Below, piece after piece: positions 1 through 64,000 of a stretch of 64,000 bases of DNA. The DNA is taken from the NCBI GenBank assembly GCA_009773205.1, contig WPAE01000007.1, forward strand, positions 124,001 through 188,000, read 5' to 3'. This DNA comes from Ignavibacteria bacterium. Lineage in GTDB: Bacteria; Bacteroidota; Ignavibacteria; Ignavibacteriales; Melioribacteraceae. Below the pieces are notes generated by a model that worked only from the letters and a program-made list of their open reading frames with translations, was not told where the DNA came from and did not search any database. Both the position numbers and the translations under genes were made by a program. The first letter of the stretch is position 1. Each line of letters starts with the position of its first letter.

Positions 1-861
1 TTCTGAGGTAACGTAGCCATACGCAGAAACTTGTAAACCAGAACCAGAAGCATTAAAATTTGCCGAAGCATTATTGTACCAAGTATTCAGCCTGTTAAGA
101 TTTTCACTTCTGGATTCTCCACGAAGATTGCCGAAGAGTTTCCATTGAGATTCAATTGCAGCAGCAACTTCCGCCGTTACTACAATGAATTTTCTATTTA
201 TAGTATGATAAAGATTTCCTTCTCTATCATAGACTTCTATTAACAAATTTCTTGCTGAGCCATCGAAATCAACGGGAATATTTTCTCCTGCAAGAACAAT
301 TAAATCCCCAGCTATTACAGCTAATTCCGAAACATTTATTCCATTCAAGTAGAATTTAGTTTTTGCTACATCTACACTTTCCGGGGCTCTAACAAAAGAG
401 ACAGAAATTAATTGTTCATCTTGAGATAGCGTTTCATTTTCAGATGGACTAAGCACTAAAATTTCCTTCTCCTTTTGAGAAACTCCAGCTACAGAAATCT
501 GTAAAGGATTAACTCCTTCGTCAATTCCCATCGGGTAAGTTTGCTGCTCGCCAGATTTTAAGTTAATAATCAGATAATACTCAATGTACGGAGGCAGAGC
601 TATTTCCTTTGGTATTGCAGCCGAAGCAGTGTTCCCGACAATGAGCATTTCCATTTTCAGAAACTCAGTTTCTCCAAACGCTTTGTAAGCAATAAAAACT
701 TCCGAGATATTTTCAGTCGAAATTAATTCTGCTGTAATTGTAATCGGGGTTTTTTCTTTTGCAGTTCCAGCTTTAACTTCGGAAACATAATTACTTACTT
801 GAGCAACAACACAAACATTAAGCAAAGCAATTAAGAAAAAAATTAATAAAAACTTTTTCAT
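1..861 (-). CDS. Large secreted protein, C-terminal part beyond the window
   Basis: An ATG at 861 opens a frame that runs 287 codons to base 1 without a stop, so the 3' end is missing. The product starts with a signal peptide (MKKFLLIFFLIALLNVCVVAQ), then beta-rich segments of about 100 residues resembling Ig-like or surface-protein modules. From about residue 240 the sequence (SQWKLFGNLRGESRSENL) has the feel of the start of an outer-membrane barrel or long repeat region. I do not recognise a family. It is the third gene of a minus-strand run with the FecR-domain gene (29 bases upstream) and the 359-residue secreted protein, so the three probably act together at the cell surface. Existence is well supported; function is unknown. 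Confidence 0.8.
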   Translation of the reverse strand, partial: MKKFLLIFFLIALLNVCVVAQVSNYVSEVKAGTAKEKTPITITAELISTENISEVFIAYKAFGETEFLKMEMLIVGNTASAAIPKEIALPPYIEYYLIINLKSGEQQTYPMGIDEGVNPLQISVAGVSQKEKEILVLSPSENETLSQDEQLISVSFVRAPESVDVAKTKFYLNGINVSELAVIAGDLIVLAGENIPVDFDGSARNLLIEVYDREGNLYHTINRKFIVVTAEVAAAIESQWKLFGNLRGESRSENLNRLNTWYNNASANFNASGSGLQVSAYGYVTSE

Positions 862-890
862 GGTACCCTCAAAATTAGATTTCATTTTGT

Positions 891-1586
891 TTACTTTTGA
901 TCCGATGTGTAGTACTCAACTTCAACATCGCCATGAGCCGTTTTAATAATTATCTTCTTGGTAGTTTGGAGCTTGGCTTTATCAATAATAATTTTATCTT
1001 CGTCAGTTAATGCCGCAACAACAATGTTACCATCCTGATCAACTGATATTTTCTCGCCGCCAACAATTTTTCCATTCTTTGTAGGATCAGTTGTAGATTC
1101 AATATAAAGTTCGCCATTTTCTAAGTACACTCTTGTAACTGTAGTATCGCAAAAGATTAAACCATCTGTCCCCCGAATAGCCGCAACAGCAGTTGGCGTA
1201 GTAAACCTAAACTCATCATCACCCTGTTTTTGAACTTCAAACTGAACAGCTCCTTTGTCTATATATGTATTGCTTATAACTTTCTTACCTTCTTTCTTTC
1301 CGTAAATATTTAGAATGCTGTTTTCTCTAACACGCAATAATGAACCTTCTAAAAATTTTACAATAGCTAAGGATTTAGCGCCGGTTTTTACTTGTCCTCC
1401 ATCTGGTAAAGGTGTCGCAATTTTTGCGCCTGCCCACACTTCTTTATCACTATTCCTTTGCTCAACAATTTTCACAATTTTTTGTACATACGCTACAGCA
1501 TTAATATCAGATTTTTTTTGTGCCTGTAAAAAAGTATTTATCCCAAAAGATATCAAAGCCGCAAAAAGCACAATGTGATTCTTCAT
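891..1586 (-). CDS. Secreted FecR-domain protein
   Basis: A 231-residue protein with a signal peptide ending near AQ (residues 1-23). A FecR-like domain spans about residues 45-150: the hallmarks are WAGAKIATPLPDGGQVKTGA, SLLRVRENSILNIYG and the closing TPTAVAAIRGTDG. In the classic FecR anti-sigma partner this domain is periplasmic and attached to a membrane anchor; here there is no second membrane segment, so this is the stand-alone secreted form, whose role is not established. It lies 11 bases after the 359-residue protein and 29 bases before the truncated large protein, implying one transcript. A ribosome binding site AAGGAGAA precedes the ATG. No sigma factor gene is nearby, which argues against classical iron signalling. 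Confidence 0.85.
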   Translation of the reverse strand: MKNHIVLFAALISFGINTFLQAQKKSDINAVAYVQKIVKIVEQRNSDKEVWAGAKIATPLPDGGQVKTGAKSLAIVKFLEGSLLRVRENSILNIYGKKEGKKVISNTYIDKGAVQFEVQKQGDDEFRFTTPTAVAAIRGTDGLIFCDTTVTRVYLENGELYIESTTDPTKNGKIVGGEKISVDQDGNIVVAALTDEDKIIIDKAKLQTTKKIIIKTAHGDVEVEYYTSDQK

Positions 1587-1597
1587 CGTTATTCTCC

Positions 1598-2677
1598 TTA
1601 TGGTTTTGGAATAAATGTTTTTGAGATAATCAGCGGGTTATTTGCTTCGAGGAAAGAAAGAATAAGCATAAATGAATCAGAAGAGACAGGCTGATTATTT
1701 TCATCTACAATCTGAACATCGCTTAACTTAATTGTGCCATCCTTAAGTTTTTTAAGAAATTCTGAGGAAACAGCATCTTGAAGAACATCGGCTAATCTAA
1801 CCATATTAGCATCCGGTTTAAGAGTTGTTTTGCTCGTTAATGCAGCACCTCCGGGTTGAACCAATTCAAAAGTAACCGGCTCGCTGTTTAGTTCTTTTTC
1901 TCTGCCAGATTCAGAAATAACAGCTTTAACAATTACAACCACTTTTTGTCCGCCATACCACTCTCGTGTTTTAGTAACAGTTGCTAGATTGATGCTCGTT
2001 AAAGTTCCAGCATTAAAATCGTTAATAATGGGAGTGCCAGAATGCAACGCCGCTGTTGGGCTTTCCGCACCTTCTGAGTATGTATTTGCTTTGATCAAAT
2101 AACGAAGCGCTCCATTTACGGGTGTCCATTGCAAAGGAATGTTGCCAACATCAAACTGCGAATCTTCCTGCGGCAAATTAATGCTTATAGTAGGAGAAGG
2201 ATTTAATAAAACAATGTCACTATAACTTTCACTAAGAAATTGACCGTTTTCACTGAATAATCTTAAAGTGATTTTAACTTTTCCGGTTAGTTTACCACGT
2301 TCAATAATTTCTTCAATAAGATCGTTATCAACGGTTTTATCTTCCAGAAGCAAATCGCTGGAAGAAGCAAGCTCATCGCTAAAGAAGTTTCTTGTCTTAA
2401 AAATTTTTGTTTGAAACCTAAAAACTTCGCTCGCACTAGAATTTATGCTTGCCTGCCAATCAATTTTACCTTCTATGTAGGCATTTATTCCCTCCGGCTG
2501 AATTACAACTTGGAAAATCTTTTGTTGGTTTGACAAATTGCGCTCTAAAGCAAACGCACTCAAATCCAGCGAACTTAAGTCCGCTAAAAGAACTAAGCTT
2601 ATTCTGGGTGCTTGTGCTTTTAGGTTTATGGTTAAGATCGCCATCAAAATAAAAAAAAGAAAGTGAGTTCTTTTCAT
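1598..2677 (-). CDS. Secreted protein with fibronectin-III-like region
   Basis: A 359-residue protein with a clear signal peptide (residues 1-21, ending LKAQA). Around residues 165-270 the text PTISINLPQEDSQFDVGNIP followed by LQWTPVNGALRYLIKA looks like a fibronectin type III or Ig-like beta sandwich; the rest is not recognised. It is the first gene of the three-gene minus-strand secreted cluster, with the stop only 11 bases from the FecR-domain start. It may be exported to the periplasm or cell surface and form a scaffold with its two neighbours, but that is inference from order and signal peptides alone. Confidence 0.75.
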   Translation of the reverse strand: MKRTHFLFFILMAILTINLKAQAPRISLVLLADLSSLDLSAFALERNLSNQQKIFQVVIQPEGINAYIEGKIDWQASINSSASEVFRFQTKIFKTRNFFSDELASSSDLLLEDKTVDNDLIEEIIERGKLTGKVKITLRLFSENGQFLSESYSDIVLLNPSPTISINLPQEDSQFDVGNIPLQWTPVNGALRYLIKANTYSEGAESPTAALHSGTPIINDFNAGTLTSINLATVTKTREWYGGQKVVVIVKAVISESGREKELNSEPVTFELVQPGGAALTSKTTLKPDANMVRLADVLQDAVSSEFLKKLKDGTIKLSDVQIVDENNQPVSSDSFMLILSFLEANNPLIISKTFIPKP

Positions 2678-2797
2678 TATAACTCCGTTGGAATTTGGCT
2701 TATATTAAATAAAGGGGATAACTTAAAAACAAACTAACTATAATTTCTTTTTAACTCAAGACATGTTTTGGTGCGGTTTTAATCTCTTAGCGTAAAT

Positions 2798-2895
2798 TTC
2801 CCGCTGCCAAGCCTCTCAAAGCAAAGCGGCGGGGAACTTCATTAAAGATGCAACTTAAAGTAGATCCCGAAAGGGTTCCATTTTAATTTTTTTTC
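2798..2895 (+). other. GC-rich hairpins ending in a T-run (decayed intergenic repeat or terminator)
   Basis: The 245-base gap between two minus-strand genes contains an imperfect inverted repeat (TTCCCGCTGC at 2798-2807 against GCGGCGGGGAA at 2826-2836). A small GNRA-loop hairpin (GATCCC GAAA GGGTTC at 2863-2878) follows, then a T-rich run at 2882-2894. On the plus strand this resembles an intrinsic terminator, yet no plus-strand gene precedes it. The local GC content is higher than in the surroundings, so it may be a remnant of a repeat element. Confidence 0.35.
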
Positions 2896-2922
2896 AAAAA
2901 TTTACTTTAGGAAAATTTGGGG

Positions 2923-3246
2923 TTAATTTATTTGCCCTTCATTTTCCGGATTGATGAAGCCGAATTGCGGAGAGGATTGTGCATCTACTTTAATTTCGCC
3001 AAATCGGGATTCAAACTTATCTATATTATCTTTAAGTGCACGCATAAGCATTTTAGCATGCTGAGGTGTTGTAATAATTCTTGATAGAACTCTTGCTTTA
3101 GGAACACCCGGGACCACACGAGTAAAATCTATTACAAACTCTGCTGGCGAATGCGTTATAATAGCGAGATTGGAATAAATTCCCTCTGCTTCCTTTTCTC
3201 CGAGTTCAATGTTAATCTGTTGAGAATTTTGAGTGTTTTGGCTCAT
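2923..3246 (-). CDS. DUF3467 family protein
   Basis: A 107-residue cytoplasmic protein matching the small DUF3467 family: it has the pattern EGIYSNLAIITHSPAEFVID, then P.VPKARVLSRIITTPQHAK, and ends with an FGEIKVD-type segment. The family is widespread in Bacteroidota and has no assigned function. It sits alone, separated from the upstream TPR gene by a strong intrinsic terminator (3278-3314), so it needs its own promoter or relies on read-through. Confidence 0.85.
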   Translation of the reverse strand: MSQNTQNSQQINIELGEKEAEGIYSNLAIITHSPAEFVIDFTRVVPGVPKARVLSRIITTPQHAKMLMRALKDNIDKFESRFGEIKVDAQSSPQFGFINPENEGQIN

Positions 3247-3277
3247 TATTTCTATACTCCTCTTAAAATGTCAATTC

Positions 3278-3314
3278 AAAAAAAACCCACAGCGTGATCT
3301 AACAAACTGTGGGT
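3278..3314 (-). terminator. Intrinsic terminator after the TPR gene
   Basis: Read on the minus strand, ACCCACAG (3307-3314) pairs perfectly with CTGTGGGT (3285-3292) across a 14-base loop, followed at once by a run of seven T (3278-3284). It lies directly downstream of the TPR gene stop at 3337. Confidence 0.85.
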
Positions 3315-3336
3315 GAAGATTGCAGCTATAAACTAA

Positions 3337-4488
3337 TTATCTAACTTCGTCAGCCTTTTTAAATGCGTCGTCAGATTCTTTTTTCATATTAAGATTAGCA
3401 TAAATCTTTCCTAAAAGTTCCCACAAAGCCGGTTCTTTCGGGTTCATTTCTAAGTAACTTTTAATATGAGGATATGCTAAAGTGAATTTTTCCCTAACGA
3501 TATTTTCATCAACAGACTCACCTTTCTTTTCTGCTGCTTCTCTAAAAGAAGTTCCCCATCTTACATAAGTAACGCCTAAATTATAAATAGCATTAGAATA
3601 TTTATCATCAAGTTCTATCGCTTTTTTGAACTGAGTTTCGGCTTCGGCAAAATTTCCACTGTTTAAAAGTACAACGCCATAGTTATACCTGTAAAACTTA
3701 TTTTCCGGTTCTTTTTCTACGCCGGTTTTGAATGCTGCCATAGCAACATCCATCTTGTTGGCAGCAATTAAGGCGTTAGAATATCTTAAAAGAATTTCGC
3801 CATTATCCGGAAATTTTTGTCTTCCAGCATCCAAAACTGTAATTGCCTTTTCTATTGTTGTATTAAATTCAGAATCATTTTTTTCTTCTTTAGCTTTATT
3901 GGCATTTTCCAAATAAATCTGTCCTAGTAATGAATATGCCTCTGATGATTTGCCAAGTTTAACTGCCGTTTCCAGTGGAGCGATAGCACTTGCATAATCG
4001 CCTGTATTAATATAAACCATAGCTAAATTAGTATAGTTTATAACGGAATCTGGCTGGCACAATGCTGCTGAGTTAAACATATCTGCTGCTTTTGCAAAAA
4101 TAGTCTTCATAGAATCTGGTGTTGAGGCTTTAGCAGCGTTATTGAAATATCCAACACCTCTATTAAATGCTGAAGCCCAGTAATATTTCTTAGCTTGGTC
4201 AATTTCTTTAGCAAATTTAGGGCTTGCGGCTAAAGATTTCTCAAAAGCATCTATCATCTTAACATAATCGTTTTTGTGTTCGCCATAAATTTGGTAACCT
4301 AATATAAACCAGCCTTCATCGCTCTTGGGATTTTTAGCTACTTCTTTCAATAAAGCTTCTTCGGCTTTAGCAAATTGTTTTTGATTTAGATATAACTTAG
4401 CACCTGTCAATTCTGCAGATGAACATTGAAAAGCCATCAATGCCAAAGCTGCACCAACAATGCTAAGATAGATAAAACTTCTTTTCAT
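3337..4488 (-). CDS. TPR-repeat protein, probably exported (possible lipoprotein)
   Basis: A 383-residue protein whose N-terminus has a hydrophobic segment followed by AFQCSS, so a lipoprotein signal with Cys22 is possible although the lipobox is not canonical. The rest is tetratricopeptide repeats: clear units are KNPKSDEGWFILGYQIYGE, the pair around TNLAMVYINTGDYASAIAPL, and NKFYRYNYGVVLLNSGNFAE. TPR solenoids act as protein-protein scaffolds; the partner is unknown. It is transcribed alone, with a promoter candidate at 4535-4565 and a terminator at 3278-3314. The next gene upstream, add, is divergent. Confidence 0.85.
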   Translation of the reverse strand: MKRSFIYLSIVGAALALMAFQCSSAELTGAKLYLNQKQFAKAEEALLKEVAKNPKSDEGWFILGYQIYGEHKNDYVKMIDAFEKSLAASPKFAKEIDQAKKYYWASAFNRGVGYFNNAAKASTPDSMKTIFAKAADMFNSAALCQPDSVINYTNLAMVYINTGDYASAIAPLETAVKLGKSSEAYSLLGQIYLENANKAKEEKNDSEFNTTIEKAITVLDAGRQKFPDNGEILLRYSNALIAANKMDVAMAAFKTGVEKEPENKFYRYNYGVVLLNSGNFAEAETQFKKAIELDDKYSNAIYNLGVTYVRWGTSFREAAEKKGESVDENIVREKFTLAYPHIKSYLEMNPKEPALWELLGKIYANLNMKKESDDAFKKADEVR

Positions 4489-4534
4489 TACTTCTCCTAT
4501 TGATTTTATTTACTTTTTATATAGTTAAGTGCAC

Positions 4535-4565
4535 GAAAAATAGCTAATTTGGCAAGGTTAGGCAA
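4535..4565 (-). promoter_or_regulatory. Promoter candidate for the TPR gene
   Basis: On the minus strand TTG (4563-4565) is followed after 20 bases by TATTTTTCGTGC (from 4542 down). This is close to the Bacteroidota -33/-7 layout and matches the promoter candidate of the divergent add gene in spacing and in the TATTTTTCGT core. The ATG lies about 47 bases downstream. Confidence 0.5.
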
Positions 4566-4579
4566 GGCAAAATAAAACA

Positions 4580-4700
4580 GGGCACCTCTAAAAATACCAA
4601 TATACTTTGCGGACTTTTAGTTTTCTTTGCGAACTCTGCTCCCGCCCGCCGTTTTTTGGCGTGGGTAAATTTTTATAAAAACTAATTTTTAGAGGTGCCC
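4580..4700. mobile_element. MITE-like element with 16-base inverted ends
   Basis: The 324-base gap between the divergent TPR gene and add holds a perfect 16-base inverted repeat: GGGCACCTCTAAAAAT at 4580-4595 and its complement at 4685-4700. It bounds a 121-base non-coding segment. Both outer flanks read AACA (4576-4579 and 4701-4704), which looks like a target-site duplication; AACAG on both sides also fits if the first G belongs to the flank. The interior holds a GC-rich CCCGCCCGCC tract but no ORF. Without a second copy this stays a candidate; a regulatory hairpin is the alternative. Confidence 0.45.
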
Positions 4701-4765
4701 AACAGCTATTTTCTTAATTATTCTATCTACAATTCTTAGTATATCTCGAAGCCCAAATACTCAAA

Positions 4766-4796
4766 TTGATTTTCGGAGCGCAAAGAGATATTTTTC
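4766..4796 (+). promoter_or_regulatory. Promoter candidate for add
   Basis: TTG (4766-4768), 20 bases, then TATTTTTC (4789-4796) continuing as GTAC. The layout is the same as for the divergent TPR gene. The ATG of add is 16 bases downstream and an AAAAGGAAAA ribosome binding site lies between. Confidence 0.5.
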
Positions 4797-4812
4797 GTAC
4801 AAAAGGAAAAAA

Positions 4813-5904
4813 ATGAAAACAGAAGAAATCATTCGAAGTGTTCCAAAAGTGCTTCTTCACGATCACTTGGATGGCGGATTAAGACCTCAAACTGTTATCG
4901 AACTTTCTAAAGAAATCAATCATTCTAAATTACCCACGCAAGATGCGGGCGAACTTGCCGAATGGTTCCACCGCGGAGCTAACAAAGGTAATCTGGTTGA
5001 ATTTTTACAAGGCTTTGAGCACACAATTGCAGTAATGCAAACAAAAGAAGCGTTAACAAGAATTGCTTACGAAATGATGGAAGACATGCACAAAGATGGT
5101 GTGTGTTACGTTGAAACTCGATTCGCCCCGGTTTTTCATACAGAGAAAGGTCTTTATTACGAAGATATAATGAAATCTGTTCTTGAAGGTCTTGAAAAAG
5201 GTAAACGTGATTTTGGCATTGGCTTTGGTTTAATTATCTGTGGTATGAGAAATATGAAAAATACACTTGAGATGGCTGAGCTTGCAGTTAACTACAGAGA
5301 TCAAGGCGTAATTGGATTCGATTTAGCTGGTGAAGAGGGCGGCTACCCGCCAAAGAAACATCTTGAAGCATTCAATTTCATCAAGCAGAAGAATTTTTAT
5401 ATTACAATACATGCCGGCGAAGCATTTGGCAAAGAATCCATCTGGCAGGCTATTCAAATTTGCGGCGCTCACCGTATTGGACACGCCACAAGGTTAATTG
5501 AAGATATTACTTTTGACCGTGAAGGGAACGTTACAAAATTAGGAGAACTTGCTCAGTACATTCTCGATACCCGCCTTCCTCTTGAAATTTGCTTGTTAAG
5601 CAATGTTCACACCGGCGCAGTAGATAAAATTGAGAATCATCCATTCATCAAACTATACAAAGAAAAGTTTAGAGTGTTTCTGAATACAGATGACCGCTTG
5701 ATGAGCAATACAACTCTAACTAAAGAATACATTACCGCAAATGAATTATTTGGATTGAATTTAGATGATGTTGAGAAACTTAATATCAATGCAATGAAAT
5801 CTTCATTTGCTCCTCATAAAGAAAGACTTAGATATATTTACGATGTTATTAAACCCGGCTACCAGAAAATGCGGGAAAAACTTCTATCTCTAAAAGCAGA
5901 TTAA
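4813..5904 (+). CDS. add: Adenosine deaminase
   Basis: Converts adenosine (and deoxyadenosine) to inosine plus ammonia in the cytoplasm, for purine salvage. All metal and catalytic signatures of the family are visible in its 363 residues: HDHLDGGLRP near residue 16 (the HxH zinc pair), HAGEAFG near residue 200, CGAHRIGHATRL near 217, and NTDDRLMSN near 296 with the Asp pair. The length is normal. It has its own promoter candidate (4766-4796) and leads a tightly packed plus-strand run; the next ORF begins 2 bases after its stop. Confidence 0.95.
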   Translation: MKTEEIIRSVPKVLLHDHLDGGLRPQTVIELSKEINHSKLPTQDAGELAEWFHRGANKGNLVEFLQGFEHTIAVMQTKEALTRIAYEMMEDMHKDGVCYVETRFAPVFHTEKGLYYEDIMKSVLEGLEKGKRDFGIGFGLIICGMRNMKNTLEMAELAVNYRDQGVIGFDLAGEEGGYPPKKHLEAFNFIKQKNFYITIHAGEAFGKESIWQAIQICGAHRIGHATRLIEDITFDREGNVTKLGELAQYILDTRLPLEICLLSNVHTGAVDKIENHPFIKLYKEKFRVFLNTDDRLMSNTTLTKEYITANELFGLNLDDVEKLNINAMKSSFAPHKERLRYIYDVIKPGYQKMREKLLSLKAD

Positions 5905-5906
5905 TT

Positions 5907-6245
5907 ATGGCGAAACCTTTATTCAAAAATTACTCTTTCAGTTTTACAAAAAACGAAACAAAACTACTTTCCAATTTTTGCAAAACTTTACTTAAACAAA
6001 TGACCGCCGATGAAAAATTCTATCAAGACGTACGGGCATTTACAGCTATTAACGAAAAACTTCTTTCAGGCGAACAAGAAATTAAGCTTACCAAAGAAGA
6101 AAAAACTAAACTTACGTTTCGCTTAAAAGAAAATATGGAAAACATGAAAAAAGAAATGAAGAAAGGCTTCTTCATCCGCAGGTGGATTTACAAATCGGCT
6201 CATAAACAATATTTAGAAATTTTAGAAACCCATTTCAAAGATTAA
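5907..6245 (+). CDS. Small lysine-rich protein of unknown function
   Basis: A 112-residue, very Lys- and Glu-rich protein with no signal peptide or membrane segment, predicted largely helical. The middle (residues 58-92) looks amphipathic, with [20 protein letters not shown], and the end carries an aromatic basic patch ([18 protein letters not shown]). I do not recognise a family. It is wedged 2 bases after add and 1 base before hutU, so it is surely translated with them, but the context gives no specific function. Confidence 0.7.
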
Positions 6246-6246
6246 T

Positions 6247-7905
6247 ATGCCAAACATAAAAAGAGTTATTAAAGCGCCTAAAGGCACAAAAATAAGTTGC
6301 AAAGGTTGGATTCAAGAAGCGGCTCTGCGTATGCTTATGAACAATCTCGATCCCGAAGTTGCAGAGTGCCCGCAAGATTTAATTGTTTACGGCGGTTATG
6401 GCAAAGCCGCTAGAAATTGGGAAGCATTTGATGCAATTGTAGATTCTCTTAAGAATTTAGAAAACGATGAAACTTTGCTTATTCAATCTGGCAAACCGGT
6501 TGGCATTTTTAAAACACATACCGATGCGCCAAGAGTAATTTTATCCAACTCAATGCTTGTTCCCGATTGGGCAACTTGGGATGAATTCCGCCGGCTCGAT
6601 TCACTCGGTTTAACAATGTATGGACAGATGACCGCCGGAAGCTGGATTTACATTGGTACGCAAGGAATTCTTCAAGGTACTTACGAAACTTTTGCTGAGT
6701 GCGCACGAAAATATTTTAACGGTACTTTAACGGGAACATTTTTACTTACTGCCGGGTTGGGCGGAATGGGAGGCGCACAACCATTAGCCGCTACTATGAA
6801 CGGTGCTGCATTCCTTGGAATTGATGCCGACCGCTCACGCATTCAAAAGAGAATTGACACCGGCTACATTGATATGATTACAGAAGATTTGGATGAGGCA
6901 CTAAAACTTGTTCTTGATGCTAAAGAAAAGAAACATGCTCTTTCTGTTGGATTGGTTGGCAACGCCGGAGAAATTCTTACTAAAATTTTGGAAAGAGATA
7001 TTGTTCCAAATATCATTACGGATCAAACTTCTGCACACGATACTCTAAACGGCTACATTCCAATGGGAATGAATTTTGAAGAAGCAGTTACTCTTCGACG
7101 TTCTGATCCAAAAAAGTACATAGAGCTTTCTAAAAAAACTATTGTAGCTCATGTTAAAGCAATGCTGGAGTTTCAAGCACGCGGCGCCGTTGCATTTGAT
7201 TATGGAAACAATATACGCGGCGAAGCAAAAGAAAATGGTGTTACAAACGCTTTCGATATACCCGGATTCGTGCCAGAGTACATTCGTCCTCTTTTCTGCG
7301 ATGGTAAAGGTCCTTTTAGATGGGCAGCCTTAAGCGGCGATCCAAATGATATTAAAGTAACTGATGATGCAGTGCTTAACACTTTTCCGGAAGATGAAGG
7401 TCTGAAAAGATGGATTGATATGGCACAAAAGAAAATCCACTTTCAAGGATTGCCTGCTCGTATTTGCTGGCTCGGTTATGGCGATAGAGCTAAGATGGGA
7501 AAAATTTTCAATCAATTAGTTGCAGAAGGTAAAGTTAGTGCACCTATTGTTATTGGAAGAGATCATTTAGACTGCGGTTCGGTTGCATCGCCAAACAGAG
7601 AAACCGAAGGAATGATAGATGGCAGTGATGCAATTGCCGATTGGCCAATATTAAATGTAATGCTAAACTCAATTGGCGGCGCAAGCTGGGTTTCAATTCA
7701 TCACGGCGGGGGTGTTGGAATCGGAAAATCAATTCATTCCGGTATGGTTGTAGTTGCAGATGGAACACCTGAAGCAGAAAAAAGATTAGAACGCGTTCTT
7801 ACTTACGATCCAGGAATGGGAATTATTCGCCACGCAGATGCCGGATACGAACGCGCTATAAATAACGCTAAAAAATTCAACGTAAGAATTCCTATGTTGA
7901 AATAA
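6247..7905 (+). CDS. hutU: Urocanate hydratase (urocanase)
   Basis: Hydrates urocanate to imidazolone propionate, the second step of histidine degradation, using a tightly bound NAD+ as electrophile. In 552 residues (normal length) the family landmarks are all present: [18 protein letters not shown] near the start, the NAD-binding [14 protein letters not shown] near residue 170, [15 protein letters not shown] near 260, and [17 protein letters not shown] and [17 protein letters not shown], the last carrying the conserved cysteine near the NAD. No hutH, hutI or hutG is in the window, so the rest of the pathway must lie elsewhere. Confidence 0.96.
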
Positions 7906-7917
7906 AAGGAGACTAAA

Positions 7918-9111
7918 ATGAAGATGAAAGTATTAATCGCAGACAAATTTCCGGAAGTGTATATCCAGAAATTAAAAGACTCAGGTATTGAAGTTATCTA
8001 CAATGCAAAGCTTGGCGAAAATGATCTGCCTGAAGCTATTTGTGATATTGATTGTTTAATTGTACGTTCAACTAATGTTACAGCAGCAACAATAGAACAA
8101 GCTAACAAACTTAATTTAATTGTACGTGCCGGCGCTGGCGTAAACAATATTGATATTGCAACTGCTAACAAAAAAGGTGTTTATGTTTCTAACTGCCCCG
8201 GCAAAAATTCTATTGCTGTTGCAGAACTTGCTGTTGGCTTAATGCTCGCCCTCGATAGAAGAATTCCACATAACGTAGCAGACTTCAAAGCCGGAAAGTG
8301 GAACAAAGGAGAATACTCGAAAGCAGAAGGTTTGTTTGGTAAAACACTTGCAATTGTTGGCTACGGTGCAATTGGTAGAGAAGTAGCTAAACGCGCTCAG
8401 GCATTTGGAATGAATATTTATGCAAAAGATGTTTCCCGAATTGAAGGATTTGGCGTAAAAGATTTTTCTGAGTTTGATCAAGTACTTCCGATTGCAGATG
8501 CAATCTCTATTCACTTACCGCAGACACCTGAAACAAAAAACCTTTTTAACGAAAAAATGTTCGGCTTGATGAAGAAAGGAGCAATCTTAATTAATACTTC
8601 ACGCGCCGGTGTAATTGATGAAGATGCAATGATTAAGGCAGTGCAAGAGAAAGGAATTAAAGTAGGTCTCGATGTTTTCAAAGGTGAGCCGGAAGATAAA
8701 AGCGGAGCTGTGTCTTCTAAACTTCAGGAACTTGAAAATGTTTACATTACCCATCACATTGGCGCCTCAACAGAGCAAGCGCAAAACGCAGTTGCTGAAG
8801 AAGCTGTAAATATAATTTTACAATATATTAAAAGCGGAGTGATTGCACATTGGGTTAACAAAGCAAGAACTACACGCGCTCATTACCAGTTTATTGTTAA
8901 ACACTATGATAAACCAGGCGTGCTGGCTTTTGTTATGGATATATTGAAAACTGGAAACATCAACATAGAAGAAGTAGAAAATGTAATTTTTGACGGCGGT
9001 ATTGTTGCTTCATGTACTATGAAACTTGAATCTGCTGCAACAGCGGAAATGTTAGAGACTATTCGTAATAATCCAAATATTATCAGTTATTCTCACGTAG
9101 AACTTAACTAA
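7918..9111 (+). CDS. serA: D-3-phosphoglycerate dehydrogenase with ACT domain
   Basis: Oxidises 3-phosphoglycerate to 3-phosphohydroxypyruvate, the first step of serine synthesis. The 397-residue protein has the 2-hydroxyacid dehydrogenase fold: VRAGAGVNNIDIATA, the Rossmann motif LAIVGYGAIGREVAKRA near residue 145, HLPQTPETKNLF, LINTSRAGVIDEDAM, and the catalytic HHIGASTEQAQ. A C-terminal ACT domain (from about residue 320, YDKPGVLAFVMDILKTGNIN) suggests feedback control by serine. The extra ASB domain of longer SerA forms is absent. A GGAG ribosome binding site precedes the first ATG; a second in-frame ATG lies 6 bases on. Confidence 0.93.
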   Translation: MKMKVLIADKFPEVYIQKLKDSGIEVIYNAKLGENDLPEAICDIDCLIVRSTNVTAATIEQANKLNLIVRAGAGVNNIDIATANKKGVYVSNCPGKNSIAVAELAVGLMLALDRRIPHNVADFKAGKWNKGEYSKAEGLFGKTLAIVGYGAIGREVAKRAQAFGMNIYAKDVSRIEGFGVKDFSEFDQVLPIADAISIHLPQTPETKNLFNEKMFGLMKKGAILINTSRAGVIDEDAMIKAVQEKGIKVGLDVFKGEPEDKSGAVSSKLQELENVYITHHIGASTEQAQNAVAEEAVNIILQYIKSGVIAHWVNKARTTRAHYQFIVKHYDKPGVLAFVMDILKTGNINIEEVENVIFDGGIVASCTMKLESAATAEMLETIRNNPNIISYSHVELN

Positions 9112-9137
9112 CATTTTAGCTTCTCAGCTTTTTGTGG

Positions 9138-9173
9138 CTTTGTGGCAATATTATTTTTGTTTTTGCCACAAAG
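9138..9173 (+). terminator. Hairpin downstream of serA
   Basis: CTTTGTGGCAA (9138-9148) and TTGCCACAAAG (9163-9173) form an 11-base perfect stem with a T-rich 14-base loop. It follows the serA stop by 26 bases in a convergent gap. A T-run after the stem is lacking, so it may be a degraded intergenic palindrome rather than a classical terminator. Confidence 0.5.
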
Positions 9174-9198
9174 TCTCAAAGGCACAATCAAAACATCT

Positions 9199-9241
9199 AT
9201 GAGCCGAATCTAACCCGCCTGCCTTTTTAGAGTAGGCTCAT
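9199..9241. other. Second inverted repeat in the serA convergent gap
   Basis: ATGAGCC (9199-9205) pairs with GGCTCAT (9235-9241) around a GC-rich core (ACCCGCCTGCC) and a short T-run. It may stop transcription from either convergent gene, or be a remnant of a GC-rich repeat. Confidence 0.35.
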
Positions 9242-9254
9242 CTATTCTAACTCT

Positions 9255-10418
9255 TTATTCTAAAACTTCTATTGGTTCATATTCATTTGGTAATAAATCT
9301 GATACTCTTTTCCAATTCCAATAACCAAAAAGTTGTTTGCTATACTTTTCACTTTCTAAACCAATACCTCTCGAAGTGAAAGTATATTTACCCCCTGGAA
9401 AATATACCCATGAATCTTGAAAATCATACAGTTCACTTGTTCCGAAGATTCTTTCTTTATATTCAGTATAATTTGCCTCTTCTTTTCTTCCCTTATAAAC
9501 TACTTCAAGATAACCTTCCAACTCAATAGTAAATTCATTTTCACTGTTTTCTATTATAATTGCGTCTATCAAGCGCATTACATTTGAGCTTCTTTCATCT
9601 TCAACTTGATCTTTAAATTCTTCATATTCTCCAAGTTCTTGTGGGACGTAGTTTGCCAAAAAAGCTACGAATCCTTCTTTATAAACTTTTCTGATAGCAC
9701 ATGCTCTTAAAAAGTGCCGGAAAGAACCTTTGTAGGCTTCTAACCTATTAGCTGCAAATCTAACTGCTTCAAAACTATCTGCAGGTTTTAGCTCATCGAA
9801 GTACATATCAATAGAAAATTTTCCATAATCAGAAAACCATTCCCATTCAAATTTGTTTAGAAATACAGTTAGTTTGTATCCAAGAGATTTATTAATAATT
9901 ATAATAGGAGTGTCTGAGTGTGCAAACAATTGAATACCATTATGTGTAAAAGTAATATCGTTTTCATTTACAATTTCACATTTGTAAGTACGTATACTTC
10001 CCCCTAAAAATTCCTTTTTGAATTTCTCGACAAATTTGTGCCGTTCAATAAAAGTTGAGACTTGCGAAATATCGTTTTTATTTAATGATGTCATTTTCTT
10101 AAGAACAATATTCGCCTTTAGATTCGCTTTACCATTTACATCAACCCGCAGCGATACTTTTTGATATCCTTTGGCAACGCAAATAAGTGAATATGCCCCG
10201 GGTACTACACCATAGATGCTAAACTCCCCAAACATATTTGTTTGTGTGTGATAAGAAGTGAATGAAAGAAATACAGTAACGTTACTAATTGGTTCTTTAG
10301 TTTCCTCATCTAATAGTTTACCAACTATTTTGATAGCATCATTCTGAGAGTAAACGTTAGAACAAAAGAATAAAATAATTGCAGTTATTGATAAGAAAAG
10401 TACTTTCAATTGAGTCAT
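9255..10418 (-). CDS. Secreted protein with CarboxypepD_reg-like domain
   Basis: A 387-residue protein with a signal peptide (residues 1-24, ending VYSQ) followed by a carboxypeptidase regulatory-like beta sandwich at about residues 28-110 (KIVGKLLDEETKEPISNVTV ... GEFSIYGVVPGAYSLICVAKGYQ). This module is usually the N-terminal head of TonB-dependent receptors or other envelope proteins in Bacteroidota. The remaining 270 residues contain many charged and aromatic beta-strand-like segments and match no family I recognise. It stands alone, convergent to serA. A periplasmic or outer-membrane role is likely; the precise function is unknown. Confidence 0.75.
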   Translation of the reverse strand: MTQLKVLFLSITAIILFFCSNVYSQNDAIKIVGKLLDEETKEPISNVTVFLSFTSYHTQTNMFGEFSIYGVVPGAYSLICVAKGYQKVSLRVDVNGKANLKANIVLKKMTSLNKNDISQVSTFIERHKFVEKFKKEFLGGSIRTYKCEIVNENDITFTHNGIQLFAHSDTPIIIINKSLGYKLTVFLNKFEWEWFSDYGKFSIDMYFDELKPADSFEAVRFAANRLEAYKGSFRHFLRACAIRKVYKEGFVAFLANYVPQELGEYEEFKDQVEDERSSNVMRLIDAIIIENSENEFTIELEGYLEVVYKGRKEEANYTEYKERIFGTSELYDFQDSWVYFPGGKYTFTSRGIGLESEKYSKQLFGYWNWKRVSDLLPNEYEPIEVLE

Positions 10419-10498
10419 TGCAAATCTCTTGATAGAAAACGTATCCTTTATTTTAATATGTAAACAGAGATTTAAATCTCCAGTCCAAAATTTGTAAC

Positions 10499-11257
10499 TT
10501 ATTTTAAAAGTTTAATATCAAACATATCATCAATAATTCCATGATAATACATCAACTTAATCAATTCGTTTAATCCATCCTCTTCGTTTTCGGTCATATC
10601 AAAATAAACGGTTCCGAAGTTTGCAGTTAAAAACTCTTTTTCCAAATCTGAAATATTCAACTCGTTCATAAACTTTGGTAAATATTCAGCAATAACTTCG
10701 CGCAGCTTAGTAGGAATACTTCTTTCAAAGTTGGAGAGAGATTCTCTGTCTTTTGAAACAACAATATAATTTACGTAAGGATGACCAAGCATCTCGAAAA
10801 TTTCATCAGCGAGACTGACTCCGCTAATATGTTTTTGGTCCACAAAATTTTCTTTGCCGCAAATCAAGTAATTATTCCACTTAGAAAGATTATCACTTGT
10901 ATCCAAAACCAATTCTGCATTGGAGGAGTACATTTCTTCAAACAGAATCTTGCTAAGAAGTATCTCGTTTTTTGAAACATCGCCACGAACAAAAACTTTA
11001 TCGAAATCTCTTTGTCCTTCAACAAAATACAAATAAGAATTTGAAAGAATTCCGCCAAATGATATTCCAAACTTTTTTGAAACTAGTAAATCCTTATTGT
11101 TAAGTAATTCGAGCGATGGGATTAAAGCAATTGCTTGCGTGTTCTTTTCAAGTTCTTTAACAATAAGAGTTGAAGGTTTGTAAACTGTTTCAAAATCTGC
11201 AGGTAATGTGGATTTAAATAAAGCGGCAAAAATATTGTCCGGTAAAAAAAATTTCAT
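10499..11257 (-). CDS. Divergent MqnA-like (periplasmic-binding-fold) protein
   Basis: A 252-residue cytoplasmic protein without a signal peptide. Several segments line up by eye with MqnA, the chorismate dehydratase of futalosine-type menaquinone synthesis: QAIALIPSLELL, KKFGISFGGILSNSYLYF, YLICGKENF, and SLADEIFEMLGHPYVNYIVV. The N-terminal part lacks the usual substrate loop residues, so it may have lost catalysis or changed substrate. No other mqn gene is in the window. It begins downstream of the ribosomal operon terminator and has no obvious partner. The fold assignment is inference from motif order; the function is open. Confidence 0.55.
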   Translation of the reverse strand: MKFFLPDNIFAALFKSTLPADFETVYKPSTLIVKELEKNTQAIALIPSLELLNNKDLLVSKKFGISFGGILSNSYLYFVEGQRDFDKVFVRGDVSKNEILLSKILFEEMYSSNAELVLDTSDNLSKWNNYLICGKENFVDQKHISGVSLADEIFEMLGHPYVNYIVVSKDRESLSNFERSIPTKLREVIAEYLPKFMNELNISDLEKEFLTANFGTVYFDMTENEEDGLNELIKLMYYHGIIDDMFDIKLLK

Positions 11258-11272
11258 ATATATCCAGGTTTT

Positions 11273-11305
11273 AAAAAAGAAAAGCCGCTTAATTTAGAGC
11301 GGCTT
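11273..11305 (-). terminator. Intrinsic terminator of the ffh-rplS operon
   Basis: On the minus strand AAGCCGCT (11298-11305) pairs with AGCGGCTT (11282-11289) across an 8-base loop, followed by TTTCTTTTTT (11272-11281). It lies 20 bases past the rplS stop, closing the translation operon. Confidence 0.85.
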
Positions 11306-11324
11306 CTTTGCAAATCGAAAACAA

Positions 11325-11672
11325 TTATTTTTTATTTTTATCTTTAATACGTGCAGCTTTACCGGAAAGCTCTCTTAGATAGAACAATTTAGCCCGTCTA
11401 ACTTTACCTTCGCGAACTACTTCAATTTTTGCAACTTTAGGCGAATTCATCGGAAAAATTCTTTCAACGCCAACGCCGCTGGATATTTTTCTTACCGTGA
11501 AAGTTTTGCTAAGACCGGCACCACGAATATTTATAACATCTCCTTCAAACGGCTGAATTCTTTCTTTTTCACCCTCTATGACTTTTACATGCACTCTAAC
11601 ATGATCGCCCGATTTGAATGCGGGAAAATCGGTACGTGTTTGCTCATCTGTTAAACTTTTTAACTTATCCAT
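11325..11672 (-). CDS. rplS: Ribosomal protein bL19
   Basis: Component of the large subunit at the 30S/50S interface. The 115-residue protein has the family signatures [29 protein letters not shown] and [15 protein letters not shown], and ends in the usual basic tail. It is the last gene of the ffh-rpsP-khpA-rimM-trmD-rplS run, 6 bases after trmD, and is followed by a strong terminator. Confidence 0.97.
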
Positions 11673-11678
11673 TTTTTA

Positions 11679-12362
11679 TTACTCCAGGTTATTTATTTTT
11701 TTCCACTTATCTGTTAAATTTTTTGATTTTTCTTCTTTCCACTCTTTAATTTTTTTATCATGTCCAGAAAGTAAAACTTCCGGGACCTTCATCCCTTTGT
11801 AATCTGCAGGTCTTGTGTAATATGGCGCTTCTATAATCTCGCCATCCATTAAAGAATCGTTCAGGGCTGATTCACTATCATTAAGTACGCCGGGAATTAA
11901 ACGAACGACAGAATCAATAATTACCCAAGCTGCAATCTCTCCACCTGTTAAGACATAGTTGCCAATCGAAATTTCATTTGTAGCGTATCTTTCGCGAACT
12001 CTGTCATCTACTCCTTTATAGTGTCCTGCTAAAATTAAAATATTCTTTGCGAGTGAAAAACGGTTTGCCATTCTTTGGTTATAAATTTCTCCTCCTGGTG
12101 AAGGGAAAAGAATGAAATCGTAATTTCTTTCGCTTAAACATTCTTCAATACATTCAAAGAACGGTTCGGGTTTAAGAAGCATACCAGGTCCGCCACCGAA
12201 TGGCTTATCATCAATTTGTTTGTGTTTATCGTATGCATAATCTCTAAGATTGTGCACAACAAGCTCAACTAATTCTCTCTCTTGCGCTCTTTTTAGAATG
12301 CTTGTGTTTAGAGGAGAAACGAGAGAGTCTGGCACTGCAGAAATAACATCAATTCTCATCAT
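11679..12362 (-). CDS. trmD: tRNA (guanine37-N1)-methyltransferase
   Basis: Adds a methyl group from S-adenosylmethionine to G37 of tRNAs reading CNN and some other codons, preventing +1 frameshifts. The 227-residue SPOUT enzyme shows DDKPFGGGPGMLLKPEPF, the knot region LAGHYKGVDDRVRERY, ISIGNYVLTGGEIAAWVIID, and the C-terminal PAPYYTRPADYKG-type segment (here EAPYYTRPADYKG). It overlaps rimM by 14 bases and leads into rplS after 6 bases. The gene order is the classical one. Confidence 0.97.
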   Translation of the reverse strand: MMRIDVISAVPDSLVSPLNTSILKRAQERELVELVVHNLRDYAYDKHKQIDDKPFGGGPGMLLKPEPFFECIEECLSERNYDFILFPSPGGEIYNQRMANRFSLAKNILILAGHYKGVDDRVRERYATNEISIGNYVLTGGEIAAWVIIDSVVRLIPGVLNDSESALNDSLMDGEIIEAPYYTRPADYKGMKVPEVLLSGHDKKIKEWKEEKSKNLTDKWKKINNLE

Positions 12363-12870
12363 CGTATAACAAGTCGCAATCGTTTACCAAATCAAGTCTT
12401 TTTTCTTCAGAATTAAATGTTTTAATATAGTCCTTTATAGCTGGGATCAAAATTTTTCTTGCAGAGTTATCAACAACTACAATAACATCATTAGCAGGAA
12501 AGACAAACACATCCTCAACAGTTCCAATAAGTTGACTATTTCTAAAGACCTGGCTTTTCACTAAGTCATGGATAAAGTAAGTATCAGCATCTAACCGAAC
12601 CAAGTTTTCTTGATCAACAAATACTTTTCTGCCAATTAGAACATTAACATCAGCATCGGAATGAAACCCTGCAAACTTTAAAACAATTTTATTATCTGTT
12701 TGCTTAACATCTTCAACAATAAACTGCTTTAAGTTTCCAAAAATTTCAATGTAAACTTTTTCTAATTCAAAGAAACGATTGTTGAAATCGGAAAATGAAT
12801 CTACTGCAACAAAACCATTAACACCAAATGCCGATTTAATTTCGGCTATTAGAAAATGATCACTCACCAA
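12349..12870 (-). CDS. rimM: Ribosome maturation factor RimM
   Basis: Binds ribosomal protein uS19 and helps the 3' domain of the 30S subunit mature. The 173-residue protein has the N-terminal RimM beta barrel (IAEIKSAFGVNGFVAVDSFS) and the C-terminal PRC barrel (HDLVKSQVFRNSQLIGTVED, then VDNSARKILIPAIKDYI). Its end overlaps trmD by 14 bases and its start is 6 bases after khpA, typical of coupled translation. Confidence 0.92.
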   Translation of the reverse strand: MVSDHFLIAEIKSAFGVNGFVAVDSFSDFNNRFFELEKVYIEIFGNLKQFIVEDVKQTDNKIVLKFAGFHSDADVNVLIGRKVFVDQENLVRLDADTYFIHDLVKSQVFRNSQLIGTVEDVFVFPANDVIVVVDNSARKILIPAIKDYIKTFNSEEKRLDLVNDCDLLYDDEN

Positions 12871-12876
12871 AAGAAA

Positions 12877-13110
12877 TTAATCCAATATTTTAAGAACCGC
12901 TTTTTTGCCTTCTTTAGCAGAGACAGCAGTAAGTAGAGTTCTAATTGCTTGGGCAGTTTTTCCTTGCTTACCAATCACCTTGCCTACGTCACTGGGGTTC
13001 ACCTTTAGGACAATTTCAAAAGTCCTGTCGTCATTTGCATGTATATCCAACACAACGTCTTCAGGATGATCAACAAGGTGTTTAGCGATGAATGCAACAA
13101 AATCCTTCAT
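12877..13110 (-). CDS. khpA: KH-domain RNA-binding protein KhpA
   Basis: A 77-residue single KH domain with the GKQG RNA-binding loop in the context DVGKVIGKQGKTAQAIRTLL. KhpA (YlqC) proteins bind small RNAs and mRNAs and in several bacteria influence cell size with KhpB. Its place between rpsP and rimM is the conserved one. An unusual 85-base gap with inverted repeats separates it from rpsP. Confidence 0.93.
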   Translation of the reverse strand: MKDFVAFIAKHLVDHPEDVVLDIHANDDRTFEIVLKVNPSDVGKVIGKQGKTAQAIRTLLTAVSAKEGKKAVLKILD

Positions 13111-13136
13111 AACATTACCTATATTTAGTGAGTGCA

Positions 13137-13194
13137 GGGTACCTTGCTTTGTGCCTGCTGCTAATAAGAGAACTCAGCTTTCGGAGCCGTACCC
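13137..13194 (-). other. Possibly structured spacer between rpsP and khpA
   Basis: The rpsP-khpA gap begins and ends with complementary GGGTAC (13137-13142 and 13189-13194 on the two strands). It contains GCAGCAGGC and a short GCT CCGAA AGC stem on the minus strand, with more GC than the coding neighbours. It could be a hairpin that tunes khpA expression or processes the transcript, or an intergenic repeat. Confidence 0.35.
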
Positions 13195-13195
13195 T

Positions 13196-13612
13196 TTAAG
13201 CTTCCGATGCACTTTGAGACTTTTCTTTTGCTAAAGTTTTTTTAGACTTTTTATTATCCGCTTTCTTTTTCAGTTTTGCTGTTAAGTTAGCATCGCTAAC
13301 TTTTTTCCACTCGTCAAATTTTACTGAAATTTCTTCTTCTTTCAAACCTTTTTTCAACAATTCTCGTTTGTAGGTTATTCCTTGCTTTGATAAAAGATTC
13401 TTAACAGTAGTGGTTGGCTGCGCACCAACATTTAACCAATGTATCGCTCTAGTTTCTTTTATTTCAACGGTAGCTGGTTCTGTTTTGGGGTTGTAGATGC
13501 CAATAGCTTCTATAAATTTACCGTCTCTTGGCGAGCGAGCGTCTGCTGCTACTACTTTGTAGATCGGCTGGTTCTTTTTACCCATTCTTTTCAGTCTTAA
13601 CTTAACTGCCAA
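13196..13612 (-). CDS. rpsP: Ribosomal protein bS16 with long C-terminal tail
   Basis: Small-subunit protein needed for 30S assembly. The core (residues 1-85) has the signatures [36 protein letters not shown] and [18 protein letters not shown] 50-residue Lys/Ala/Glu-rich tail follows, making 138 residues against about 82 in E. coli; such extensions are usual in the Bacteroidota/Chlorobi group. It sits 26 bases after ffh. Confidence 0.97.
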
Positions 13613-13638
13613 TTTAGTATTACTCCTATAAGGTTAAT

Positions 13639-14919
13639 TTAATCTATTTTCATCATTTGCTGCATTTGTTCAAACTGCTTAATCAATCTATTCACTTCTT
13701 GAATTGTATTACCGCTGCCTCGCGCAATTCTTTTTCTGCGGTTTCCATTCAATATTTTTGGATTACTCCTTTCATACTTTGTCATAGATTGAATAATGGA
13801 TTCAACAACAACAAGCTGTTTATCATCTACATCTGCATTTTTAAGTTGAGAACCTATTCCAGGCACCATACCTAATAAAGATTTTAATGAACCCATTTTC
13901 TTGATCATTTTGATCTGCTTCAGAAAATCGTCATAATCAAACTTGTTTTCACGAAATTTCTTTTCCAAGTCTTCAGCTTCTTTATCATCAAACTGAGCTT
14001 GTGCTTTTTCTACTAATGAAACAACATCGCCCTTGCCAAGAATTCGACTTGCCATTCTATCCGGATAAAACAGTTCGAGCGAATCAGTTTTTTCGCCCAT
14101 ACTTACAAACTTAACCGGACGGTCAACTATAGCTCGAATAGAAAGAATGCAGCCTCCGCGAGAATCGCCATCCATCTTAGTAAGTACAATTCCGTCAAAT
14201 TCAACATTATCATAAAAAGCTTTGGCAGAGTTAACAGCATCTTGCCCAGTCATAGAATCTACTACAAATAATGTTTGTGTAGGATTAACTCTGGACTTAA
14301 TCTCTGCCGCCTCTTTCATCATCAGGTCATCAACGTGCAAGCGGCCTGCAGTATCAATGATAATTGTGTTTAAGCCATTCTCTCTTGCGTAGGCTAGAGA
14401 ATCTGAAGCAATTTTTACCGGGTCGTTGCTTTCATCAATAGAAAAAACCGGCGCTCCTACTTGAGAACCAAGAATTTTTAATTGACTTCTTGCAGCGGGG
14501 CGGTAAACGTCAGCAGCAACTAAAAGAACATTTCTTTTTCTATCTTTAAGATATTTAGCGAGCTTTGCGCTAAATGTTGTTTTTCCACATCCTTGAAGTC
14601 CTATAAGCATAATTACAGTCAAACCAGATGGGTTTAACTGCAACTCTGAACCAGTGCTTCCCAATAACTCTGTCAGTTCATCATAAATAATTTTTGTGAT
14701 GAGCTGACCTGGAGTTACAGATGTAAGAACTTCTTTACCAAGCGATTTTTCTTTGACGCGCTCGATAAAATCTTTGGCTACTTTGTAATTTACATCAGCA
14801 TCTAAAAGAACGCGCCTAATTTCCCGTAGTGTATCACTGATATTTAATTCAGTAATCTTACCTTGTCCGGTAATCTTTTTAAGTGCTTTCTCAAGTTTCT
14901 CGGTCAAATCCTCGAGCAT
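13639..14919 (-). CDS. ffh: Signal recognition particle GTPase Ffh
   Basis: Binds signal sequences of nascent membrane proteins with 4.5S RNA and docks to FtsY. In 426 residues it has the N domain, the G domain with GLQGCGKTTFSAKLAKYL (P-loop), AADVYRPAARSQL, DTAGRLHVDDLMM and TKMDGDSRGG, and the methionine-rich M domain from about residue 320 (KMGSLKSLLGMVPGI, RRKRIARGSG). It starts the operon that runs to rplS, with a good promoter candidate at 14938-14968 that separates it from the atp genes. Confidence 0.97.
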   Translation of the reverse strand: MLEDLTEKLEKALKKITGQGKITELNISDTLREIRRVLLDADVNYKVAKDFIERVKEKSLGKEVLTSVTPGQLITKIIYDELTELLGSTGSELQLNPSGLTVIMLIGLQGCGKTTFSAKLAKYLKDRKRNVLLVAADVYRPAARSQLKILGSQVGAPVFSIDESNDPVKIASDSLAYARENGLNTIIIDTAGRLHVDDLMMKEAAEIKSRVNPTQTLFVVDSMTGQDAVNSAKAFYDNVEFDGIVLTKMDGDSRGGCILSIRAIVDRPVKFVSMGEKTDSLELFYPDRMASRILGKGDVVSLVEKAQAQFDDKEAEDLEKKFRENKFDYDDFLKQIKMIKKMGSLKSLLGMVPGIGSQLKNADVDDKQLVVVESIIQSMTKYERSNPKILNGNRRKRIARGSGNTIQEVNRLIKQFEQMQQMMKID

Positions 14920-14937
14920 GTGTTGTCTGTGTCCTAA

Positions 14938-14968
14938 ATAAAGATAGCAAAAAGGATATACATTTCAA
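14938..14968 (-). promoter_or_regulatory. Bacteroidota-type promoter for the ffh operon
   Basis: On the minus strand TTTG (14965-14968) is followed after 19 bases by TATCTTTA (14938-14945). This matches the Bacteroidota -33 TTTG / -7 TAnnTTTG pattern except for the final base. It lies 19 bases upstream of the ffh ATG and just beyond the atpG stop, so the operon can be read independently of atp. Confidence 0.65.
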
Positions 14969-14972
14969 ACGT

Positions 14973-15854
14973 CTAACTTTCTTTGAGAGCATTCGCTCCA
15001 GAAACTATTTCCAGTATCTCTGTAGTAATTGCAGCTTGGCGTTTGCTGTTATAAGTTAAATTCAAACCGCGTATTAACTCTTTTGCATTTTCAGTAGCCA
15101 TATCCATTGCTGTCATTCGAGCGCCGAGTTCTGCTGCATAAGAATCTAGAAGCACGCGCCACATCTGAGCATTTAAATGTTTTGGCAAAAGAGTTTCTAT
15201 TATTCTACTCCTATCAGGTTCATAAATATAATCCACCTGCTTTGATTCTGAATCTTGTGACTCGAATGTTTTTATAGGAAATAACTGCTCTACAATGGTT
15301 TTTTGCTGAATTACCGACTTAAACTCGTTATGAACAATCAGAACTTTATCAATTTCGCCACTGACATATTTTGTATTTAGTTCTTTGATAAAGCCTGAAG
15401 CGAACTCAAATTTTAGGTGTGAAAATATTCCGGGGTGGGAACCAACAACTGGGTAATTTCTTTTAGTAAAATAGTCATTACCTTTTTTACCAAGGCAATA
15501 GATATCCAAGTTCGAGGAAACTTGATAAGAAGATAGTTCTCCTTTTACAAGATCTTCAGCTGTTCTAATAACATTCATGTTAAAACTCCCGCACAAACCT
15601 CGATCGGAAGTAACAACTATTAACGCTATCTTCTTTACATCGCGTTGAATAAAAAGCGGATTGTTAAAACCCTTCTCAACATTCAGAAGATGTTGCAAAA
15701 CTTCTGAGATCTTCTTAGAATATGGACGAGCATTGAGAATATTTTCTTGCGCGCGGCGCAAACGAGCGGCGGCAACCATCTTCATTGCTTTTGTAATTTG
15801 TTGAGTGTTTTTAACACCAACAATTCGTCGTTTTATATCGCGCAGCGTTGCCAT
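14973..15854 (-). CDS. atpG: ATP synthase gamma subunit
   Basis: Central rotating stalk of F1. The 293-residue protein starts with the N-terminal helix ATLRDIKRRIVGVKNTQQIT followed by KAMKMVAAARLRRAQ, has VVTSDRGLCGSFN in the middle, and ends with the conserved C-terminal helix RMTAMDMATENAKELI ... YNSKRQAAITTEILEIVSGA. It is the last gene of the atp cluster here, 9 bases after atpA. No atpD or atpC follows; the ffh operon comes next. Confidence 0.97.
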   Translation of the reverse strand: MATLRDIKRRIVGVKNTQQITKAMKMVAAARLRRAQENILNARPYSKKISEVLQHLLNVEKGFNNPLFIQRDVKKIALIVVTSDRGLCGSFNMNVIRTAEDLVKGELSSYQVSSNLDIYCLGKKGNDYFTKRNYPVVGSHPGIFSHLKFEFASGFIKELNTKYVSGEIDKVLIVHNEFKSVIQQKTIVEQLFPIKTFESQDSESKQVDYIYEPDRSRIIETLLPKHLNAQMWRVLLDSYAAELGARMTAMDMATENAKELIRGLNLTYNSKRQAAITTEILEIVSGANALKES

Positions 15855-15863
15855 TTATTTCTA

Positions 15864-17411
15864 TTAACTCTTCTTAAACTTTTCTATAAATTCTTGTGCG
15901 GCTTTCTTAATTAGTGCAACTGTATCATCTTTCAATTCTTTTGTTGAAAGAATGTTTTCATATATTTCTGGATACTTCAATTCGGCAAATTCATGAAATT
16001 CTTTTTCAAATCTTTTTACATCTTTAACTTCTATGGTCTCTAAGAAGTTGTTCGTGCCCAAATAAACACTTACAATTTCTTTTTCAACGGCAACAGGTAC
16101 ATATTGACCTTGTTTTAACAGCTCTACAAGTCTTGCGCCTTTGCTTAGCGTTCTTAAGGTTGATTTATCTAGATCGGAACCGAATTTGGCAAAAGCTTCT
16201 AATTCACGATACTGAGCTAAATCAAGTTTCAATGAGCCTGATACTTTTTTCATCGCTTTAATTTGAGCATTGCCGCCAACGCGTGACACCGAAATACCAA
16301 CGTTAATAGCCGGGCGAACACCAGCGTTGAACAAGTTTGGTTCAAGGTAAATCTGACCATCAGTAATAGAAATTACATTCGTTGGAATGTAAGCAGAAAC
16401 GTCTCCTTGCTGAGTTTCAATGATCGGCAGAGCGGTTAAACTTCCGCCGCCTAAATCTTCACTTAACTTCGACGCTCTTTCAAGTAAGCGTGAGTGCAAA
16501 TAGAAAACGTCACCAGGGTAAGCTTCGCGTCCAGGAGGTCTTCTTAACAATAAAGAAAGCTCGCGATAGGCAACTGCTTGTTTGGATAAATCATCATAAA
16601 CTACTAACGAATGCCTACCACTATCTCTAAAATACTCGCCAACAGCAGCTCCTGCATATGGCGCTATGTATTGTAATGGCGCGGGAGATGAAGCTGGCGC
16701 CGAAACAACAGTGGTATATTCCATAGCACCTGATTCTTCAAGCTTAGCAACAACTTGCGCTACAGTTGAATTCTTTTGCCCAACAGCAACATAAACACAA
16801 TAAACCGGTTTAACACCATACTTTTTTGCTTCTTCGCTATGTGTATATTTTTGATTTATAATTGTATCTATTGCAATAGCAGTTTTTCCGGTTTGGCGGT
16901 CACCAATAATTAATTCACGTTGTCCTCGTCCAATCGGAATCATAGAATCAACCGAAACAATGCCGGTTTGAAGCGGTTCTTTAACACCTTGCCGTTGAAC
17001 AACGCCAAGTGCTTTTCTTTCAATTGGTGAATATTTTTCAAATTGTACTGTTCCTTTTCCATCGAGCGGTTCGCCAAGAGGATTAACAACTCTGCCTAAA
17101 AGTTTTTCGCCAACGGGAAATGAAGCAACACGGTTAGTTCTTTTTACTTGGTCGCCCTCTTTAATCAAAGCTGATTCGCCAAAAAGAACGCAGCCAACAC
17201 TGTCTTCATCAAGGTTTAATACCATACCAATAACGCCGTTAGGAAACTCTACAAGTTCGCTTGCCATAACTTTGGATAAACCGTAAACACGAGCAATACC
17301 ATCGCCAACTTGTAAAACTGTGCCAACTTCGTAAACGTCAACTTCGTTTTCAAAACCGGAAAGTTGTTTTCTCAGTATCGCAGAAATTTCATCGGGTCTT
17401 ATTTCCGCCAT
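15864..17411 (-). CDS. atpA: ATP synthase alpha subunit
   Basis: Non-catalytic nucleotide-binding subunit of F1. In 515 residues: [13 protein letters not shown] at the start, the Walker A loop [15 protein letters not shown] near residue 170, [16 protein letters not shown], the Walker B region [17 protein letters not shown], and the family signature [13 protein letters not shown] with the Arg that reaches the neighbouring catalytic site. Length and motifs are complete. It lies 30 bases after atpH and 9 bases before atpG. Confidence 0.98.
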
Positions 17412-17441
17412 TTCTATTCTTCCTAAATTTTTCTAATTAAG

Positions 17442-17990
17442 TTAGATACTAATTTCTTCAGCAAACTTTTTACGCAATAAATTAAGTTGATGACGCACAG
17501 AAGCATCATAAACCTTATCATCTAGTTCAGCTACAAAACCGCCAATTATTTTTTGATCTACAAAGAAAGTTGATTGAACAATTTTCTCTGTTTCTTTTTC
17601 AAGTTTGCTGGTTATTCTTTTCATAATGGAATCATCAAGCTCAAGTGCAGATACAATTTTCGCTCTCAAAATTCCTTCTTTCTTGTTTCTTAGGTTGATA
17701 AACTCTTTGAAAATATCAGTAAGGATATCTTCTCTGCCTTTTTCAACAACAAACAAAAGAAAACTTTCAGCCTCATTCGAAACTTTACTTTCGAAAACAG
17801 CAGTTAATATTTTTTTCTTTTCGCCTGATTTGATAATTGGGCTTTTAAGAACCGAGCGTAATTCTTTGCTGGAATCTAGTGAGGAATAAATTAGTTCTGC
17901 ATCTTGTACTATTTTGCTATAGATTTTTTTTTCCTCGGCAAGCTGCATTAACGAATTAGCATAACGGTATGATACTCTATAAACGCTCAT
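17442..17990 (-). CDS. atpH: ATP synthase delta subunit
   Basis: Links the F1 head to the peripheral b stalk. The 182-residue protein has the OSCP/delta pattern: YRVSYRYANSLMQLAEEKK at the start, LRSVLKSPIIKSGEKKKIL in the middle, and the C-terminal VDQKIIGGFVAELDDKVYDA followed by SVRHQLNLLRKKF. The stop of atpF and the start of atpH share one base (TAATG), so translation is coupled. Confidence 0.95.
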   Translation of the reverse strand: MSVYRVSYRYANSLMQLAEEKKIYSKIVQDAELIYSSLDSSKELRSVLKSPIIKSGEKKKILTAVFESKVSNEAESFLLFVVEKGREDILTDIFKEFINLRNKKEGILRAKIVSALELDDSIMKRITSKLEKETEKIVQSTFFVDQKIIGGFVAELDDKVYDASVRHQLNLLRKKFAEEISI

Positions 17991-18538
17991 TAGTTTTTAT
18001 TCATTTCATCCAAATATTTATCAACTAATTTTAGCTGCTGCGGCTTATCCAGGTTCTCTTTCAATATTTTTTCGGCTGCATTTATTGCAATTTCTGCTAC
18101 TTGGTCTTTCAGTTTGTTGAAAGCCTCTGCGTTCTTGCGTTCAATTTGGGCGGCGGCATCTTCAACCATTTTCTTTGCAGTAACTTTGCTCTCATCCAAA
18201 ATCTGGTTCTTTAATTTTTCCGCATATTCTCTACTTTGATCAATTATTTTCTGAGCTTCGTCTTCTGCTTTTCGCATTGCAGCTTTGTTATCAGCTATTA
18301 ATAACTCTGCCTCTTTGCGTGCTGTCTCAGCTTTCTCAAGAGATTCTTTTATAATATTTTCTCTTTCATTCAAAAAACTTAATATCGGTTTCCAAGCAAT
18401 TTTTTTTAAAACCAACAAAAGAAAAATGAATGTAACGACAGTCCATAGTATTAAACCTGGATTAACATCTAACAGGCCGCCTTGCACTGCATCTGCGCCG
18501 GCAAATGCCAAAACAAAAATGTAGCTCAACAATTCCAT
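17990..18538 (-). CDS. atpF: ATP synthase b subunit
   Basis: Peripheral stalk of Fo. The 182-residue protein has one membrane segment at about residues 28-45 (PGLILWTVVTFIFLLLVLKK) followed by a long charged coiled coil rich in Lys, Glu and Ala (NEREN ... AAEKILKENLDKPQQL). A single b gene is present, with no b' paralogue, so the stalk is probably a homodimer. Confidence 0.95.
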   Translation of the reverse strand: MELLSYIFVLAFAGADAVQGGLLDVNPGLILWTVVTFIFLLLVLKKIAWKPILSFLNERENIIKESLEKAETARKEAELLIADNKAAMRKAEDEAQKIIDQSREYAEKLKNQILDESKVTAKKMVEDAAAQIERKNAEAFNKLKDQVAEIAINAAEKILKENLDKPQQLKLVDKYLDEMNKN

Positions 18539-18569
18539 TTTTACTTCCTAAAGAAAGAGAAAAATTATT

Positions 18570-18788
18570 TTACTTAAGAGCCAAAAGAATACAAATAACT
18601 AATGCAAATAAAGAAATACCTTCTATAAGAGCAGCGGCAATAATCATAGAAGTTCTGATATCGCCGGCAGCTTCTGGCTGACGACCGCTAGCTTCCATAG
18701 CTGCGCTAGCTAATTTGCCAATACCTAAAGAACCACCAATTACTGTTAGTGCTGCACTAAAACCGGCTGCTAAATAAGCGAATTCCAT
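18570..18788 (-). CDS. atpE: ATP synthase c subunit
   Basis: Builds the rotating ring of Fo. The 72-residue hairpin has two membrane helices, the loop GRQPEA near residue 36, and the ion-carrying carboxylate Glu56 in AAALIEGISLFALVI. The residue after the Glu is Gly, and the Ser/Thr typical of sodium-binding rings (EST motif) is missing, so proton coupling is more likely. An AAAGGAG ribosome binding site precedes the ATG, fitting the high copy number needed. Confidence 0.97.
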   Translation of the reverse strand: MEFAYLAAGFSAALTVIGGSLGIGKLASAAMEASGRQPEAAGDIRTSMIIAAALIEGISLFALVICILLALK

Positions 18789-18818
18789 TTGATTTCTCCT
18801 TTATAACGTTTAGTAATA

Positions 18819-19667
18819 TTAATGTTCTTGATGATACGCCATTCCTATGAACAGCGATGAAAGCATAGTAAAAATATATGCTTGTAACAATGCAACTAAA
18901 ATTTCTAATAAAAATATGAACAATGCAAAAGCTATAGAAACCGGAACCACTATATATGTATGTAAAATAAAAATAAGTCCGAGTAATGCTAAAATTACAA
19001 TGTGCCCTGCTGTCATGTTAGCAAAAAGACGAATAGCCAACGCAAAAGGTTTTGTAAACAAACCAAGCAATTCTACAACAAACATAATTGGAATTAACCA
19101 AGTTGGTAACCCATGCGGTAGCAAACCCTTTAAATAACCAAATACACCGTTCTTCATCATTCCGCCAGCTTGAATAAAAACAAATGAAATTGTTGCCAGA
19201 GTAGCAGTAACAGAGATGTTTCCTGTCGCTGTAGAGCCGTAAGGTATCAATCCTAAAAAGTTACAAGTGAGAATGAAAAAGAACACAGTTAGTAAGTAAG
19301 GTAAAAATTTTTCGTAGCCTTTGCCAATGTTAGGTTTTGCAATTTCATCTCTTACAAAAAGTACAAGGGTTTCTGTCAGATTACTAACACCTTTTGGTAT
19401 AAGAGATTTTTTATAAGATTTAGAAACTTTATAAAATGTGAAGATCAGAATGGAAGCTGCAATCCACATAAACACTACATGTTTAGTTATAGATATATCC
19501 ATTCCCAACAAATGTAATTTTGGTAAGTGTATAATGCCAAAAGGAGTTAAATCTATCTCTCTAGCATCCAGAACGTGATGCAAAATCCAGCTTGTATCTG
19601 TCTTTTTAACTGCTTCTTGAGCAGCTTTCACATTATCGGCTACAGTATTTGCGCTATGAAACCACAT
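18819..19667 (-). CDS. atpB: ATP synthase a subunit
   Basis: Stator half-channel protein of Fo with five to six membrane helices. The 282-residue protein has the essential Arg in KPFALAIRLFANMTAGHIV (near residue 215) and the terminal helix VALLQAYIFTMLSSLFIGMA. The N-terminus carries an extra 60 residues before the first helix. Its start overlaps the stop of the AtpI-like gene by one base. Confidence 0.97.
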   Translation of the reverse strand: MWFHSANTVADNVKAAQEAVKKTDTSWILHHVLDAREIDLTPFGIIHLPKLHLLGMDISITKHVVFMWIAASILIFTFYKVSKSYKKSLIPKGVSNLTETLVLFVRDEIAKPNIGKGYEKFLPYLLTVFFFILTCNFLGLIPYGSTATGNISVTATLATISFVFIQAGGMMKNGVFGYLKGLLPHGLPTWLIPIMFVVELLGLFTKPFALAIRLFANMTAGHIVILALLGLIFILHTYIVVPVSIAFALFIFLLEILVALLQAYIFTMLSSLFIGMAYHQEH

Positions 19668-20053
19668 TATTTTTCGCTTTTAAGATTTTTGTAACTCTCT
19701 TTAACTATAAGAATTTCGAAAATTTGGAAGAACATGTACCAAAACAAGAGCCCAAATATAAACGCATATCGGTCAATTTTCAAATAATTTAATATCATAA
19801 ACACAACAGCCAGAGTAGATATCATACGAAATAGCATCCCGCCTAAATTTAGAATAACAAACATTTTATTCGATTTTTTGAGAGAAAAATGAACAAATAC
19901 TACAAATGTGATGAAGTTTACCAAGCCAATCATTGAAGCCAAACCCGATGAAAAAGCAATGTTTGAGTTCATAAAGCCCAAAAACAAAGAAAAATTCATT
20001 AAAGTCATAATGATCGTGAATAAAGAAGCTGAAATAATAAGTTTATTTTTCAA
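19667..20053 (-). CDS. AtpI-like membrane protein
   Basis: A 128-residue protein with four predicted membrane helices, made mostly of Phe, Leu, Ile and Met. In position and topology it matches the poorly conserved AtpI/ATP-synthase-I genes that precede atpB and help assemble the c-ring or supply magnesium, but no conserved motif can be seen. It overlaps atpZ by 11 bases and atpB by one, so it belongs to the complex operon. Confidence 0.75.
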   Translation of the reverse strand: MKNKLIISASLFTIIMTLMNFSLFLGFMNSNIAFSSGLASMIGLVNFITFVVFVHFSLKKSNKMFVILNLGGMLFRMISTLAVVFMILNYLKIDRYAFIFGLLFWYMFFQIFEILIVKESYKNLKSEK

Positions 20054-20291
20054 GTGATTTCTTTTTATTTAGGTTAAGAACAGCTTTTATGAAACTAAAA
20101 ATACCAGCGGCAGACCCAATTAACGAAAAAATAATAATAAACAAAGGCATTGTAGAAAATTCATTATCTAACCAACGCCCTAAAAAAAACATTAAAACAA
20201 CCGTAGCCGCTAATTGTGTTCCTAAACCTAAATATGGACCAATCTGGCGGTACGATGCAGATATTTTGTTAAAATCTGTCTCGGATTTCAA
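20043..20291 (-). CDS. atpZ: AtpZ/AtpI family protein
   Basis: An 82-residue protein with two membrane helices and the typical opening SYRQIGPYLGLGTQLAATVV followed by GRWLDNEFSTMPLFII. This family precedes ATP synthase genes and is thought to act with AtpI in assembly or magnesium/calcium transport. The start is 2 bases from the bactofilin stop, so the atp genes appear to be read through from the M23/bactofilin genes. Confidence 0.88.
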   Translation of the reverse strand: MKSETDFNKISASYRQIGPYLGLGTQLAATVVLMFFLGRWLDNEFSTMPLFIIIFSLIGSAAGIFSFIKAVLNLNKKKSLEK

Positions 20292-20293
20292 AG

Positions 20294-20641
20294 TTATACT
20301 TGCTTTTCCATATTAGAGCAGCCTTGGAAGAATGCTCCATCTTCAATTATTAGAGCCTTAGCAGCCAAATCACCTTTAAGAGAAGCTTTAGATTCGAGGC
20401 GAAGTTTTTCTTCTGCAAAGATTTTTCCGGTTAACATTCCATTCATTATCACATTTTTGGCTTTTATTTCACCATTCAAATTGCTTCCCTCTCCAACGGT
20501 TAAATTACCATTAACTGTTATGTTTCCATTAACGGAGCCGTCAATTCTAACATTACCCTCACTGTGTATATTACCTTCAATCTTAACGCTGCTGCTTATA
20601 ATGCTCACATCTTCAAGCAGATGATCTTTTTTACTTGCCAT
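20294..20641 (-). CDS. Bactofilin
   Basis: A 115-residue cytoskeletal protein that polymerises without nucleotides. The short N-terminal tail is followed by the right-handed beta-helix repeats (NIHSEGNVRIDGSVNGNITV, NLTVGEGSNLNGEIKAKNVI, KLRLESKASLKGDLAAKALI). It lies 9 bases after an M23 peptidase, a pairing seen in other bacteria where the bactofilin positions the peptidase for cell-wall shaping. A ribosome binding site AGGAGAA precedes the ATG. Confidence 0.93.
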   Translation of the reverse strand: MASKKDHLLEDVSIISSSVKIEGNIHSEGNVRIDGSVNGNITVNGNLTVGEGSNLNGEIKAKNVIMNGMLTGKIFAEEKLRLESKASLKGDLAAKALIIEDGAFFQGCSNMEKQV

Positions 20642-20650
20642 TTAATTCTC

Positions 20651-21490
20651 CTACTTAATTATCAAACTTTTGGGATTAACCGGTTTGCCTTGATACCATA
20701 CTTCAAAGTGCAGGTGTGGGCCTGTAGTGTTTTTGCCAGAGTTTCCGCTTAGAGCAATTAATTCGCCGTGAGTTACAGAATCTCTAACTTTTTTAAGTAA
20801 AGTTGAACAATGTTTATAAACGCTTGTGTAGTCATCCGAGTGTTGAATTATTATCATATAGCCTGAATCTACAGTGTAATCAGCAAAAATTATCAATCCC
20901 CCAGAAGCTGCAAAAACTGGACTTCCTTTACTAATGCCATAATCAATTCCTAAATGACCTTTAGCGGGGTTAAACTCTTGTATAATGACTCCGGAAGCTG
21001 GTTCAAAAAAAAGTAATCTATTTTTTTCTCTTTCATTCTGAAATAATTTTTGAAACAGATCAACAACAACATTAAAAACACTGCCTTCAATTTTAATCTT
21101 TTTGGTTATAGTTGTTCTAAGAGTATCATAAAGAGGATTCTTTGGTTCTATTGTATCTCTTTGCGCCAATTTAACTGCATATTTCATTCGTTCATTAACC
21201 GAAGAAATTTCTTGAAGCTGCTGAGTAAGATCAACAACTCTGCCTTGCAGTTTTTGAATTCTTTCATTCTGGGCTTTTAATTCCGAGTTATCAACAACAA
21301 ACAACACATCTTTTAATGGAGTAATTGAAAGAAGTAGAACTAAAACAAACCAAGATGCCAAAGTATAAAGCAAGATATATGCGGCTGCCTTAATTAAGCT
21401 AACTTTATACCTTTTAGTAGCCAATATTGGCAAATTAGGCGTAAAGTTTAGTGACGAATTTTTTATGCTATCGAAGTCGAACCACTTCAT
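20651..21490 (-). CDS. Membrane-anchored M23 metallopeptidase
   Basis: A 279-residue protein with one membrane helix at about residues 33-57, a coiled coil at 65-105 and a C-terminal M23 (LytM) peptidase domain from about 165. The zinc-site motifs are complete: HLGIDYG (HxxxD) and GPHLHFEVW (HxH). It likely cuts peptidoglycan cross-links or stems in the periplasm. It sits just upstream of the bactofilin and has a possible -7 element TATATTTG at 21513-21520. Confidence 0.93.
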   Translation of the reverse strand: MKWFDFDSIKNSSLNFTPNLPILATKRYKVSLIKAAAYILLYTLASWFVLVLLLSITPLKDVLFVVDNSELKAQNERIQKLQGRVVDLTQQLQEISSVNERMKYAVKLAQRDTIEPKNPLYDTLRTTITKKIKIEGSVFNVVVDLFQKLFQNEREKNRLLFFEPASGVIIQEFNPAKGHLGIDYGISKGSPVFAASGGLIIFADYTVDSGYMIIIQHSDDYTSVYKHCSTLLKKVRDSVTHGELIALSGNSGKNTTGPHLHFEVWYQGKPVNPKSLIIK

Positions 21491-21512
21491 TTTGATCTCT
21501 TTTTGGCTTGGA

Positions 21513-21520
21513 CAAATATA
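21513..21520 (-). promoter_or_regulatory. Possible -7 element before the M23 peptidase gene
   Basis: TATATTTG on the minus strand fits TAnnTTTG, 22 bases upstream of the ATG, but there is no TTTG or TTG at the usual distance. If real, it would start the M23-bactofilin-atp transcript. Confidence 0.3.
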
Positions 21521-21535
21521 AAGATTACAATTTTG

Positions 21536-22558
21536 TTAAGCAGGTAATATTTTCTTTAGATTTTCAAAAACAACAGCCGGTTTTAGCTTATATGCACATT
21601 CAAAAGTTTTGATTGGGCATATCTTATGCCCGTGTATGCCGCACGGTTTACAATTAAGCTCATCGAATGATACTGTTTTGCTTTTTTGATTATAAGGATA
21701 AAAACCAAAGTCCGGAATTGTTGAACAATAAATTGTAATCGTTGGTATATCTGCAATCATTGCAAGGTGAGTTGGAGCGCTATCGTTACATACCAATGCA
21801 GTGCAGTTTCTTAGTACCTCAACAGATTCTGGAATTGTAAGCTTTCCGGCAAAAGAAACAGTTTTATCAAAATTCTTTGCTATTGAGTTACATAAATCGG
21901 AATCTTCTTTGCCGCCAATAAGAACAACTCCATAACCGTTAGAAATTATAAGTTTTATAATTTCTTCAAAATATTCCTTTGGATAAACTTTAGTTTTCCA
22001 AACCGAACCTGGTGCAACAGCAATATTTTTGGTTGCCTTAAGATTAGTGAGCAAATTTCCAACGGTTGTATTTACAGCACTGCCAATTTTTATTTTTGGC
22101 AGAATGCGCCAAGATTTTTCATTTATTTGATCATTAATCAAAGAAATATTTCTTTCCACTTCGTGTTTATCTTTTTGATACTTTACTACTTCCTTGTAAA
22201 GAGAAGAAAGATCTGCGTTATCGAAACCCACGGTATTATTGGCACCGGAAAAAAAAGAAATCAGCGTTGATCTTATTGAGCGGTGAGGAGAAATTACTGA
22301 AGAAAAATTAAGAGAGCGTATGTAAAACATCAGCTTTATAAAACTTAGTAAAGACTTTTGACTGCCCCGCTTATCGTAAACAACAACATCGGTTACAGAT
22401 TCCGAATTACTGAAAACTTCTTTGGTTGATGGAATACATAAAACATATATAAAAGAATTTGGTTTTTGCTCGTTCAATTTTTGAATCATTGGTAAGGTTA
22501 AAACTGCATCGCCAATAAAAGCTGTTTGTATTACCAATATTTTTTCTAGTGTTTCCAA
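21536..22558 (-). CDS. Glycosyltransferase family 9 (heptosyltransferase-like)
   Basis: A 340-residue GT9 enzyme. The two Rossmann-like halves are visible: the N-terminal ILVIQTAFIGDAVLTLPMI with the conserved GD, and the C-terminal ADP-sugar site with IAVAPGSVWKTKVYP, GGKEDSD, SFAGKLTIPE and ALVCNDSAPTHLAMI. Family members move heptose onto the lipopolysaccharide core. It overlaps the start of the LpxL-like gene by 13 bases, so the two probably build lipid A/core together. The exact acceptor is not known. Confidence 0.9.
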   Translation of the reverse strand: METLEKILVIQTAFIGDAVLTLPMIQKLNEQKPNSFIYVLCIPSTKEVFSNSESVTDVVVYDKRGSQKSLLSFIKLMFYIRSLNFSSVISPHRSIRSTLISFFSGANNTVGFDNADLSSLYKEVVKYQKDKHEVERNISLINDQINEKSWRILPKIKIGSAVNTTVGNLLTNLKATKNIAVAPGSVWKTKVYPKEYFEEIIKLIISNGYGVVLIGGKEDSDLCNSIAKNFDKTVSFAGKLTIPESVEVLRNCTALVCNDSAPTHLAMIADIPTITIYCSTIPDFGFYPYNQKSKTVSFDELNCKPCGIHGHKICPIKTFECAYKLKPAVVFENLKKILPA

Positions 22559-23424
22559 ATTTTATGCATCCAAAAATATTGGTCGGGATATTGTTTAATT
22601 ACCTTCTCTAAAAAATTTGCATACCTTTGGTTTATTTCTAGAATCTGGTCTTCATATTTCTCAGGCAGATTTTCCATGTTTAATTTTTCTACAATTCCTT
22701 TATAATTGCCATTTCTTTCTCTAACAGCAGCCGTAAGAATAACATTGCACTTTGTTTTGTTTATGATAGAAGCAGTTCCAGTGTAAAAAGAAGTTGGCTT
22801 TCCAAAAAAAGAAACACGCGGGCTATCGGCAGGACCTCTCTGATCGCCAACTACACCAACAATTCCGCCGCTTAGTAAAACTTCAAACAGATGCCTAACA
22901 GAAGTCCCAAGCCAAATAACTTTATTGCCGTGTGCTTCTCTTGCATCTTTAATCAATTCATTCAATGCAGAATTACTCTGTTTTTTTGCAAGACAATAAA
23001 TTGGCTTCTCTAACAGCAATCCTAACACAGAGCCGCCCACTTCCCAGCTTCCAATGTGTCCAGTCCAAAATATTACGCCTTTGTTTTCGTTAATTAAAGA
23101 TTTCATTTCGTCTAAATTTTCAGTTCTGACTAATAACTTCATATTGTTTATTGAAATGGAAGTAAACAAAAGAAGTTCTGAAAAAGTAATGGTTATATTT
23201 TGGTAAGTACGTCTTGCAATTTGCTTTAGGTTAGATAAGGATTTTTCTGGAAAAGCTGAGGAAAGATTTTCTAGTACAACTTTTTTGCGTATTGGAATTA
23301 AGTAGTAAAAAACATTCCCAATACAACGAGCTGCAAATCGTGTCCTTTGCAGCCCAATAAATACTAATAAAAATTGTAACAACTTAAGAAACAACACGCC
23401 AAGTTTTTGTGTTAGTCTTGCCAA
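22546..23424 (-). CDS. LpxL-type lysophospholipid/lipid A acyltransferase
   Basis: A 292-residue LpxL/HtrB-family enzyme that adds a secondary acyl chain to lipid A at the inner membrane. The N-terminal membrane helix is followed by the catalytic HX4E motif in FWTGHIGSWEVGG (near residue 120) and by VGVVGDQRGPADSPRVSFFG. The C-terminus has NQRYANFLEKVIKQYPDQYF and WMHKIWKH, typical for the family. It stands between GWxTD and GT9 genes with overlaps or gaps of under 15 bases. Confidence 0.9.
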   Translation of the reverse strand: MARLTQKLGVLFLKLLQFLLVFIGLQRTRFAARCIGNVFYYLIPIRKKVVLENLSSAFPEKSLSNLKQIARRTYQNITITFSELLLFTSISINNMKLLVRTENLDEMKSLINENKGVIFWTGHIGSWEVGGSVLGLLLEKPIYCLAKKQSNSALNELIKDAREAHGNKVIWLGTSVRHLFEVLLSGGIVGVVGDQRGPADSPRVSFFGKPTSFYTGTASIINKTKCNVILTAAVRERNGNYKGIVEKLNMENLPEKYEDQILEINQRYANFLEKVIKQYPDQYFWMHKIWKH

Positions 23425-23427
23425 AGA

Positions 23428-24789
23428 TTATTCAGTCTTAATTCTGGATTGCCACTCAACATCTTCAATTTCACCTCGTTTTGTAGAATGAAGCAGATCA
23501 TATTTGCCAAAACCGGTTAAGTCTCCAAAACAAAAAACTACACCGCCTTCTATCTCATGATAGAACCAGACTTCGTAAGGTTTTAAATTTGGTTCGTTTG
23601 GAAACATATCCTTTTGATCCGGCTCGCCATATATAAGTAAAACTCTTCCTCTGTCGGTTAAATATCCTTCTCTGCCCATACTTTTAAAATGTTGATTAGC
23701 GAATGCAACTCGCTTCATATACTGTTCTTTATATTCATTACGAGCAGAACCTGTTTCCGGATTGCGCGCGTTCCAAAAGTTGAAAAGAAATTCTCGTTTG
23801 GCTTTTAATGAATCCACTTTTCCATATCTATCAATTTCAGTTCTATTTGCGATATACTTAACCTGCTTAAACATTAGATCGCAATCTTCCAATGTATAGA
23901 CACCAAACTCGCTATTAACAACGCTTAAATTTCCAACGCTAACTACAGTAGAATCAATTACGTTGGGATTATATAAATAAAATCTTTTTGAAGAAATAAA
24001 TGCTTGATTCGTTTTGGGGTCTATAAGGCTTAATGCAAGAATATAAGAATCGGAAGGAAGTTTGTTTAGATTAACTAAGCCTACTTCAACAACAGAGTTA
24101 GCGCCTTGTTTAATTTGCTTCTCACTTCTATGAACCATGGCACCAGCGCTGTTCACTAAATCTCTTTTCAAAACAAAGCTTACTTCTGGGCTTTCAAGTT
24201 TTAGATTATACAGCTCTGCATAGAAAAACAAAACCGGAGATTGTTCAGTATAAAGCATTGAAGCATTTGGAAAAACTTCCAATGTGTTTTTATAAAATAT
24301 TGATTGTGTATCCTTTGCATCCTTTTTTATACGTGTAGCCAATTCAATATCACTGATCGAAAATTTATCGTTCTTGAACGGCTGAACTTGGAAATTTTCG
24401 TTAATTATTTTTTCCAATTTGGGATTGTTGGTATCATAAGCCTTTACTAAAAGCGTGTAATTACCTTTCGGAATTACGAAACCCAATACACCTGAAAGAT
24501 TTTTTTGCAGCGAGTCAACAAACTCATTAACAATTTTGTAATTCTTGTTAAGAAAAAATTCTTTAGTATCAGAATTCATAATTTCGATATGAACAATTGC
24601 TTCTGAGTAAATGCTGTTTGCGCTGCTAACTTTCTGCATATCTGTAGGAGATAGTTCGTAGTAGAACTCCATGAACACAGAAGTCGAATCGTAATTAAAT
24701 CTCGCATAGTCTAGCTCAAACCCGAGCTTAGTTTGTGCATAAGAAATTTGAGAAATTAGTAAAACCAAAAGAAGCAATACTTTCTTCAT
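23428..24789 (-). CDS. GWxTD-domain protein (GYxTD variant)
   Basis: A 453-residue exported protein: signal peptide (residues 1-18, ending SYAQ), then a beta-rich domain, then the C-terminal GWxTD domain from about residue 330 with KREFLFNFWNARNPETGSAR, GREGYLTDRGRVLLIYGEPD and KPYEVWFYHE. The diagnostic Trp is Tyr here. The domain is known from Bacteroidota and related phyla, with no assigned activity. It is the first gene of the minus-strand run leading to the GT9 and M23 genes, downstream of a terminator. Confidence 0.85.
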   Translation of the reverse strand: MKKVLLLLVLLISQISYAQTKLGFELDYARFNYDSTSVFMEFYYELSPTDMQKVSSANSIYSEAIVHIEIMNSDTKEFFLNKNYKIVNEFVDSLQKNLSGVLGFVIPKGNYTLLVKAYDTNNPKLEKIINENFQVQPFKNDKFSISDIELATRIKKDAKDTQSIFYKNTLEVFPNASMLYTEQSPVLFFYAELYNLKLESPEVSFVLKRDLVNSAGAMVHRSEKQIKQGANSVVEVGLVNLNKLPSDSYILALSLIDPKTNQAFISSKRFYLYNPNVIDSTVVSVGNLSVVNSEFGVYTLEDCDLMFKQVKYIANRTEIDRYGKVDSLKAKREFLFNFWNARNPETGSARNEYKEQYMKRVAFANQHFKSMGREGYLTDRGRVLLIYGEPDQKDMFPNEPNLKPYEVWFYHEIEGGVVFCFGDLTGFGKYDLLHSTKRGEIEDVEWQSRIKTE

Positions 24790-24874
24790 TTTATCTCCGG
24801 GCTGCTTAGTTAAGCAAAACGATTAATTCTTTAGAACCTGCTGTTTTTTTGTGTAAAGTTACAAATTGTTAGGC

Positions 24875-24909
24875 AAAAAAAAGCCCCGATTCCATAAGAA
24901 TCGGGGCTT
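24875..24909 (-). terminator. Intrinsic terminator of the TonB/T9SS/PorV operon
   Basis: On the minus strand AAGCCCCGATTC (24898-24909) pairs perfectly with GAATCGGGGCTT (24881-24892) across a 5-base loop; eight T follow (24875-24882, partly in the stem). It lies 20 bases beyond the stop of the PorV-like gene. Confidence 0.95.
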
Positions 24910-24929
24910 AACTAATTACAGCTTACAAA

Positions 24930-25997
24930 TTAGAAACCGAGAGAAATAGTAACAATGTTGTTAGCATCCCAATACTTCATAGCACGGTAAGCGTAATCTA
25001 AAGCTATTACTGCACCGCCAATATCGTATTTGATACCAAAACCTGCGTGGATACCATTGTAAACATTTTCATAATTTCCTTCACCTTCTGGAAGCACAAT
25101 GTAACCGCCTCTTAAGTAAAGAAGATCATTGAATGTAACTTCAGCGCCTAATTTAACTTCATCATTATAGAAGTTATCGTTTCTATAAAGTGCATTAGCT
25201 TGAACTCCTATCATACCAAACTTTCTTGTATAACCAAAACCAAGTTCGATAGCCGATGGAAGTTCGAATTCAGCAGCATCAACTTTATAAATAGAAATAG
25301 GGTCTTTTCTGTTTAATAAGTCGGTTCCGCTTGTAATTTCAGAGTTTGCTCCATTAACTTGCACATTTAACCCAGTTCCTTCATACTTCATCGGAGTTCC
25401 TAAGTTTTTAAGTACTACAGCAAAACTGAAACCATCAATGTTAGCTAAGTTATTGTAAGTAATACCAATGTTGAATGCTAAGCCGTTAGCAGAAACTCTA
25501 TCCATTCTTTCGCTGATAAAGTTACCTGTTAAACCGACAGAAACTCTATCGCTTAACATTGTAGCATAAGTTAATCCTAATACAGTAATAGATGGTTTAA
25601 TAATAGAGCCTGTGCCATCTGGGAAATCGTTTGTAGTAATATTGATTTCTCCGAGTGATAATGACTTAACACTAAGTGCTAAAGAACCAAGCCCTTCTAC
25701 GGATGTAGAAACAGCGCCGTATTGAACTGCAATATCAGCAAAATAAGTCATGTGTGAGAAAATTACATTAGTACTATTTTGACCGCCCGGCAAGTTAGCA
25801 GGGTTCCAGTAGATAGATTCTACGCCTTTGGATCCTACTATAGAAGCGCCTGCCATAGAAATTCCTCTAGCGCCTACAGGAATTAATAACTCCGTTGCGC
25901 CGGCAGTACCATTTCGTTTTCCACCGCCTGCTAATAGGGTACCTGTAAACTGCATTAAAGCAAGTATTACAAGCAATCCTAATTTTAATTTCTTCAT
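24930..25997 (-). CDS. PorV/PorQ family outer-membrane protein
   Basis: A 355-residue protein with a signal peptide (residues 1-23), the family opening GATELLIPVGARGISMAGAS and SKGVESIYWNPANLPG, and beta strands down to the terminal NIVTISLGF with the outer-membrane Phe. PorV-type barrels are T9SS partners that hand substrates from the translocon to the attachment machinery; other members act as general porin-like proteins. It closes the three-gene operon after the TonB receptor and T9SS substrate, with a strong terminator downstream. Confidence 0.88.
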   Translation of the reverse strand: MKKLKLGLLVILALMQFTGTLLAGGGKRNGTAGATELLIPVGARGISMAGASIVGSKGVESIYWNPANLPGGQNSTNVIFSHMTYFADIAVQYGAVSTSVEGLGSLALSVKSLSLGEINITTNDFPDGTGSIIKPSITVLGLTYATMLSDRVSVGLTGNFISERMDRVSANGLAFNIGITYNNLANIDGFSFAVVLKNLGTPMKYEGTGLNVQVNGANSEITSGTDLLNRKDPISIYKVDAAEFELPSAIELGFGYTRKFGMIGVQANALYRNDNFYNDEVKLGAEVTFNDLLYLRGGYIVLPEGEGNYENVYNGIHAGFGIKYDIGGAVIALDYAYRAMKYWDANNIVTISLGF

Positions 25998-26020
25998 AAT
26001 TTAATCTCCTTAAAATTTTA

Positions 26021-29000
26021 TTAGAATTTATCTAATACTTGCGTTTCTTGTATAACGATAAGCTTCAGTGTCTTTTTAACACTTTGAGCCGGCATATCTA
26101 CTTGAACTACATACAAACCGCTTGCAACTGGTAAGTTATCGAAGTTCTTTAGATCCCATCTTTCGTATTGAGAATCCGAATGCTTTTCTATTGCTCTAAC
26201 TAACTGACCTGCAAGGTTAAATATTCTAATTGTAGCATGTTTTGGCAAATGGTTAAAAGTAACAAATCTTTGATATTTGTTAATTTCTTGAGAGTTAACA
26301 CCATAATATGGGTTAGGGAATACATTTACCTTATCTACGTCTAATTTTGCCTGCTCAGCACTAAATGATGCAGTTGGAGCAGTGAATGAAAATTCATCTG
26401 CTGGACTGTTTGGCTTGTTTGGATGAATAAAGAATTTATCTGTACCAGTTGCAGCATTCCATATATGGGATCCGTTTCTTCTATTCCAAACAGCGGTGTA
26501 CATTATTCTAGAGTTGAGAGATTTATTTCCGGCAGCAATTAATTGACCAGTATTCACATCATTAGCTGTTGTTGTATATGGTTCATCAAAGATGTATAAC
26601 CATTCACGTGGTCCACCAGTTGCTGTATTATCTGGATAATTAGCATTATTACCAGGCCAGTAAACGCCATCAACCAATCCTCCAGCAACGTTGTTCTCTA
26701 AGAAACCAACTGCAAGACGTTTTGGAGCGGCTGGATCATCTATGTTCCATACTGAAAAAGGAACATTCTGTTCGAAGATTTGGAAAGAGTAAGAACCAAG
26801 TCTGCTAATTATGAATGGTGCAAATTCTGGTCTGGCAGGTGCAGCGGCGTTTGCTAGTCTCATATAGCGGTAGCCGAAAGAAACGTTGACATCAGATTTA
26901 TCTAATTTAACACCGAGATCTCCTGCAAAGTCAACTTTAGCAAGTCTTAATTCAACATTTTTAAGCTCTGTTGGACCAACTACCTTTACTCCATCAACAA
27001 ACCAATAACGAGGGCTCGCCCATCCTAAAGTACCATAACTACCTATTGCAGCAGTATTACCAAAAGATTCTAATCCGAAACCGCCTGCAGGATCGCCGCC
27101 CGCCCAAGTAAATCTGCGCGTTCCGGCAAAGTCCCAACCCCATAATTTCTTATTATTCGGATCGGTGAAAGAGTCGCTACGTTTTACTCCCTTGTCGGTT
27201 GGGCCTGTAACTTTAACCATTAAACCATCAACAATGAAAAAATCGCCATTGTCATATTGGTTGTATTGGTTATCAAGAAGAATCTTGCTTCCGTCACTTA
27301 ACTGCCAGAAAGTTTCACCTTTAGAATCGTTCTTGAAACTAACTTTATAAGTTTTACCAGTTACTTTTAACGGGTCAATAACAATAGCAGAGACTATTCC
27401 ATCTGAAGAACCTTTGGTTTGAGCTGCCATAATTTTATCGCCAGGCTTGCTCTTTAGAACAACACCAGGATCTGCTGTTTGCGGAACGGCAGTTAATACA
27501 TCTAAAGTTGTAGTAATAGATTTTTGGTCAATAAAAGCAGAGTCTGTAGTAGCATAAGCCCTTACAGCAAAGAAATATCTTGAGCCATTGTTCAAGTTTT
27601 CGTTGGTTAGGTAGTTTTTATTAACAATAAACTGTCTTTGAAGACCTGTATCTTTTCCATAATGATATACTTTAGTAATCGGGTCAGAGCTAACAGGGTC
27701 AATATCTCCGCCAATAATAGAGGTCTTGCCATCTATAATATCAAATGTACCAAGCAGAACAGTAGAAGGGTCTTCTAATGTTGAGCCTTCAGAAGCCAAT
27801 TGGTAAACTTCATATCCTTGGAATTGATAGAATTCATCTTTATAGCCCTCAGTAATCTTAGCAGAAGCAATATCAGCGCCCCAGTTAAGAGCTATTTGAC
27901 GATCGGAATTAACAACTTCCACAACCGGGTTTAAGAAAGGAGTTGGTTTTGGGAAGAAGTTGTTGAATAGTTTTTGCGCTTCTCTATCGGCACTTCTCAA
28001 AAGAGTGATTGCTCTAATGTTGCTAATTCCAGCTCTTCCGCCAGCGGCTATCTGAGCAACAACCACTTCTTGAGTATCGCCATATGCTAATGTAAAAGGA
28101 CCAGAAGCCATACCCATTCTTCTATCGCCTGGTACGTTAATTATACCATCAATGTAACCAGTGCCTGTAACTGGATCGCCAGAAAGAGGAAAGTTAGTTA
28201 CATTTTCTGTACGTGGAGAAATTTGAGCAGGTACAGGGAAAAAATTACCATTTCTGGTTTTACCCTGCATTAGGTTATAAAACTGCAATGTACCAGCATA
28301 TAAACCTTGTTGAGGATCTTGATAATCAGAAGTTCCAGCATTAACAAAGTAATAAGCTCCGGTTGCAGGCAGATTTCTAAATCCAATCCACTTTTTATTC
28401 TTATATATAGCAGTGTCTGCGGTATTATTTGTTCTAATACGTGGTCCTTGGAAAAAGTCAAAGCCGCCTGCTGGTGGCGTTGTTCCATAAGTTGCATCGC
28501 TTGCTTTTGCGTTGTAGATGTATTGAAGGCTGAGTGTAGTATCAATACCAACAAAATCATCTGCAGCGTCTCCTAAATCCGGGTCGGACCACATTGTAAC
28601 ATACATATCTGTTACTGGTTTTCTTGCTGCATTTTTATTAATAATCACATATTTTCTAAACAGCATGTTACCAAGGTCACCTGCTTTATTGTAACCCCAA
28701 ATAGTAACTTGCTGCTCTATTCCAATTGGCAAAGAACCATACATAAAACTCATTGTTGCTGGGTCTAAGTCGTTATTTACAAACCAAACAGTTTGATCTG
28801 CGCCTGGGAAACCAGGTATATCAATTGTTGGTTCATAAATTCCGTTTTTGTTAATATCTTCGTATGGAGCGCCATATTGAGCTGGCCATTCATTCCAATC
28901 TAACATGTATTGAGCAACAACTTCTGCAGTTGTAATACCTTCATCTCTAGCTTCGGCTTTAACTTTATTTAACATTTTTGCTGCTTCGCCGTAACCAGTT

Positions 29001-29404
29001 ACATCTCTTCTAACTCTAAAAATTCTTACATCGCCATCACTTTCTGGCTGGCGTGTTCCATTTGGAAGAATTCTTCCGGGACGAGTACCTTGTCGGTAAG
29101 CAGAGCCGCTCACGCTTATTGAGGCACCATCAAGTTTACCGCCCCATAGGAAACCAGATTGGAAAAAGACGGCTTTGTTAGAAAATTTTGGAAATATAAA
29201 ACCAGAGTTTCCGTTTGGTTGAATATCGGAAGAACCGTTGTTATAAATCCATGTAGAAACATTGTTAATATTAAATCTGGTAGAGCTAGGGGAGCCCAGC
29301 GTCTTCCTTAGCTGTGTTTTGCCATCCCCTCCTTTAGCCAATACCGCAAAAGGCAGAGCCAAAACCAGCATGCAAATAAAATACTTAATTAAATTTTTAT
29401 TCAT
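26021..29404 (-). CDS. Large T9SS-exported surface protein
   Basis: A 1127-residue protein with a signal peptide (residues 1-23), many beta-rich repeats, and a T9SS type A sorting domain in the last 100 residues: KVNVFPNPYYGVNS, ATIRIFNLAGQLVRAIEKHS, RWDLKNFDNLPVASGLYVVQ, and KKTLKLIVIQ. The sorting signal is followed by eight extra residues (ETQVLDKF), where most family members end at about KLIVI. No enzymatic domain is evident. It lies 40 bases after the TonB receptor and 23 bases before the PorV-like gene and has an AAGGAG ribosome binding site. Confidence 0.88.
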   Translation of the reverse strand: MNKNLIKYFICMLVLALPFAVLAKGGDGKTQLRKTLGSPSSTRFNINNVSTWIYNNGSSDIQPNGNSGFIFPKFSNKAVFFQSGFLWGGKLDGASISVSGSAYRQGTRPGRILPNGTRQPESDGDVRIFRVRRDVTGYGEAAKMLNKVKAEARDEGITTAEVVAQYMLDWNEWPAQYGAPYEDINKNGIYEPTIDIPGFPGADQTVWFVNNDLDPATMSFMYGSLPIGIEQQVTIWGYNKAGDLGNMLFRKYVIINKNAARKPVTDMYVTMWSDPDLGDAADDFVGIDTTLSLQYIYNAKASDATYGTTPPAGGFDFFQGPRIRTNNTADTAIYKNKKWIGFRNLPATGAYYFVNAGTSDYQDPQQGLYAGTLQFYNLMQGKTRNGNFFPVPAQISPRTENVTNFPLSGDPVTGTGYIDGIINVPGDRRMGMASGPFTLAYGDTQEVVVAQIAAGGRAGISNIRAITLLRSADREAQKLFNNFFPKPTPFLNPVVEVVNSDRQIALNWGADIASAKITEGYKDEFYQFQGYEVYQLASEGSTLEDPSTVLLGTFDIIDGKTSIIGGDIDPVSSDPITKVYHYGKDTGLQRQFIVNKNYLTNENLNNGSRYFFAVRAYATTDSAFIDQKSITTTLDVLTAVPQTADPGVVLKSKPGDKIMAAQTKGSSDGIVSAIVIDPLKVTGKTYKVSFKNDSKGETFWQLSDGSKILLDNQYNQYDNGDFFIVDGLMVKVTGPTDKGVKRSDSFTDPNNKKLWGWDFAGTRRFTWAGGDPAGGFGLESFGNTAAIGSYGTLGWASPRYWFVDGVKVVGPTELKNVELRLAKVDFAGDLGVKLDKSDVNVSFGYRYMRLANAAAPARPEFAPFIISRLGSYSFQIFEQNVPFSVWNIDDPAAPKRLAVGFLENNVAGGLVDGVYWPGNNANYPDNTATGGPREWLYIFDEPYTTTANDVNTGQLIAAGNKSLNSRIMYTAVWNRRNGSHIWNAATGTDKFFIHPNKPNSPADEFSFTAPTASFSAEQAKLDVDKVNVFPNPYYGVNSQEINKYQRFVTFNHLPKHATIRIFNLAGQLVRAIEKHSDSQYERWDLKNFDNLPVASGLYVVQVDMPAQSVKKTLKLIVIQETQVLDKF

Positions 29405-29444
29405 TTTACACTCCTTATTGTTGAGTAAACAAATTTTTTACGAA

Positions 29445-32444
29445 TTAATTAAACTCGAATCTCAAGCCTAATCTTATTTGCCTTGGTCCGCTATATTGAC
29501 CATAGTTATTGTACTGATAGATTGCCAATTCAGCATCTCTGTACAACGAACCATAATTCGCAATGTTTTTGCTTACCATATCTGGATTATAAATATCTCC
29601 GTTATCGGAAGCAGTACCAGTTTTAAGGTGAACATCTAATTCGTTCTTTATATCAAATAGATTCATAACAAAAACGTAAACGTTAGCGCTTAACTTATTC
29701 ATAATTTGGAATGTTTTATCAACTCTTAAATCGAAATACAATTGGTTTGGTGTTAAAGATGTATTCAAAGCTTCGAGAGGCTGACGGAAACGAGCATCTG
29801 TAGAAGCATTTAAACCGCCTGTACCAAGCGTATATGGGTGTCCAGAGCTAAAGCGTACAAGTGCAGATACGCCAAACATTCTTAAATAAGAAGGCACTTC
29901 AGTTTCATTGCCAAAACGGTAATCTACATTCATGTTGCCTCTCATAGGGTAATCGAATTGGAGAGGAGAAATATATTGAGGCGTGAATACTGTAACACCA
30001 TCAAGAGGAGAACCAACTATACCGGCATTAGAACTTGGGTTAGAACCTGTTCCGCGGGCATCTTGGAAAGCAAGATTAGCACTAACTAAAACGTTCTTAT
30101 ATCTTCTCATGTTGAATGTTAATTCGAGACCTTTTGTAGTAGCAAAATCACCATTTGTAAACGAAGCATAATCTGAGAATGGTGAGTTCTTGTCAACTTT
30201 AATTATTCTATAATTCAACTGATCTTTAATATCTCTGTAGTAACCAGAAACACTAAACGAGAAATTATCTCCTAACTGTTGAGAGAAACCAAGTTCATAT
30301 TGAGTTGTTCTTGTTGGTCTAAAACCGAGAGCAGTTGGATTAGAAATAAAGAAGCCGCCGCGAAGATCATAAGCGTAATCATGTAAACCAGTGTACATTT
30401 GGTTTAGAGCAGGCATTTGAACAAACTTGCCCCACTCTGCATGAAATACAGTTTTATCTGTAACAGGGAATGCAAAACCTAAACGCGGGCTTATACTTTT
30501 GAATGTAGGACTCTTTTGCCAACCTTTTTCATTCAATGTACCATCTGCAAAATTAATTCCTAATTCGGGTTTTGTTGGATCAACTAATTCCCAACCGTCT
30601 GTATCATAATAATCAAATCTTAAACCTACGTTTAAGATAATATCTTCATATTCAAGTTTATCTTGAATGTATGCTGAAGCAGTTACCGGCTTCATAGCTT
30701 CATACAAACCGTCACCATCATATTCGTTACCTAATACATCGTAACCAAAGTTGGCAACGCCAGTATTAATCTGGTTGGCTACTTTGAATGAATCAACATT
30801 TGCGGTAGGTCTTTGCTTTTTGAAAGTATAAAGTTTGCTAGCTAAGTCTGCAACACCAACAGCGTTCCAGTTACGAATGGTATATTGTTCGTATGAACCG
30901 CCAAGCTTAATAGTGTGAACTTTACCAATCATATAAACCATATTACCGGCTAAAGTAATACCTGTTCTATTGTTCCAAGAAACACCAAAATTATTTCCGC
31001 CAGGTAAAGAGCCTTCTCTTGTGAAACCAAGGTTCCAAACATTAATGCCTCTTTGGAAATAATATCTGCTGTCTTCCTTAGTGAATTTTCCGGTGCTAAA
31101 AGTGTTAAGATCCGCTTTAGATCTTGTCCAAACCCAGCCTGCTTGAGCATTCATCACACTATCGCCATAAACCCAAGGATCTTTTCCAAGAGCTTGATCG
31201 TAAGTTTCACTTCCATAACTTAAATAACCTGCGTTTAATTCGTAATATAAATTAGAATTAATTACGTGAGTAATTTTAGCTGTGTAAACTCCATCCCAGT
31301 TATTTACTGTACCGCGTCTTGTTTGTGCCAAAGTAGCTAAACTTCTTTGACCGCCATTAGTTCCAGGTCTCCAAGAATAATTACCAGTTAACTTTACGAT
31401 GAACGGTTTAAGATCTAAGCTAACAGTACCTGCATAGCTGTATCTGTTTGATTCAAGCCCTTTGAACGGTCCGCCTGGATGAACTAAATAAAATGAATCT
31501 AAGGAAACCGGGTCTTTGATCCAGCCAACATTAATAGGTTCATTCCAGTTAGCTGCGCCGCGGTTGAACCCGTAGTTGAAATTAAAGAAAAATTTAGCAA
31601 TGTCATTTGCAAAAGGAACTGGTCCGCTTGCAGAGAAAGATTGTTCATTGTAACCCCACCAGTGTGCGCCCAATCTTTTTTCACCATCAAAAGCATTTTT
31701 ACCGCTCTTGAGCGTTACATTATCTGTAATATATTCGTAGCTTAATTTGTACTTATCGGTACCAGAGCGCATTTGTTGGCGAATGATACCCGCATTAGAG
31801 TTACCAAATTCGGCTGCGTAACCGCCAGATTGAACTTGAATTTCTTCAAGAATATCTTGGTTCAAAGTTACAATAGCACCAGCTCCAATTGGACTCTTAA
31901 TTGAAACTCCATCTAAATAAAAACCAACTTCATCAGGTCGGCCTCCACGGATAACAATATCGTTACCGTATGTAGCCACGCCGGCTGTTAGCTGTATAAT
32001 AGAGCTAACGCCTCTGATAGGCAGCGCCTCAATATCTTCGGCGGTAGTAATTCTTACAGCGTTTGTGTTATCTCTCTGAACGAGAGGTTTTTGCGCAACA
32101 ATTTCTACAGTGCCAACTTGTATGTCTTCGCTGGGCAGTTCGAAGTTTACATACGAAGTAAGATCTGCATTTACTCTCACGCCGGATAAAGTGATTGTTT
32201 GATAACCAACGTAAGCAGCCCTGAGCGTATAAACACCCGCTTCAAGGTTATGAATTATGTAGTCGCCATTTGCATCGCTGTTAGCGCCAGATTGTGTGCC
32301 AACAACATAAACGTTAGCGCCAATCAATGGTTCGCCAGTCTGCAAATCAACTACTTTTCCTTTGATCTTGCCTCTAGTGCCTGCTGTGAGTAAAACAGGT
32401 AAAATTGCAAGAAGTAGCAAAAGGTAAAAGATCTTTCGCTGCAT
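29445..32444 (-). CDS. TonB-dependent outer-membrane receptor
   Basis: A 999-residue protein with a signal peptide (1-22), an N-terminal carboxypeptidase-regulatory domain (GKIKGKVVDLQTGEPLIGAN at about 25-110), a plug domain (EDIEALPIRGVSSIIQLTAG, then IVIRGGRPDEVGFYLDGVSI), and a long barrel ending IRLGLRFEFN, the outer-membrane C-terminal signature. The cargo is unknown: there is no SusD partner, so it is not a standard Sus glycan system. It starts the operon with the T9SS protein and PorV-like gene, and its ribosome binding site overlaps the stop of a mini-ORF (32455-32517). Confidence 0.93.
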   Translation of the reverse strand: MQRKIFYLLLLLAILPVLLTAGTRGKIKGKVVDLQTGEPLIGANVYVVGTQSGANSDANGDYIIHNLEAGVYTLRAAYVGYQTITLSGVRVNADLTSYVNFELPSEDIQVGTVEIVAQKPLVQRDNTNAVRITTAEDIEALPIRGVSSIIQLTAGVATYGNDIVIRGGRPDEVGFYLDGVSIKSPIGAGAIVTLNQDILEEIQVQSGGYAAEFGNSNAGIIRQQMRSGTDKYKLSYEYITDNVTLKSGKNAFDGEKRLGAHWWGYNEQSFSASGPVPFANDIAKFFFNFNYGFNRGAANWNEPINVGWIKDPVSLDSFYLVHPGGPFKGLESNRYSYAGTVSLDLKPFIVKLTGNYSWRPGTNGGQRSLATLAQTRRGTVNNWDGVYTAKITHVINSNLYYELNAGYLSYGSETYDQALGKDPWVYGDSVMNAQAGWVWTRSKADLNTFSTGKFTKEDSRYYFQRGINVWNLGFTREGSLPGGNNFGVSWNNRTGITLAGNMVYMIGKVHTIKLGGSYEQYTIRNWNAVGVADLASKLYTFKKQRPTANVDSFKVANQINTGVANFGYDVLGNEYDGDGLYEAMKPVTASAYIQDKLEYEDIILNVGLRFDYYDTDGWELVDPTKPELGINFADGTLNEKGWQKSPTFKSISPRLGFAFPVTDKTVFHAEWGKFVQMPALNQMYTGLHDYAYDLRGGFFISNPTALGFRPTRTTQYELGFSQQLGDNFSFSVSGYYRDIKDQLNYRIIKVDKNSPFSDYASFTNGDFATTKGLELTFNMRRYKNVLVSANLAFQDARGTGSNPSSNAGIVGSPLDGVTVFTPQYISPLQFDYPMRGNMNVDYRFGNETEVPSYLRMFGVSALVRFSSGHPYTLGTGGLNASTDARFRQPLEALNTSLTPNQLYFDLRVDKTFQIMNKLSANVYVFVMNLFDIKNELDVHLKTGTASDNGDIYNPDMVSKNIANYGSLYRDAELAIYQYNNYGQYSGPRQIRLGLRFEFN

Positions 32445-32454
32445 AGTTTACTCC

Positions 32455-32517
32455 TTATTTGTTGATTAAATTAAGAAAGGGTTTTTGAAGTGATAAAACT
32501 TGTAGCAAAACTTTCAA
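32455..32517 (-). CDS. Possible 20-residue leader peptide before the TonB receptor
   Basis: A TTG at 32515-32517 follows the strongest Shine-Dalgarno sequence seen in this region (GAGGAGGT at 32522-32529, 4 bases upstream) and opens a 20-codon frame (MKVLLQVLSLQKPFLNLINK). Its TAA is merged with the AAGGAG of the TonB gene (TAAGGAG). The frame is out of phase with the receptor. The arrangement suggests a leader that couples or tunes translation, but a frame this short can occur by chance. Confidence 0.4.
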   Translation of the reverse strand: MKVLLQVLSLQKPFLNLINK

Positions 32518-32606
32518 TAAGACCTCCTCAAAGTTGTTAAACTTTCATACGTTAGTTGTGATATCAAAATTTTACCCTTCTTCTGCGGAACATTTAGCTT
32601 TTTCAT
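32514..32606 (-). CDS. Possible 30-residue upstream mini-ORF
   Basis: An ATG at 32604-32606 opens a 30-codon basic frame (MKKLNVPQKKGKILISQLTY, then ten more residues) whose TGA overlaps the TTG of the 20-codon frame (TTGA). The strong GAGGAGGT site lies inside its last codons. Its own ribosome binding site is poor (GACGAA). Together the two frames would form a chain of coupled small ORFs leading into the receptor; coding is unproven. Confidence 0.3.
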   Translation of the reverse strand: MKKLNVPQKKGKILISQLTYESLTTLRRSY

Positions 32607-32648
32607 TTCGTCTAATTAACTAATTTATCTACTCATCTGAAAAGCGGT

Positions 32649-32675
32649 TTCAAAATAGTACCCTGCTATTTTGAA
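32649..32675. promoter_or_regulatory. Ten-base inverted repeat, possible operator
   Basis: TTCAAAATAG (32649-32658) and CTATTTTGAA (32666-32675) are perfect complements with a 7-base spacer, in the leader region of the TonB operon. The size and spacing suit a dimeric regulator site or a small hairpin. Confidence 0.4.
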
Positions 32676-32718
32676 TGCAAGTAGAATTTTTGTTTTTAGA
32701 CTTTTTTCAAAAGCATTA

Positions 32719-32773
32719 TTTCTTGACTTGAATTTACTATTAGGACTTTTCTTTGTCAAGAAAAGAAAATCCT
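32719..32773. other. Nested inverted repeats between trxA and the TonB leader
   Basis: In the 353-base gap, TTTCTTGAC (32719-32727) pairs with GTCAAGAAA (32755-32763). A second, imperfect pair uses AGGACTTTTCTTT (from 32742) and AAGAAAAGAAAATCCT (ending 32773). The two foldings exclude each other. They follow the trxA stop on the minus strand and could end trxA transcription, though no T-run follows. Confidence 0.35.
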
Positions 32774-32797
32774 GTGCTTTATAAAAATTAATTGTTT

Positions 32798-33121
32798 TTA
32801 ATTGAGAACTTTATCTATTTTCTCTACGAATGTACTTTTGGGCACTGCACCAATTATAGTATCTTTTATTTCCCCGCCTTTCATTATCAGTACAGTAGGA
32901 ATGCTTCTCACTCCATATTTAATAGCTACTTGCTGGTTTTCATCAACATCGAGTTTACCAATTTTAACTTTGCCCTCGTATTGACCTGATAGTTCTTCTA
33001 TAATTGGCGCGATCGTTCTACAAGGTCCGCACCAAGTTGCCCAAAAATCTACAACAACAGGTATATCGGATTTTATTGCTTCGGCATCGAAGTTGTCATC
33101 GGTAAAAGTAAATGGTTTCAT
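32798..33121 (-). CDS. trxA: Thioredoxin
   Basis: A 107-residue cytoplasmic disulfide reductase. The active site WATWCGPCRTIAPIIEEL, the cis-Pro in RSIPTVLIMKGGE and the normal length make the call firm. The ATG has an AAGGAGATAAAA ribosome binding site. It follows the acyl-CoA dehydrogenase gene by 24 bases, probably on the same transcript. Confidence 0.97.
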   Translation of the reverse strand: MKPFTFTDDNFDAEAIKSDIPVVVDFWATWCGPCRTIAPIIEELSGQYEGKVKIGKLDVDENQQVAIKYGVRSIPTVLIMKGGEIKDTIIGAVPKSTFVEKIDKVLN

Positions 33122-33145
33122 TTTTTATCTCCTTAAATAATATTA

Positions 33146-34288
33146 TTACATAGCGCCGTTTCTTTTAAGAACTTCGCGTGCAATAATTCCTTTTTGAATT
33201 TCGTTTGTACCTTCAAATATTCTGTTAATTCTAGAATCGCGGTAAAATCTTTCTATTGGTAATTCTCTTGAGTAACCCATTCCGCCATGAATTTGAACTG
33301 CGTAATCTGCAATTTTATCGAGTGACTCAGAGCAGTAAAGTTTAACTATAGCAGAGTTTCTGCTTACATCTTTTTTCAAATCGTAATCAACAGCGGTTCT
33401 GTAAACCATAGTTTCCATAGCGTAAACCATAGAAGCCATTTCTGCGAGCATAAATTGAATTGCCTGAAAGTGCGAAATTGTTTGATCGAATTGTTTACGT
33501 TGTTTTGAATATGTTGCTGACATTTCGAGCAGTTCTTTAGCAGCGCCAAGGCATGCCGCGCCTAAGCCTAATCTTCCGGCATCGAGTGTTTTCATAGCAA
33601 GAATAAATCCGCGCCCATCTGTTCCAATTAAATTTTCTTTCGGAATTCTAACGTTATCGAATGTAATTGCGTTAGTTGTGCTGCCTTTAATTCCCATTTT
33701 CTTTTCTGCCGGGCCTGCTTGATAGCCGGTAGTGTTTGTATCAACAATGAATGTGCTAATGCCTTTATCGGTACGAGCAAACACTGAAACAGTATCTGCG
33801 ATAGCGCCATTTGTAATCCAAAGTTTTTCACCGTTGATAACCCACTCATTTCCATCAAGATAAGCGCGTGTTTTTACGTTGAATGAATCTGAGCCGGCTT
33901 GAGCTTCTGTTAGACAGAAAGCTCCTATTTTTTCTCCTTTAGCAAGAGGAACTAAATACTTTTGCTTTTGTTCTTCAGTTCCGCCAAGATAAATTACGTT
34001 AGCTCCAATTGATTGGTGCGCGCCTATGAAAGTTGCAGTTGACATACATCCGCGTGCAATTTCTTCTTGCATTACACAATAACCAACTTCACCAAACCCG
34101 CCGCCGCCATATTCTTCTGGAAAAGAAACGCCTAAGAAACCAAGCTCGCCAAGCTTTTTTGTTAAATCTTGTGGAATTTTTTCTTCTTCATCAATTTTTG
34201 CCGCAATGGGTTTTATTTCGTTGTTTACAAAATCACGCGTCATTTCGCGCAGCATTTTTTGTTCATCGTTTAATTGAAAATCTTGCAT
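33146..34288 (-). CDS. Acyl-CoA dehydrogenase
   Basis: A 380-residue FAD enzyme that desaturates acyl-CoA at C2-C3. Signatures are FCLTEAQAGSDSFNVKTRA (the first ACAD motif), GGMGYSRELPIERFYRDSRI and the C-terminal IFEGTNEIQKGIIAREVL, including the catalytic Glu in EGTNE. Sequence features fit the short-chain/butyryl-CoA class, but chain length cannot be decided. It lies 15 bases after the FabL-like gene, so both may serve fatty-acid metabolism. Confidence 0.93.
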   Translation of the reverse strand: MQDFQLNDEQKMLREMTRDFVNNEIKPIAAKIDEEEKIPQDLTKKLGELGFLGVSFPEEYGGGGFGEVGYCVMQEEIARGCMSTATFIGAHQSIGANVIYLGGTEEQKQKYLVPLAKGEKIGAFCLTEAQAGSDSFNVKTRAYLDGNEWVINGEKLWITNGAIADTVSVFARTDKGISTFIVDTNTTGYQAGPAEKKMGIKGSTTNAITFDNVRIPKENLIGTDGRGFILAMKTLDAGRLGLGAACLGAAKELLEMSATYSKQRKQFDQTISHFQAIQFMLAEMASMVYAMETMVYRTAVDYDLKKDVSRNSAIVKLYCSESLDKIADYAVQIHGGMGYSRELPIERFYRDSRINRIFEGTNEIQKGIIAREVLKRNGAM

Positions 34289-34303
34289 TTCTATATATCC
34301 AAG

Positions 34304-35128
34304 TTATTTAATTATTTGACTTGTTTTTTCGCCGATGTAATTAACAATATATTCGCCGCCATCAACTCCAATTACATTTCCAGAAATCCAATCGGCTTTT
34401 TCATCACAGAGAAGCACAATTGCTTTAGCTACATCTTCGGGTGTAGTTAATCTATTGTGTGGATTTTTTTGCTTTGCCGCGCTCATCATTTTATCGAACA
34501 TAGGAATTTTATTTCCGGCAGGCGTATCTGTAACACCAGCCATTATAGAATTACATGTAATCTTCATGTGCCCAAGTTCAACCGAAAGCTGGCGAATGTG
34601 AGCTTCGAGAGAAGCTTTTGCAGCAGATACTGCGCCATAGTTTGGAATAACTGAATGAGAACCTGCGCTTGTTAATGCAAATATTCTTCCGCCGTGAGCA
34701 AATAGTTCTCTTTGAATTAATCCTTGAGTCCAGTAAACTAACGAGTGTGCCATTACATCTAAAGTCATATTCATTTGAGATGGAGATAAGCAATCGTTAG
34801 GGTTTTTAGAAATGAATGGTTTTAAAGTACCGAAAGCAAGGGAATGAATTAATACATTTACTTGCGGATGCTCTTTAGTTGCAAAGCGTTCTTTAACTTC
34901 GTCCAGAGTATTATTTATTTTAATTTGATCGGCTGCATTGATATTAAAGAATACTGTTTTCTGTCCGGTTCTTTCAATTTTTCTTATCACTTGTTGAACG
35001 GCAGGCATTGTTGCTTGTCTATCCAAGTGAATACCGAAAATGTTATAACCGTGTTTAGCAAGTTCGATAGCAGAAGCTCCGCCAAAACCGCTTGAAGCAC
35101 CAAGAATTAGTGCCCATTTTTTTTCCAT
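34304..35128 (-). CDS. FabL-like enoyl-ACP reductase (SDR)
   Basis: A 274-residue short-chain dehydrogenase. It has the glycine-rich cofactor loop GASSGFGGASA, LIHSLAFGTLKP, and a catalytic Tyr/Lys pair spaced Y-x6-K in NYGAVSAAKASLEAH. Ordinary SDRs use Y-x3-K; Y-x6-K is the mark of the enoyl-ACP reductases FabI and FabL, and the loop favours FabL. It would reduce the enoyl-ACP double bond in the last step of the fatty-acid cycle, though an alternative substrate is possible. No other fab gene is near. Confidence 0.75.
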   Translation of the reverse strand: MEKKWALILGASSGFGGASAIELAKHGYNIFGIHLDRQATMPAVQQVIRKIERTGQKTVFFNINAADQIKINNTLDEVKERFATKEHPQVNVLIHSLAFGTLKPFISKNPNDCLSPSQMNMTLDVMAHSLVYWTQGLIQRELFAHGGRIFALTSAGSHSVIPNYGAVSAAKASLEAHIRQLSVELGHMKITCNSIMAGVTDTPAGNKIPMFDKMMSAAKQKNPHNRLTTPEDVAKAIVLLCDEKADWISGNVIGVDGGEYIVNYIGEKTSQIIK

Positions 35129-35202
35129 TTAGTTTACCTCTCTAATGAATTGTGGCGCAAACTTAATAAAACACATTTTTATTTCAAACGAATGTAAGAC
35201 AG

Positions 35203-38200
35203 TTATGTCGGGAAAAACCTAACAGAATCTTCTCCAAGTAGTTGAGTAATTTTGTTTATAAGTTCTTCTGTCATTGTTACTTTATTCGAAATTAAAAACT
35301 CGCGGTTAGCTCCGTTGTCTTTTAATGCAACAACTACTTGCAGTTTGCCTGGATGTTCATCTAAAATATTTTTAAGGTCAAGCATTTTTTCTTTTTGATG
35401 AATTGAAGAATTAACAATGATACCGATACTTTTTGTAAGTTTTAGTTTTACTTCGTTAAGCGGCATGGCTTCATCAACATGAAGTTTAATGGCATCGCCG
35501 CTGCTTTCCAACATACCTTTAACAAGAATTGTTGATTCTGGCAAAATTAAATTTTCGCACTTGGCATAAACTTTAGAAAACATTAAGCACTCGCACGAGC
35601 CGGAAAAATCATCTAATTTGAAGAATGCCATTTTGTTACCGCGCTTATCCATCTTTGTTCTAAAATCTGTAACTACACCAATAGCTCGTACAGGCTCTTT
35701 AAAATTGTATGTGTCATCCTCGCCAAGATGAACAGAAGCGAAAGAATTATATTCTGACTCAAATTTTCTGAGCGGATGATCTGTAAGGTAAAATCCTAAC
35801 ACTTCGCGTTCTTTTGCCAGTCTATCTTTTACTTCCCAAGGCGGAACGTTTGGTAATGTTCTTTTAACATCTTCATAAGAATTGTGAGATTCACCAAATA
35901 AACTATCGGCATTTGAACATTTAGATTCTTGAACTCTGCTTCCAAACTCTAACGCTTCTTGAATTGCTAAAAAATTTTGTGCACGGCTTCCGCCTAATGA
36001 ATCGAAAGCTCCGGCTAGAACAAGACCTTCTAAAGCTCGTTTATTAACAACTCTTGTATCAACATTGGAAGAGAAATCATAAATATCTAAAAAATTTCTA
36101 TCCAGATTTTCGTGTGAACTTTTGATTGACTCTACAGCGCCAACGCCAACATTTTTAATTGCGCTCATTCCAAATATGATTGTCTTTTTCTTGACACCAA
36201 ATTTTACTGTTGGATGATTTATATCCGGAGGCTGAACTTTAACGCCGAGCTTTCTGCAATCTTCCAAAAGTGCAGTAACTTTTTCTGTATCGCCATATTC
36301 GTTAGAAAGGTTGGCAGCAAGAAATTCTTCCAGATAATGTGCTTTTAAAAATGCAGTTTGATAAGCTACAACTGAGTATGCAACGGAATGGCTTTTATTA
36401 AAACCATAATTGGCAAACTTGTCAATCACATCATAAATTTCAGAAGCAATTTTCTTATCTATATTATTTGTAGAAGCGCCGGCAACAAATATTTCTTTTT
36501 GCTCTGCCATAGCTTGTGAATCTTTTTTACCCATAGCCCGGCGAAGTATATCTGCTTCCGCCAATGTCATTCCCGCAACTTTGTTTGCAATCTGAATTAC
36601 TTGCTCTTGGTAAACAATAACGCCATAAGTCTCCTTTAAAATTGATTCCAGAATAGGATGCAGATAAGTAATTTTTTTCTTTCCATGTTTGCAAGCAATG
36701 AAGTCATCAATAAAATCCATTGGTCCGGGGCGGTAAAGCGCATTCATAGCTGAAAGATCTAAAATTGAAGATGGACGAAGTTGTTTTAAGTACTCACGCA
36801 TTGGTCCGCTTTCAAACTGGAATACTGCTGTTGTTTGCCCGCGGCTAAATATCTCATAAGTTTTAGGATCATCAATTGGAATATCATCAATTAAAATTTC
36901 TTCGCCGCGGTTTACTTTAACGAGTTCAATAGTATCGCGGATAATTGAAAGCGTGCGCAGACCAAGAAAATCCATTTTAAGCAAGCCGGCATCTTCAAGG
37001 TCTTTCATGTTAAACTGGGTTACAAGTGCATTATCATCGCCATAAATAGCAAGCGGCACGTGATCGCTAACTGCGCCGGGAGTGATTACGACACCCGCTG
37101 CATGTTTAGAAGCGTTGCGGTTCATTCCTTCAAGAATTCTCGAGTACTTTAGAAGTTCCAGCATCACCGGATCGGTAGTGTTCTTCAGATCGCGTAGTTC
37201 AGGAACTTCTTCTAAAGCTTGATCAATTGTAAAGACACGTCCAAACTTAGATGGAATCCACTTTGTAATTTCATTCACTTTTGGAATGGGAATTTTCAGA
37301 ACACGCGCAACATCTCGAATTACAGCTTTTGAAGATAATCTATTAAAAGTGATTATCTGCGCAACAGAGCTTTCGCCATACTTTTCTTTTACATACTTGA
37401 TAACATCCTCGCGTTTATCATCGGCAAAGTCAACATCAATATCGGGCATAGATTTACGCGAAGGATTCAAAAATCTTTCGAAGAGTAAATTGTATTTAAG
37501 GGGATCAACATCAGTAATTCCAAGAGCGTATGCAACCAAACTGCCAGCCGCACTTCCTCTTCCGGGACCAACCGGAATTCCCTTTTTCTTTGCTGCGTTT
37601 ATAAAATCTTGAACAACAAGGAAGTAGCCCGGATACTGCATTTCGTTAATAACTTTTACTTCGTATCTAAATCTGTCTTCAATTTCCGGCGTAATAGTTT
37701 TGAATCTTTTTTGCAAACCATCTTCGGCAAGCTGAACAAAATATTCATCTAATGTTTTTGCGTTAGAATCTTTTGGAATTGGAAAATGAGGAAAAAGATG
37801 TCCTTCAGATTTAAGATCAACATTAATTTTTTGTTCTATCTCAAGTGTGTTTTCAATTGCGCCCTTGAAATTCTTGAAAATCTTTTTCATTTCATCTGCG
37901 CTTTTGAAATAGATCTCATCGGTGCCGTAACGCAAATCTTTATAATTAACAGTTCCGGTTTTATCGCCAAGACATAGCAAAACGTTATGAGGAATTGCGT
38001 GTTCTTTTTCGATGTAATGAATATCATTTGTGCCTACAAGCTTTGCATTAATATCGCGGGCAAGCTTTGGCATTCCATCTAGCAGCGGCTGTTCAATCTG
38101 CAAGCCATGGTTTTGAACTTCTAAATAAAAATCATCATCAAACAATTCTTTAAGTTGAATTGCAATTCTTCGGGCTTTAGAGTAATCATCGTTAATTAAT

Positions 38201-38658
38201 GCGGAAGAAATTGGACCGGCTGGGCAAGCAGTTGTGCAAATTAAACCTTCACTGTATTTCTGTAAAGTTTCAAAATCAATTCTGGGGCGGTAATAAAACC
38301 CTTCCGTGTGCCCAATTGTCGAAAGCTTCATCAAGTTTTTGTAGCCAACATTATTCTTTGCAAGCAGTACAAGATGATTGTAATGTTTCTTCTTTGTTCC
38401 GTAATCTGGCTCATCGCCTTTACGGTCAAATCGTGTTCCATCAATTACAATGTATGCTTCCATTCCAATGATTGGCTTAATTCCTTCTTTAATAGCCTTC
38501 TTGTAAAACTCGGAAACGCCAAACATTACACCGTGGTCTGTTAACGCAACAGCATGCATCTCATGTTTTTTTGCTGCGTAAACAAGAGATTCCACACTGC
38601 AAGCTGCGTCTTGCAAGCTGTAATGCGAATGATTATGTAAGTGTATAAAATCGCTCAT
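35203..38658 (-). CDS. dnaE: DNA polymerase III alpha subunit
   Basis: Replicative polymerase of 1151 residues. The N-terminal PHP domain is visible (FIHLHNHSHYSLQDAACSVE, ALTDHGVMFG), then the palm with the catalytic Asp pair in MPDIDVDFADDKRE near residue 410, GPGRGSAAGSLVAYALGITD, YRPGPMDFI, and the tandem helix-hairpin-helix (GVGAVESIKSS), with an OB fold near residue 1000 (RAIGVVTDFRTKMDKRGNKM). It is the DnaE1 type, without a 3'-5' exonuclease domain. Confidence 0.97.
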   Translation of the reverse strand: MSDFIHLHNHSHYSLQDAACSVESLVYAAKKHEMHAVALTDHGVMFGVSEFYKKAIKEGIKPIIGMEAYIVIDGTRFDRKGDEPDYGTKKKHYNHLVLLAKNNVGYKNLMKLSTIGHTEGFYYRPRIDFETLQKYSEGLICTTACPAGPISSALINDDYSKARRIAIQLKELFDDDFYLEVQNHGLQIEQPLLDGMPKLARDINAKLVGTNDIHYIEKEHAIPHNVLLCLGDKTGTVNYKDLRYGTDEIYFKSADEMKKIFKNFKGAIENTLEIEQKINVDLKSEGHLFPHFPIPKDSNAKTLDEYFVQLAEDGLQKRFKTITPEIEDRFRYEVKVINEMQYPGYFLVVQDFINAAKKKGIPVGPGRGSAAGSLVAYALGITDVDPLKYNLLFERFLNPSRKSMPDIDVDFADDKREDVIKYVKEKYGESSVAQIITFNRLSSKAVIRDVARVLKIPIPKVNEITKWIPSKFGRVFTIDQALEEVPELRDLKNTTDPVMLELLKYSRILEGMNRNASKHAAGVVITPGAVSDHVPLAIYGDDNALVTQFNMKDLEDAGLLKMDFLGLRTLSIIRDTIELVKVNRGEEILIDDIPIDDPKTYEIFSRGQTTAVFQFESGPMREYLKQLRPSSILDLSAMNALYRPGPMDFIDDFIACKHGKKKITYLHPILESILKETYGVIVYQEQVIQIANKVAGMTLAEADILRRAMGKKDSQAMAEQKEIFVAGASTNNIDKKIASEIYDVIDKFANYGFNKSHSVAYSVVAYQTAFLKAHYLEEFLAANLSNEYGDTEKVTALLEDCRKLGVKVQPPDINHPTVKFGVKKKTIIFGMSAIKNVGVGAVESIKSSHENLDRNFLDIYDFSSNVDTRVVNKRALEGLVLAGAFDSLGGSRAQNFLAIQEALEFGSRVQESKCSNADSLFGESHNSYEDVKRTLPNVPPWEVKDRLAKEREVLGFYLTDHPLRKFESEYNSFASVHLGEDDTYNFKEPVRAIGVVTDFRTKMDKRGNKMAFFKLDDFSGSCECLMFSKVYAKCENLILPESTILVKGMLESSGDAIKLHVDEAMPLNEVKLKLTKSIGIIVNSSIHQKEKMLDLKNILDEHPGKLQVVVALKDNGANREFLISNKVTMTEELINKITQLLGEDSVRFFPT

Positions 38659-38663
38659 AATTT

Positions 38664-38815
38664 ATAATTGAGAATTGAGAATGGAGAATTGAGAATTATT
38701 CTCAATTGTCCATTTTCAATTATTTTCGTGTCCAAATCCGCCTTCACCGCGGTTGCTTGCATTCAGATTAATTGAGAACGGAAATTATTCTCAATTCTCA
38801 ATTATCCATTTTCAA
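38664..38815. repeat. ATTGAGAATT-type repeat cluster between dnaE and dut
   Basis: The 157-base gap is built largely from variations of AATTGAGAAT and its complement. One near-perfect palindrome has 10-base arms around a single base (38687-38707). The pattern recurs after a dut-like fragment, from 38770 to 38815 (AATTGAGAA, then ATTCTCAATTCTCAATT and CATTTTCAATTA). It may form hairpins that end dut transcription. Similar runs are familiar from intergenic DNA of several bacterial groups; copy number here is unknown. Confidence 0.6.
38716..38769 (-). pseudogene. Duplicated fragment of the dut 3' end
   Basis: Bases 38728-38759 repeat, exactly, the 32 bases at 38831-38862 inside dut, 103 bases apart. 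Translated in the dut frame the copy reads NLNASNRGEGGFGHENN then stop; dut itself ends DLNTSNRGEGGFGHTGTK. The synonymous and missense changes outside the identical core show it is not a very recent duplicate. Both copies are flanked by the ATTGAGAATT repeats, which suggests recombination between them. Confidence 0.7.
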
Positions 38816-39271
38816 TTATTTAGTTCCAGTGTGTCCAAATCCGCCTTCACCGCGGTTGCTTGTATTTAGATCGTCTGTAATTTTGAAATCAGCTAAATAA
38901 ACTTTAGCAAGTACCAATTGAGCTATTCTATCTCCGCGTTTAATTACAAAATCTTCATCGCCAAAATTGAAAAGAATAATTTTAATTTCGCCGCGGTAAT
39001 CGGAATCAATTGTTCCGGGAGAATTTAAGACTCCTATTCCATGTTTAGCAGCTAAGCCGCTTCTTGGCCGTACTTGAATTTCGTAACCAAGTGGAATTTC
39101 GGCGCGAAGATTGGTTGGCACTAAGGCAACTTTTCCCTTTGGGATAACAATTTCATTTTCCAATGCGGCTCGAACATCAAATCCGCTGCTGCCTTCAGTT
39201 GCATATTCGGGGAGCGGCACATCCAAAAATTTTTCTGAAATGTGCTGAATTTTAATTTCTATTTTTTTCAT
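38816..39271 (-). CDS. dut: dUTP diphosphatase
   Basis: Cleaves dUTP to dUMP and pyrophosphate, keeping uracil out of DNA and supplying dTMP synthesis. All five trimeric dUTPase motifs are present: GSSGFDVRA, RPRSGLAAKHGIGV, GTIDSDYRGEI, RGDRIAQLVLA and RGEGGFGHTG. The start is placed at the ATG at 39271 (MKKIEIKIQH, 151 residues). A possible ATG at 39322 would add 17 unlikely residues and lies upstream of the promoter candidate at 39294-39323. Confidence 0.95.
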   Translation of the reverse strand: MKKIEIKIQHISEKFLDVPLPEYATEGSSGFDVRAALENEIVIPKGKVALVPTNLRAEIPLGYEIQVRPRSGLAAKHGIGVLNSPGTIDSDYRGEIKIILFNFGDEDFVIKRGDRIAQLVLAKVYLADFKITDDLNTSNRGEGGFGHTGTK

Positions 39272-39293
39272 TAATCTTAGAGAGTATTTAAAA

Positions 39294-39323
39294 CAAAGAT
39301 ATGAACAAAAAACAATTTTCAAT
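39294..39323 (-). promoter_or_regulatory. Promoter of dut, which decides its start
   Basis: On the minus strand ATTG (39320-39323) is followed after 18 bases by TATCTTTG (39294-39301), an exact TAnnTTTG. Transcription would begin about 15-20 bases before the ATG at 39271, which excludes the upstream ATG at 39322. Confidence 0.55.
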
Positions 39324-39361
39324 TATTGATTTTAAAGAAACTGCTTAGGTGGTACCAACTT

Positions 39362-40849
39362 CTATTTAATTCGAAGCAGCAGTTTGCTGAGTTTTACTAC
39401 TTCGTTCTTGTTTACAATACGAAGTAAAAACATCATGCCGAAGAATACAATGAGAATTAAAAATTTAAGTGCAATTGTTAAACCGCTTGTAAAGTATAAG
39501 TAATAATAAACTCCGCATGCGGCAAAAAGCAGTAAAATCAGTCTTGCAATTTTCGAAATCTCGTATTCTATTTTATAGAATTTTTGCGAATAGTAATAAA
39601 GCCCGTATGCCATAACCATATAAGCTGTTAAAGTTCCCAAAGCTGCGCCAATAATTCCAAGTATCGGTATCAATAACAAATTAACAATAACATTAACAAC
39701 TGCGCCTGCTCCGGTAACAATCGGGAAATATTTTGTCTTTTCTTCAATATAAATTCCAGCTTGAAAGTTGTAATATATTCCATTGAATAAATATCCAAGT
39801 AAAATTATTGGAACAATAACAAACCCTTCTTGATAACTCTCTTGATAAATTGAGATTCCAAAAACTTTCATTTTCATCAACTCATCAATAAACAAAGAAA
39901 TGAGAATCCACAAGACACTTGTAAAGACTAGAAACAGAGTTAGCACCTTAGAAAAGATCTCTTTAGCATTTTTTTCTTTTGCGTTTGTTAAGAAGAAAGG
40001 CTGCCACGCAAACTGGAACATCATAACTACAAGCATCATTAATGTACCAAGTTTGTATGAAGCAGAAAAAACACCTAATGTTTCGTAGTTCGTTAACTTT
40101 TCAACCATCGGACGGTTAATAACTTGAACAATTGCCGCCGATAAACTTGCAGGCAAATATGGAACGCCAAATACAAGCATCTTCTTCAAGTATTCTTTAT
40201 CAATTACCCACTTAAAGTTTTTAAGAATATCCGGAGACAGCAATACAAGGCTTAATAAAGAAGCGAGTAAGTTTGCAACAAAGATTGATTCCATTCCCCA
40301 TTTTAGTTTAATGAAGAAGAGCAAGTTTAGCAGCAGATTAACAAGAATGTTTACCAAACGAATTAGCGCAAACTTTTTCGATTTTCTTTCAAGGCGTAAA
40401 TAAGCGAAAGGTATAACTGTAATTGTATCTAAAATTAAAATGAGAATTAAGTAGTAGAAAAATCTGTAATATCTTTCTGGACTGTTGAACAAGTACTTTG
40501 AAGGTATGTCTAAAAAATTTATGAATAGACTTTGAGCTGAGAATAACACTGCTGCAAAAACAACTGAAGAAGCAGTTATAGCAATCATAGCTGTTGAAAA
40601 AATTTTCTTTTTTGTTTCTTCTGGATTTTGCGAAGCGTACTTCATGAAAGCCGCATCCATTCCGTAAATGAAAACTACATTTAAGAATGCGATTGCAGCA
40701 TAATAATTATTGTAAATCCCCATTTCACCTTGATCTGGCAGAACGTGAGTATAAAAAGGTGTTAATATGAACCCGAGAAAACGCCCGAGAATTGTACTGA
40801 TTCCATAAATAGCAGTGTCTTTGGTAAGCTCTTTAATTTTTTCTAACAT
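39362..40849 (-). CDS. Polysaccharide flippase (Wzx/MOP superfamily)
   Basis: A 495-residue inner-membrane protein with about 14 predicted helices. The start LTKDTAIYGISTILGRFLGF and following FYTHVLPDQGEMGIYNNYYA are typical for the polysaccharide-export branch of the MOP flippases, which move undecaprenyl-linked repeat units to the periplasm. It is detached from the main polysaccharide locus (from 42300) by two unrelated genes, so its substrate is not clear. The nearest gene upstream is a thioesterase (21 bases). Confidence 0.88.
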   Translation of the reverse strand: MLEKIKELTKDTAIYGISTILGRFLGFILTPFYTHVLPDQGEMGIYNNYYAAIAFLNVVFIYGMDAAFMKYASQNPEETKKKIFSTAMIAITASSVVFAAVLFSAQSLFINFLDIPSKYLFNSPERYYRFFYYLILILILDTITVIPFAYLRLERKSKKFALIRLVNILVNLLLNLLFFIKLKWGMESIFVANLLASLLSLVLLSPDILKNFKWVIDKEYLKKMLVFGVPYLPASLSAAIVQVINRPMVEKLTNYETLGVFSASYKLGTLMMLVVMMFQFAWQPFFLTNAKEKNAKEIFSKVLTLFLVFTSVLWILISLFIDELMKMKVFGISIYQESYQEGFVIVPIILLGYLFNGIYYNFQAGIYIEEKTKYFPIVTGAGAVVNVIVNLLLIPILGIIGAALGTLTAYMVMAYGLYYYSQKFYKIEYEISKIARLILLLFAACGVYYYLYFTSGLTIALKFLILIVFFGMMFLLRIVNKNEVVKLSKLLLRIK

Positions 40850-40870
40850 TTAAGCGAAATCCAACAATAA

Positions 40871-41287
40871 TTACTTCGTTTCAAAATACTTTGCTAATGC
40901 GTCAATATAAACTTTTGGCGGACGAACAGCTTTTTTTGTTTCCTCGCGAATAAAAACATGCGTTGTAAATCCTTCTGCAATTATTTCTCCGGTTTCTTTT
41001 CTCATAACAACATATTCAACTTTTGGTCTTGGAGTGTAAAGTTCTTTAACAGTTGCCTTAATTTCAAGTAAGTCATCGTAAGCGGCTGGAGAAAGGTATT
41101 TTACGCCAGCTTCCACAAGCGGAAGCTGGTAACCTTGCTCTTCAATTTTTCTGTAAGGAAATCCAATTGATCTAAAAAGTTCAGATCTGCCAACTTCAAA
41201 GTATTCCAAATACTTTCCATTGTAAACAAATTGCATTTTGTCTGTATCAGCATACCGAACACGTATTTCTGCAACATTAGTAATCAT
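40871..41287 (-). CDS. YbgC/4HBT-type acyl-CoA thioesterase
   Basis: A 138-residue hotdog-fold protein with the family's catalytic region RYADTDKMQFVYNGKYLEYF: the Asp in DTDKM matches the YbgC/4-hydroxybenzoyl-CoA thioesterase active site. It hydrolyses acyl-CoA or acyl-ACP esters in the cytoplasm; the natural substrate is unknown. It lies about 60 bases after accA and just before the flippase gene. Confidence 0.88.
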   Translation of the reverse strand: MITNVAEIRVRYADTDKMQFVYNGKYLEYFEVGRSELFRSIGFPYRKIEEQGYQLPLVEAGVKYLSPAAYDDLLEIKATVKELYTPRPKVEYVVMRKETGEIIAEGFTTHVFIREETKKAVRPPKVYIDALAKYFETK

Positions 41288-41334
41288 TGATTTATAAGAA
41301 GTTTAGTGGATGAACAACAAATTTTTATGAAAGT

Positions 41335-41363
41335 GAGTTTATGAAATTATTCTTCATAAACTC
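41335..41363 (-). terminator. Hairpin overlapping the accA stop codon
   Basis: GAGTTTATGAA (41335-41345) and TTCATAAACTC (41353-41363) form a perfect 11-base stem. The accA stop lies in the loop and part of the coding end in one arm. No long T-run follows on the minus strand, so it may stabilise the mRNA end rather than terminate. Confidence 0.4.
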
Positions 41364-42297
41364 CCATCTTGCCAAATTTTTCTAATCTATTTGAAACAAG
41401 TTTATCCGGCTTAATTTTTAACAAATTAGTAAGCTCTTCTTTAAGAGCTGCTTTTAAAGTAACAGCCATTTGATTATGATCTTTATGCGCTCCGCCAAGC
41501 GGCTCAGGAATAATTCTATCAATAATTCCCTGCTCAAGCAAATCCTCGGCGGTAAGTTTTAATGCTTCTGCAGCTTGCTCTTTATATTCCCAACTGCGCC
41601 ACAAAATACTTGAACACGATTCTGGACTAATTACCGAGTACCAAGTATTCTGCAGCATCAAAATTCTATCGCCAATGCCAATACCGAGAGCGCCGCCGCT
41701 TGCTCCTTCACCAATAATTGCAACTATTATTGGCACTTTGAGACGGCTCATTTCTAATAAGTTGCGAGCAATAGCTTCGGCTTGCCCGCGCTCTTCTGCT
41801 TCAATACCGGGATAAGCTCCAGGTGTATCTAACATTGTGATTACCGGTATTTTGAATTTCTCGGCAAGTTTCATCAAGCGTAAGGCTTTGCGGTAACCTT
41901 CGGGATTAGGCATACCAAAATTTCTAAAGAGATTTGATTTTGTATCTCTTCCCTTTTGATGACCAATTATCATCACTTTTTGATTATCAATTTTAGCCAA
42001 GCCGCCAACTATTGCATGATCATCTTTAAATGTTCTATCGCCATGAAGTTCGATAAAGCCTTCGGTGATCATATAAATGTAATCGAGTGTGTAAGGGCGT
42101 TCGGGATGGCGGGCAAGCTGAACCCGCTGCCAGCGTGTTAGATTACTGTAAATAGTTTGTTTTAACTGAAGAACTTTTTCTTCAAGTGTTTTTATTTCTT
42201 TTGAAATATCTAAAGCAGTTTCATGCTTACGCATTTCATCTATTTTATTTTCGAGTTCGATAATTGGTTTTTCGAAATCGAGTATGTTTTTTGCCAT
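41347..42297 (-). CDS. accA: Acetyl-CoA carboxylase carboxyltransferase alpha subunit
   Basis: Transfers carboxyl from biotin to acetyl-CoA, the committed step of fatty-acid synthesis, together with AccD. The 316-residue protein has the family helices [20 protein letters not shown], the core region [40 protein letters not shown], and the oxyanion Gly pair [15 protein letters not shown]. AccD is not in this window. The stop lies in a hairpin (41335-41363), and its start is 2 bases after the GT2 fusion gene. Confidence 0.96.
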
Positions 42298-42299
42298 TG

Positions 42300-44288
42300 C
42301 TACTCCGTTCTAAAAAACATTTTTGAAAATGTCTTACCAAGAATTTCTATGTCTAACCAAAAATTTTGATTCCTAGCATAAAAAATTTCTAATTTTTTTA
42401 TTTCATCGAAATCCGGCTGGGTAAATCCCTCTATAAACCATAATCCAGTTAAGCCAACTTTACCTACATACAAACTATCATGGTAAGAAGAGGTTTGTGC
42501 CCCTACAAAAGATTTATTTCCAACACACACTTGCGGAAGGCCTAGTATAAATTGAGTAAAAGCACCTTTTTTTGATGTTAACTTCTGAAACAAATATATA
42601 AACGGATAAAGCAAAAATAAAGCCAAGATACCTGCAGATAGATCGAAGAATCTTTTGGTTATTCTGTTACTCAAAGCAGAAACATTATAATTTACTTTTA
42701 ACAAAGACATATCATCTAGCATTGTCATCGAGGATTTGCCGACGAGATAATCTAACTCTTTACCAACAACAAGAAATTCAACATTAAGCCCTTGGCATGC
42801 AGATACCACTGAGAACATTTGATTAAAGTGAATATCATCTGATGAAAAAATGACTTTGTCTATCTTCTCTTCTTCAATTATTTTCTTTAGGTTTTCTGTT
42901 GAGCCGAGAAACTGATAAGCGCCCAATTTTTCGCCTATTGATTTTCTGGAAAGCCCGATAAAGCCGATTATGTGATAAAGTTTTACAACGCTGGATTTAA
43001 GTTTAGCAGCTACATCTTCAATGCGGTTTTCGCTTCCTACAATAAGAGTTCTTGCTTTCTTTGTATCGGCTTTCAAACCAAACTTGAAAATTACCTTAAG
43101 CAGAATGCGCCATAGTAGAAAAACTACAAAACAAACAGAGTATGTAATAAGAACAACAGCGCGGCTAAAACCAAACTGCTTAAAGAAATATGTAGCTGCA
43201 GAAAGAAAGAGCAATCCGTAAACAAGTGAAATAAACATCCTCGATACGGAAATTGTATTTTTCTTGTAAGCGCCGCTTAGAAGAGAAATGAAAACTTGTA
43301 TTAGCGAAGGCACAAAGTAAACCCACGGCTTAGCGTAATAAGGAAATCCATTTGTTCGTGATTCTAAGTATAATTTTTCTGCAACAATAACAACCGAAGA
43401 GTAGACAGTCAGATCGGCAATAACTGAAATTATAGAAAGTTTATAAACGTTGGCAAAAGCAATCAGTTTTCTAAAAACTATTGCCATCTGAAGAATTGAT
43501 TCAACAATGAAAGAAGTAGAGAAATGTTTTTTTACAAAAAGGTGCATTGCATCGTAAAATACTTTTGTTTCATCTATGCTGCTCCTCTTAGTGCTTTCAC
43601 CTTTATAGTGTATTATTTCTGTTTCGTGAACGTAAAAAACTTTGAAACCGGCTTGCTGGGTTCTGTAACACAAATCTAAATCTTCGCCATACATAAAAAA
43701 CTGTGGATCGAAGCCGCCGATTTTATCATATACTTCACGCCGCATCATCATAAAAGCACCGCTTACTGCATCAACTTCGTAAGTTTGATTTTCATCTAAA
43801 TAGGTAAGGTTGTAACGTGCAAATAATTTGCTTTTAGGAAACAGCGAACTTAATCCCATAACTTTTGTAAATGAAGTCCAAGGACCGGGAAAACCTCTTC
43901 TGCATGCAAGCTGTAAAGAACCATCTGGATTAAGAACCTTACAGCCAGCAATTCCGCAAATTGGATTCGTTTCAAAAAAGTTTATCATTTTAGAAAAAGT
44001 ATCTTCTCTAACAATTGTGTCCGGATTAATCAGAAGAAAGAATTTTCCTTTTGCAAGTTCCAAAGCTTGATTATTAGCAGCGCCAAAGCCAACATTTTTT
44101 TTGTTGTCAATCAGATTAATTGAAGGAAACTTTTCTCTGATTGCTTCAACACTCCCGTCATCGGAAGCATTATCAACTACAAAAATTTCTGTTGATAAGT
44201 TAGAGGAAGCTTTTGAAATAGAACCGAGAAGATTCAGAACGAATTCTTTTACATTGTAATTAACTATTATAATAGATAGCTCAATCAT
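42300..44288 (-). CDS. GT2 glycosyltransferase fused to a degenerate glycosylphosphotransferase
   Basis: A 662-residue fusion. Residues 1-250 are a GT2 enzyme ([36 protein letters not shown], and [18 protein letters not shown]), resembling rhamnosyltransferases. Then come four membrane helices (about 275-400), a CoA-binding-like domain ([18 protein letters not shown]) and a C-terminal domain opening [20 protein letters not shown] and ending GLTGLW and [12 protein letters not shown], as in bacterial sugar transferases. The central core (KFRSM and DELPQ region) is absent, so this end has probably lost phosphosugar transfer. It may be a stabilising or regulatory remnant. Confidence 0.8.
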
Positions 44289-44294
44289 TCTGAG

Positions 44295-45011
44295 TTAGTT
44301 TAGTTTTCCAAAGATGCTTTTTAATCTTAGCTTCCAAACCATAAAGATTGCTTCAACTACAATTTTCTTGGACATTTTAGAAGTTCCTTCTACACGATCT
44401 ACAAAAGTTATTGGTATTTCTAAAATATTAAAACCAAGTTTGTATGCTTTGTAATTCATCTCAATCTGGAATGAATAACCATTAGAATGAATTTTATCCA
44501 AATTAATTGCGCTTAAAACTTCTTTTCGGAAGCACTTAAATCCGCCGGTGCCATCTTTAATAGGCATTGAAGTAATAATTCTAGAATAAAGATTTGCACA
44601 ATAGCTTAATATAAGTCTTCCAATGGGCCAGTTAATAACACGAACGCCGAAAATGTAACGGCTTCCAATAACTAAATCATATCGTTTAATCGAATCGAGA
44701 AAGTTTTCTATTTCCTGCGGGTCGTGAGAGTAATCGGCATCCATTTGTATGGCATAATCGTAATCGTTTGCAAGCATATATTTAAAACCGGCAACGTATG
44801 CTGTGCCAAGTCCCATTTTACCTTCACGCTCAATAATTTTAATTCTAGAAATTGATTTAGCAGCTTCTTTAACCCAGCCGGCAGTACCGTCCGGAGAGTT
44901 ATCATCAACAACTAAAACATCAACTGAAGGAAATGAACTGAGAATATCCGGCAATAATTTTTTAACGTTATGTAATTCATTATAAGTTGGAATAATCACG
45001 AGAGTTTTCAT
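44295..45011 (-). CDS. Polyprenol-phosphate mannosyltransferase-like GT2
   Basis: A 238-residue GT2 enzyme of the dolichol-phosphate-mannose-synthase type: IPTYNELHNVKKLLPDILSS, VDDNSPDGTAGWVKEAAK, and the catalytic QMDADYSHDPQEI. It loads a sugar (classically mannose from GDP-mannose) onto polyprenyl phosphate for later transfer in the periplasm. It has no C-terminal membrane helices, so it is the soluble class. It overlaps the downstream end of the glycosylphosphotransferase by 4 bases. Confidence 0.88.
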   Translation of the reverse strand: MKTLVIIPTYNELHNVKKLLPDILSSFPSVDVLVVDDNSPDGTAGWVKEAAKSISRIKIIEREGKMGLGTAYVAGFKYMLANDYDYAIQMDADYSHDPQEIENFLDSIKRYDLVIGSRYIFGVRVINWPIGRLILSYCANLYSRIITSMPIKDGTGGFKCFRKEVLSAINLDKIHSNGYSFQIEMNYKAYKLGFNILEIPITFVDRVEGTSKMSKKIVVEAIFMVWKLRLKSIFGKLN

Positions 45012-46411
45012 TCGTAATGCCCTTTGCCAAAAAATACTACGAAAACAGTTTTGAAAATAATTTTGAAATCCAGGCGTAAACTCATGTTCTCAATATAAAA
45101 TAAATCATAACGAAGTTTTACTTTAACGTCTTCAATTGTTTCATCGTATTTGTGTTTTACTTGAGCCCATCCAGTTATTCCCGGTCTAACTTTTAACCTT
45201 CTTTTATACAATGGAACTTCGTGAGAAAGCTTCTCAACAAAGAAAGGTCTTTCCGGTCTTGGTCCTACAAAACTCATATCACCCTTTAGCACGTTGTAAG
45301 CCTGCGGAATTTCATCTAACCGAAACTTGCGGACATATTTACCAATTCGTGTAATTCGAGGATCGTCTTTAGTTGACCAAACAGGTCCGGTATGTTTTTC
45401 TGCATCTATATACATTGTTCTAAATTTTAAAATGCGAAAGATTTTCCCGTTAAGTCCGCTTCTTTCCTGGCGATAAAACACTGGTCCAATGCTATCTAAT
45501 TTTATTAGTAAGGCAGTAAATATCATTACAGGAAGAGTAAGTAGAAGCATAATTAAGGAAAGAACAACATCCATTACTCTTTTTAATTTTTTTTCCCATT
45601 CCGGCATCAGTTCTGGCATAATATCAATAAGAGGAAAGCTGTAGAGTTGAGAGATTTTTGCCTGCCCGCTTATTATTTCATAAAGATCCGGAACCATTTT
45701 AATTTCTATGTTCTTATCACCGCATCGTTCAATTACATCAACAATAATGTCTTCTTCATTTCTTCCAAGAGAAATTATAATGTTGGCTATATTTTTTTCA
45801 TCAATTACTTTTTCAAGATTGGCAACTACATCAATTACTTTTATGCCCTTGTATTCTTTTCCAATTTCCTCATCGTGTGCTGCTGTATAAGCTACAACAT
45901 CTAGCCCAAGCTGCCTAAACCTTATTACAGAATCGTGTACTTCGTTTGCTTTTTTATTGAAGCCGACAATTAAAGCATTTCTTCTGCCATAGCCTCTTGT
46001 AAGGAGTTGTCTTTGTAAACTACGGATAAATAGTCTTCCAATTCCAACTGCAACAAAAAAGATTCCCCAATAAAAGAAAATAAAAAAGCGGTTTGCAGAT
46101 TGAACATCGCGTACATAATCATCATATAGAATGATGAAAAAGATTATAAAAATACCAACGAAAGTAGTTTTGAATAAAGTGGAAATTTCATCTAAACGGG
46201 AAAGAGCAAACCATGTTCTATACATTCCAACGAAAGTAAAGACAACTATCCAGTAAAAATATATTGCGAACATAGGCAGCAGAAAATCTGGCTGAGAGAT
46301 TAAGGAAAACCAGCCGGTTTCTACACGCAGATAGAAAAAAAGAAGCCAAGCAAAGTTTATTGTAACAAAATCTGTTAGAAGGACAAATATTTTTTCAATT
46401 TTTTTATTCAT
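45008..46411 (-). CDS. Polyprenyl glycosylphosphotransferase
   Basis: A 467-residue enzyme that transfers a sugar-1-phosphate to undecaprenyl phosphate, starting repeat-unit synthesis. It has N-terminal membrane helices (about 1-125), a CoA-binding-like segment (GRRNALIVGFNKKANEVHDS), one further helix, and the complete sugar transferase domain: GPVFYRQERSGLNGKIFRIL, KFRTMYIDAEKH, RKFRLDEIPQAYNVLKGDMS, FVGPRPERPFFVEKL and RPGITGWAQVK. The sugar cannot be read from sequence. Confidence 0.93.
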   Translation of the reverse strand: MNKKIEKIFVLLTDFVTINFAWLLFFYLRVETGWFSLISQPDFLLPMFAIYFYWIVVFTFVGMYRTWFALSRLDEISTLFKTTFVGIFIIFFIILYDDYVRDVQSANRFFIFFYWGIFFVAVGIGRLFIRSLQRQLLTRGYGRRNALIVGFNKKANEVHDSVIRFRQLGLDVVAYTAAHDEEIGKEYKGIKVIDVVANLEKVIDEKNIANIIISLGRNEEDIIVDVIERCGDKNIEIKMVPDLYEIISGQAKISQLYSFPLIDIMPELMPEWEKKLKRVMDVVLSLIMLLLTLPVMIFTALLIKLDSIGPVFYRQERSGLNGKIFRILKFRTMYIDAEKHTGPVWSTKDDPRITRIGKYVRKFRLDEIPQAYNVLKGDMSFVGPRPERPFFVEKLSHEVPLYKRRLKVRPGITGWAQVKHKYDETIEDVKVKLRYDLFYIENMSLRLDFKIIFKTVFVVFFGKGHYE

Positions 46412-46430
46412 TCAAAATCTTATAATTGTA

Positions 46431-47630
46431 TTAACAGAGTTTAGCAATAACTTTTTCTGCTGCATAGTTACCAATAGAAAGCGAAGCAGTTGCAGCCGGA
46501 GAAGGAGCATTGCACACATGAACTATTTTTTCATTTTCAATAATATAAAAATCATCTAATAATCTACCATCTTTCATGCATGCTTGAGCTCTTACTCCAG
46601 AGCCGCCATCGTCCAAATCTTCAGCTTTAATATCTGGAACAAGTTTTTGTAAAGCTTTAACAAAAGCCGCTTTACTGTAAGAACGGTAAAACTCTCCTAA
46701 ACCGGTTTTCCAATTCTTGGCAATTATTTTATGAAAGCCCGCCCAACTAAAAGTCTCGAAAGTATCTCGCATATTAAAACTTGTTTTGTTGTATCCTTCT
46801 CTTTTGAAAGATAAAACCGCATTTGGTCCACATTCAACTTCGTTATCAATCATTCTCGTAAAGTGAACACCAAGAAAAGGAAACGATGGATCCGGAACCG
46901 GATAAATTAAATTACGAACTAATTGTTTAGCTCCTTTTTTTAGTTTGTAATACTCGCCCCGGAAGGGAATAAGTCTAAAGTCAAGTTCGGGGTGAGTTAG
47001 TTTTGCTACTCTATCGGAAAACAAACCCGTGCAAGTAACAACAGATTTTCCAACAAACGTTCTACTATTTGTTATTACTTCACATAGGTTATTCTTAATA
47101 AGAATATTCTCTAACTTTTGGTTGAACGAAATTTCCGCGTTATAGTTTTGAGATATCTCCAAATACTTACAAGATACCTCTTTGTAATCTATAATGCCGG
47201 TTTGGGGAACTTTGATTGCCGCAACACCCGCAGCGTATGGCTCAATCTCTTTTATTTCTTCCGGCTTAAGAATTTGCAAACCTTTTAATCCATTCTTAAT
47301 TCCGCGCTCATAAATATTATTCATCAGCGGAATTTCTTTGTTAGAAGCTGCTAAAATTATTTTACCGCAAATATCAAAGTTCACTTCATTCTTTCGGCAG
47401 AACTCGAGAAGCATATTATAACCACGCGTGCAATTTTCTGCTTTTAAGCTGCCTGGCTTATAGTAAACTCCAGAATGGATTACACCACTGTTGTTACCAG
47501 TCTGGTGTTTAGCTATTTCATCTTCTTTTTCTAAATAAATTATTTTCAGAGAAGGTTTTTTTTCTAAAAGCTTAACACCAGTAGCCAAACCAACTATTCC
47601 AGCACCAACAATAATTACATCATAAACCAT
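46431..47630 (-). CDS. lhgO: L-2-hydroxyglutarate oxidase
   Basis: A 399-residue FAD enzyme: the opening VYDVIIVGAGIVGLATGVKL is the dinucleotide-binding motif, followed by HQTGNNSGVIHSGVYYKPGS, which is diagnostic for LhgO. It oxidises L-2-hydroxyglutarate to 2-oxoglutarate, passing electrons to the quinone pool. The location inside the polysaccharide locus is odd; it is divergent from the ligase-like gene and separated from it by a GC-rich repeat. Confidence 0.9.
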   Translation of the reverse strand: MVYDVIIVGAGIVGLATGVKLLEKKPSLKIIYLEKEDEIAKHQTGNNSGVIHSGVYYKPGSLKAENCTRGYNMLLEFCRKNEVNFDICGKIILAASNKEIPLMNNIYERGIKNGLKGLQILKPEEIKEIEPYAAGVAAIKVPQTGIIDYKEVSCKYLEISQNYNAEISFNQKLENILIKNNLCEVITNSRTFVGKSVVTCTGLFSDRVAKLTHPELDFRLIPFRGEYYKLKKGAKQLVRNLIYPVPDPSFPFLGVHFTRMIDNEVECGPNAVLSFKREGYNKTSFNMRDTFETFSWAGFHKIIAKNWKTGLGEFYRSYSKAAFVKALQKLVPDIKAEDLDDGGSGVRAQACMKDGRLLDDFYIIENEKIVHVCNAPSPAATASLSIGNYAAEKVIAKLC

Positions 47631-47678
47631 ACATTGCTCAAATTATTAGTGAGAAACATCTGAATAATTAATCTATTG

Positions 47679-47836
47679 TCACACCTGCTTGCAGCAGGCA
47701 AGCTGAGTCAATCGCCCGCCTGATGAGCCGACGGCGTCCGCCTCGGCAAGCCGTAGGCGAGACGGCGAGGCAGGAAGTGTGGCAATTTCGTTTGTAGTGT
47801 CATGGTTCGACAAACCCTGTCATGAGCTTGGCTGCC
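47679..47836. repeat. GC-rich palindromic repeat in a divergent promoter region
   Basis: In the 321-base gap between lhgO and the ligase-like gene, this 150-base block is much richer in GC than its surroundings. It contains nested palindromes: CCTGC TTGCA GCAGG (47684-47698), CCTCG...CGAGG with inner CCGT...ACGG (within 47741-47770), and a TGTCATGGTTCGACAAACCC motif near 47799-47818. It has no ORF. It looks like an inserted repetitive unit of the kind seen scattered between genes; copy number elsewhere cannot be judged. Confidence 0.6.
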
Positions 47837-47951
47837 AAAATCTAAATAACTTGCAGCTAAATAACTCAACGTGTAGTTATTTTTGACTACAGAATTCTGC
47901 AACTATGTTTGTAATAAAGTATTTTAGCCGCCAAAACAACACGGTTTAATT

Positions 47952-50015
47952 ATGATAGAAACCTTAAACAAAAAGATAGAGCTGATTGACAAATTAATTT
48001 ACTTCTTTGCAATTCTTTTTTTGGCAACTCTTAATAATTCTATTTTCTTAAACCAGTTTGGCTACTTTGTTCCTTTATTGCTGCTGCTGCTCAAATTCTA
48101 TTTAACTAAGCAAAATCCATTTTCAAAAACCAAATTAGAACCGGTTTTTATTTTATTCATTATAGCGGAAATTGTTTCTACTATTTTTTCTATTAACCGG
48201 CCTGATGCAATACACAACATGAGCAAGAGATTTTTGCTAATTCCTACACTATATGTTTTTTCTACAGTTGCTTATAATTTTGAACGTGCCAAGAAATTTG
48301 TGTTAATCTATTTAGGCGCTGCTTTATTAACTATGTCTGTTTATATAGGATTTTCATATAATTATTATGTTCAAGGATTTTACCATTTGTTTGAGTCGGG
48401 ACCGGGCGTTTTTCAGTATCCAATTACTTCTAGCGAGTTGATGAGTTTTTCGTTGATAATCTTATTTGCTTTTCTGATTAACGAAAAGCTATCTCTTACT
48501 AAAAGAAGCGGAGTTGCATTAGCATTCTTAATTAACCTTGCTGCATTGTTAGCTACTTATAAAAGAACCGGCTGGATGGCTGCTGCAGCTGGAATGTTGT
48601 TTGTTATTCTCCTTGGCAAAAAATGGAAACTGCTTATTCCACTTTTAGTATTCTTTGTAATATTAGCGTTGATTGAAAAAAATGTGAGCAAAGTAGTTAT
48701 CTATGAACTAAGCAGTAATATAATAGAAGTAAGCAAAGAAATAAATACCAAGGGAAGAGCTTACAATGTACTGCCAAATTCATCTTCGCTTTACATTTCC
48801 GATTTTGAGAATGGGCTAAATAAACATGTAAACGCTTCCGCCACAAAAGTGTATGATACTGGAACTCCGGTTGTTAGCTTTAAGCACTGGAAGGATAATT
48901 TTTATTTAGCGTATTTAGTTGATACAAGGTTTATTCTGCTTCAAAAAGATTCAACAGATCAATTTACGGAAGTAAATGAAACAATCACTTCCGGTTTTAC
49001 AGAAGATTGGTACGTCGCCAATAATTATGTTTATGTAGTTGATAAAGATAGTGGTCTAACCATAATAAAGGATCCGCTAAATTTAAAATCGGTTTTTAGA
49101 ATTACCGGCGAGGTTTTAAAAGACTACAAAAAGGTTTATGCAGATTCTTTACACCTTGTTCTATTTTCTAAAACACAGACTTTAACTATCTACAATTTGA
49201 TAAACGGTTTACCAACCGATTTGGCAATACAGAAAATAATGAGCGAAGGCAGCAATCTTGTTTTCTATAAAAATAATAGAATTATAATTTCATCTCAAAA
49301 CGGATTAGAGCTTTATAAAATTTCTGGTAATAAACTAGAACTTCTTGAAACTAACTCAACTATTAACGGCGCATTCTTAGCTTGTGTTAATTCGAGAAGT
49401 CTGTTTATCACAACTACCAGAGGAAATGTGTTTGAATTTTCAGAAGATATTCAAAATCTCAAAACAACAAACTCTTTCAACCTTGGCTTTACTCCAAGAA
49501 GCACAGCAGCTACTGAGAATCAGTTTGTGGTTAGCTATATAAAGCGAAATAGAATTCTGAGTTCATTTGATCCTTATGCGCCATCTAATTTTTCGAGACT
49601 TGCTTTGTGGCGCGCGGGCTTGTTGATTTGGAAGGACTATCCTTTCTTTGGCGTGGGAGATATTGACTTGGCTGTTCTATACCGCCAGTACAAGCGCCCT
49701 TTCGATAAAGAAATACAAGGACATTTGCACAATAATTACTTTCATATTCTAGCAACACTTGGCTTGTTTGGTTTTATAGCTGTAATGATTCTATTGATAA
49801 AGATGTTTTTCTTGCATATTAATAACTATAAACTCACTGCTCATATTCCCTTTGCTTCTTCTTTTACTTTGGGCGCGAGCGGCTGTTTTATCGCATTTGT
49901 AATAGCGGGACTAACAGAGTGGAATTTTGGCGATCATGAAATTATAACAATGGTTTGGTTTACTTTAGCTTTAAGTATTGCCTTTGCAAAAAACAGTAAA
50001 TCAATATCAAGCTGA
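47952..50015 (+). CDS. O-antigen-ligase-type membrane protein with inserted beta-rich domain
   Basis: A 687-residue Wzy_C/WaaL-type protein. About ten membrane helices span residues 15-245 and three more the C-terminal 75. Between them, about residues 250-550 form one long extracytoplasmic domain with repeating strands (GTPVVSFKHWKDNFYLAYLV, YVYVVDKDSGLTIIKDP, TLTIYNLINGL, NRIIISSQNGLELYKIS) resembling beta-propeller blades. The ligase core resumes with LALWRAGLLIWKDYPFFGVG and a conserved His in GHLHNNYFHILATLG. It probably joins or polymerises lipid-linked glycans; the propeller is unusual. Confidence 0.8.
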   Translation: MIETLNKKIELIDKLIYFFAILFLATLNNSIFLNQFGYFVPLLLLLLKFYLTKQNPFSKTKLEPVFILFIIAEIVSTIFSINRPDAIHNMSKRFLLIPTLYVFSTVAYNFERAKKFVLIYLGAALLTMSVYIGFSYNYYVQGFYHLFESGPGVFQYPITSSELMSFSLIILFAFLINEKLSLTKRSGVALAFLINLAALLATYKRTGWMAAAAGMLFVILLGKKWKLLIPLLVFFVILALIEKNVSKVVIYELSSNIIEVSKEINTKGRAYNVLPNSSSLYISDFENGLNKHVNASATKVYDTGTPVVSFKHWKDNFYLAYLVDTRFILLQKDSTDQFTEVNETITSGFTEDWYVANNYVYVVDKDSGLTIIKDPLNLKSVFRITGEVLKDYKKVYADSLHLVLFSKTQTLTIYNLINGLPTDLAIQKIMSEGSNLVFYKNNRIIISSQNGLELYKISGNKLELLETNSTINGAFLACVNSRSLFITTTRGNVFEFSEDIQNLKTTNSFNLGFTPRSTAATENQFVVSYIKRNRILSSFDPYAPSNFSRLALWRAGLLIWKDYPFFGVGDIDLAVLYRQYKRPFDKEIQGHLHNNYFHILATLGLFGFIAVMILLIKMFFLHINNYKLTAHIPFASSFTLGASGCFIAFVIAGLTEWNFGDHEIITMVWFTLALSIAFAKNSKSISS

Positions 50016-51410
50016 TTAATAACCTTTTGTATTGCCTGTGAGCATTTGCCAAACAGTTAAAACTATAATTTGAAAGTCCAGGCCGATGCTCCAGTTTTCT
50101 ATGTACCACAAATCAAATTCTATTCTTTTAATGGTTCTCTTTTTGTTTTCTTCAAAGTCTTCAACATCGCCGCGCAAGCCGTGTACTTGAGCCCAGCCTG
50201 TTAAACCCGGTTTTACTGTATGTCTCATTTTTATTGCTTCAAAGTATTGCAGATATTCTTCGTTGTAAGCAATAGCGTGCGGGCGTGGACCAACTATTGA
50301 CATTTCGCCTTTGAGCACATTCCAAAACTGCGGAAGCTCATCCAGATTAGATTTTCTTAAGAACTTACCAATCTTTGTTATCCGCGGATCCTCTTTTGTG
50401 GTTACAACAAACAATTTGGATTGGTCAATATTGTTTCTCATAGAACGAAATTTGTAACATCGAAACTTTTCATTCTTTAGCCCAACTCTATCTTGAGCGA
50501 AAAAAACAGTACCTTTTGAAGTGAGCTTAACAATTAAAGACAGAATTGGGATTAGCCAAGAGAACAATAAAACCGAAAGAAAGAGTGAGAATAGAATATC
50601 GAATGTTCGTTTTAATAATCTCCAGTGAAACTCACCAAGCGGTTCTTCTCTAACTGTAATTATTGGAAATCCGGCAACATTGTTCACCGAAAATTTTCTC
50701 GAAAGAAATTGAAAATAATCGGGTATAATGTGAACTCGTACAGCATTCTTGTTACACAGCGAAATAATTCTATTTAATTTTTCCGGAGTTATATGCGGAA
50801 TTGCAACAACAGCTTCATCAATTTCTTCCGAGTGAAGAATTTCGTCTAAATTTTCTACCAGCCCAATTACATGTTTGTTTTCCTCTGTGTAATCAACAAA
50901 TCCAACAAAAGTAAAACCAAAATCTAGATTATGATTAATCATATTTAGATAATCAATTCCAATTTGGTTTTCTCCAATTATTAAAAGCCTCTTAAGATTT
51001 TTTCCTCTTTTTTGCAAAGAATGCTGCACATAACGAAAAACGTACGTTCTTGCAAACACACCTAAGTTTAGTAAAATGAAATAAAACAGAATAAAGCTTC
51101 GTGTAAATAAATCTTCTTTTAGAATAAAGATGAAAAACACAGATACTAAAATTTGAGTAATGCTGTTCTTTAAAATAATTACAGCCTTGTAAGAATAAGT
51201 GGTTAAATTATAAGAATCGTAAAAGCCGGTTATGTTAGTTGAAAAGAGCCAAAGCAGGTTCAGAATCAATTGAAGAATGAACATATTGGGGCGCGATTCC
51301 AAAATGCTGAAAGACTGTGCAAGCGCTGCAGAACAAACAAAACTTACGTTCAGTATTAGAATATCTAAGATTACTTTTAAAAGAAGCTGCGATTTTCTGT
51401 TAGTTATCAT
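50016..51410 (-). CDS. Second polyprenyl glycosylphosphotransferase
   Basis: A 464-residue enzyme with the same domain order as the one at 45008: membrane helices (about 1-125), a CoA-binding-like segment (RLLIIGENQIGIDYLNMINH), then a helix and the complete sugar transferase domain (AQDRVGLKNEKFRCYKFRSM, RKSNLDELPQFWNVLKGEMS, IVGPRPHAIAYNEEY, KPGLTGWAQVHGLRGDVEDF). It resembles WcaJ/UDP-glucose-type transferases. Its stop abuts the convergent ligase stop with no base between. Two initiating enzymes imply two glycans. Confidence 0.93.
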   Translation of the reverse strand: MITNRKSQLLLKVILDILILNVSFVCSAALAQSFSILESRPNMFILQLILNLLWLFSTNITGFYDSYNLTTYSYKAVIILKNSITQILVSVFFIFILKEDLFTRSFILFYFILLNLGVFARTYVFRYVQHSLQKRGKNLKRLLIIGENQIGIDYLNMINHNLDFGFTFVGFVDYTEENKHVIGLVENLDEILHSEEIDEAVVAIPHITPEKLNRIISLCNKNAVRVHIIPDYFQFLSRKFSVNNVAGFPIITVREEPLGEFHWRLLKRTFDILFSLFLSVLLFSWLIPILSLIVKLTSKGTVFFAQDRVGLKNEKFRCYKFRSMRNNIDQSKLFVVTTKEDPRITKIGKFLRKSNLDELPQFWNVLKGEMSIVGPRPHAIAYNEEYLQYFEAIKMRHTVKPGLTGWAQVHGLRGDVEDFEENKKRTIKRIEFDLWYIENWSIGLDFQIIVLTVWQMLTGNTKGY

Positions 51411-51419
51411 TATCTCTAA

Positions 51420-52472
51420 TTAGTTAACTGTAATTGAAGGATTCTTTCCAAAATTATTTTTACTATAATGTAAAACTTTGCTAATAACTAATTCAACAGA
51501 AATATTTTTCATACAAAGATTATTATAACACTTTGCAAAATTTATTCCATCGTAACAAGGAGAGCAAGAAAGTTCTTTCCCTTGCCAAATTACATCCACA
51601 TTTTCCTTAGGCGAAACTCTTTCTTTCCAATTTACGGGACCAAATAAAGCAATTATTTTAATTTGTGAAAGTTTTGCTAAATGCAGAACGCCAGTATCAT
51701 GTGTAATTAAAAGATTAGAATTATTAAACAGTTGTATTAATTCAATCAAGTTTTTTTTGCCGACAAGGTTTTCTATTTCTAAGTTGTAAAAGTATTCGTT
51801 TACCCAATTATCTGTTTCCGAACCAATTATAGAAACTTTATAGCCATACTCCAATAATTGTTTAGCTGTTTGAAAGTAGTTTTCTATTTGCCAGCGGCGT
51901 AAAGCATCGTCACGTAAAATATTTTTCGCACCTCCAGGCGCAAGAATAACTCTGTCTTTTGAAAGCTCGGTCTTAGGTTCTGCAATATTTTCGATCTGAA
52001 GACTCGGGAAACCATAATTTTTTGTGTGCGAGGAATCTTTGCCGAGTAAAACTCTGCAATATTCATCTGAATGATAACACTCTTTCAAGAATGTTTTATC
52101 TCCTGAGCCGGAAAAATCAATATACATTTTAGATAGAACAGGCAGAAGCAAATGTTTGTAAAGCTTATTCCTATATCCATTAAATACAATATCATAATGA
52201 TCCAAGAATACTTTTCGCCATAAATCCAACACTTGAAAAAGTTTTTGAAAGAGACTGCCCGTATAAAGTTTTTTGTCGTCAATAACAATTATTCTATCTA
52301 TTCCAATTACTCTTTCCAGCAGAGGAAGTACAGTTTTGCCGCAAATCCAGGTTACTTTTGTTTCACCAAATTCTTCACGTATAGCATTAATCATGCTTAA
52401 TGCCATAACAACATCGCCAATTGCGCCAAGTTTTAGTATTAGAATTTTTTTTGCAGCCAAGTTTGAAGCCAA
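51420..52472 (-). CDS. Glycosyltransferase family 9 protein
   Basis: A 350-residue GT9 enzyme with ILILKLGAIGDVVMALSMIN and the sugar-nucleotide site VILAPGGAKNILRD, IGSETDNWVNEYF, NLLITHDTGVLHLA and the ALFGPVNWKERVSP loop. It likely adds a heptose-like sugar to the growing glycan. The reading frame starts at TTG (52472), or possibly at a second TTG 12 bases on; no ATG is near. It is followed after 9 bases by the second glycosylphosphotransferase. Confidence 0.88.
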   Translation of the reverse strand: MASNLAAKKILILKLGAIGDVVMALSMINAIREEFGETKVTWICGKTVLPLLERVIGIDRIIVIDDKKLYTGSLFQKLFQVLDLWRKVFLDHYDIVFNGYRNKLYKHLLLPVLSKMYIDFSGSGDKTFLKECYHSDEYCRVLLGKDSSHTKNYGFPSLQIENIAEPKTELSKDRVILAPGGAKNILRDDALRRWQIENYFQTAKQLLEYGYKVSIIGSETDNWVNEYFYNLEIENLVGKKNLIELIQLFNNSNLLITHDTGVLHLAKLSQIKIIALFGPVNWKERVSPKENVDVIWQGKELSCSPCYDGINFAKCYNNLCMKNISVELVISKVLHYSKNNFGKNPSITVN

Positions 52473-52506
52473 TTAGTTTATAGAATTAAACTTAACCTTA
52501 AATGCT

Positions 52507-52514
52507 TATCTTTG
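52507..52514 (+). promoter_or_regulatory. Possible -7 element for the GT2/flippase pair
   Basis: TATCTTTG is an exact TAnnTTTG, 29 bases before the ATG at 52544, in the divergent gap with the GT9 gene. There is no TTG at the expected distance upstream, so it stays a candidate. Confidence 0.35.
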
Positions 52515-52543
52515 CTAAACTTTATTAAAAGTAATTTTAAGTA

Positions 52544-53359
52544 ATGATTTCCATCATCATAATCCAATATAACAGTCAAGAGCTAACTACACAAGCCATT
52601 GATTCTATCAAGAAACATCTTACCGGTAATTACGAAATTATTGTGGTAGATAATGCTTCGCCCAATTCTGACTTAGAACAATTGCTTAGTGCGCATCAAG
52701 ATATAAATCTAATTAGAAATAAAGAGAACTATGGGTTTGGAAAAGCCAACAACATTGCGGCTGAACAAGCAAAGGGAGATATATTTTTATTTCTGAATAA
52801 TGATACAATTGTAAAATCAAATTTCATTCCTTTTGTTGAATCATGTTTTGAAAATGAACAAGACTTAGGCGGTTTGGCTCCAAAACTCTTGAACGCAGAT
52901 GGAACTTTGCAAATTTCGGTTGGCCCGCTTCCATCAATAGTAACTGAATTTTGGGTAAAATTTTCCTCAAATCTTTTTTATAGAAAGCGCGAACCATTTT
53001 TAAGTTATTTTAATAAATATTATTCTACTTGCCATGATGTAGATTTTGCAACGGGCGCAGCATTCTTTATGAAGAAAAATACTTTTGAGATAATTGAAGG
53101 ATTTGACGAAAATATTTTTATGTACTTCGATGACTCGATTCTATGCAAAAAAATTAAAGAGCTTGGTTTTAGAATTCACTACACGCCAGAGTTTGAAATT
53201 ACACACTACGGCGGTGCAAGTTGGAATGAACAAATTACTACTTTCTTAGAAAAGCATTACCGCAAGAGTCAGCTTTATTATTATAAAAAATACAGACCAG
53301 CTATTGAAAATTTTCTGCTGCGCATTTATCTAAAACTTGCCAATAAAGAAATGGACTAA
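52544..53359 (+). CDS. Glycosyltransferase family 2 (rhamnosyltransferase-like)
   Basis: A 271-residue GT2 enzyme: ISIIIIQYNSQELTTQAIDS, VVDNASPNSDLEQLL, the DxD-like FLNNDTIVKSNFIPF, and GFDENIFMYFDDSILCKKIK. It adds a sugar from a nucleotide donor to the lipid-linked glycan on the cytoplasmic side. It forms a two-gene plus-strand unit with the flippase whose start overlaps its end by 23 bases. Confidence 0.9.
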   Translation: MISIIIIQYNSQELTTQAIDSIKKHLTGNYEIIVVDNASPNSDLEQLLSAHQDINLIRNKENYGFGKANNIAAEQAKGDIFLFLNNDTIVKSNFIPFVESCFENEQDLGGLAPKLLNADGTLQISVGPLPSIVTEFWVKFSSNLFYRKREPFLSYFNKYYSTCHDVDFATGAAFFMKKNTFEIIEGFDENIFMYFDDSILCKKIKELGFRIHYTPEFEITHYGGASWNEQITTFLEKHYRKSQLYYYKKYRPAIENFLLRIYLKLANKEMD

Positions 53360-54908
53360 TAGTTTGCATAGGAAATGGCTTCTCGGATTTATTAGCTTAA
53401 GCGTGCTTGCATTTGTAGGAAGAATAACCGGTTTTTTCCGCGAAGTAATAATGGCTTTTAACTTTGGCGCTGATTCTCTTACAGATGCTTACCTTGCTAC
53501 TTTTATAATATTTGATATTGGAATTGCAATTAACGGCGCTGTCATCACAGGCACTCATTCCTATTTTTCAAGTCATAAAAATGAATCTCTTTTTACAAAT
53601 TGGATGGTTCGATATAGTCATTTTATCCTATTAATACTTTGCTTGTTATTAATGGCTCTAATTCCGTTAATCATTTTCTTAGTTGACATTTCTTTTAATT
53701 ATCCGCTGCACATTAAGCATGTTATTAGCTGGGCTTTAATTTTATTGATATTCTCAACTCTTTTTTTTATTGAAAGCGGGATCTTATCAGCAATACTCCA
53801 AATTAGAGGAAGTATTTCTGCGCCAGGAGGATTAATAGTTTTTACTAATACAGGAGCAATAGCTTCATTACTGATTTGCAGCGAGACTATTGGAATACTA
53901 TCTATACCGGTTGGATTGCTAGTAGGCGCCATCTTTTTCTATGTCTGTCAAATTTATTTAGTAAGATCAAAACACAATAAATTCATCACCAATGAGAAAA
54001 TGAGTTTTAGACCATGGCTCTTATCTGTAGGATTAATATTCGCTTTTCAGTTTTTACCTAGTATAGTAGCTATTGTAGAGAGAATTTTTATTCTACCATA
54101 TGATGAAGGAATTCTATCTTATTATGTATATGCTGGTAGAATATTATTACTACCTGTAACAATAATTGGTTATGCTCTCAGCCTTTCTTTAATTCCAATA
54201 CAAACAAAGTTAATCTCCGAGTCTAATATTACTGACTTTAATAAATTTAGTTATAATGGAATATTGCTTGCCACCTTTATCTCAGGATTTATTTCCGCAA
54301 TATTTATTTTGTTTCCAGAACCAATAGTCAAAATTGTTTATGAAAGAGGATTGTTTGAACCGAGCTATACTAAAAGCACAGCATCTATTCTACGGGTTAT
54401 AAGTCTTTGTCTATTTCCATTCCTTCTGCTGCCTATTTTCTCAAACATATTTTATTCACTAGGCTTATCAAAAAAATTACTTGTTATTGGAATAATCAGT
54501 AGCCTTTGTAATGTTCTTATGATTGTAATTTTGGTTCCAATATTAAGAAATGCCGAAGCACTTGGTATTTCCGCAATTATTGCCGGCTGGAGCAATTTGT
54601 TTATGATGATTATTTATCTTGAGCGAAACAAGAAGTTTTCTTTACCTAGAGTCATAATTAAAAAACTGTCTGTTATCGTTTTAACTTCATTTGCTATAGC
54701 ATTATTTGGATTAGCCGCAATAAATCAGACAAGACTTGTTGAACAATCTTCAAACTGGTCAACAAGTAATAATATTTTTTGCCTTCTAATCAGTGTGGCA
54801 CTTACAGGTATATTATATGTTGTCACCATAATAATTCTTCTACGTAAGTATATTAAAGAATCATATGCCTCAATTTTAGATGCTTTCAAAAGCAAGTATT
54901 TGAAATAA
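53337..54908 (+). CDS. MurJ-like lipid II/polysaccharide flippase
   Basis: A 523-residue protein with about 14 membrane helices. The first one, VLAFVGRITGFFREVIMAFN followed by FGADSLTDAYLATF, is typical of the MurJ/MviN branch of the MOP flippases, and KIVYERGLFEPSYTKSTASI is another MurJ signature. It flips undecaprenyl-linked sugars; here, inside the polysaccharide locus, it more likely serves an exopolysaccharide than peptidoglycan. No ATG is near; translation starts at TTG 53337 (overlapping the GT2 gene) or at TTG 53364, 4 bases after the GT2 stop. Confidence 0.88.
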   Translation: MPIKKWTNSLHRKWLLGFISLSVLAFVGRITGFFREVIMAFNFGADSLTDAYLATFIIFDIGIAINGAVITGTHSYFSSHKNESLFTNWMVRYSHFILLILCLLLMALIPLIIFLVDISFNYPLHIKHVISWALILLIFSTLFFIESGILSAILQIRGSISAPGGLIVFTNTGAIASLLICSETIGILSIPVGLLVGAIFFYVCQIYLVRSKHNKFITNEKMSFRPWLLSVGLIFAFQFLPSIVAIVERIFILPYDEGILSYYVYAGRILLLPVTIIGYALSLSLIPIQTKLISESNITDFNKFSYNGILLATFISGFISAIFILFPEPIVKIVYERGLFEPSYTKSTASILRVISLCLFPFLLLPIFSNIFYSLGLSKKLLVIGIISSLCNVLMIVILVPILRNAEALGISAIIAGWSNLFMMIIYLERNKKFSLPRVIIKKLSVIVLTSFAIALFGLAAINQTRLVEQSSNWSTSNNIFCLLISVALTGILYVVTIIILLRKYIKESYASILDAFKSKYLK

Positions 54909-54988
54909 TAAAAAGGTTGTGAAGTTTTCAAAACAGATGTTTGTAGGTACTGGGTTTAATATATCCTCAATATTTTCAATATACACCA

Positions 54989-55975
54989 TCATGGTTTTTT
55001 TTGTAAAATTATTCCTAGTGTAATGTCTTTTTCTATAGTTACATTATAAAAAAAGTTAGATACAACCCGAATAAGCATAAACTTATACATAATTGTCCAA
55101 ATTATTTTTTTTAATAACTCTCTACTTTTAGACACTTGATGTATTAACGGTTTGCCATTCTTAGATAAAATGTGAATTGTTTCCTTACTGATTTTCGCAT
55201 ACAAGTATTTAAATAATCTGTTTTCTTCTGAAGGATAATAATTCTTATAACTTGTAAACTCAATTTTGAAACCCAATTTGGCTGCAATTTTAATAAAACT
55301 TTTCTTGCTTAACCATGTTACATGAACAGGAGGAGAATCTGTTAACCAAGTAAACTTCTTTGAAGCAAAATCTTTATTTGGAGTGGTAAGTATTATTTTT
55401 CCATTATTAGATAATAATCCTTTCAATTGCTCTAAAAGTAAAACTGGGTTTTCTAAATGCTCAATTACTTCTGTTGAAATGATCATATCATACTTTTCAT
55501 CATACTTTGCGGCAAACTCTTCAACTGAAATATTTAAATAATTATTACCAAAATGCTGCTTTGCAAAATCTATAGCTTTGGCTGATATATCAATCCCTGT
55601 AGCACTATTTCCACTTTGGTTGATCGCATATGTTAAATAACCGTAGCTGCATCCAACTTCTAATATTTTTTGGTTTTTTTCAGTAATATTTTTGTAAACA
55701 GGAAAATAGACAGATTCAATCTGCGAAAGGTACTTAAGAGGGTCTTTCTTGGTTCGTATTTCCATTGCATATTTGTAATATCTGTCATACCTAATTAAAT
55801 CCGGGAAGGAATAGATTTTTTCATAAATAGTTTTATCAATTTTGTCTGGATCAATAAAGCTGCTATTACAATCATGACAGCAAAATATTTCATAGAATGT
55901 TCCTTCTATATAACCAGGAAATTTTGCCTCTGATATTTTAATGGATATGCTGCCACAAATAATACAAGTTTTCAT
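54989..55975 (-). CDS. Class I SAM-dependent methyltransferase with zinc ribbon
   Basis: A 328-residue protein. Residues 1-36 hold a four-cysteine zinc ribbon (CIICGS, then CCHDC). The methyltransferase core follows from about residue 95: KILEVGCSYGYLTYAINQSG, then ATGIDISAKAIDFAKQHF, MIISTEVIEHLENPVLLLEQ and KIILTTPNKD. Such proteins methylate sugars or hydroxyls during surface-glycan synthesis; the acceptor is unknown. It is convergent to the flippase gene and starts the minus-strand run to 64000. Confidence 0.88.
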   Translation of the reverse strand: MKTCIICGSISIKISEAKFPGYIEGTFYEIFCCHDCNSSFIDPDKIDKTIYEKIYSFPDLIRYDRYYKYAMEIRTKKDPLKYLSQIESVYFPVYKNITEKNQKILEVGCSYGYLTYAINQSGNSATGIDISAKAIDFAKQHFGNNYLNISVEEFAAKYDEKYDMIISTEVIEHLENPVLLLEQLKGLLSNNGKIILTTPNKDFASKKFTWLTDSPPVHVTWLSKKSFIKIAAKLGFKIEFTSYKNYYPSEENRLFKYLYAKISKETIHILSKNGKPLIHQVSKSRELLKKIIWTIMYKFMLIRVVSNFFYNVTIEKDITLGIILQKKP

Positions 55976-56018
55976 ATAACTTACCGCTAAGAATGATTTT
56001 AAGATTTATAAAGAAACT

Positions 56019-57131
56019 TCAATAACCCATAGTATGTTGATTTACTTTACTTTTAATGTAGGCACCTATTTGCACTTTAAATTTCTCTCTACTAAACTTC
56101 ATTGCGTGCTCTCGAATTGTCTCAGCATCCAGGTAAATATTTTCAAATTTCAACACTGCCTCAATTATCGCATCAGCATTCTGCTTGTAGAAAAAAACTC
56201 CTGTCTTTTGATCAACAACAGTTTCTAAAGCTCCACCTTTGGCAAAGGCAATTACAGGTTTGCCGCACGCCATTGCTTCGAGCGGAACAATTCCAAAATC
56301 TTCTATCCCAGGGAACAAAAGCGCTTTACATCCGGAATAATATTCAGCAAGTTCATCGTTGCTTTTCCATCCTAAGAAGGTGCAATTTTCATTTGCAATT
56401 GTTTTCAGTTTTTCTTCTTCCGGACCTTTTCCAATTATAAAGAGTCTTCTGCCAAGTTTGTTAAACGCTTCTATTACTATCTCATTTTTTTTGTAAGGAA
56501 CAAGCGCGCTCACAATCAAATAATAATCTTTATTTGAGGTAGATAGTTGAAACAAATCTGTATCAACCGGCGGATGAATTACATCCGACTCTTTTTGATA
56601 GTAGCTTTTAATTCTACCGGCAACATTATACGAGTTAGCGATATAATAATTAACTCTATTGCTTGTTGCTACATCCCATTTACGAAGAATCGGGGCAATT
56701 ATTTTCATTGCTAATCTTGTTGCCAAACCAGTTTTTCCCCTGCCAAAATATTCGTCAAACATTTCCCAAACGTAACGCATAGGTGTGTGGCAATAACAAA
56801 TGTGTAGTCCATTTTTAACTTTTACATTTTTCGCAACACAATGGCTTGTGGAAACAACCAAATCATATTCCGAAAAGTCAAATGTTTCAATAGCTGCTGG
56901 AAAAATGGGCAGATAGTTTCTATACCTTTTCTCTTTCAAAGGAAGTTTATCAACAAATGAAGTTCTAATCTTCATGTTTTCGATTGTTGAAGATAGAGTA
57001 CCTTTATTATGCAGTAAAGTGTATAAATCAGCATCTGGATAAAGCTCGCATAACACTTCTAAGACTTTTTCGCCGCCGCGCATTCCGGTTAGCCAATCAT
57101 GTACGAGAGCAATTTTGAGTTTGTTTTTCAT
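56019..57131 (-). CDS. Glycosyltransferase family 4 (mannosyltransferase-like)
   Basis: A 370-residue GT-B enzyme. LKIALVHDWLTGMRGGEKVL opens the acceptor half, and the donor half has LIVSALVPYKKNEIVIEAFN, FIGKGPEEEKLKTI and the E(x7)E catalytic region GIEDFGIVPLEAMACGKPVI. The subgroup resembles WbaZ-type mannosyltransferases. The ATG at 57131 is chosen; a TTG at 57137 would add two residues. Confidence 0.9.
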   Translation of the reverse strand: MKNKLKIALVHDWLTGMRGGEKVLEVLCELYPDADLYTLLHNKGTLSSTIENMKIRTSFVDKLPLKEKRYRNYLPIFPAAIETFDFSEYDLVVSTSHCVAKNVKVKNGLHICYCHTPMRYVWEMFDEYFGRGKTGLATRLAMKIIAPILRKWDVATSNRVNYYIANSYNVAGRIKSYYQKESDVIHPPVDTDLFQLSTSNKDYYLIVSALVPYKKNEIVIEAFNKLGRRLFIIGKGPEEEKLKTIANENCTFLGWKSNDELAEYYSGCKALLFPGIEDFGIVPLEAMACGKPVIAFAKGGALETVVDQKTGVFFYKQNADAIIEAVLKFENIYLDAETIREHAMKFSREKFKVQIGAYIKSKVNQHTMGY

Positions 57132-57200
57132 ACCCAACTTAAATTGATTTGATAGATTTGAGTAAAACTGTGATTCTGAATGTTCGATGCAAAAACATTT

Positions 57201-58337
57201 TTAATTGGTCTTTAACAAAGATTTGTAAATCGCTTCGTATTGTTTTACCATTTCAAGAGAATCGAAACTGCTTTTTCTGTTATTATTGTTCTCTATAATC
57301 GAAACCGAATTTTGCGTAATCCATTTAAGATTTTCTAAAAAGTCTTCAACATCATTCAGCTTATATAGTTGATTGGAATTTTTGTCAACAATTTCGGAAT
57401 TGCCTCCTACATCTGTAGCTAAAATAGGAATACCAGCAAAAAGCGCTTCAATAATACTGATCGAAAGACCTTCGTAACGAGAAGGCAGCACAAATACATC
57501 GAAAGATTTTATATACTTATAGGACTCTTTTAATGCGCCAACCAAAAAGATATCTTTTTCCAAACCATATTTATTTATTTGGCTATCGTATAATTCCCTA
57601 TTCGGTCCTTCGCCAATTATAATCAATTTGGCTGGCGGAAATAATTTTTTGATCAAGTTGAAGTTCTCAATCAAAAATTCATAATTTTTTTGATACGCCA
57701 GACGCCCAGTTGAGCCGAGCATGAAGCAATCTGAAAAATCATAGTTTAAAAGATTGGAAAAATAGCTGCGGCTTATATCTTTATCATAAAAATCACCTTG
57801 TGCAAGGTTCAGTCCATTGTAGATAACCGAGCCATCTTTTACAATTTTATCTTTAATTGCTTCAGAATAATTTATTTCACTTACAAAAACAGTTCGCTCC
57901 ACAAACTTCAGAAAATATTTGAAGTACAAGTAAGCAAAGAATTTTAGATACTTATTAGCGCCGGAGTCCTTATCTACTAAAGACAATCCGTGAAATGTGA
58001 ATACTGTTTTCGGTTTATGACTTAGAAATTTAATTGCAAAAATTCCCATCAAAGTATTTGAACTATTGAGATGAACAATATCGTATAAATTCTTTGCTAA
58101 CAAGTTGTACAGATCAAAAGAGAAAGTAAGATGATTAAAAACACTAACATTTCTTTTCAGAGACTTTATATAATGAAACTTTATGCCAAGCCTATTTAAC
58201 TCGTCTTTGAGATAATCTCCTTCTCCGCCTGCAACTTCAACTTGATACCCAAATTCTTTTAACATCTTTGCGAGGTTCAGCAAAAATACTTGAGCACCGC
58301 CTATTTCTGATTTAGTAATAACTAAAAGTATTTTCAT
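57201..58337 (-). CDS. Glycosyltransferase family 4
   Basis: A 378-residue GT4 enzyme with MKILLVITKSEIGGAQVFLL (the glycine-rich acceptor loop), DIVHLNSSNTLMGIFA, and the donor site LIIIGEGPNREL plus FVLPSRYEGLSISIIEALFA with the E(x7)E pair. It transfers one sugar onto a lipid-linked oligosaccharide. It is one of four consecutive-type GT4 genes in the locus, so specificity cannot be assigned. It sits 69 bases upstream of the GT4 gene at 56019. Confidence 0.9.
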   Translation of the reverse strand: MKILLVITKSEIGGAQVFLLNLAKMLKEFGYQVEVAGGEGDYLKDELNRLGIKFHYIKSLKRNVSVFNHLTFSFDLYNLLAKNLYDIVHLNSSNTLMGIFAIKFLSHKPKTVFTFHGLSLVDKDSGANKYLKFFAYLYFKYFLKFVERTVFVSEINYSEAIKDKIVKDGSVIYNGLNLAQGDFYDKDISRSYFSNLLNYDFSDCFMLGSTGRLAYQKNYEFLIENFNLIKKLFPPAKLIIIGEGPNRELYDSQINKYGLEKDIFLVGALKESYKYIKSFDVFVLPSRYEGLSISIIEALFAGIPILATDVGGNSEIVDKNSNQLYKLNDVEDFLENLKWITQNSVSIIENNNNRKSSFDSLEMVKQYEAIYKSLLKTN

Positions 58338-58362
58338 AACTATTTACTTAGTTGAGTAGTGA

Positions 58363-59472
58363 TTAAGCCTCGTTAAAGATATTAATTAATTTTTTTGTTT
58401 CTGTTTGAATATTAAATTTCTTCGCTTGCTCTAATGCAATAGTTTTAAGTTTTTCGTAGTAAACAGAATCGTTTTGAAGTTTAACTACTGCCGTCGCAAA
58501 AGAAGCAAAATCTTCTGGGTCATACAGCATGCCACCTTCTCCAACAACTTCGGCTAACGAAGAGGTGTTAGAAGTAATAACCGGAGTTCCGGATTGCATT
58601 GCTTCTAAAGGAGGAATTCCAAAACCTTCGTAATAAGAAGGAAACATAAAAACAAAAGATTTGTTGTAAACATATTTTAACAGATCATCATTTATAAACG
58701 GTATATGCCTAACATAATTTCGTTTTTGGATTTCCGGCAGAATTGCCTTTGAATCAAATCCGCCTTTACCAACAATAACTAACTCAATACTATTTCCATT
58801 CTCTCTTAGAATATCCATCGTTTTCAAAAGGCAAATAATATTTTTTCTTTTTTCGATCGCCCCAACGTAAAGAATATATTGCGATGGCAGTTTTAGCTTA
58901 TCTAATTCATCAGCTTTATCAATTTCAAATTCAGCACGCGGATAAAAATTATTAGAAGCAGTATTATAAACTACTTTAACTTTTTCTTCCGCTATTCCAA
59001 AATACTTTACTATATCTTTTTTGGAAAATTCAGAAACAGTAATTAGGGCATCTGTCTTTCTTAAAGAAGCCGGAAGGAGCATTGAGAGATAAAGTTTGTA
59101 AAAGAATGGATAGTATTCGGGATATACTTTTGGTATAACATCGTGCAAAACTGCTACTTTTTTTGTTTTTCCTAAATTTACCAAAGGGACCAAAATATTA
59201 GGAGAAAATAAAATATCTATTCCATTTTGCCTTATTAAATTTGGTAATTCATAGTTTAGCCAAACAGGAGAATAAATTTTATGCGGTATTTGGGTTTTGT
59301 TAATTTTTACAATTTTATAAAAGTGTGTATTAACATCTAATTGCGAAGCTGTAAATAAAACATACTTATTCTTAGAATCTTGATTGGGCAGCTCATTTAA
59401 AATATTAATAAGATATCTGCCTGTGCCTGTAAAAGCTCTATCTAAAACTCTTGCGTCAATCCCTATTTTCAT
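58363..59472 (-). CDS. Glycosyltransferase family 4
   Basis: A 369-residue GT4 enzyme: MKIGIDARVLDRAFTGTGRY, VLHDVIPKVYPEYYP, ILYVGAIEKRKNIICLLKTM and FPSYYEGFGIPPLEAMQSGT with the E(x7)E pair. The opening IDARVL...GTGRY is the pattern of the mannosyl/galactosyltransferase group acting on lipid-linked glycans. It lies 25 bases before the next GT4 gene in the minus direction and 35 bases after the polymerase. Confidence 0.9.
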   Translation of the reverse strand: MKIGIDARVLDRAFTGTGRYLINILNELPNQDSKNKYVLFTASQLDVNTHFYKIVKINKTQIPHKIYSPVWLNYELPNLIRQNGIDILFSPNILVPLVNLGKTKKVAVLHDVIPKVYPEYYPFFYKLYLSMLLPASLRKTDALITVSEFSKKDIVKYFGIAEEKVKVVYNTASNNFYPRAEFEIDKADELDKLKLPSQYILYVGAIEKRKNIICLLKTMDILRENGNSIELVIVGKGGFDSKAILPEIQKRNYVRHIPFINDDLLKYVYNKSFVFMFPSYYEGFGIPPLEAMQSGTPVITSNTSSLAEVVGEGGMLYDPEDFASFATAVVKLQNDSVYYEKLKTIALEQAKKFNIQTETKKLINIFNEA

Positions 59473-59507
59473 AAAGTTAACAGCTTTAAAAGTTGAACAA
59501 TAATTGA

Positions 59508-60758
59508 TTACAGTTTATGCTGAGCTACTAAATACTTACTTAAGAAATATATTATTACGATATTCATTACAAAGTGCAGCCAGCTTAACATTGGTATAAA
59601 AAAAGTAAACATTATAACAAACACACACATTCCATAAACAGATATTGAGTGCAGGCTTGGGTTCTTTCTCATCCAATAATAAATGCTTGAGATAGCAAAA
59701 CCGATTGCAAAAGGAAAGAGCAGCAGACCCCAAACACCAAAATCGCGGTAATACACAAAGAACATAGTATATGTATTAAAGCTTTTGTTAACAATAAATG
59801 GAAACTGCTCAAAATAATAAGATTTTGCGATTGTATGCTTTAACCCCGCTAATGCGAGTATAAAATCGAATGTGAAGTAACCGTAAGTAAAAGAATCATA
59901 CTGTTTAACGCTGTTAGCAAAGTTTTCCAAATTCATACTTACATACATATATGGCTCAGTTAAAAAAGCCAGCGATCTGTTATACTTCATCTTAGCTTCC
60001 TTGTACAGATATAGAATAAAAAATTCGCTTGTTCTAATTGTTGAGATAGAATAGATCAATAAAACAAAAGCAGATGAAATACCAAGTAAGTAAGAACCTT
60101 TGAATTTTCTTGTTCCATAGTAGAGCATAACCAACAGCAAAACTATTGTAATTACAAGCGTAAACCGCTGAAGCAATAATATAAAAGAACTCAAAGTAAT
60201 AAGTATAATAATAGCCAATAATAATTTTGTGGCTTTTTTCTTTTTTATAAAAAGATAATATAATAATGCAAAATATATTACTGCTGGTGCGCAATGAATA
60301 ATCAATCCAAATCCAAAAAGACTCCATTTGGTTCTTGCTGTGTTTGGATCATTTGTAAATAATGGTATGAAGCCAACTGCAGAGTAAATTACAATGTACG
60401 ATACGATGTAAGCTAAGAAAAGATAAACAACAACTTGTAATAATCGTTTGCTGTCAAAATCAAAGTTATCCAGAACATTCTTAATACTATTTACAGAATT
60501 TATCGGTTTGTTGAAGTTAATCACATAAACGGCGAACATACCCAGCAACATTGCACTCAAACTAATTAAAAGCATAGCCCAGCTATAAAGCTCCCATTCT
60601 TTTTGAAGCCAGCTAAGCTTTAGCTCTGTAAGACCAATAATTACAGCCCAAATAAAAATAAACAATCGGGCAGGAGAAAATATATCGCTTTGACTTCTTA
60701 AGTAGCTTAAAGCAAGTAGTAAGGCAATCGAAAAAAAGACTATGGCAATTATAGACAT
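59508..60758 (-). CDS. Wzy-type O-antigen/oligosaccharide polymerase
   Basis: A 416-residue inner-membrane protein with about ten helices and a periplasmic loop. The C-terminal third has the family pattern FNTYTMFFVYYRDFGVWGLL followed by FPFAIGFAISSIYY. Such proteins join repeat units at the reducing end in the periplasm. It lies one base after the flippase gene, the usual Wzx-Wzy pairing. Confidence 0.82.
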   Translation of the reverse strand: MSIIAIVFFSIALLLALSYLRSQSDIFSPARLFIFIWAVIIGLTELKLSWLQKEWELYSWAMLLISLSAMLLGMFAVYVINFNKPINSVNSIKNVLDNFDFDSKRLLQVVVYLFLAYIVSYIVIYSAVGFIPLFTNDPNTARTKWSLFGFGLIIHCAPAVIYFALLYYLFIKKKKATKLLLAIIILITLSSFILLLQRFTLVITIVLLLVMLYYGTRKFKGSYLLGISSAFVLLIYSISTIRTSEFFILYLYKEAKMKYNRSLAFLTEPYMYVSMNLENFANSVKQYDSFTYGYFTFDFILALAGLKHTIAKSYYFEQFPFIVNKSFNTYTMFFVYYRDFGVWGLLLFPFAIGFAISSIYYWMRKNPSLHSISVYGMCVFVIMFTFFIPMLSWLHFVMNIVIIYFLSKYLVAQHKL

Positions 60759-60759
60759 A

Positions 60760-62211
60760 TTATTTAGTCCATATTCTTTTAAAGATATTTTTTACTTCGC
60801 TGAATAGAAACTTCCTTTCATATTCGGTTAAATATACGTAAACCGAAATCCCGAAGAATATTGCAATAATTATCAACCCAGCAATTTTCATAGATATAGC
60901 AGCAAAAATCAGTAATGGAATCTCGACCAATACAACTAATAATAAAAATAGACTCTGTTTATTAGCGAACCACGCTTTTAAGATATCTATATTGAACGCA
61001 ACAAAAACTACTCCTACGAATAAATTAGTAATTAGAGAAACTATCGCTGCGCCTTCAGCGCCTAACTTTGGTATAAGAATAATATTCAGAATTAAATTAA
61101 TTAGTGTTGCTATAACTACGGTAAATAGACGAACATATTGTCTACCGGATGTAGTTAGCATTAAAGCAAAAGGTTCCAAAAGAAAGCGCACTAGAATAAT
61201 CAGCGAAAATATTTTTAAAACAGGCGCTGCGGAGACATACTTGATTCCGTAAACAAGAACAATTATATCATCAGCATAAGAAAAAAGTAATAATGATACA
61301 GGCAGAACAATTAGCAGCAATGACTTGCTTAGAAGACTGCTAATACGCTTCCACTCTTCTTTGTTTTCTCCAAAGAGTCTAGTTAAGACCGGAAGTAATA
61401 CATTCATAACAATTTCGGGTATTGCTAATGGCAGCATAATAAATTTAAATACAGCTTGATATATGCCTGTGTCGTATTCTCCTTTAAGTAACATTAATAG
61501 AATTGTATCTAACTGAAAAAAAACGAAGCTGAAAACAAAATGAAACCCGAAGACAAACATTTTATTTCTTAGTTGCCCAAAACCTTGAAACATTGCTCCA
61601 AAGTTTAAGCCGCCTACAAGTAGAGAAGAATAATTGACAGCAAGGCAAAGTCCCAAAATTCTTGCGGCGATAAAAACGATTGCGACTAAAATAATGTGAG
61701 CTTTGAAGACTAACAGAATTGGTAGAATAACTACAAGTGTTCCATTCATTATAAAAGAAACTTTCATTTCATAGCCGAGATTTTCAACTCCTCTAAAAAG
61801 TGCAAAGATAAAATTTGTTAAAGTAGTTGATGCTAAGAAGAAAGTAAAAAGAAATACAAGTATTCTAACATCATCGCTCGAGTGCATTATAACAGCAAAA
61901 AAAAGCATTCCCACCATAGTGAAAAACGTAAATAATATTTTATAGGAAAGCAGGTTTGAAAACACACCGCCAATGTTTTCTCTCTTGGATGAGATTTCTG
62001 TTGTCAAGAACACATCAAAACCAAAATCTGCAATTACAATTAAGGTTGTAGCTAAAGAGTGTGCAAAAGTAAACTGCCCAAAAATGTGCGGATCATAAAC
62101 TCTAGCAAGAAGCCAAAACACAAATACATTTGCAATTAACCTGAACGAAACTGCAAGTATTGAGAAAAATAAATTCTTCTTGGTAGAAACTTTTAAGTTA
62201 TTATCATGCAT
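60760..62211 (-). CDS. Polysaccharide flippase (Wzx)
   Basis: A 483-residue protein with about 14 membrane helices of the MOP superfamily: LFFSILAVSFRLIANVFVFW, then WLLARVYDPHIFGQFTFAHS and the inner helices ending near VLVEIPLLIFAAISMKIAGL. It flips undecaprenyl-linked repeats to the periplasm for the Wzy polymerase next to it. Its first 8 bases overlap the GT4 gene upstream. Confidence 0.88.
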   Translation of the reverse strand: MHDNNLKVSTKKNLFFSILAVSFRLIANVFVFWLLARVYDPHIFGQFTFAHSLATTLIVIADFGFDVFLTTEISSKRENIGGVFSNLLSYKILFTFFTMVGMLFFAVIMHSSDDVRILVFLFTFFLASTTLTNFIFALFRGVENLGYEMKVSFIMNGTLVVILPILLVFKAHIILVAIVFIAARILGLCLAVNYSSLLVGGLNFGAMFQGFGQLRNKMFVFGFHFVFSFVFFQLDTILLMLLKGEYDTGIYQAVFKFIMLPLAIPEIVMNVLLPVLTRLFGENKEEWKRISSLLSKSLLLIVLPVSLLLFSYADDIIVLVYGIKYVSAAPVLKIFSLIILVRFLLEPFALMLTTSGRQYVRLFTVVIATLINLILNIILIPKLGAEGAAIVSLITNLFVGVVFVAFNIDILKAWFANKQSLFLLLVVLVEIPLLIFAAISMKIAGLIIIAIFFGISVYVYLTEYERKFLFSEVKNIFKRIWTK

Positions 62212-63397
62212 TCTTGCTGTTACTCTTATGTAGTATTTCTTTATAGAGAGAAATCAATTTTTCAGAATATGTAAAGCTGTCTTTTTTCTTCGCAGTAGTA
62301 AATGAGTTTTCGCACATAGAGAAATACTGTTCATCATCCATTTTTAAGCAGCTGGTTATTATGCTTTTTAATTGCTCTACAGATTTTGCATCAAAATAAA
62401 ATCCATTGCTCCCACTTTCTATTAGTTCTGTGATACCGCCTAATTTGGAACCAATAACAGGTTTTGAATGGCTGAATGATTCAAGCGCAGACATTGGTAA
62501 ATTTTCGTAGCACTCAGAAGGTATTATAGTAAAGAAAGCATTCTTAAACTGTTCTATTAATTTGCTGCCGTTTAAATAACCTAACAGCTTAACATTAGCA
62601 GCAGCAATTTCTTTACATTCGTCCATAAGTGGACCATCGCCTACAATGTGCAATTCAGCTTCAGGAATTCCTGCAAAAGTCTTTAGCAAAGTAATCACTC
62701 CTTTCTCTTTTGCAAGTCTTCCTACATAGAGAAAATAGCTGCCGCGTTTCATTTTAGCTTGTTCTACAAAAACAGGATTGTGAATTACAGAAGTCTCAAT
62801 GTTACAATTACCAAAGTGTTCTAAAAATTTATTCTTAGTAAAATTGCTAACAAAAACTAAATGGTTGCAATAATTATTTAACGGAATCATCTTGTTCCTA
62901 ATAAAAGTCTCTACAGAAATTCCCACGCTGCTTGTAATGCCATTCCTCGAACAATTATTTGAAATACAGTGTAGGTAATTGCCATTTCCGCATTTTTCAC
63001 AAATTTCATTTTTTCGATTTAAGAAAAGTCCGGCTGGGCACAAAATTCTGAAATCATGAATTGTCATAACAGCTGGTATTCCGGCTTTTTTAAGCGAAGA
63101 CAATACAGAAAATGTAATTCCCCCAACCGTATTATGAAGATGAGCTACATAAGGTTTTTCAATCTCAATAATTTTTTCAATTTGCTTTTTTGCTTCAGAG
63201 GAATAAATTCTATCAAGAAATGATCTTGAATACTCAATAAAATATTCTTTAGCGCCGGTGTTAATTGTGTTTTCATTTTTTCTGCTAAGTGTAACTACTT
63301 CAACACCACTTTCTAAAAGCAATTCAATTGTATTGAAATATACAGTTTCTGCGCCGCCTACTTTACTATGATGATTATTGACTAATAGTATTTTCAT
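62204..63397 (-). CDS. Glycosyltransferase family 4 with cysteine cluster
   Basis: A 397-residue GT4 enzyme: MKILLVNNHHSKVGGAETVY, ILHNPVF-type donor site (here IHNPVFVEQ), FLYVGRLAKEKGVITLLKTF and IIPSECYENLPMSALESFSH with the E(x7)E pair. It carries a five-cysteine insert after HDFRILCPAGLFL (CEKCGNG, HCISNNC) near residue 130, typical of one GT4 subgroup and perhaps metal binding. It sits between the chain-length gene and the flippase. Confidence 0.9.
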   Translation of the reverse strand: MKILLVNNHHSKVGGAETVYFNTIELLLESGVEVVTLSRKNENTINTGAKEYFIEYSRSFLDRIYSSEAKKQIEKIIEIEKPYVAHLHNTVGGITFSVLSSLKKAGIPAVMTIHDFRILCPAGLFLNRKNEICEKCGNGNYLHCISNNCSRNGITSSVGISVETFIRNKMIPLNNYCNHLVFVSNFTKNKFLEHFGNCNIETSVIHNPVFVEQAKMKRGSYFLYVGRLAKEKGVITLLKTFAGIPEAELHIVGDGPLMDECKEIAAANVKLLGYLNGSKLIEQFKNAFFTIIPSECYENLPMSALESFSHSKPVIGSKLGGITELIESGSNGFYFDAKSVEQLKSIITSCLKMDDEQYFSMCENSFTTAKKKDSFTYSEKLISLYKEILHKSNSKNA

Positions 63398-63421
63398 CTT
63401 TTATAAGCATAAAGATCATAT

Positions 63422-64000
63422 CTAATTTTTACCGCGAGAAAGCCATCCAAAAATTGCTTTGTACTGTTCTGGGTTATTTAATTTGATCTTTCGGAACAGT
63501 TCTATTGTAAACACAGTAAGTAAACCAATTATAACCGAAATAACGAAACCCAATGAAGCGAAAATAGTTCCTTTAGGTTTGGCTTTTCTGTCTGCGGGCC
63601 CGGCTTTATCTAAAACAATAACGGAAGGCGTATTTCTAGCTTCTTCCACTCTCGCTTGTTCATACAAAGGTTGCACAAACTCTAAAATTTTGTATTGGAT
63701 TTCCAGGTTACGATAAATCTTCAAATACTCGCTGCCTAATTCTGGAGCTTGTTTAAAAGGAATAAGTAGTTTCACATCTTTTTGAGAAGAATCTGTACCG
63801 GCGTTTAATTGATCTATTTTTTTCTGTATTTCGTTTAATTCTACCTCAGTTGTAGATATAAGCGGGTGATCGGAGCCGTATGTTTGTTTTAAAACATTTA
63901 GCTCAATCTCTTTCCTATATAAATCGGCATAAATAGATGACATTGATTTTACAGTAGCTTCAAGTTGTTCCGGCACGGCAATAAGACCATACTTTTTTTG
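63422..64000 (-). CDS. Wzz/GumC-type chain-length determinant (5' part missing)
   Basis: The last 193 codons of a gene that enters from beyond the window; a GTG at 63976 is internal and not the real start. The visible part has a long coiled coil (VKSMSSIYADLYRKEIELNV, then VLKQTYGSDHPLISTTEVEL), the GNVR-like end ARNTPSVIVLDKAGPADRKA, and the C-terminal membrane helix GTIFASLGFVISVIIGLLTV. These proteins set glycan chain length and often act with a cytoplasmic tyrosine kinase; no kinase domain follows here. Confidence 0.85.
   Translation of the reverse strand, partial: QKKYGLIAVPEQLEATVKSMSSIYADLYRKEIELNVLKQTYGSDHPLISTTEVELNEIQKKIDQLNAGTDSSQKDVKLLIPFKQAPELGSEYLKIYRNLEIQYKILEFVQPLYEQARVEEARNTPSVIVLDKAGPADRKAKPKGTIFASLGFVISVIIGLLTVFTIELFRKIKLNNPEQYKAIFGWLSRGKN

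Follow-up and report, generated by a model that had tools for sequence, protein, structure and literature searches.

The ligase gene and its genomic context

The window, i.e., the whole 64,000-nucleotide stretch of an Ignavibacteria bacterium genome that was analyzed, carries a glycan gene cluster in which a gene for a Wzy_C/WaaL-type membrane protein ends directly against a convergently transcribed neighbor, the stop of the former abutting the latter at position 50016 (Table 1). In addition to the flippase-type and weak polymerase candidate genes of the cluster, further glycosyltransferases are present in the window, and a match to Wzz lies about 300 bases beyond its end. Elsewhere in the genome LpxC is present, and no match was obtained with the LptD-family model, which itself matched just 2 of 14 control genomes and missed the Bacteroides one. 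Relatives of the neighboring sugar-phosphate transferase, as detected by tblastn at 1e-10 within each locus with flanks of 5 kb or less, accompany the ligase in 12 of the 24 full-length insert-bearing loci versus none of the 19 insertless ones.

Table 1. Features of the ligase gene, its encoded protein and the adjoining glycan cluster (positions in the window)
Feature	Position	Strand	Basis
Wzy_C/WaaL-type ligase gene	47952..50015	+	687 aa; ATG start; Pfam Wzy_C
N-terminal membrane half, residues 1-241	47952..48674	+	helices of AlphaFold2 model
R205 (aligned with R191 of 7TPG)	48564..48566	+	profile alignment; R in 44/47
Predicted inserted seven-bladed β-propeller, residues 245-531	48684..49544	+	models, fold matches, profile matches
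Stretch with conserved arc, residues 266-368	48747..49055	+	conservation scores
LVIVD-repeat match, residues 349-372 (blade 3)	48996..49067	+	Pfam PF08309, E 0.0025
C-terminal ligase part, residues 532-687 (remaining catalytic loop and three membrane passes)	49545..50012	+	Pfam, AlphaFold2 model
R549 (aligned with R265 of 7TPG)	49596..49598	+	profile alignment; 47/47
H593, GHLHNN motif (aligned with H313 of 7TPG)	49728..49730	+	profile alignment; 47/47
Initiating sugar-phosphate transferase (Bac_transf), convergent neighbor	50016..51410	-	domain match
Glycosyltransferase family 9 (heptosyltransferase type)	51420..52472	-	domain match
MurJ/MatE-type flippase	53337..54908	+	domain match
Possible polymerase (Wzy), weak	59508..60758	-	PF14296, E 0.0057, below cut-off
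Wzx-type flippase (Polysacc_synt)	60760..62211	-	domain match

Three further observations concern the surroundings of the gene. Two initiating sugar-phosphate transferases flank the ligase, at 45008-46411 and 50016-51410. The stretch at 42300-44288 joins a family-2 glycosyltransferase to a CoA_binding_3 region and to the end of a Bac_transf domain (profile positions 100-178 of 179), which could possibly represent a degenerate initiating transferase fused to a glycosyltransferase. Additionally, a G+C-rich block at 47680-47790, within the otherwise A+T-rich intergenic region preceding the ligase, has the appearance of a dispersed repeat; no second copy of a 22-base piece of it was found in the window.

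Family identity and active-site residues

The protein matches the Pfam Wzy_C profile with E 2.4e-19 (70.1 bits against a cut-off of 31.7) in two stretches, the better of which lies at residues 540-611, and the same domain is found in all 25 insert-bearing relatives (E 0.1 or better). The sole other Wzy_C protein of the genome (L082) has an unsplit match. Among the NCBIfam models the best match is to a putative O-glycosylation ligase family, far below its cut-off (37.3 versus 188.1 bits). Counted from the helices of the AlphaFold2 model, nine membrane passes precede the insert and three follow it, giving 12 in all.

A profile of 22 ligases, 4 with and 18 without the insert, aligns with the WaaL structure 7TPG (E 1.4e-13), with 334 of the 394 profile positions covered. 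This alignment pairs R205, R549 and H593 with R191, R265 and H313 of 7TPG (numbers counted along the chain sequence), which we take to be its functional active-site residues. In the O-antigen ligase active site as described, the diphosphate is held by a pair of arginines, and a histidine serves to activate the acceptor (PMC10920833). R549, H591, H593 and N594 are invariant in all 47 insert-bearing proteins compared, and R205 is retained in 44 of them; an EWNFGDHE motif is common to ligases with and without the insert. The 47 proteins are what remains of 59 sequences upon removal of 12 exact duplicates, the truncated L012, L052, L054, L056, L071, L075, L078 and L087 and the unrelated L080 having been left out of both this count and the tree described below, for which the start of L065 was also trimmed. 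The membrane protein of ligase type recognized by an earlier sequence-only reading of this gene is thus borne out by the Wzy_C match over the cut-off, the 12 model helices and the alignment to 7TPG. On the basis of its family and aligned residues, we infer that it acts as an O-antigen-ligase-type enzyme of the WaaL/GT121 kind.

A predicted seven-bladed β-propeller in the catalytic loop

An uninterrupted catalytic periplasmic loop is an architectural habit of these enzymes rather than a formal criterion, and it is not kept here: a 287-residue insert, spanning residues 245-531, stands at the start of this large loop. The AlphaFold2 model of the whole protein, computed from an alignment of 25 full-length insert-bearing relatives, has a mean pLDDT of 87.3 and a pTM of 0.83, and is made up of helices to residue 241, strands throughout 245-531 and mostly helices afterwards. 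When modeled alone, the insert is an all-β structure of 28 strands (pLDDT 94.0, pTM 0.91). Six blades of four strands each can be delineated at residues 270-301, 307-345, 350-384, 392-429, 437-468 and 474-510, as grouped by us according to loop length, and in the seventh the last two strands of the insert (517-531) join the first two (245-265) to close the ring. The predicted structure hence has seven four-stranded blades with the closure of the ring, its 28 strands being disposed as 2 + 6x4 + 2.

Structure comparisons agree with this anatomy. Foldseek matched, among others, BamB, RCC1, WD40 and designed propellers, and VIA-align, applied to chains pre-chosen by Foldseek, gave the whole model a best Z of 24.2 over 264 residues at 2.7 A, with 985/985 chains at Z 8 or more. 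For the insert alone the best Z, to a solved propeller, was 24.3, with 981/981 chains at Z 8 or more, and the comparison with Escherichia coli YncE yielded Z 22.7 over 260 residues. It is nearly certain, as far as predicted structures go, that the loop of the ligase houses a complete seven-bladed propeller.

The sequence-only reading had placed an insert of repeating strands in the periplasmic loop between the membrane halves, a position seen both in the model and in the alignment to 7TPG, and had suspected a propeller fold that it could not prove; the structure prediction, fold search and blade count that it proposed were carried out and returned 28 strands, seven closed blades and propeller matches. 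Its boundaries need amending at one end: the repeating strands do begin at 245, but the insert ends at 531, as residues 532-560, which it had included, already belong to the ligase. A helical or disordered insert, the outcome it had named as contrary to its proposal, is ruled out by the AlphaFold2 models of both the whole protein and the insert alone. A DNA tandem repeat as the source of the insert was likewise rejected. Long DNA repeats are absent from the open reading frame, the longest direct pair being of 19 nt and the longest, imperfect, inverted arms of 20 nt; hence, the repeats are those of protein structure only.

Sequence affinities of the propeller

The LVIVD-repeat match in blade 3 of the window protein scores 17.6 bits against a cut-off of 20.2 (a six-frame search that included frame neighbors gave 20.2, which was taken as over it), and among 25 relatives five matched this repeat at E 0.1 or lower, the best at 1.6e-06. 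Single relatives match the propeller families NHL, WDR55 and KIB1-4, and six more families were matched by one relative each in what look like chance hits. In the distant f13 group, LVIVD is recovered above the cut-off of 20.2 bits in L090 (48.9 bits, E 4e-13), L086 (27.9) and L088 (22.7), with no match in the fourth member, L089. Further, aspartates recur at positions 284, 324 and 364, i.e., in three blades at a 40-residue spacing.

Profile searches against PDB sequences (E up to 1) matched 7TPG and four other chains with the full alignment, and six chains, the best at 5e-05, with the insert alone; the chains other than 7TPG are presumably all propellers. The window protein by itself recovered no propeller from the PDB sequences, its matches being 7TPG at E 0.035 and three that look like chance (0.39-0.77). 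As to a propeller donor in the same genome, the LVIVD search of that genome matched this gene alone.

Distribution and provenance of the insert

A search of 58 genomes, including that of the window, matched the protein in 31, and the insert was covered in every one of these, with one match divided between two contigs. The 24 other inserts compared are 19-44% identical to that of the window. Chance or artefact was dismissed as an explanation, given that the open frame and its insert recur across many genomes.

Among the 391 class genomes surveyed, 85 match the insert profile at 1e-4. These comprise 29 weak matches and 56 carriers, defined by an insert match at 3.4e-15 or better and having frames of 571-743 residues; 50 of the carriers belong to the window's order (families f1-f3) and six to f13. 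The match spans at least 250 of 288 profile positions in 54 of the 56 carriers; in the other two, G087 and G096, it is partial and the frames are 703 and 692 residues long. At 1e-30, 172 of the 391 genomes match the ligase profile, namely the 56 carriers, G389 and 115 genomes of other families. Within the order, then, the insert is present in 50 of 51 ligase-matching genomes, the 51st, G389, having a weak ligase match without an insert match. Strong insert matches are absent from all 115 genomes outside the carrier families; those with a listed place mostly show frames of about 390-560 residues, along with some fragments, and the weak insert matches, wherever their place and that of the ligase are both listed, fall elsewhere in the genome. 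The existence of relatives in which no insert was found, in 115 of the 391 class genomes, implies that the insert is not needed for the basic reaction. All 19 aligned short homologs have five residues in place of the insert.

A tree built without an outgroup separates 31 insert-bearing proteins from 19 insertless ones on a single branch with 100/100 support, so that a single change suffices. Rooting with an outgroup placed the root inside the insert-bearing rows, which at face value would indicate loss in the short forms; however, this is given little weight because of the great length of both outgroup branches (4.4 and 10). Gain is favored over loss, without the matter being settled, solely since the wider family lacks the insert.

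The insert is thus an old, fixed feature of the order and no peculiarity of one genome. The same insertion had been proposed to be sought in homologs from related genomes, and was found in 31/31 matching genomes and 56 class carriers. The sequence-only reading had also held that its occurrence in all close homologs would speak against it: this is nearly the case within the order (50 of 51), but a sister group in other families is cleanly without it. A recent acquisition by this genome, also considered, is ruled out by the distribution and the tree. Among the order genomes without a protein match or strong insert match, 25 of 27 lack a ligase-profile match at 1e-15 and the remaining two matched distant proteins; within the order it looks as if the whole gene is present or absent rather than the insert being lost.

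In the wider phylum the insert profile matches 29 of 395 genomes at 1e-6, of which 24 are in the order and five are weak matches in frames of 556-1188 residues from families f32 and f41. In the Wzy_C matches that were listed from 80 genomes of the phylum, no large gap splitting the profile was seen outside this family. Two phylum Wzy_C proteins, L098 and L099, have an extra stretch of about 100 residues in about the same loop, which by eye is not propeller-like; judging from these, the catalytic loop may be a place where domains are added more generally.

A conserved arc on the top face

By convention, the b-c and d-a loops of a propeller share its top face. On this face, conservation is concentrated in an arc of six consecutive loops, 266-269, 285-287, 302-306, 323-325, 346-349 and 365-367, the conserved residues of the stretch being T266, G268, D284, G288, P306, D324, R326, G348, D364, D366, S367 and G368. 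The mean Jensen-Shannon conservation of the arc over the 47 sequences is 0.56; the seven top loops outside it average 0.28 and the bottom loops 0.34. Exact rank tests gave 0.00005 against the bottom loops and 0.0006 against the other top loops, the latter being nearer 0.008 as the arc was picked after seeing the data from about 13 possible arcs. With 25 sequences the six arc loop means are 0.53-0.67 and those of the other seven top loops 0.26-0.46. Taken together, all top loops differ from the bottom loops weakly (permutation 0.022), the signal residing in the arc. Since LVIVD blades carry an Asp-Gly turn anyway, a part of this conservation may be structural.

In the model, entry of the chain into the propeller is at the top of strand c and its exit at the top of strand b, both in one blade. 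With both ends on top of one blade, the propeller would hang on the ligase by its top face. The conserved arc hence probably lies beside the attachment and near the active site, a nearness deduced from the strand order of the model.

Outside the propeller, residues 29-39 (48036-48068), near the loop between TM1 and TM2, bear a motif (N29, F32, N34, Q35, G37, Y38) that insert-bearing ligases conserve, while the insertless ones differ there; going by this pattern, the motif is a possible contact of the propeller.

Functional implications and alternatives

These observations allow a mechanism to be proposed, in which the ligase would sit in the inner membrane with its two arginines holding the glycan on undecaprenyl diphosphate, and an acceptor activated by the histidine would receive the glycan. 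The arc would form the roof or a side wall of the active-site groove and could help to recognize or position the acceptor or donor glycan. We consider it an evenly balanced proposition, derived from the modeled geometry, that the propeller is such a roof or wall beside the active site and helps to bind a substrate. Its fuller form, that the propeller is a built-in glycan-recognizing domain, with the arc part of the acceptor or donor site and substrate choice a separable, exchangeable module, is offered tentatively. Binding of the acceptor glycan or of a partner had already been put forward as a possible role by the sequence-only reading.

The propeller might instead be a docking platform for a protein partner (the Lpt bridge, a Wzz/Wzy complex, a sortase or a secretion apparatus) that would link ligation with export or chain length. 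Propellers often bind proteins, BamB, RCC1 and WD40 proteins, themselves partner-binding, are among the best Foldseek matches, and Wzz and a possible polymerase gene belong to the same cluster. However, the conserved loops lie on the face tied to the membrane domain while those of the bottom face average 0.34, and the one neighbor counted, the sugar-phosphate transferase, occurs in only 12 of 24 loci; such a platform appears to us somewhat unlikely. An unlikely reading is that the arc is a mere packing interface between propeller and ligase and the insert a stable passenger without a recognition role. The same-face geometry would suit packing as well as binding, and the 29-39 motif, specific to insert-bearing ligases, could be the opposing contact; yet the arc has a polar make-up (T, D, S, G, R), and the domain has long been kept, nearly whole, in 54 of the 56 carriers.

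Two further alternatives concern the reaction itself. The acceptor recognized by the propeller could be a protein or other envelope polymer in lieu of lipid A-core, as hinted at by the sub-threshold match to the putative O-glycosylation ligase family and by the lack of a match to the LptD-family model, which found 2 of 14 controls; given the presence of LpxC and of a heptosyltransferase-type GT9 gene nearby, this is doubtful. Lastly, polymerases and ligases are related, and the name Wzy_C covers both, so that the window protein might be a Wzy polymerase. This we regard as improbable: a conserved glutamate of the polymerase stands at the place of the ligase histidine in the example superposition given in PMC10920833, and here this position is a histidine, H593, in 47/47 proteins with no glutamate replacing it. 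Moreover, the cluster has a separate, if weak, polymerase candidate, and L082, the other Wzy_C protein of the genome, apparently has a glutamate near the ligase-histidine place, as judged by eye.

Should the propeller indeed recognize glycans, the protein would be a member of this ligase superfamily that has a domain reserved for recognition within the catalytic loop. In our view, the choice of acceptor and donor by O-antigen ligases is hard to study, as recognition is intermingled with the membrane core. The present families provide a matched natural set, in which one lineage has a soluble-looking domain in the loop and its sister lineage a five-residue junction at the same place; the propeller could be made alone for binding studies, and an insert-bearing and insertless pair could be compared.

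Comparison with known systems

No published ligase-propeller architecture was found in the open full-text literature, outside which most subscription journals lie. A parallel on the propeller side is PorZ, reported to bind A-LPS (PMC8545088), the structure of which (5m11) ranks 34 among the whole-model Foldseek matches. It likewise contains propellers but, as PMC8545088 presents it, is a separate cell-surface protein of the type IX system and no ligase; PorZ shows that lipopolysaccharide binding by a propeller protein can occur, and no more. LVIVD, which PMC2447325 describes as a repeat of 42 residues in cell-surface proteins, is akin to the present insert on account of the PF08309 matches in relatives and of Asp 284, 324 and 364. 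The insert differs from that description in lying inside a membrane glycosyltransferase rather than a cell-surface protein.

On the ligase side, WadA is also an O-antigen ligase with an extra globular domain (PMC10920833). Unlike the window protein, it is bimodular with an appended GT25 enzyme domain, and has, in what that source says of it, no propeller within the catalytic loop. The short Wzy_C ligases of this bacterial class (18 among L057-L077, 386-413 aa) share the catalytic columns and the EWNFGDHE motif, whereas they have 5 residues for the insert and a different motif at the TM1-TM2 loop. Finally, WaaL (CAZy GT121; 7TPG/7TPJ) is alike in its Wzy_C profile, 12 membrane helices and aligned pair of arginines and histidine, and the window protein is set apart from it by the 287-residue propeller at the start of the catalytic loop.
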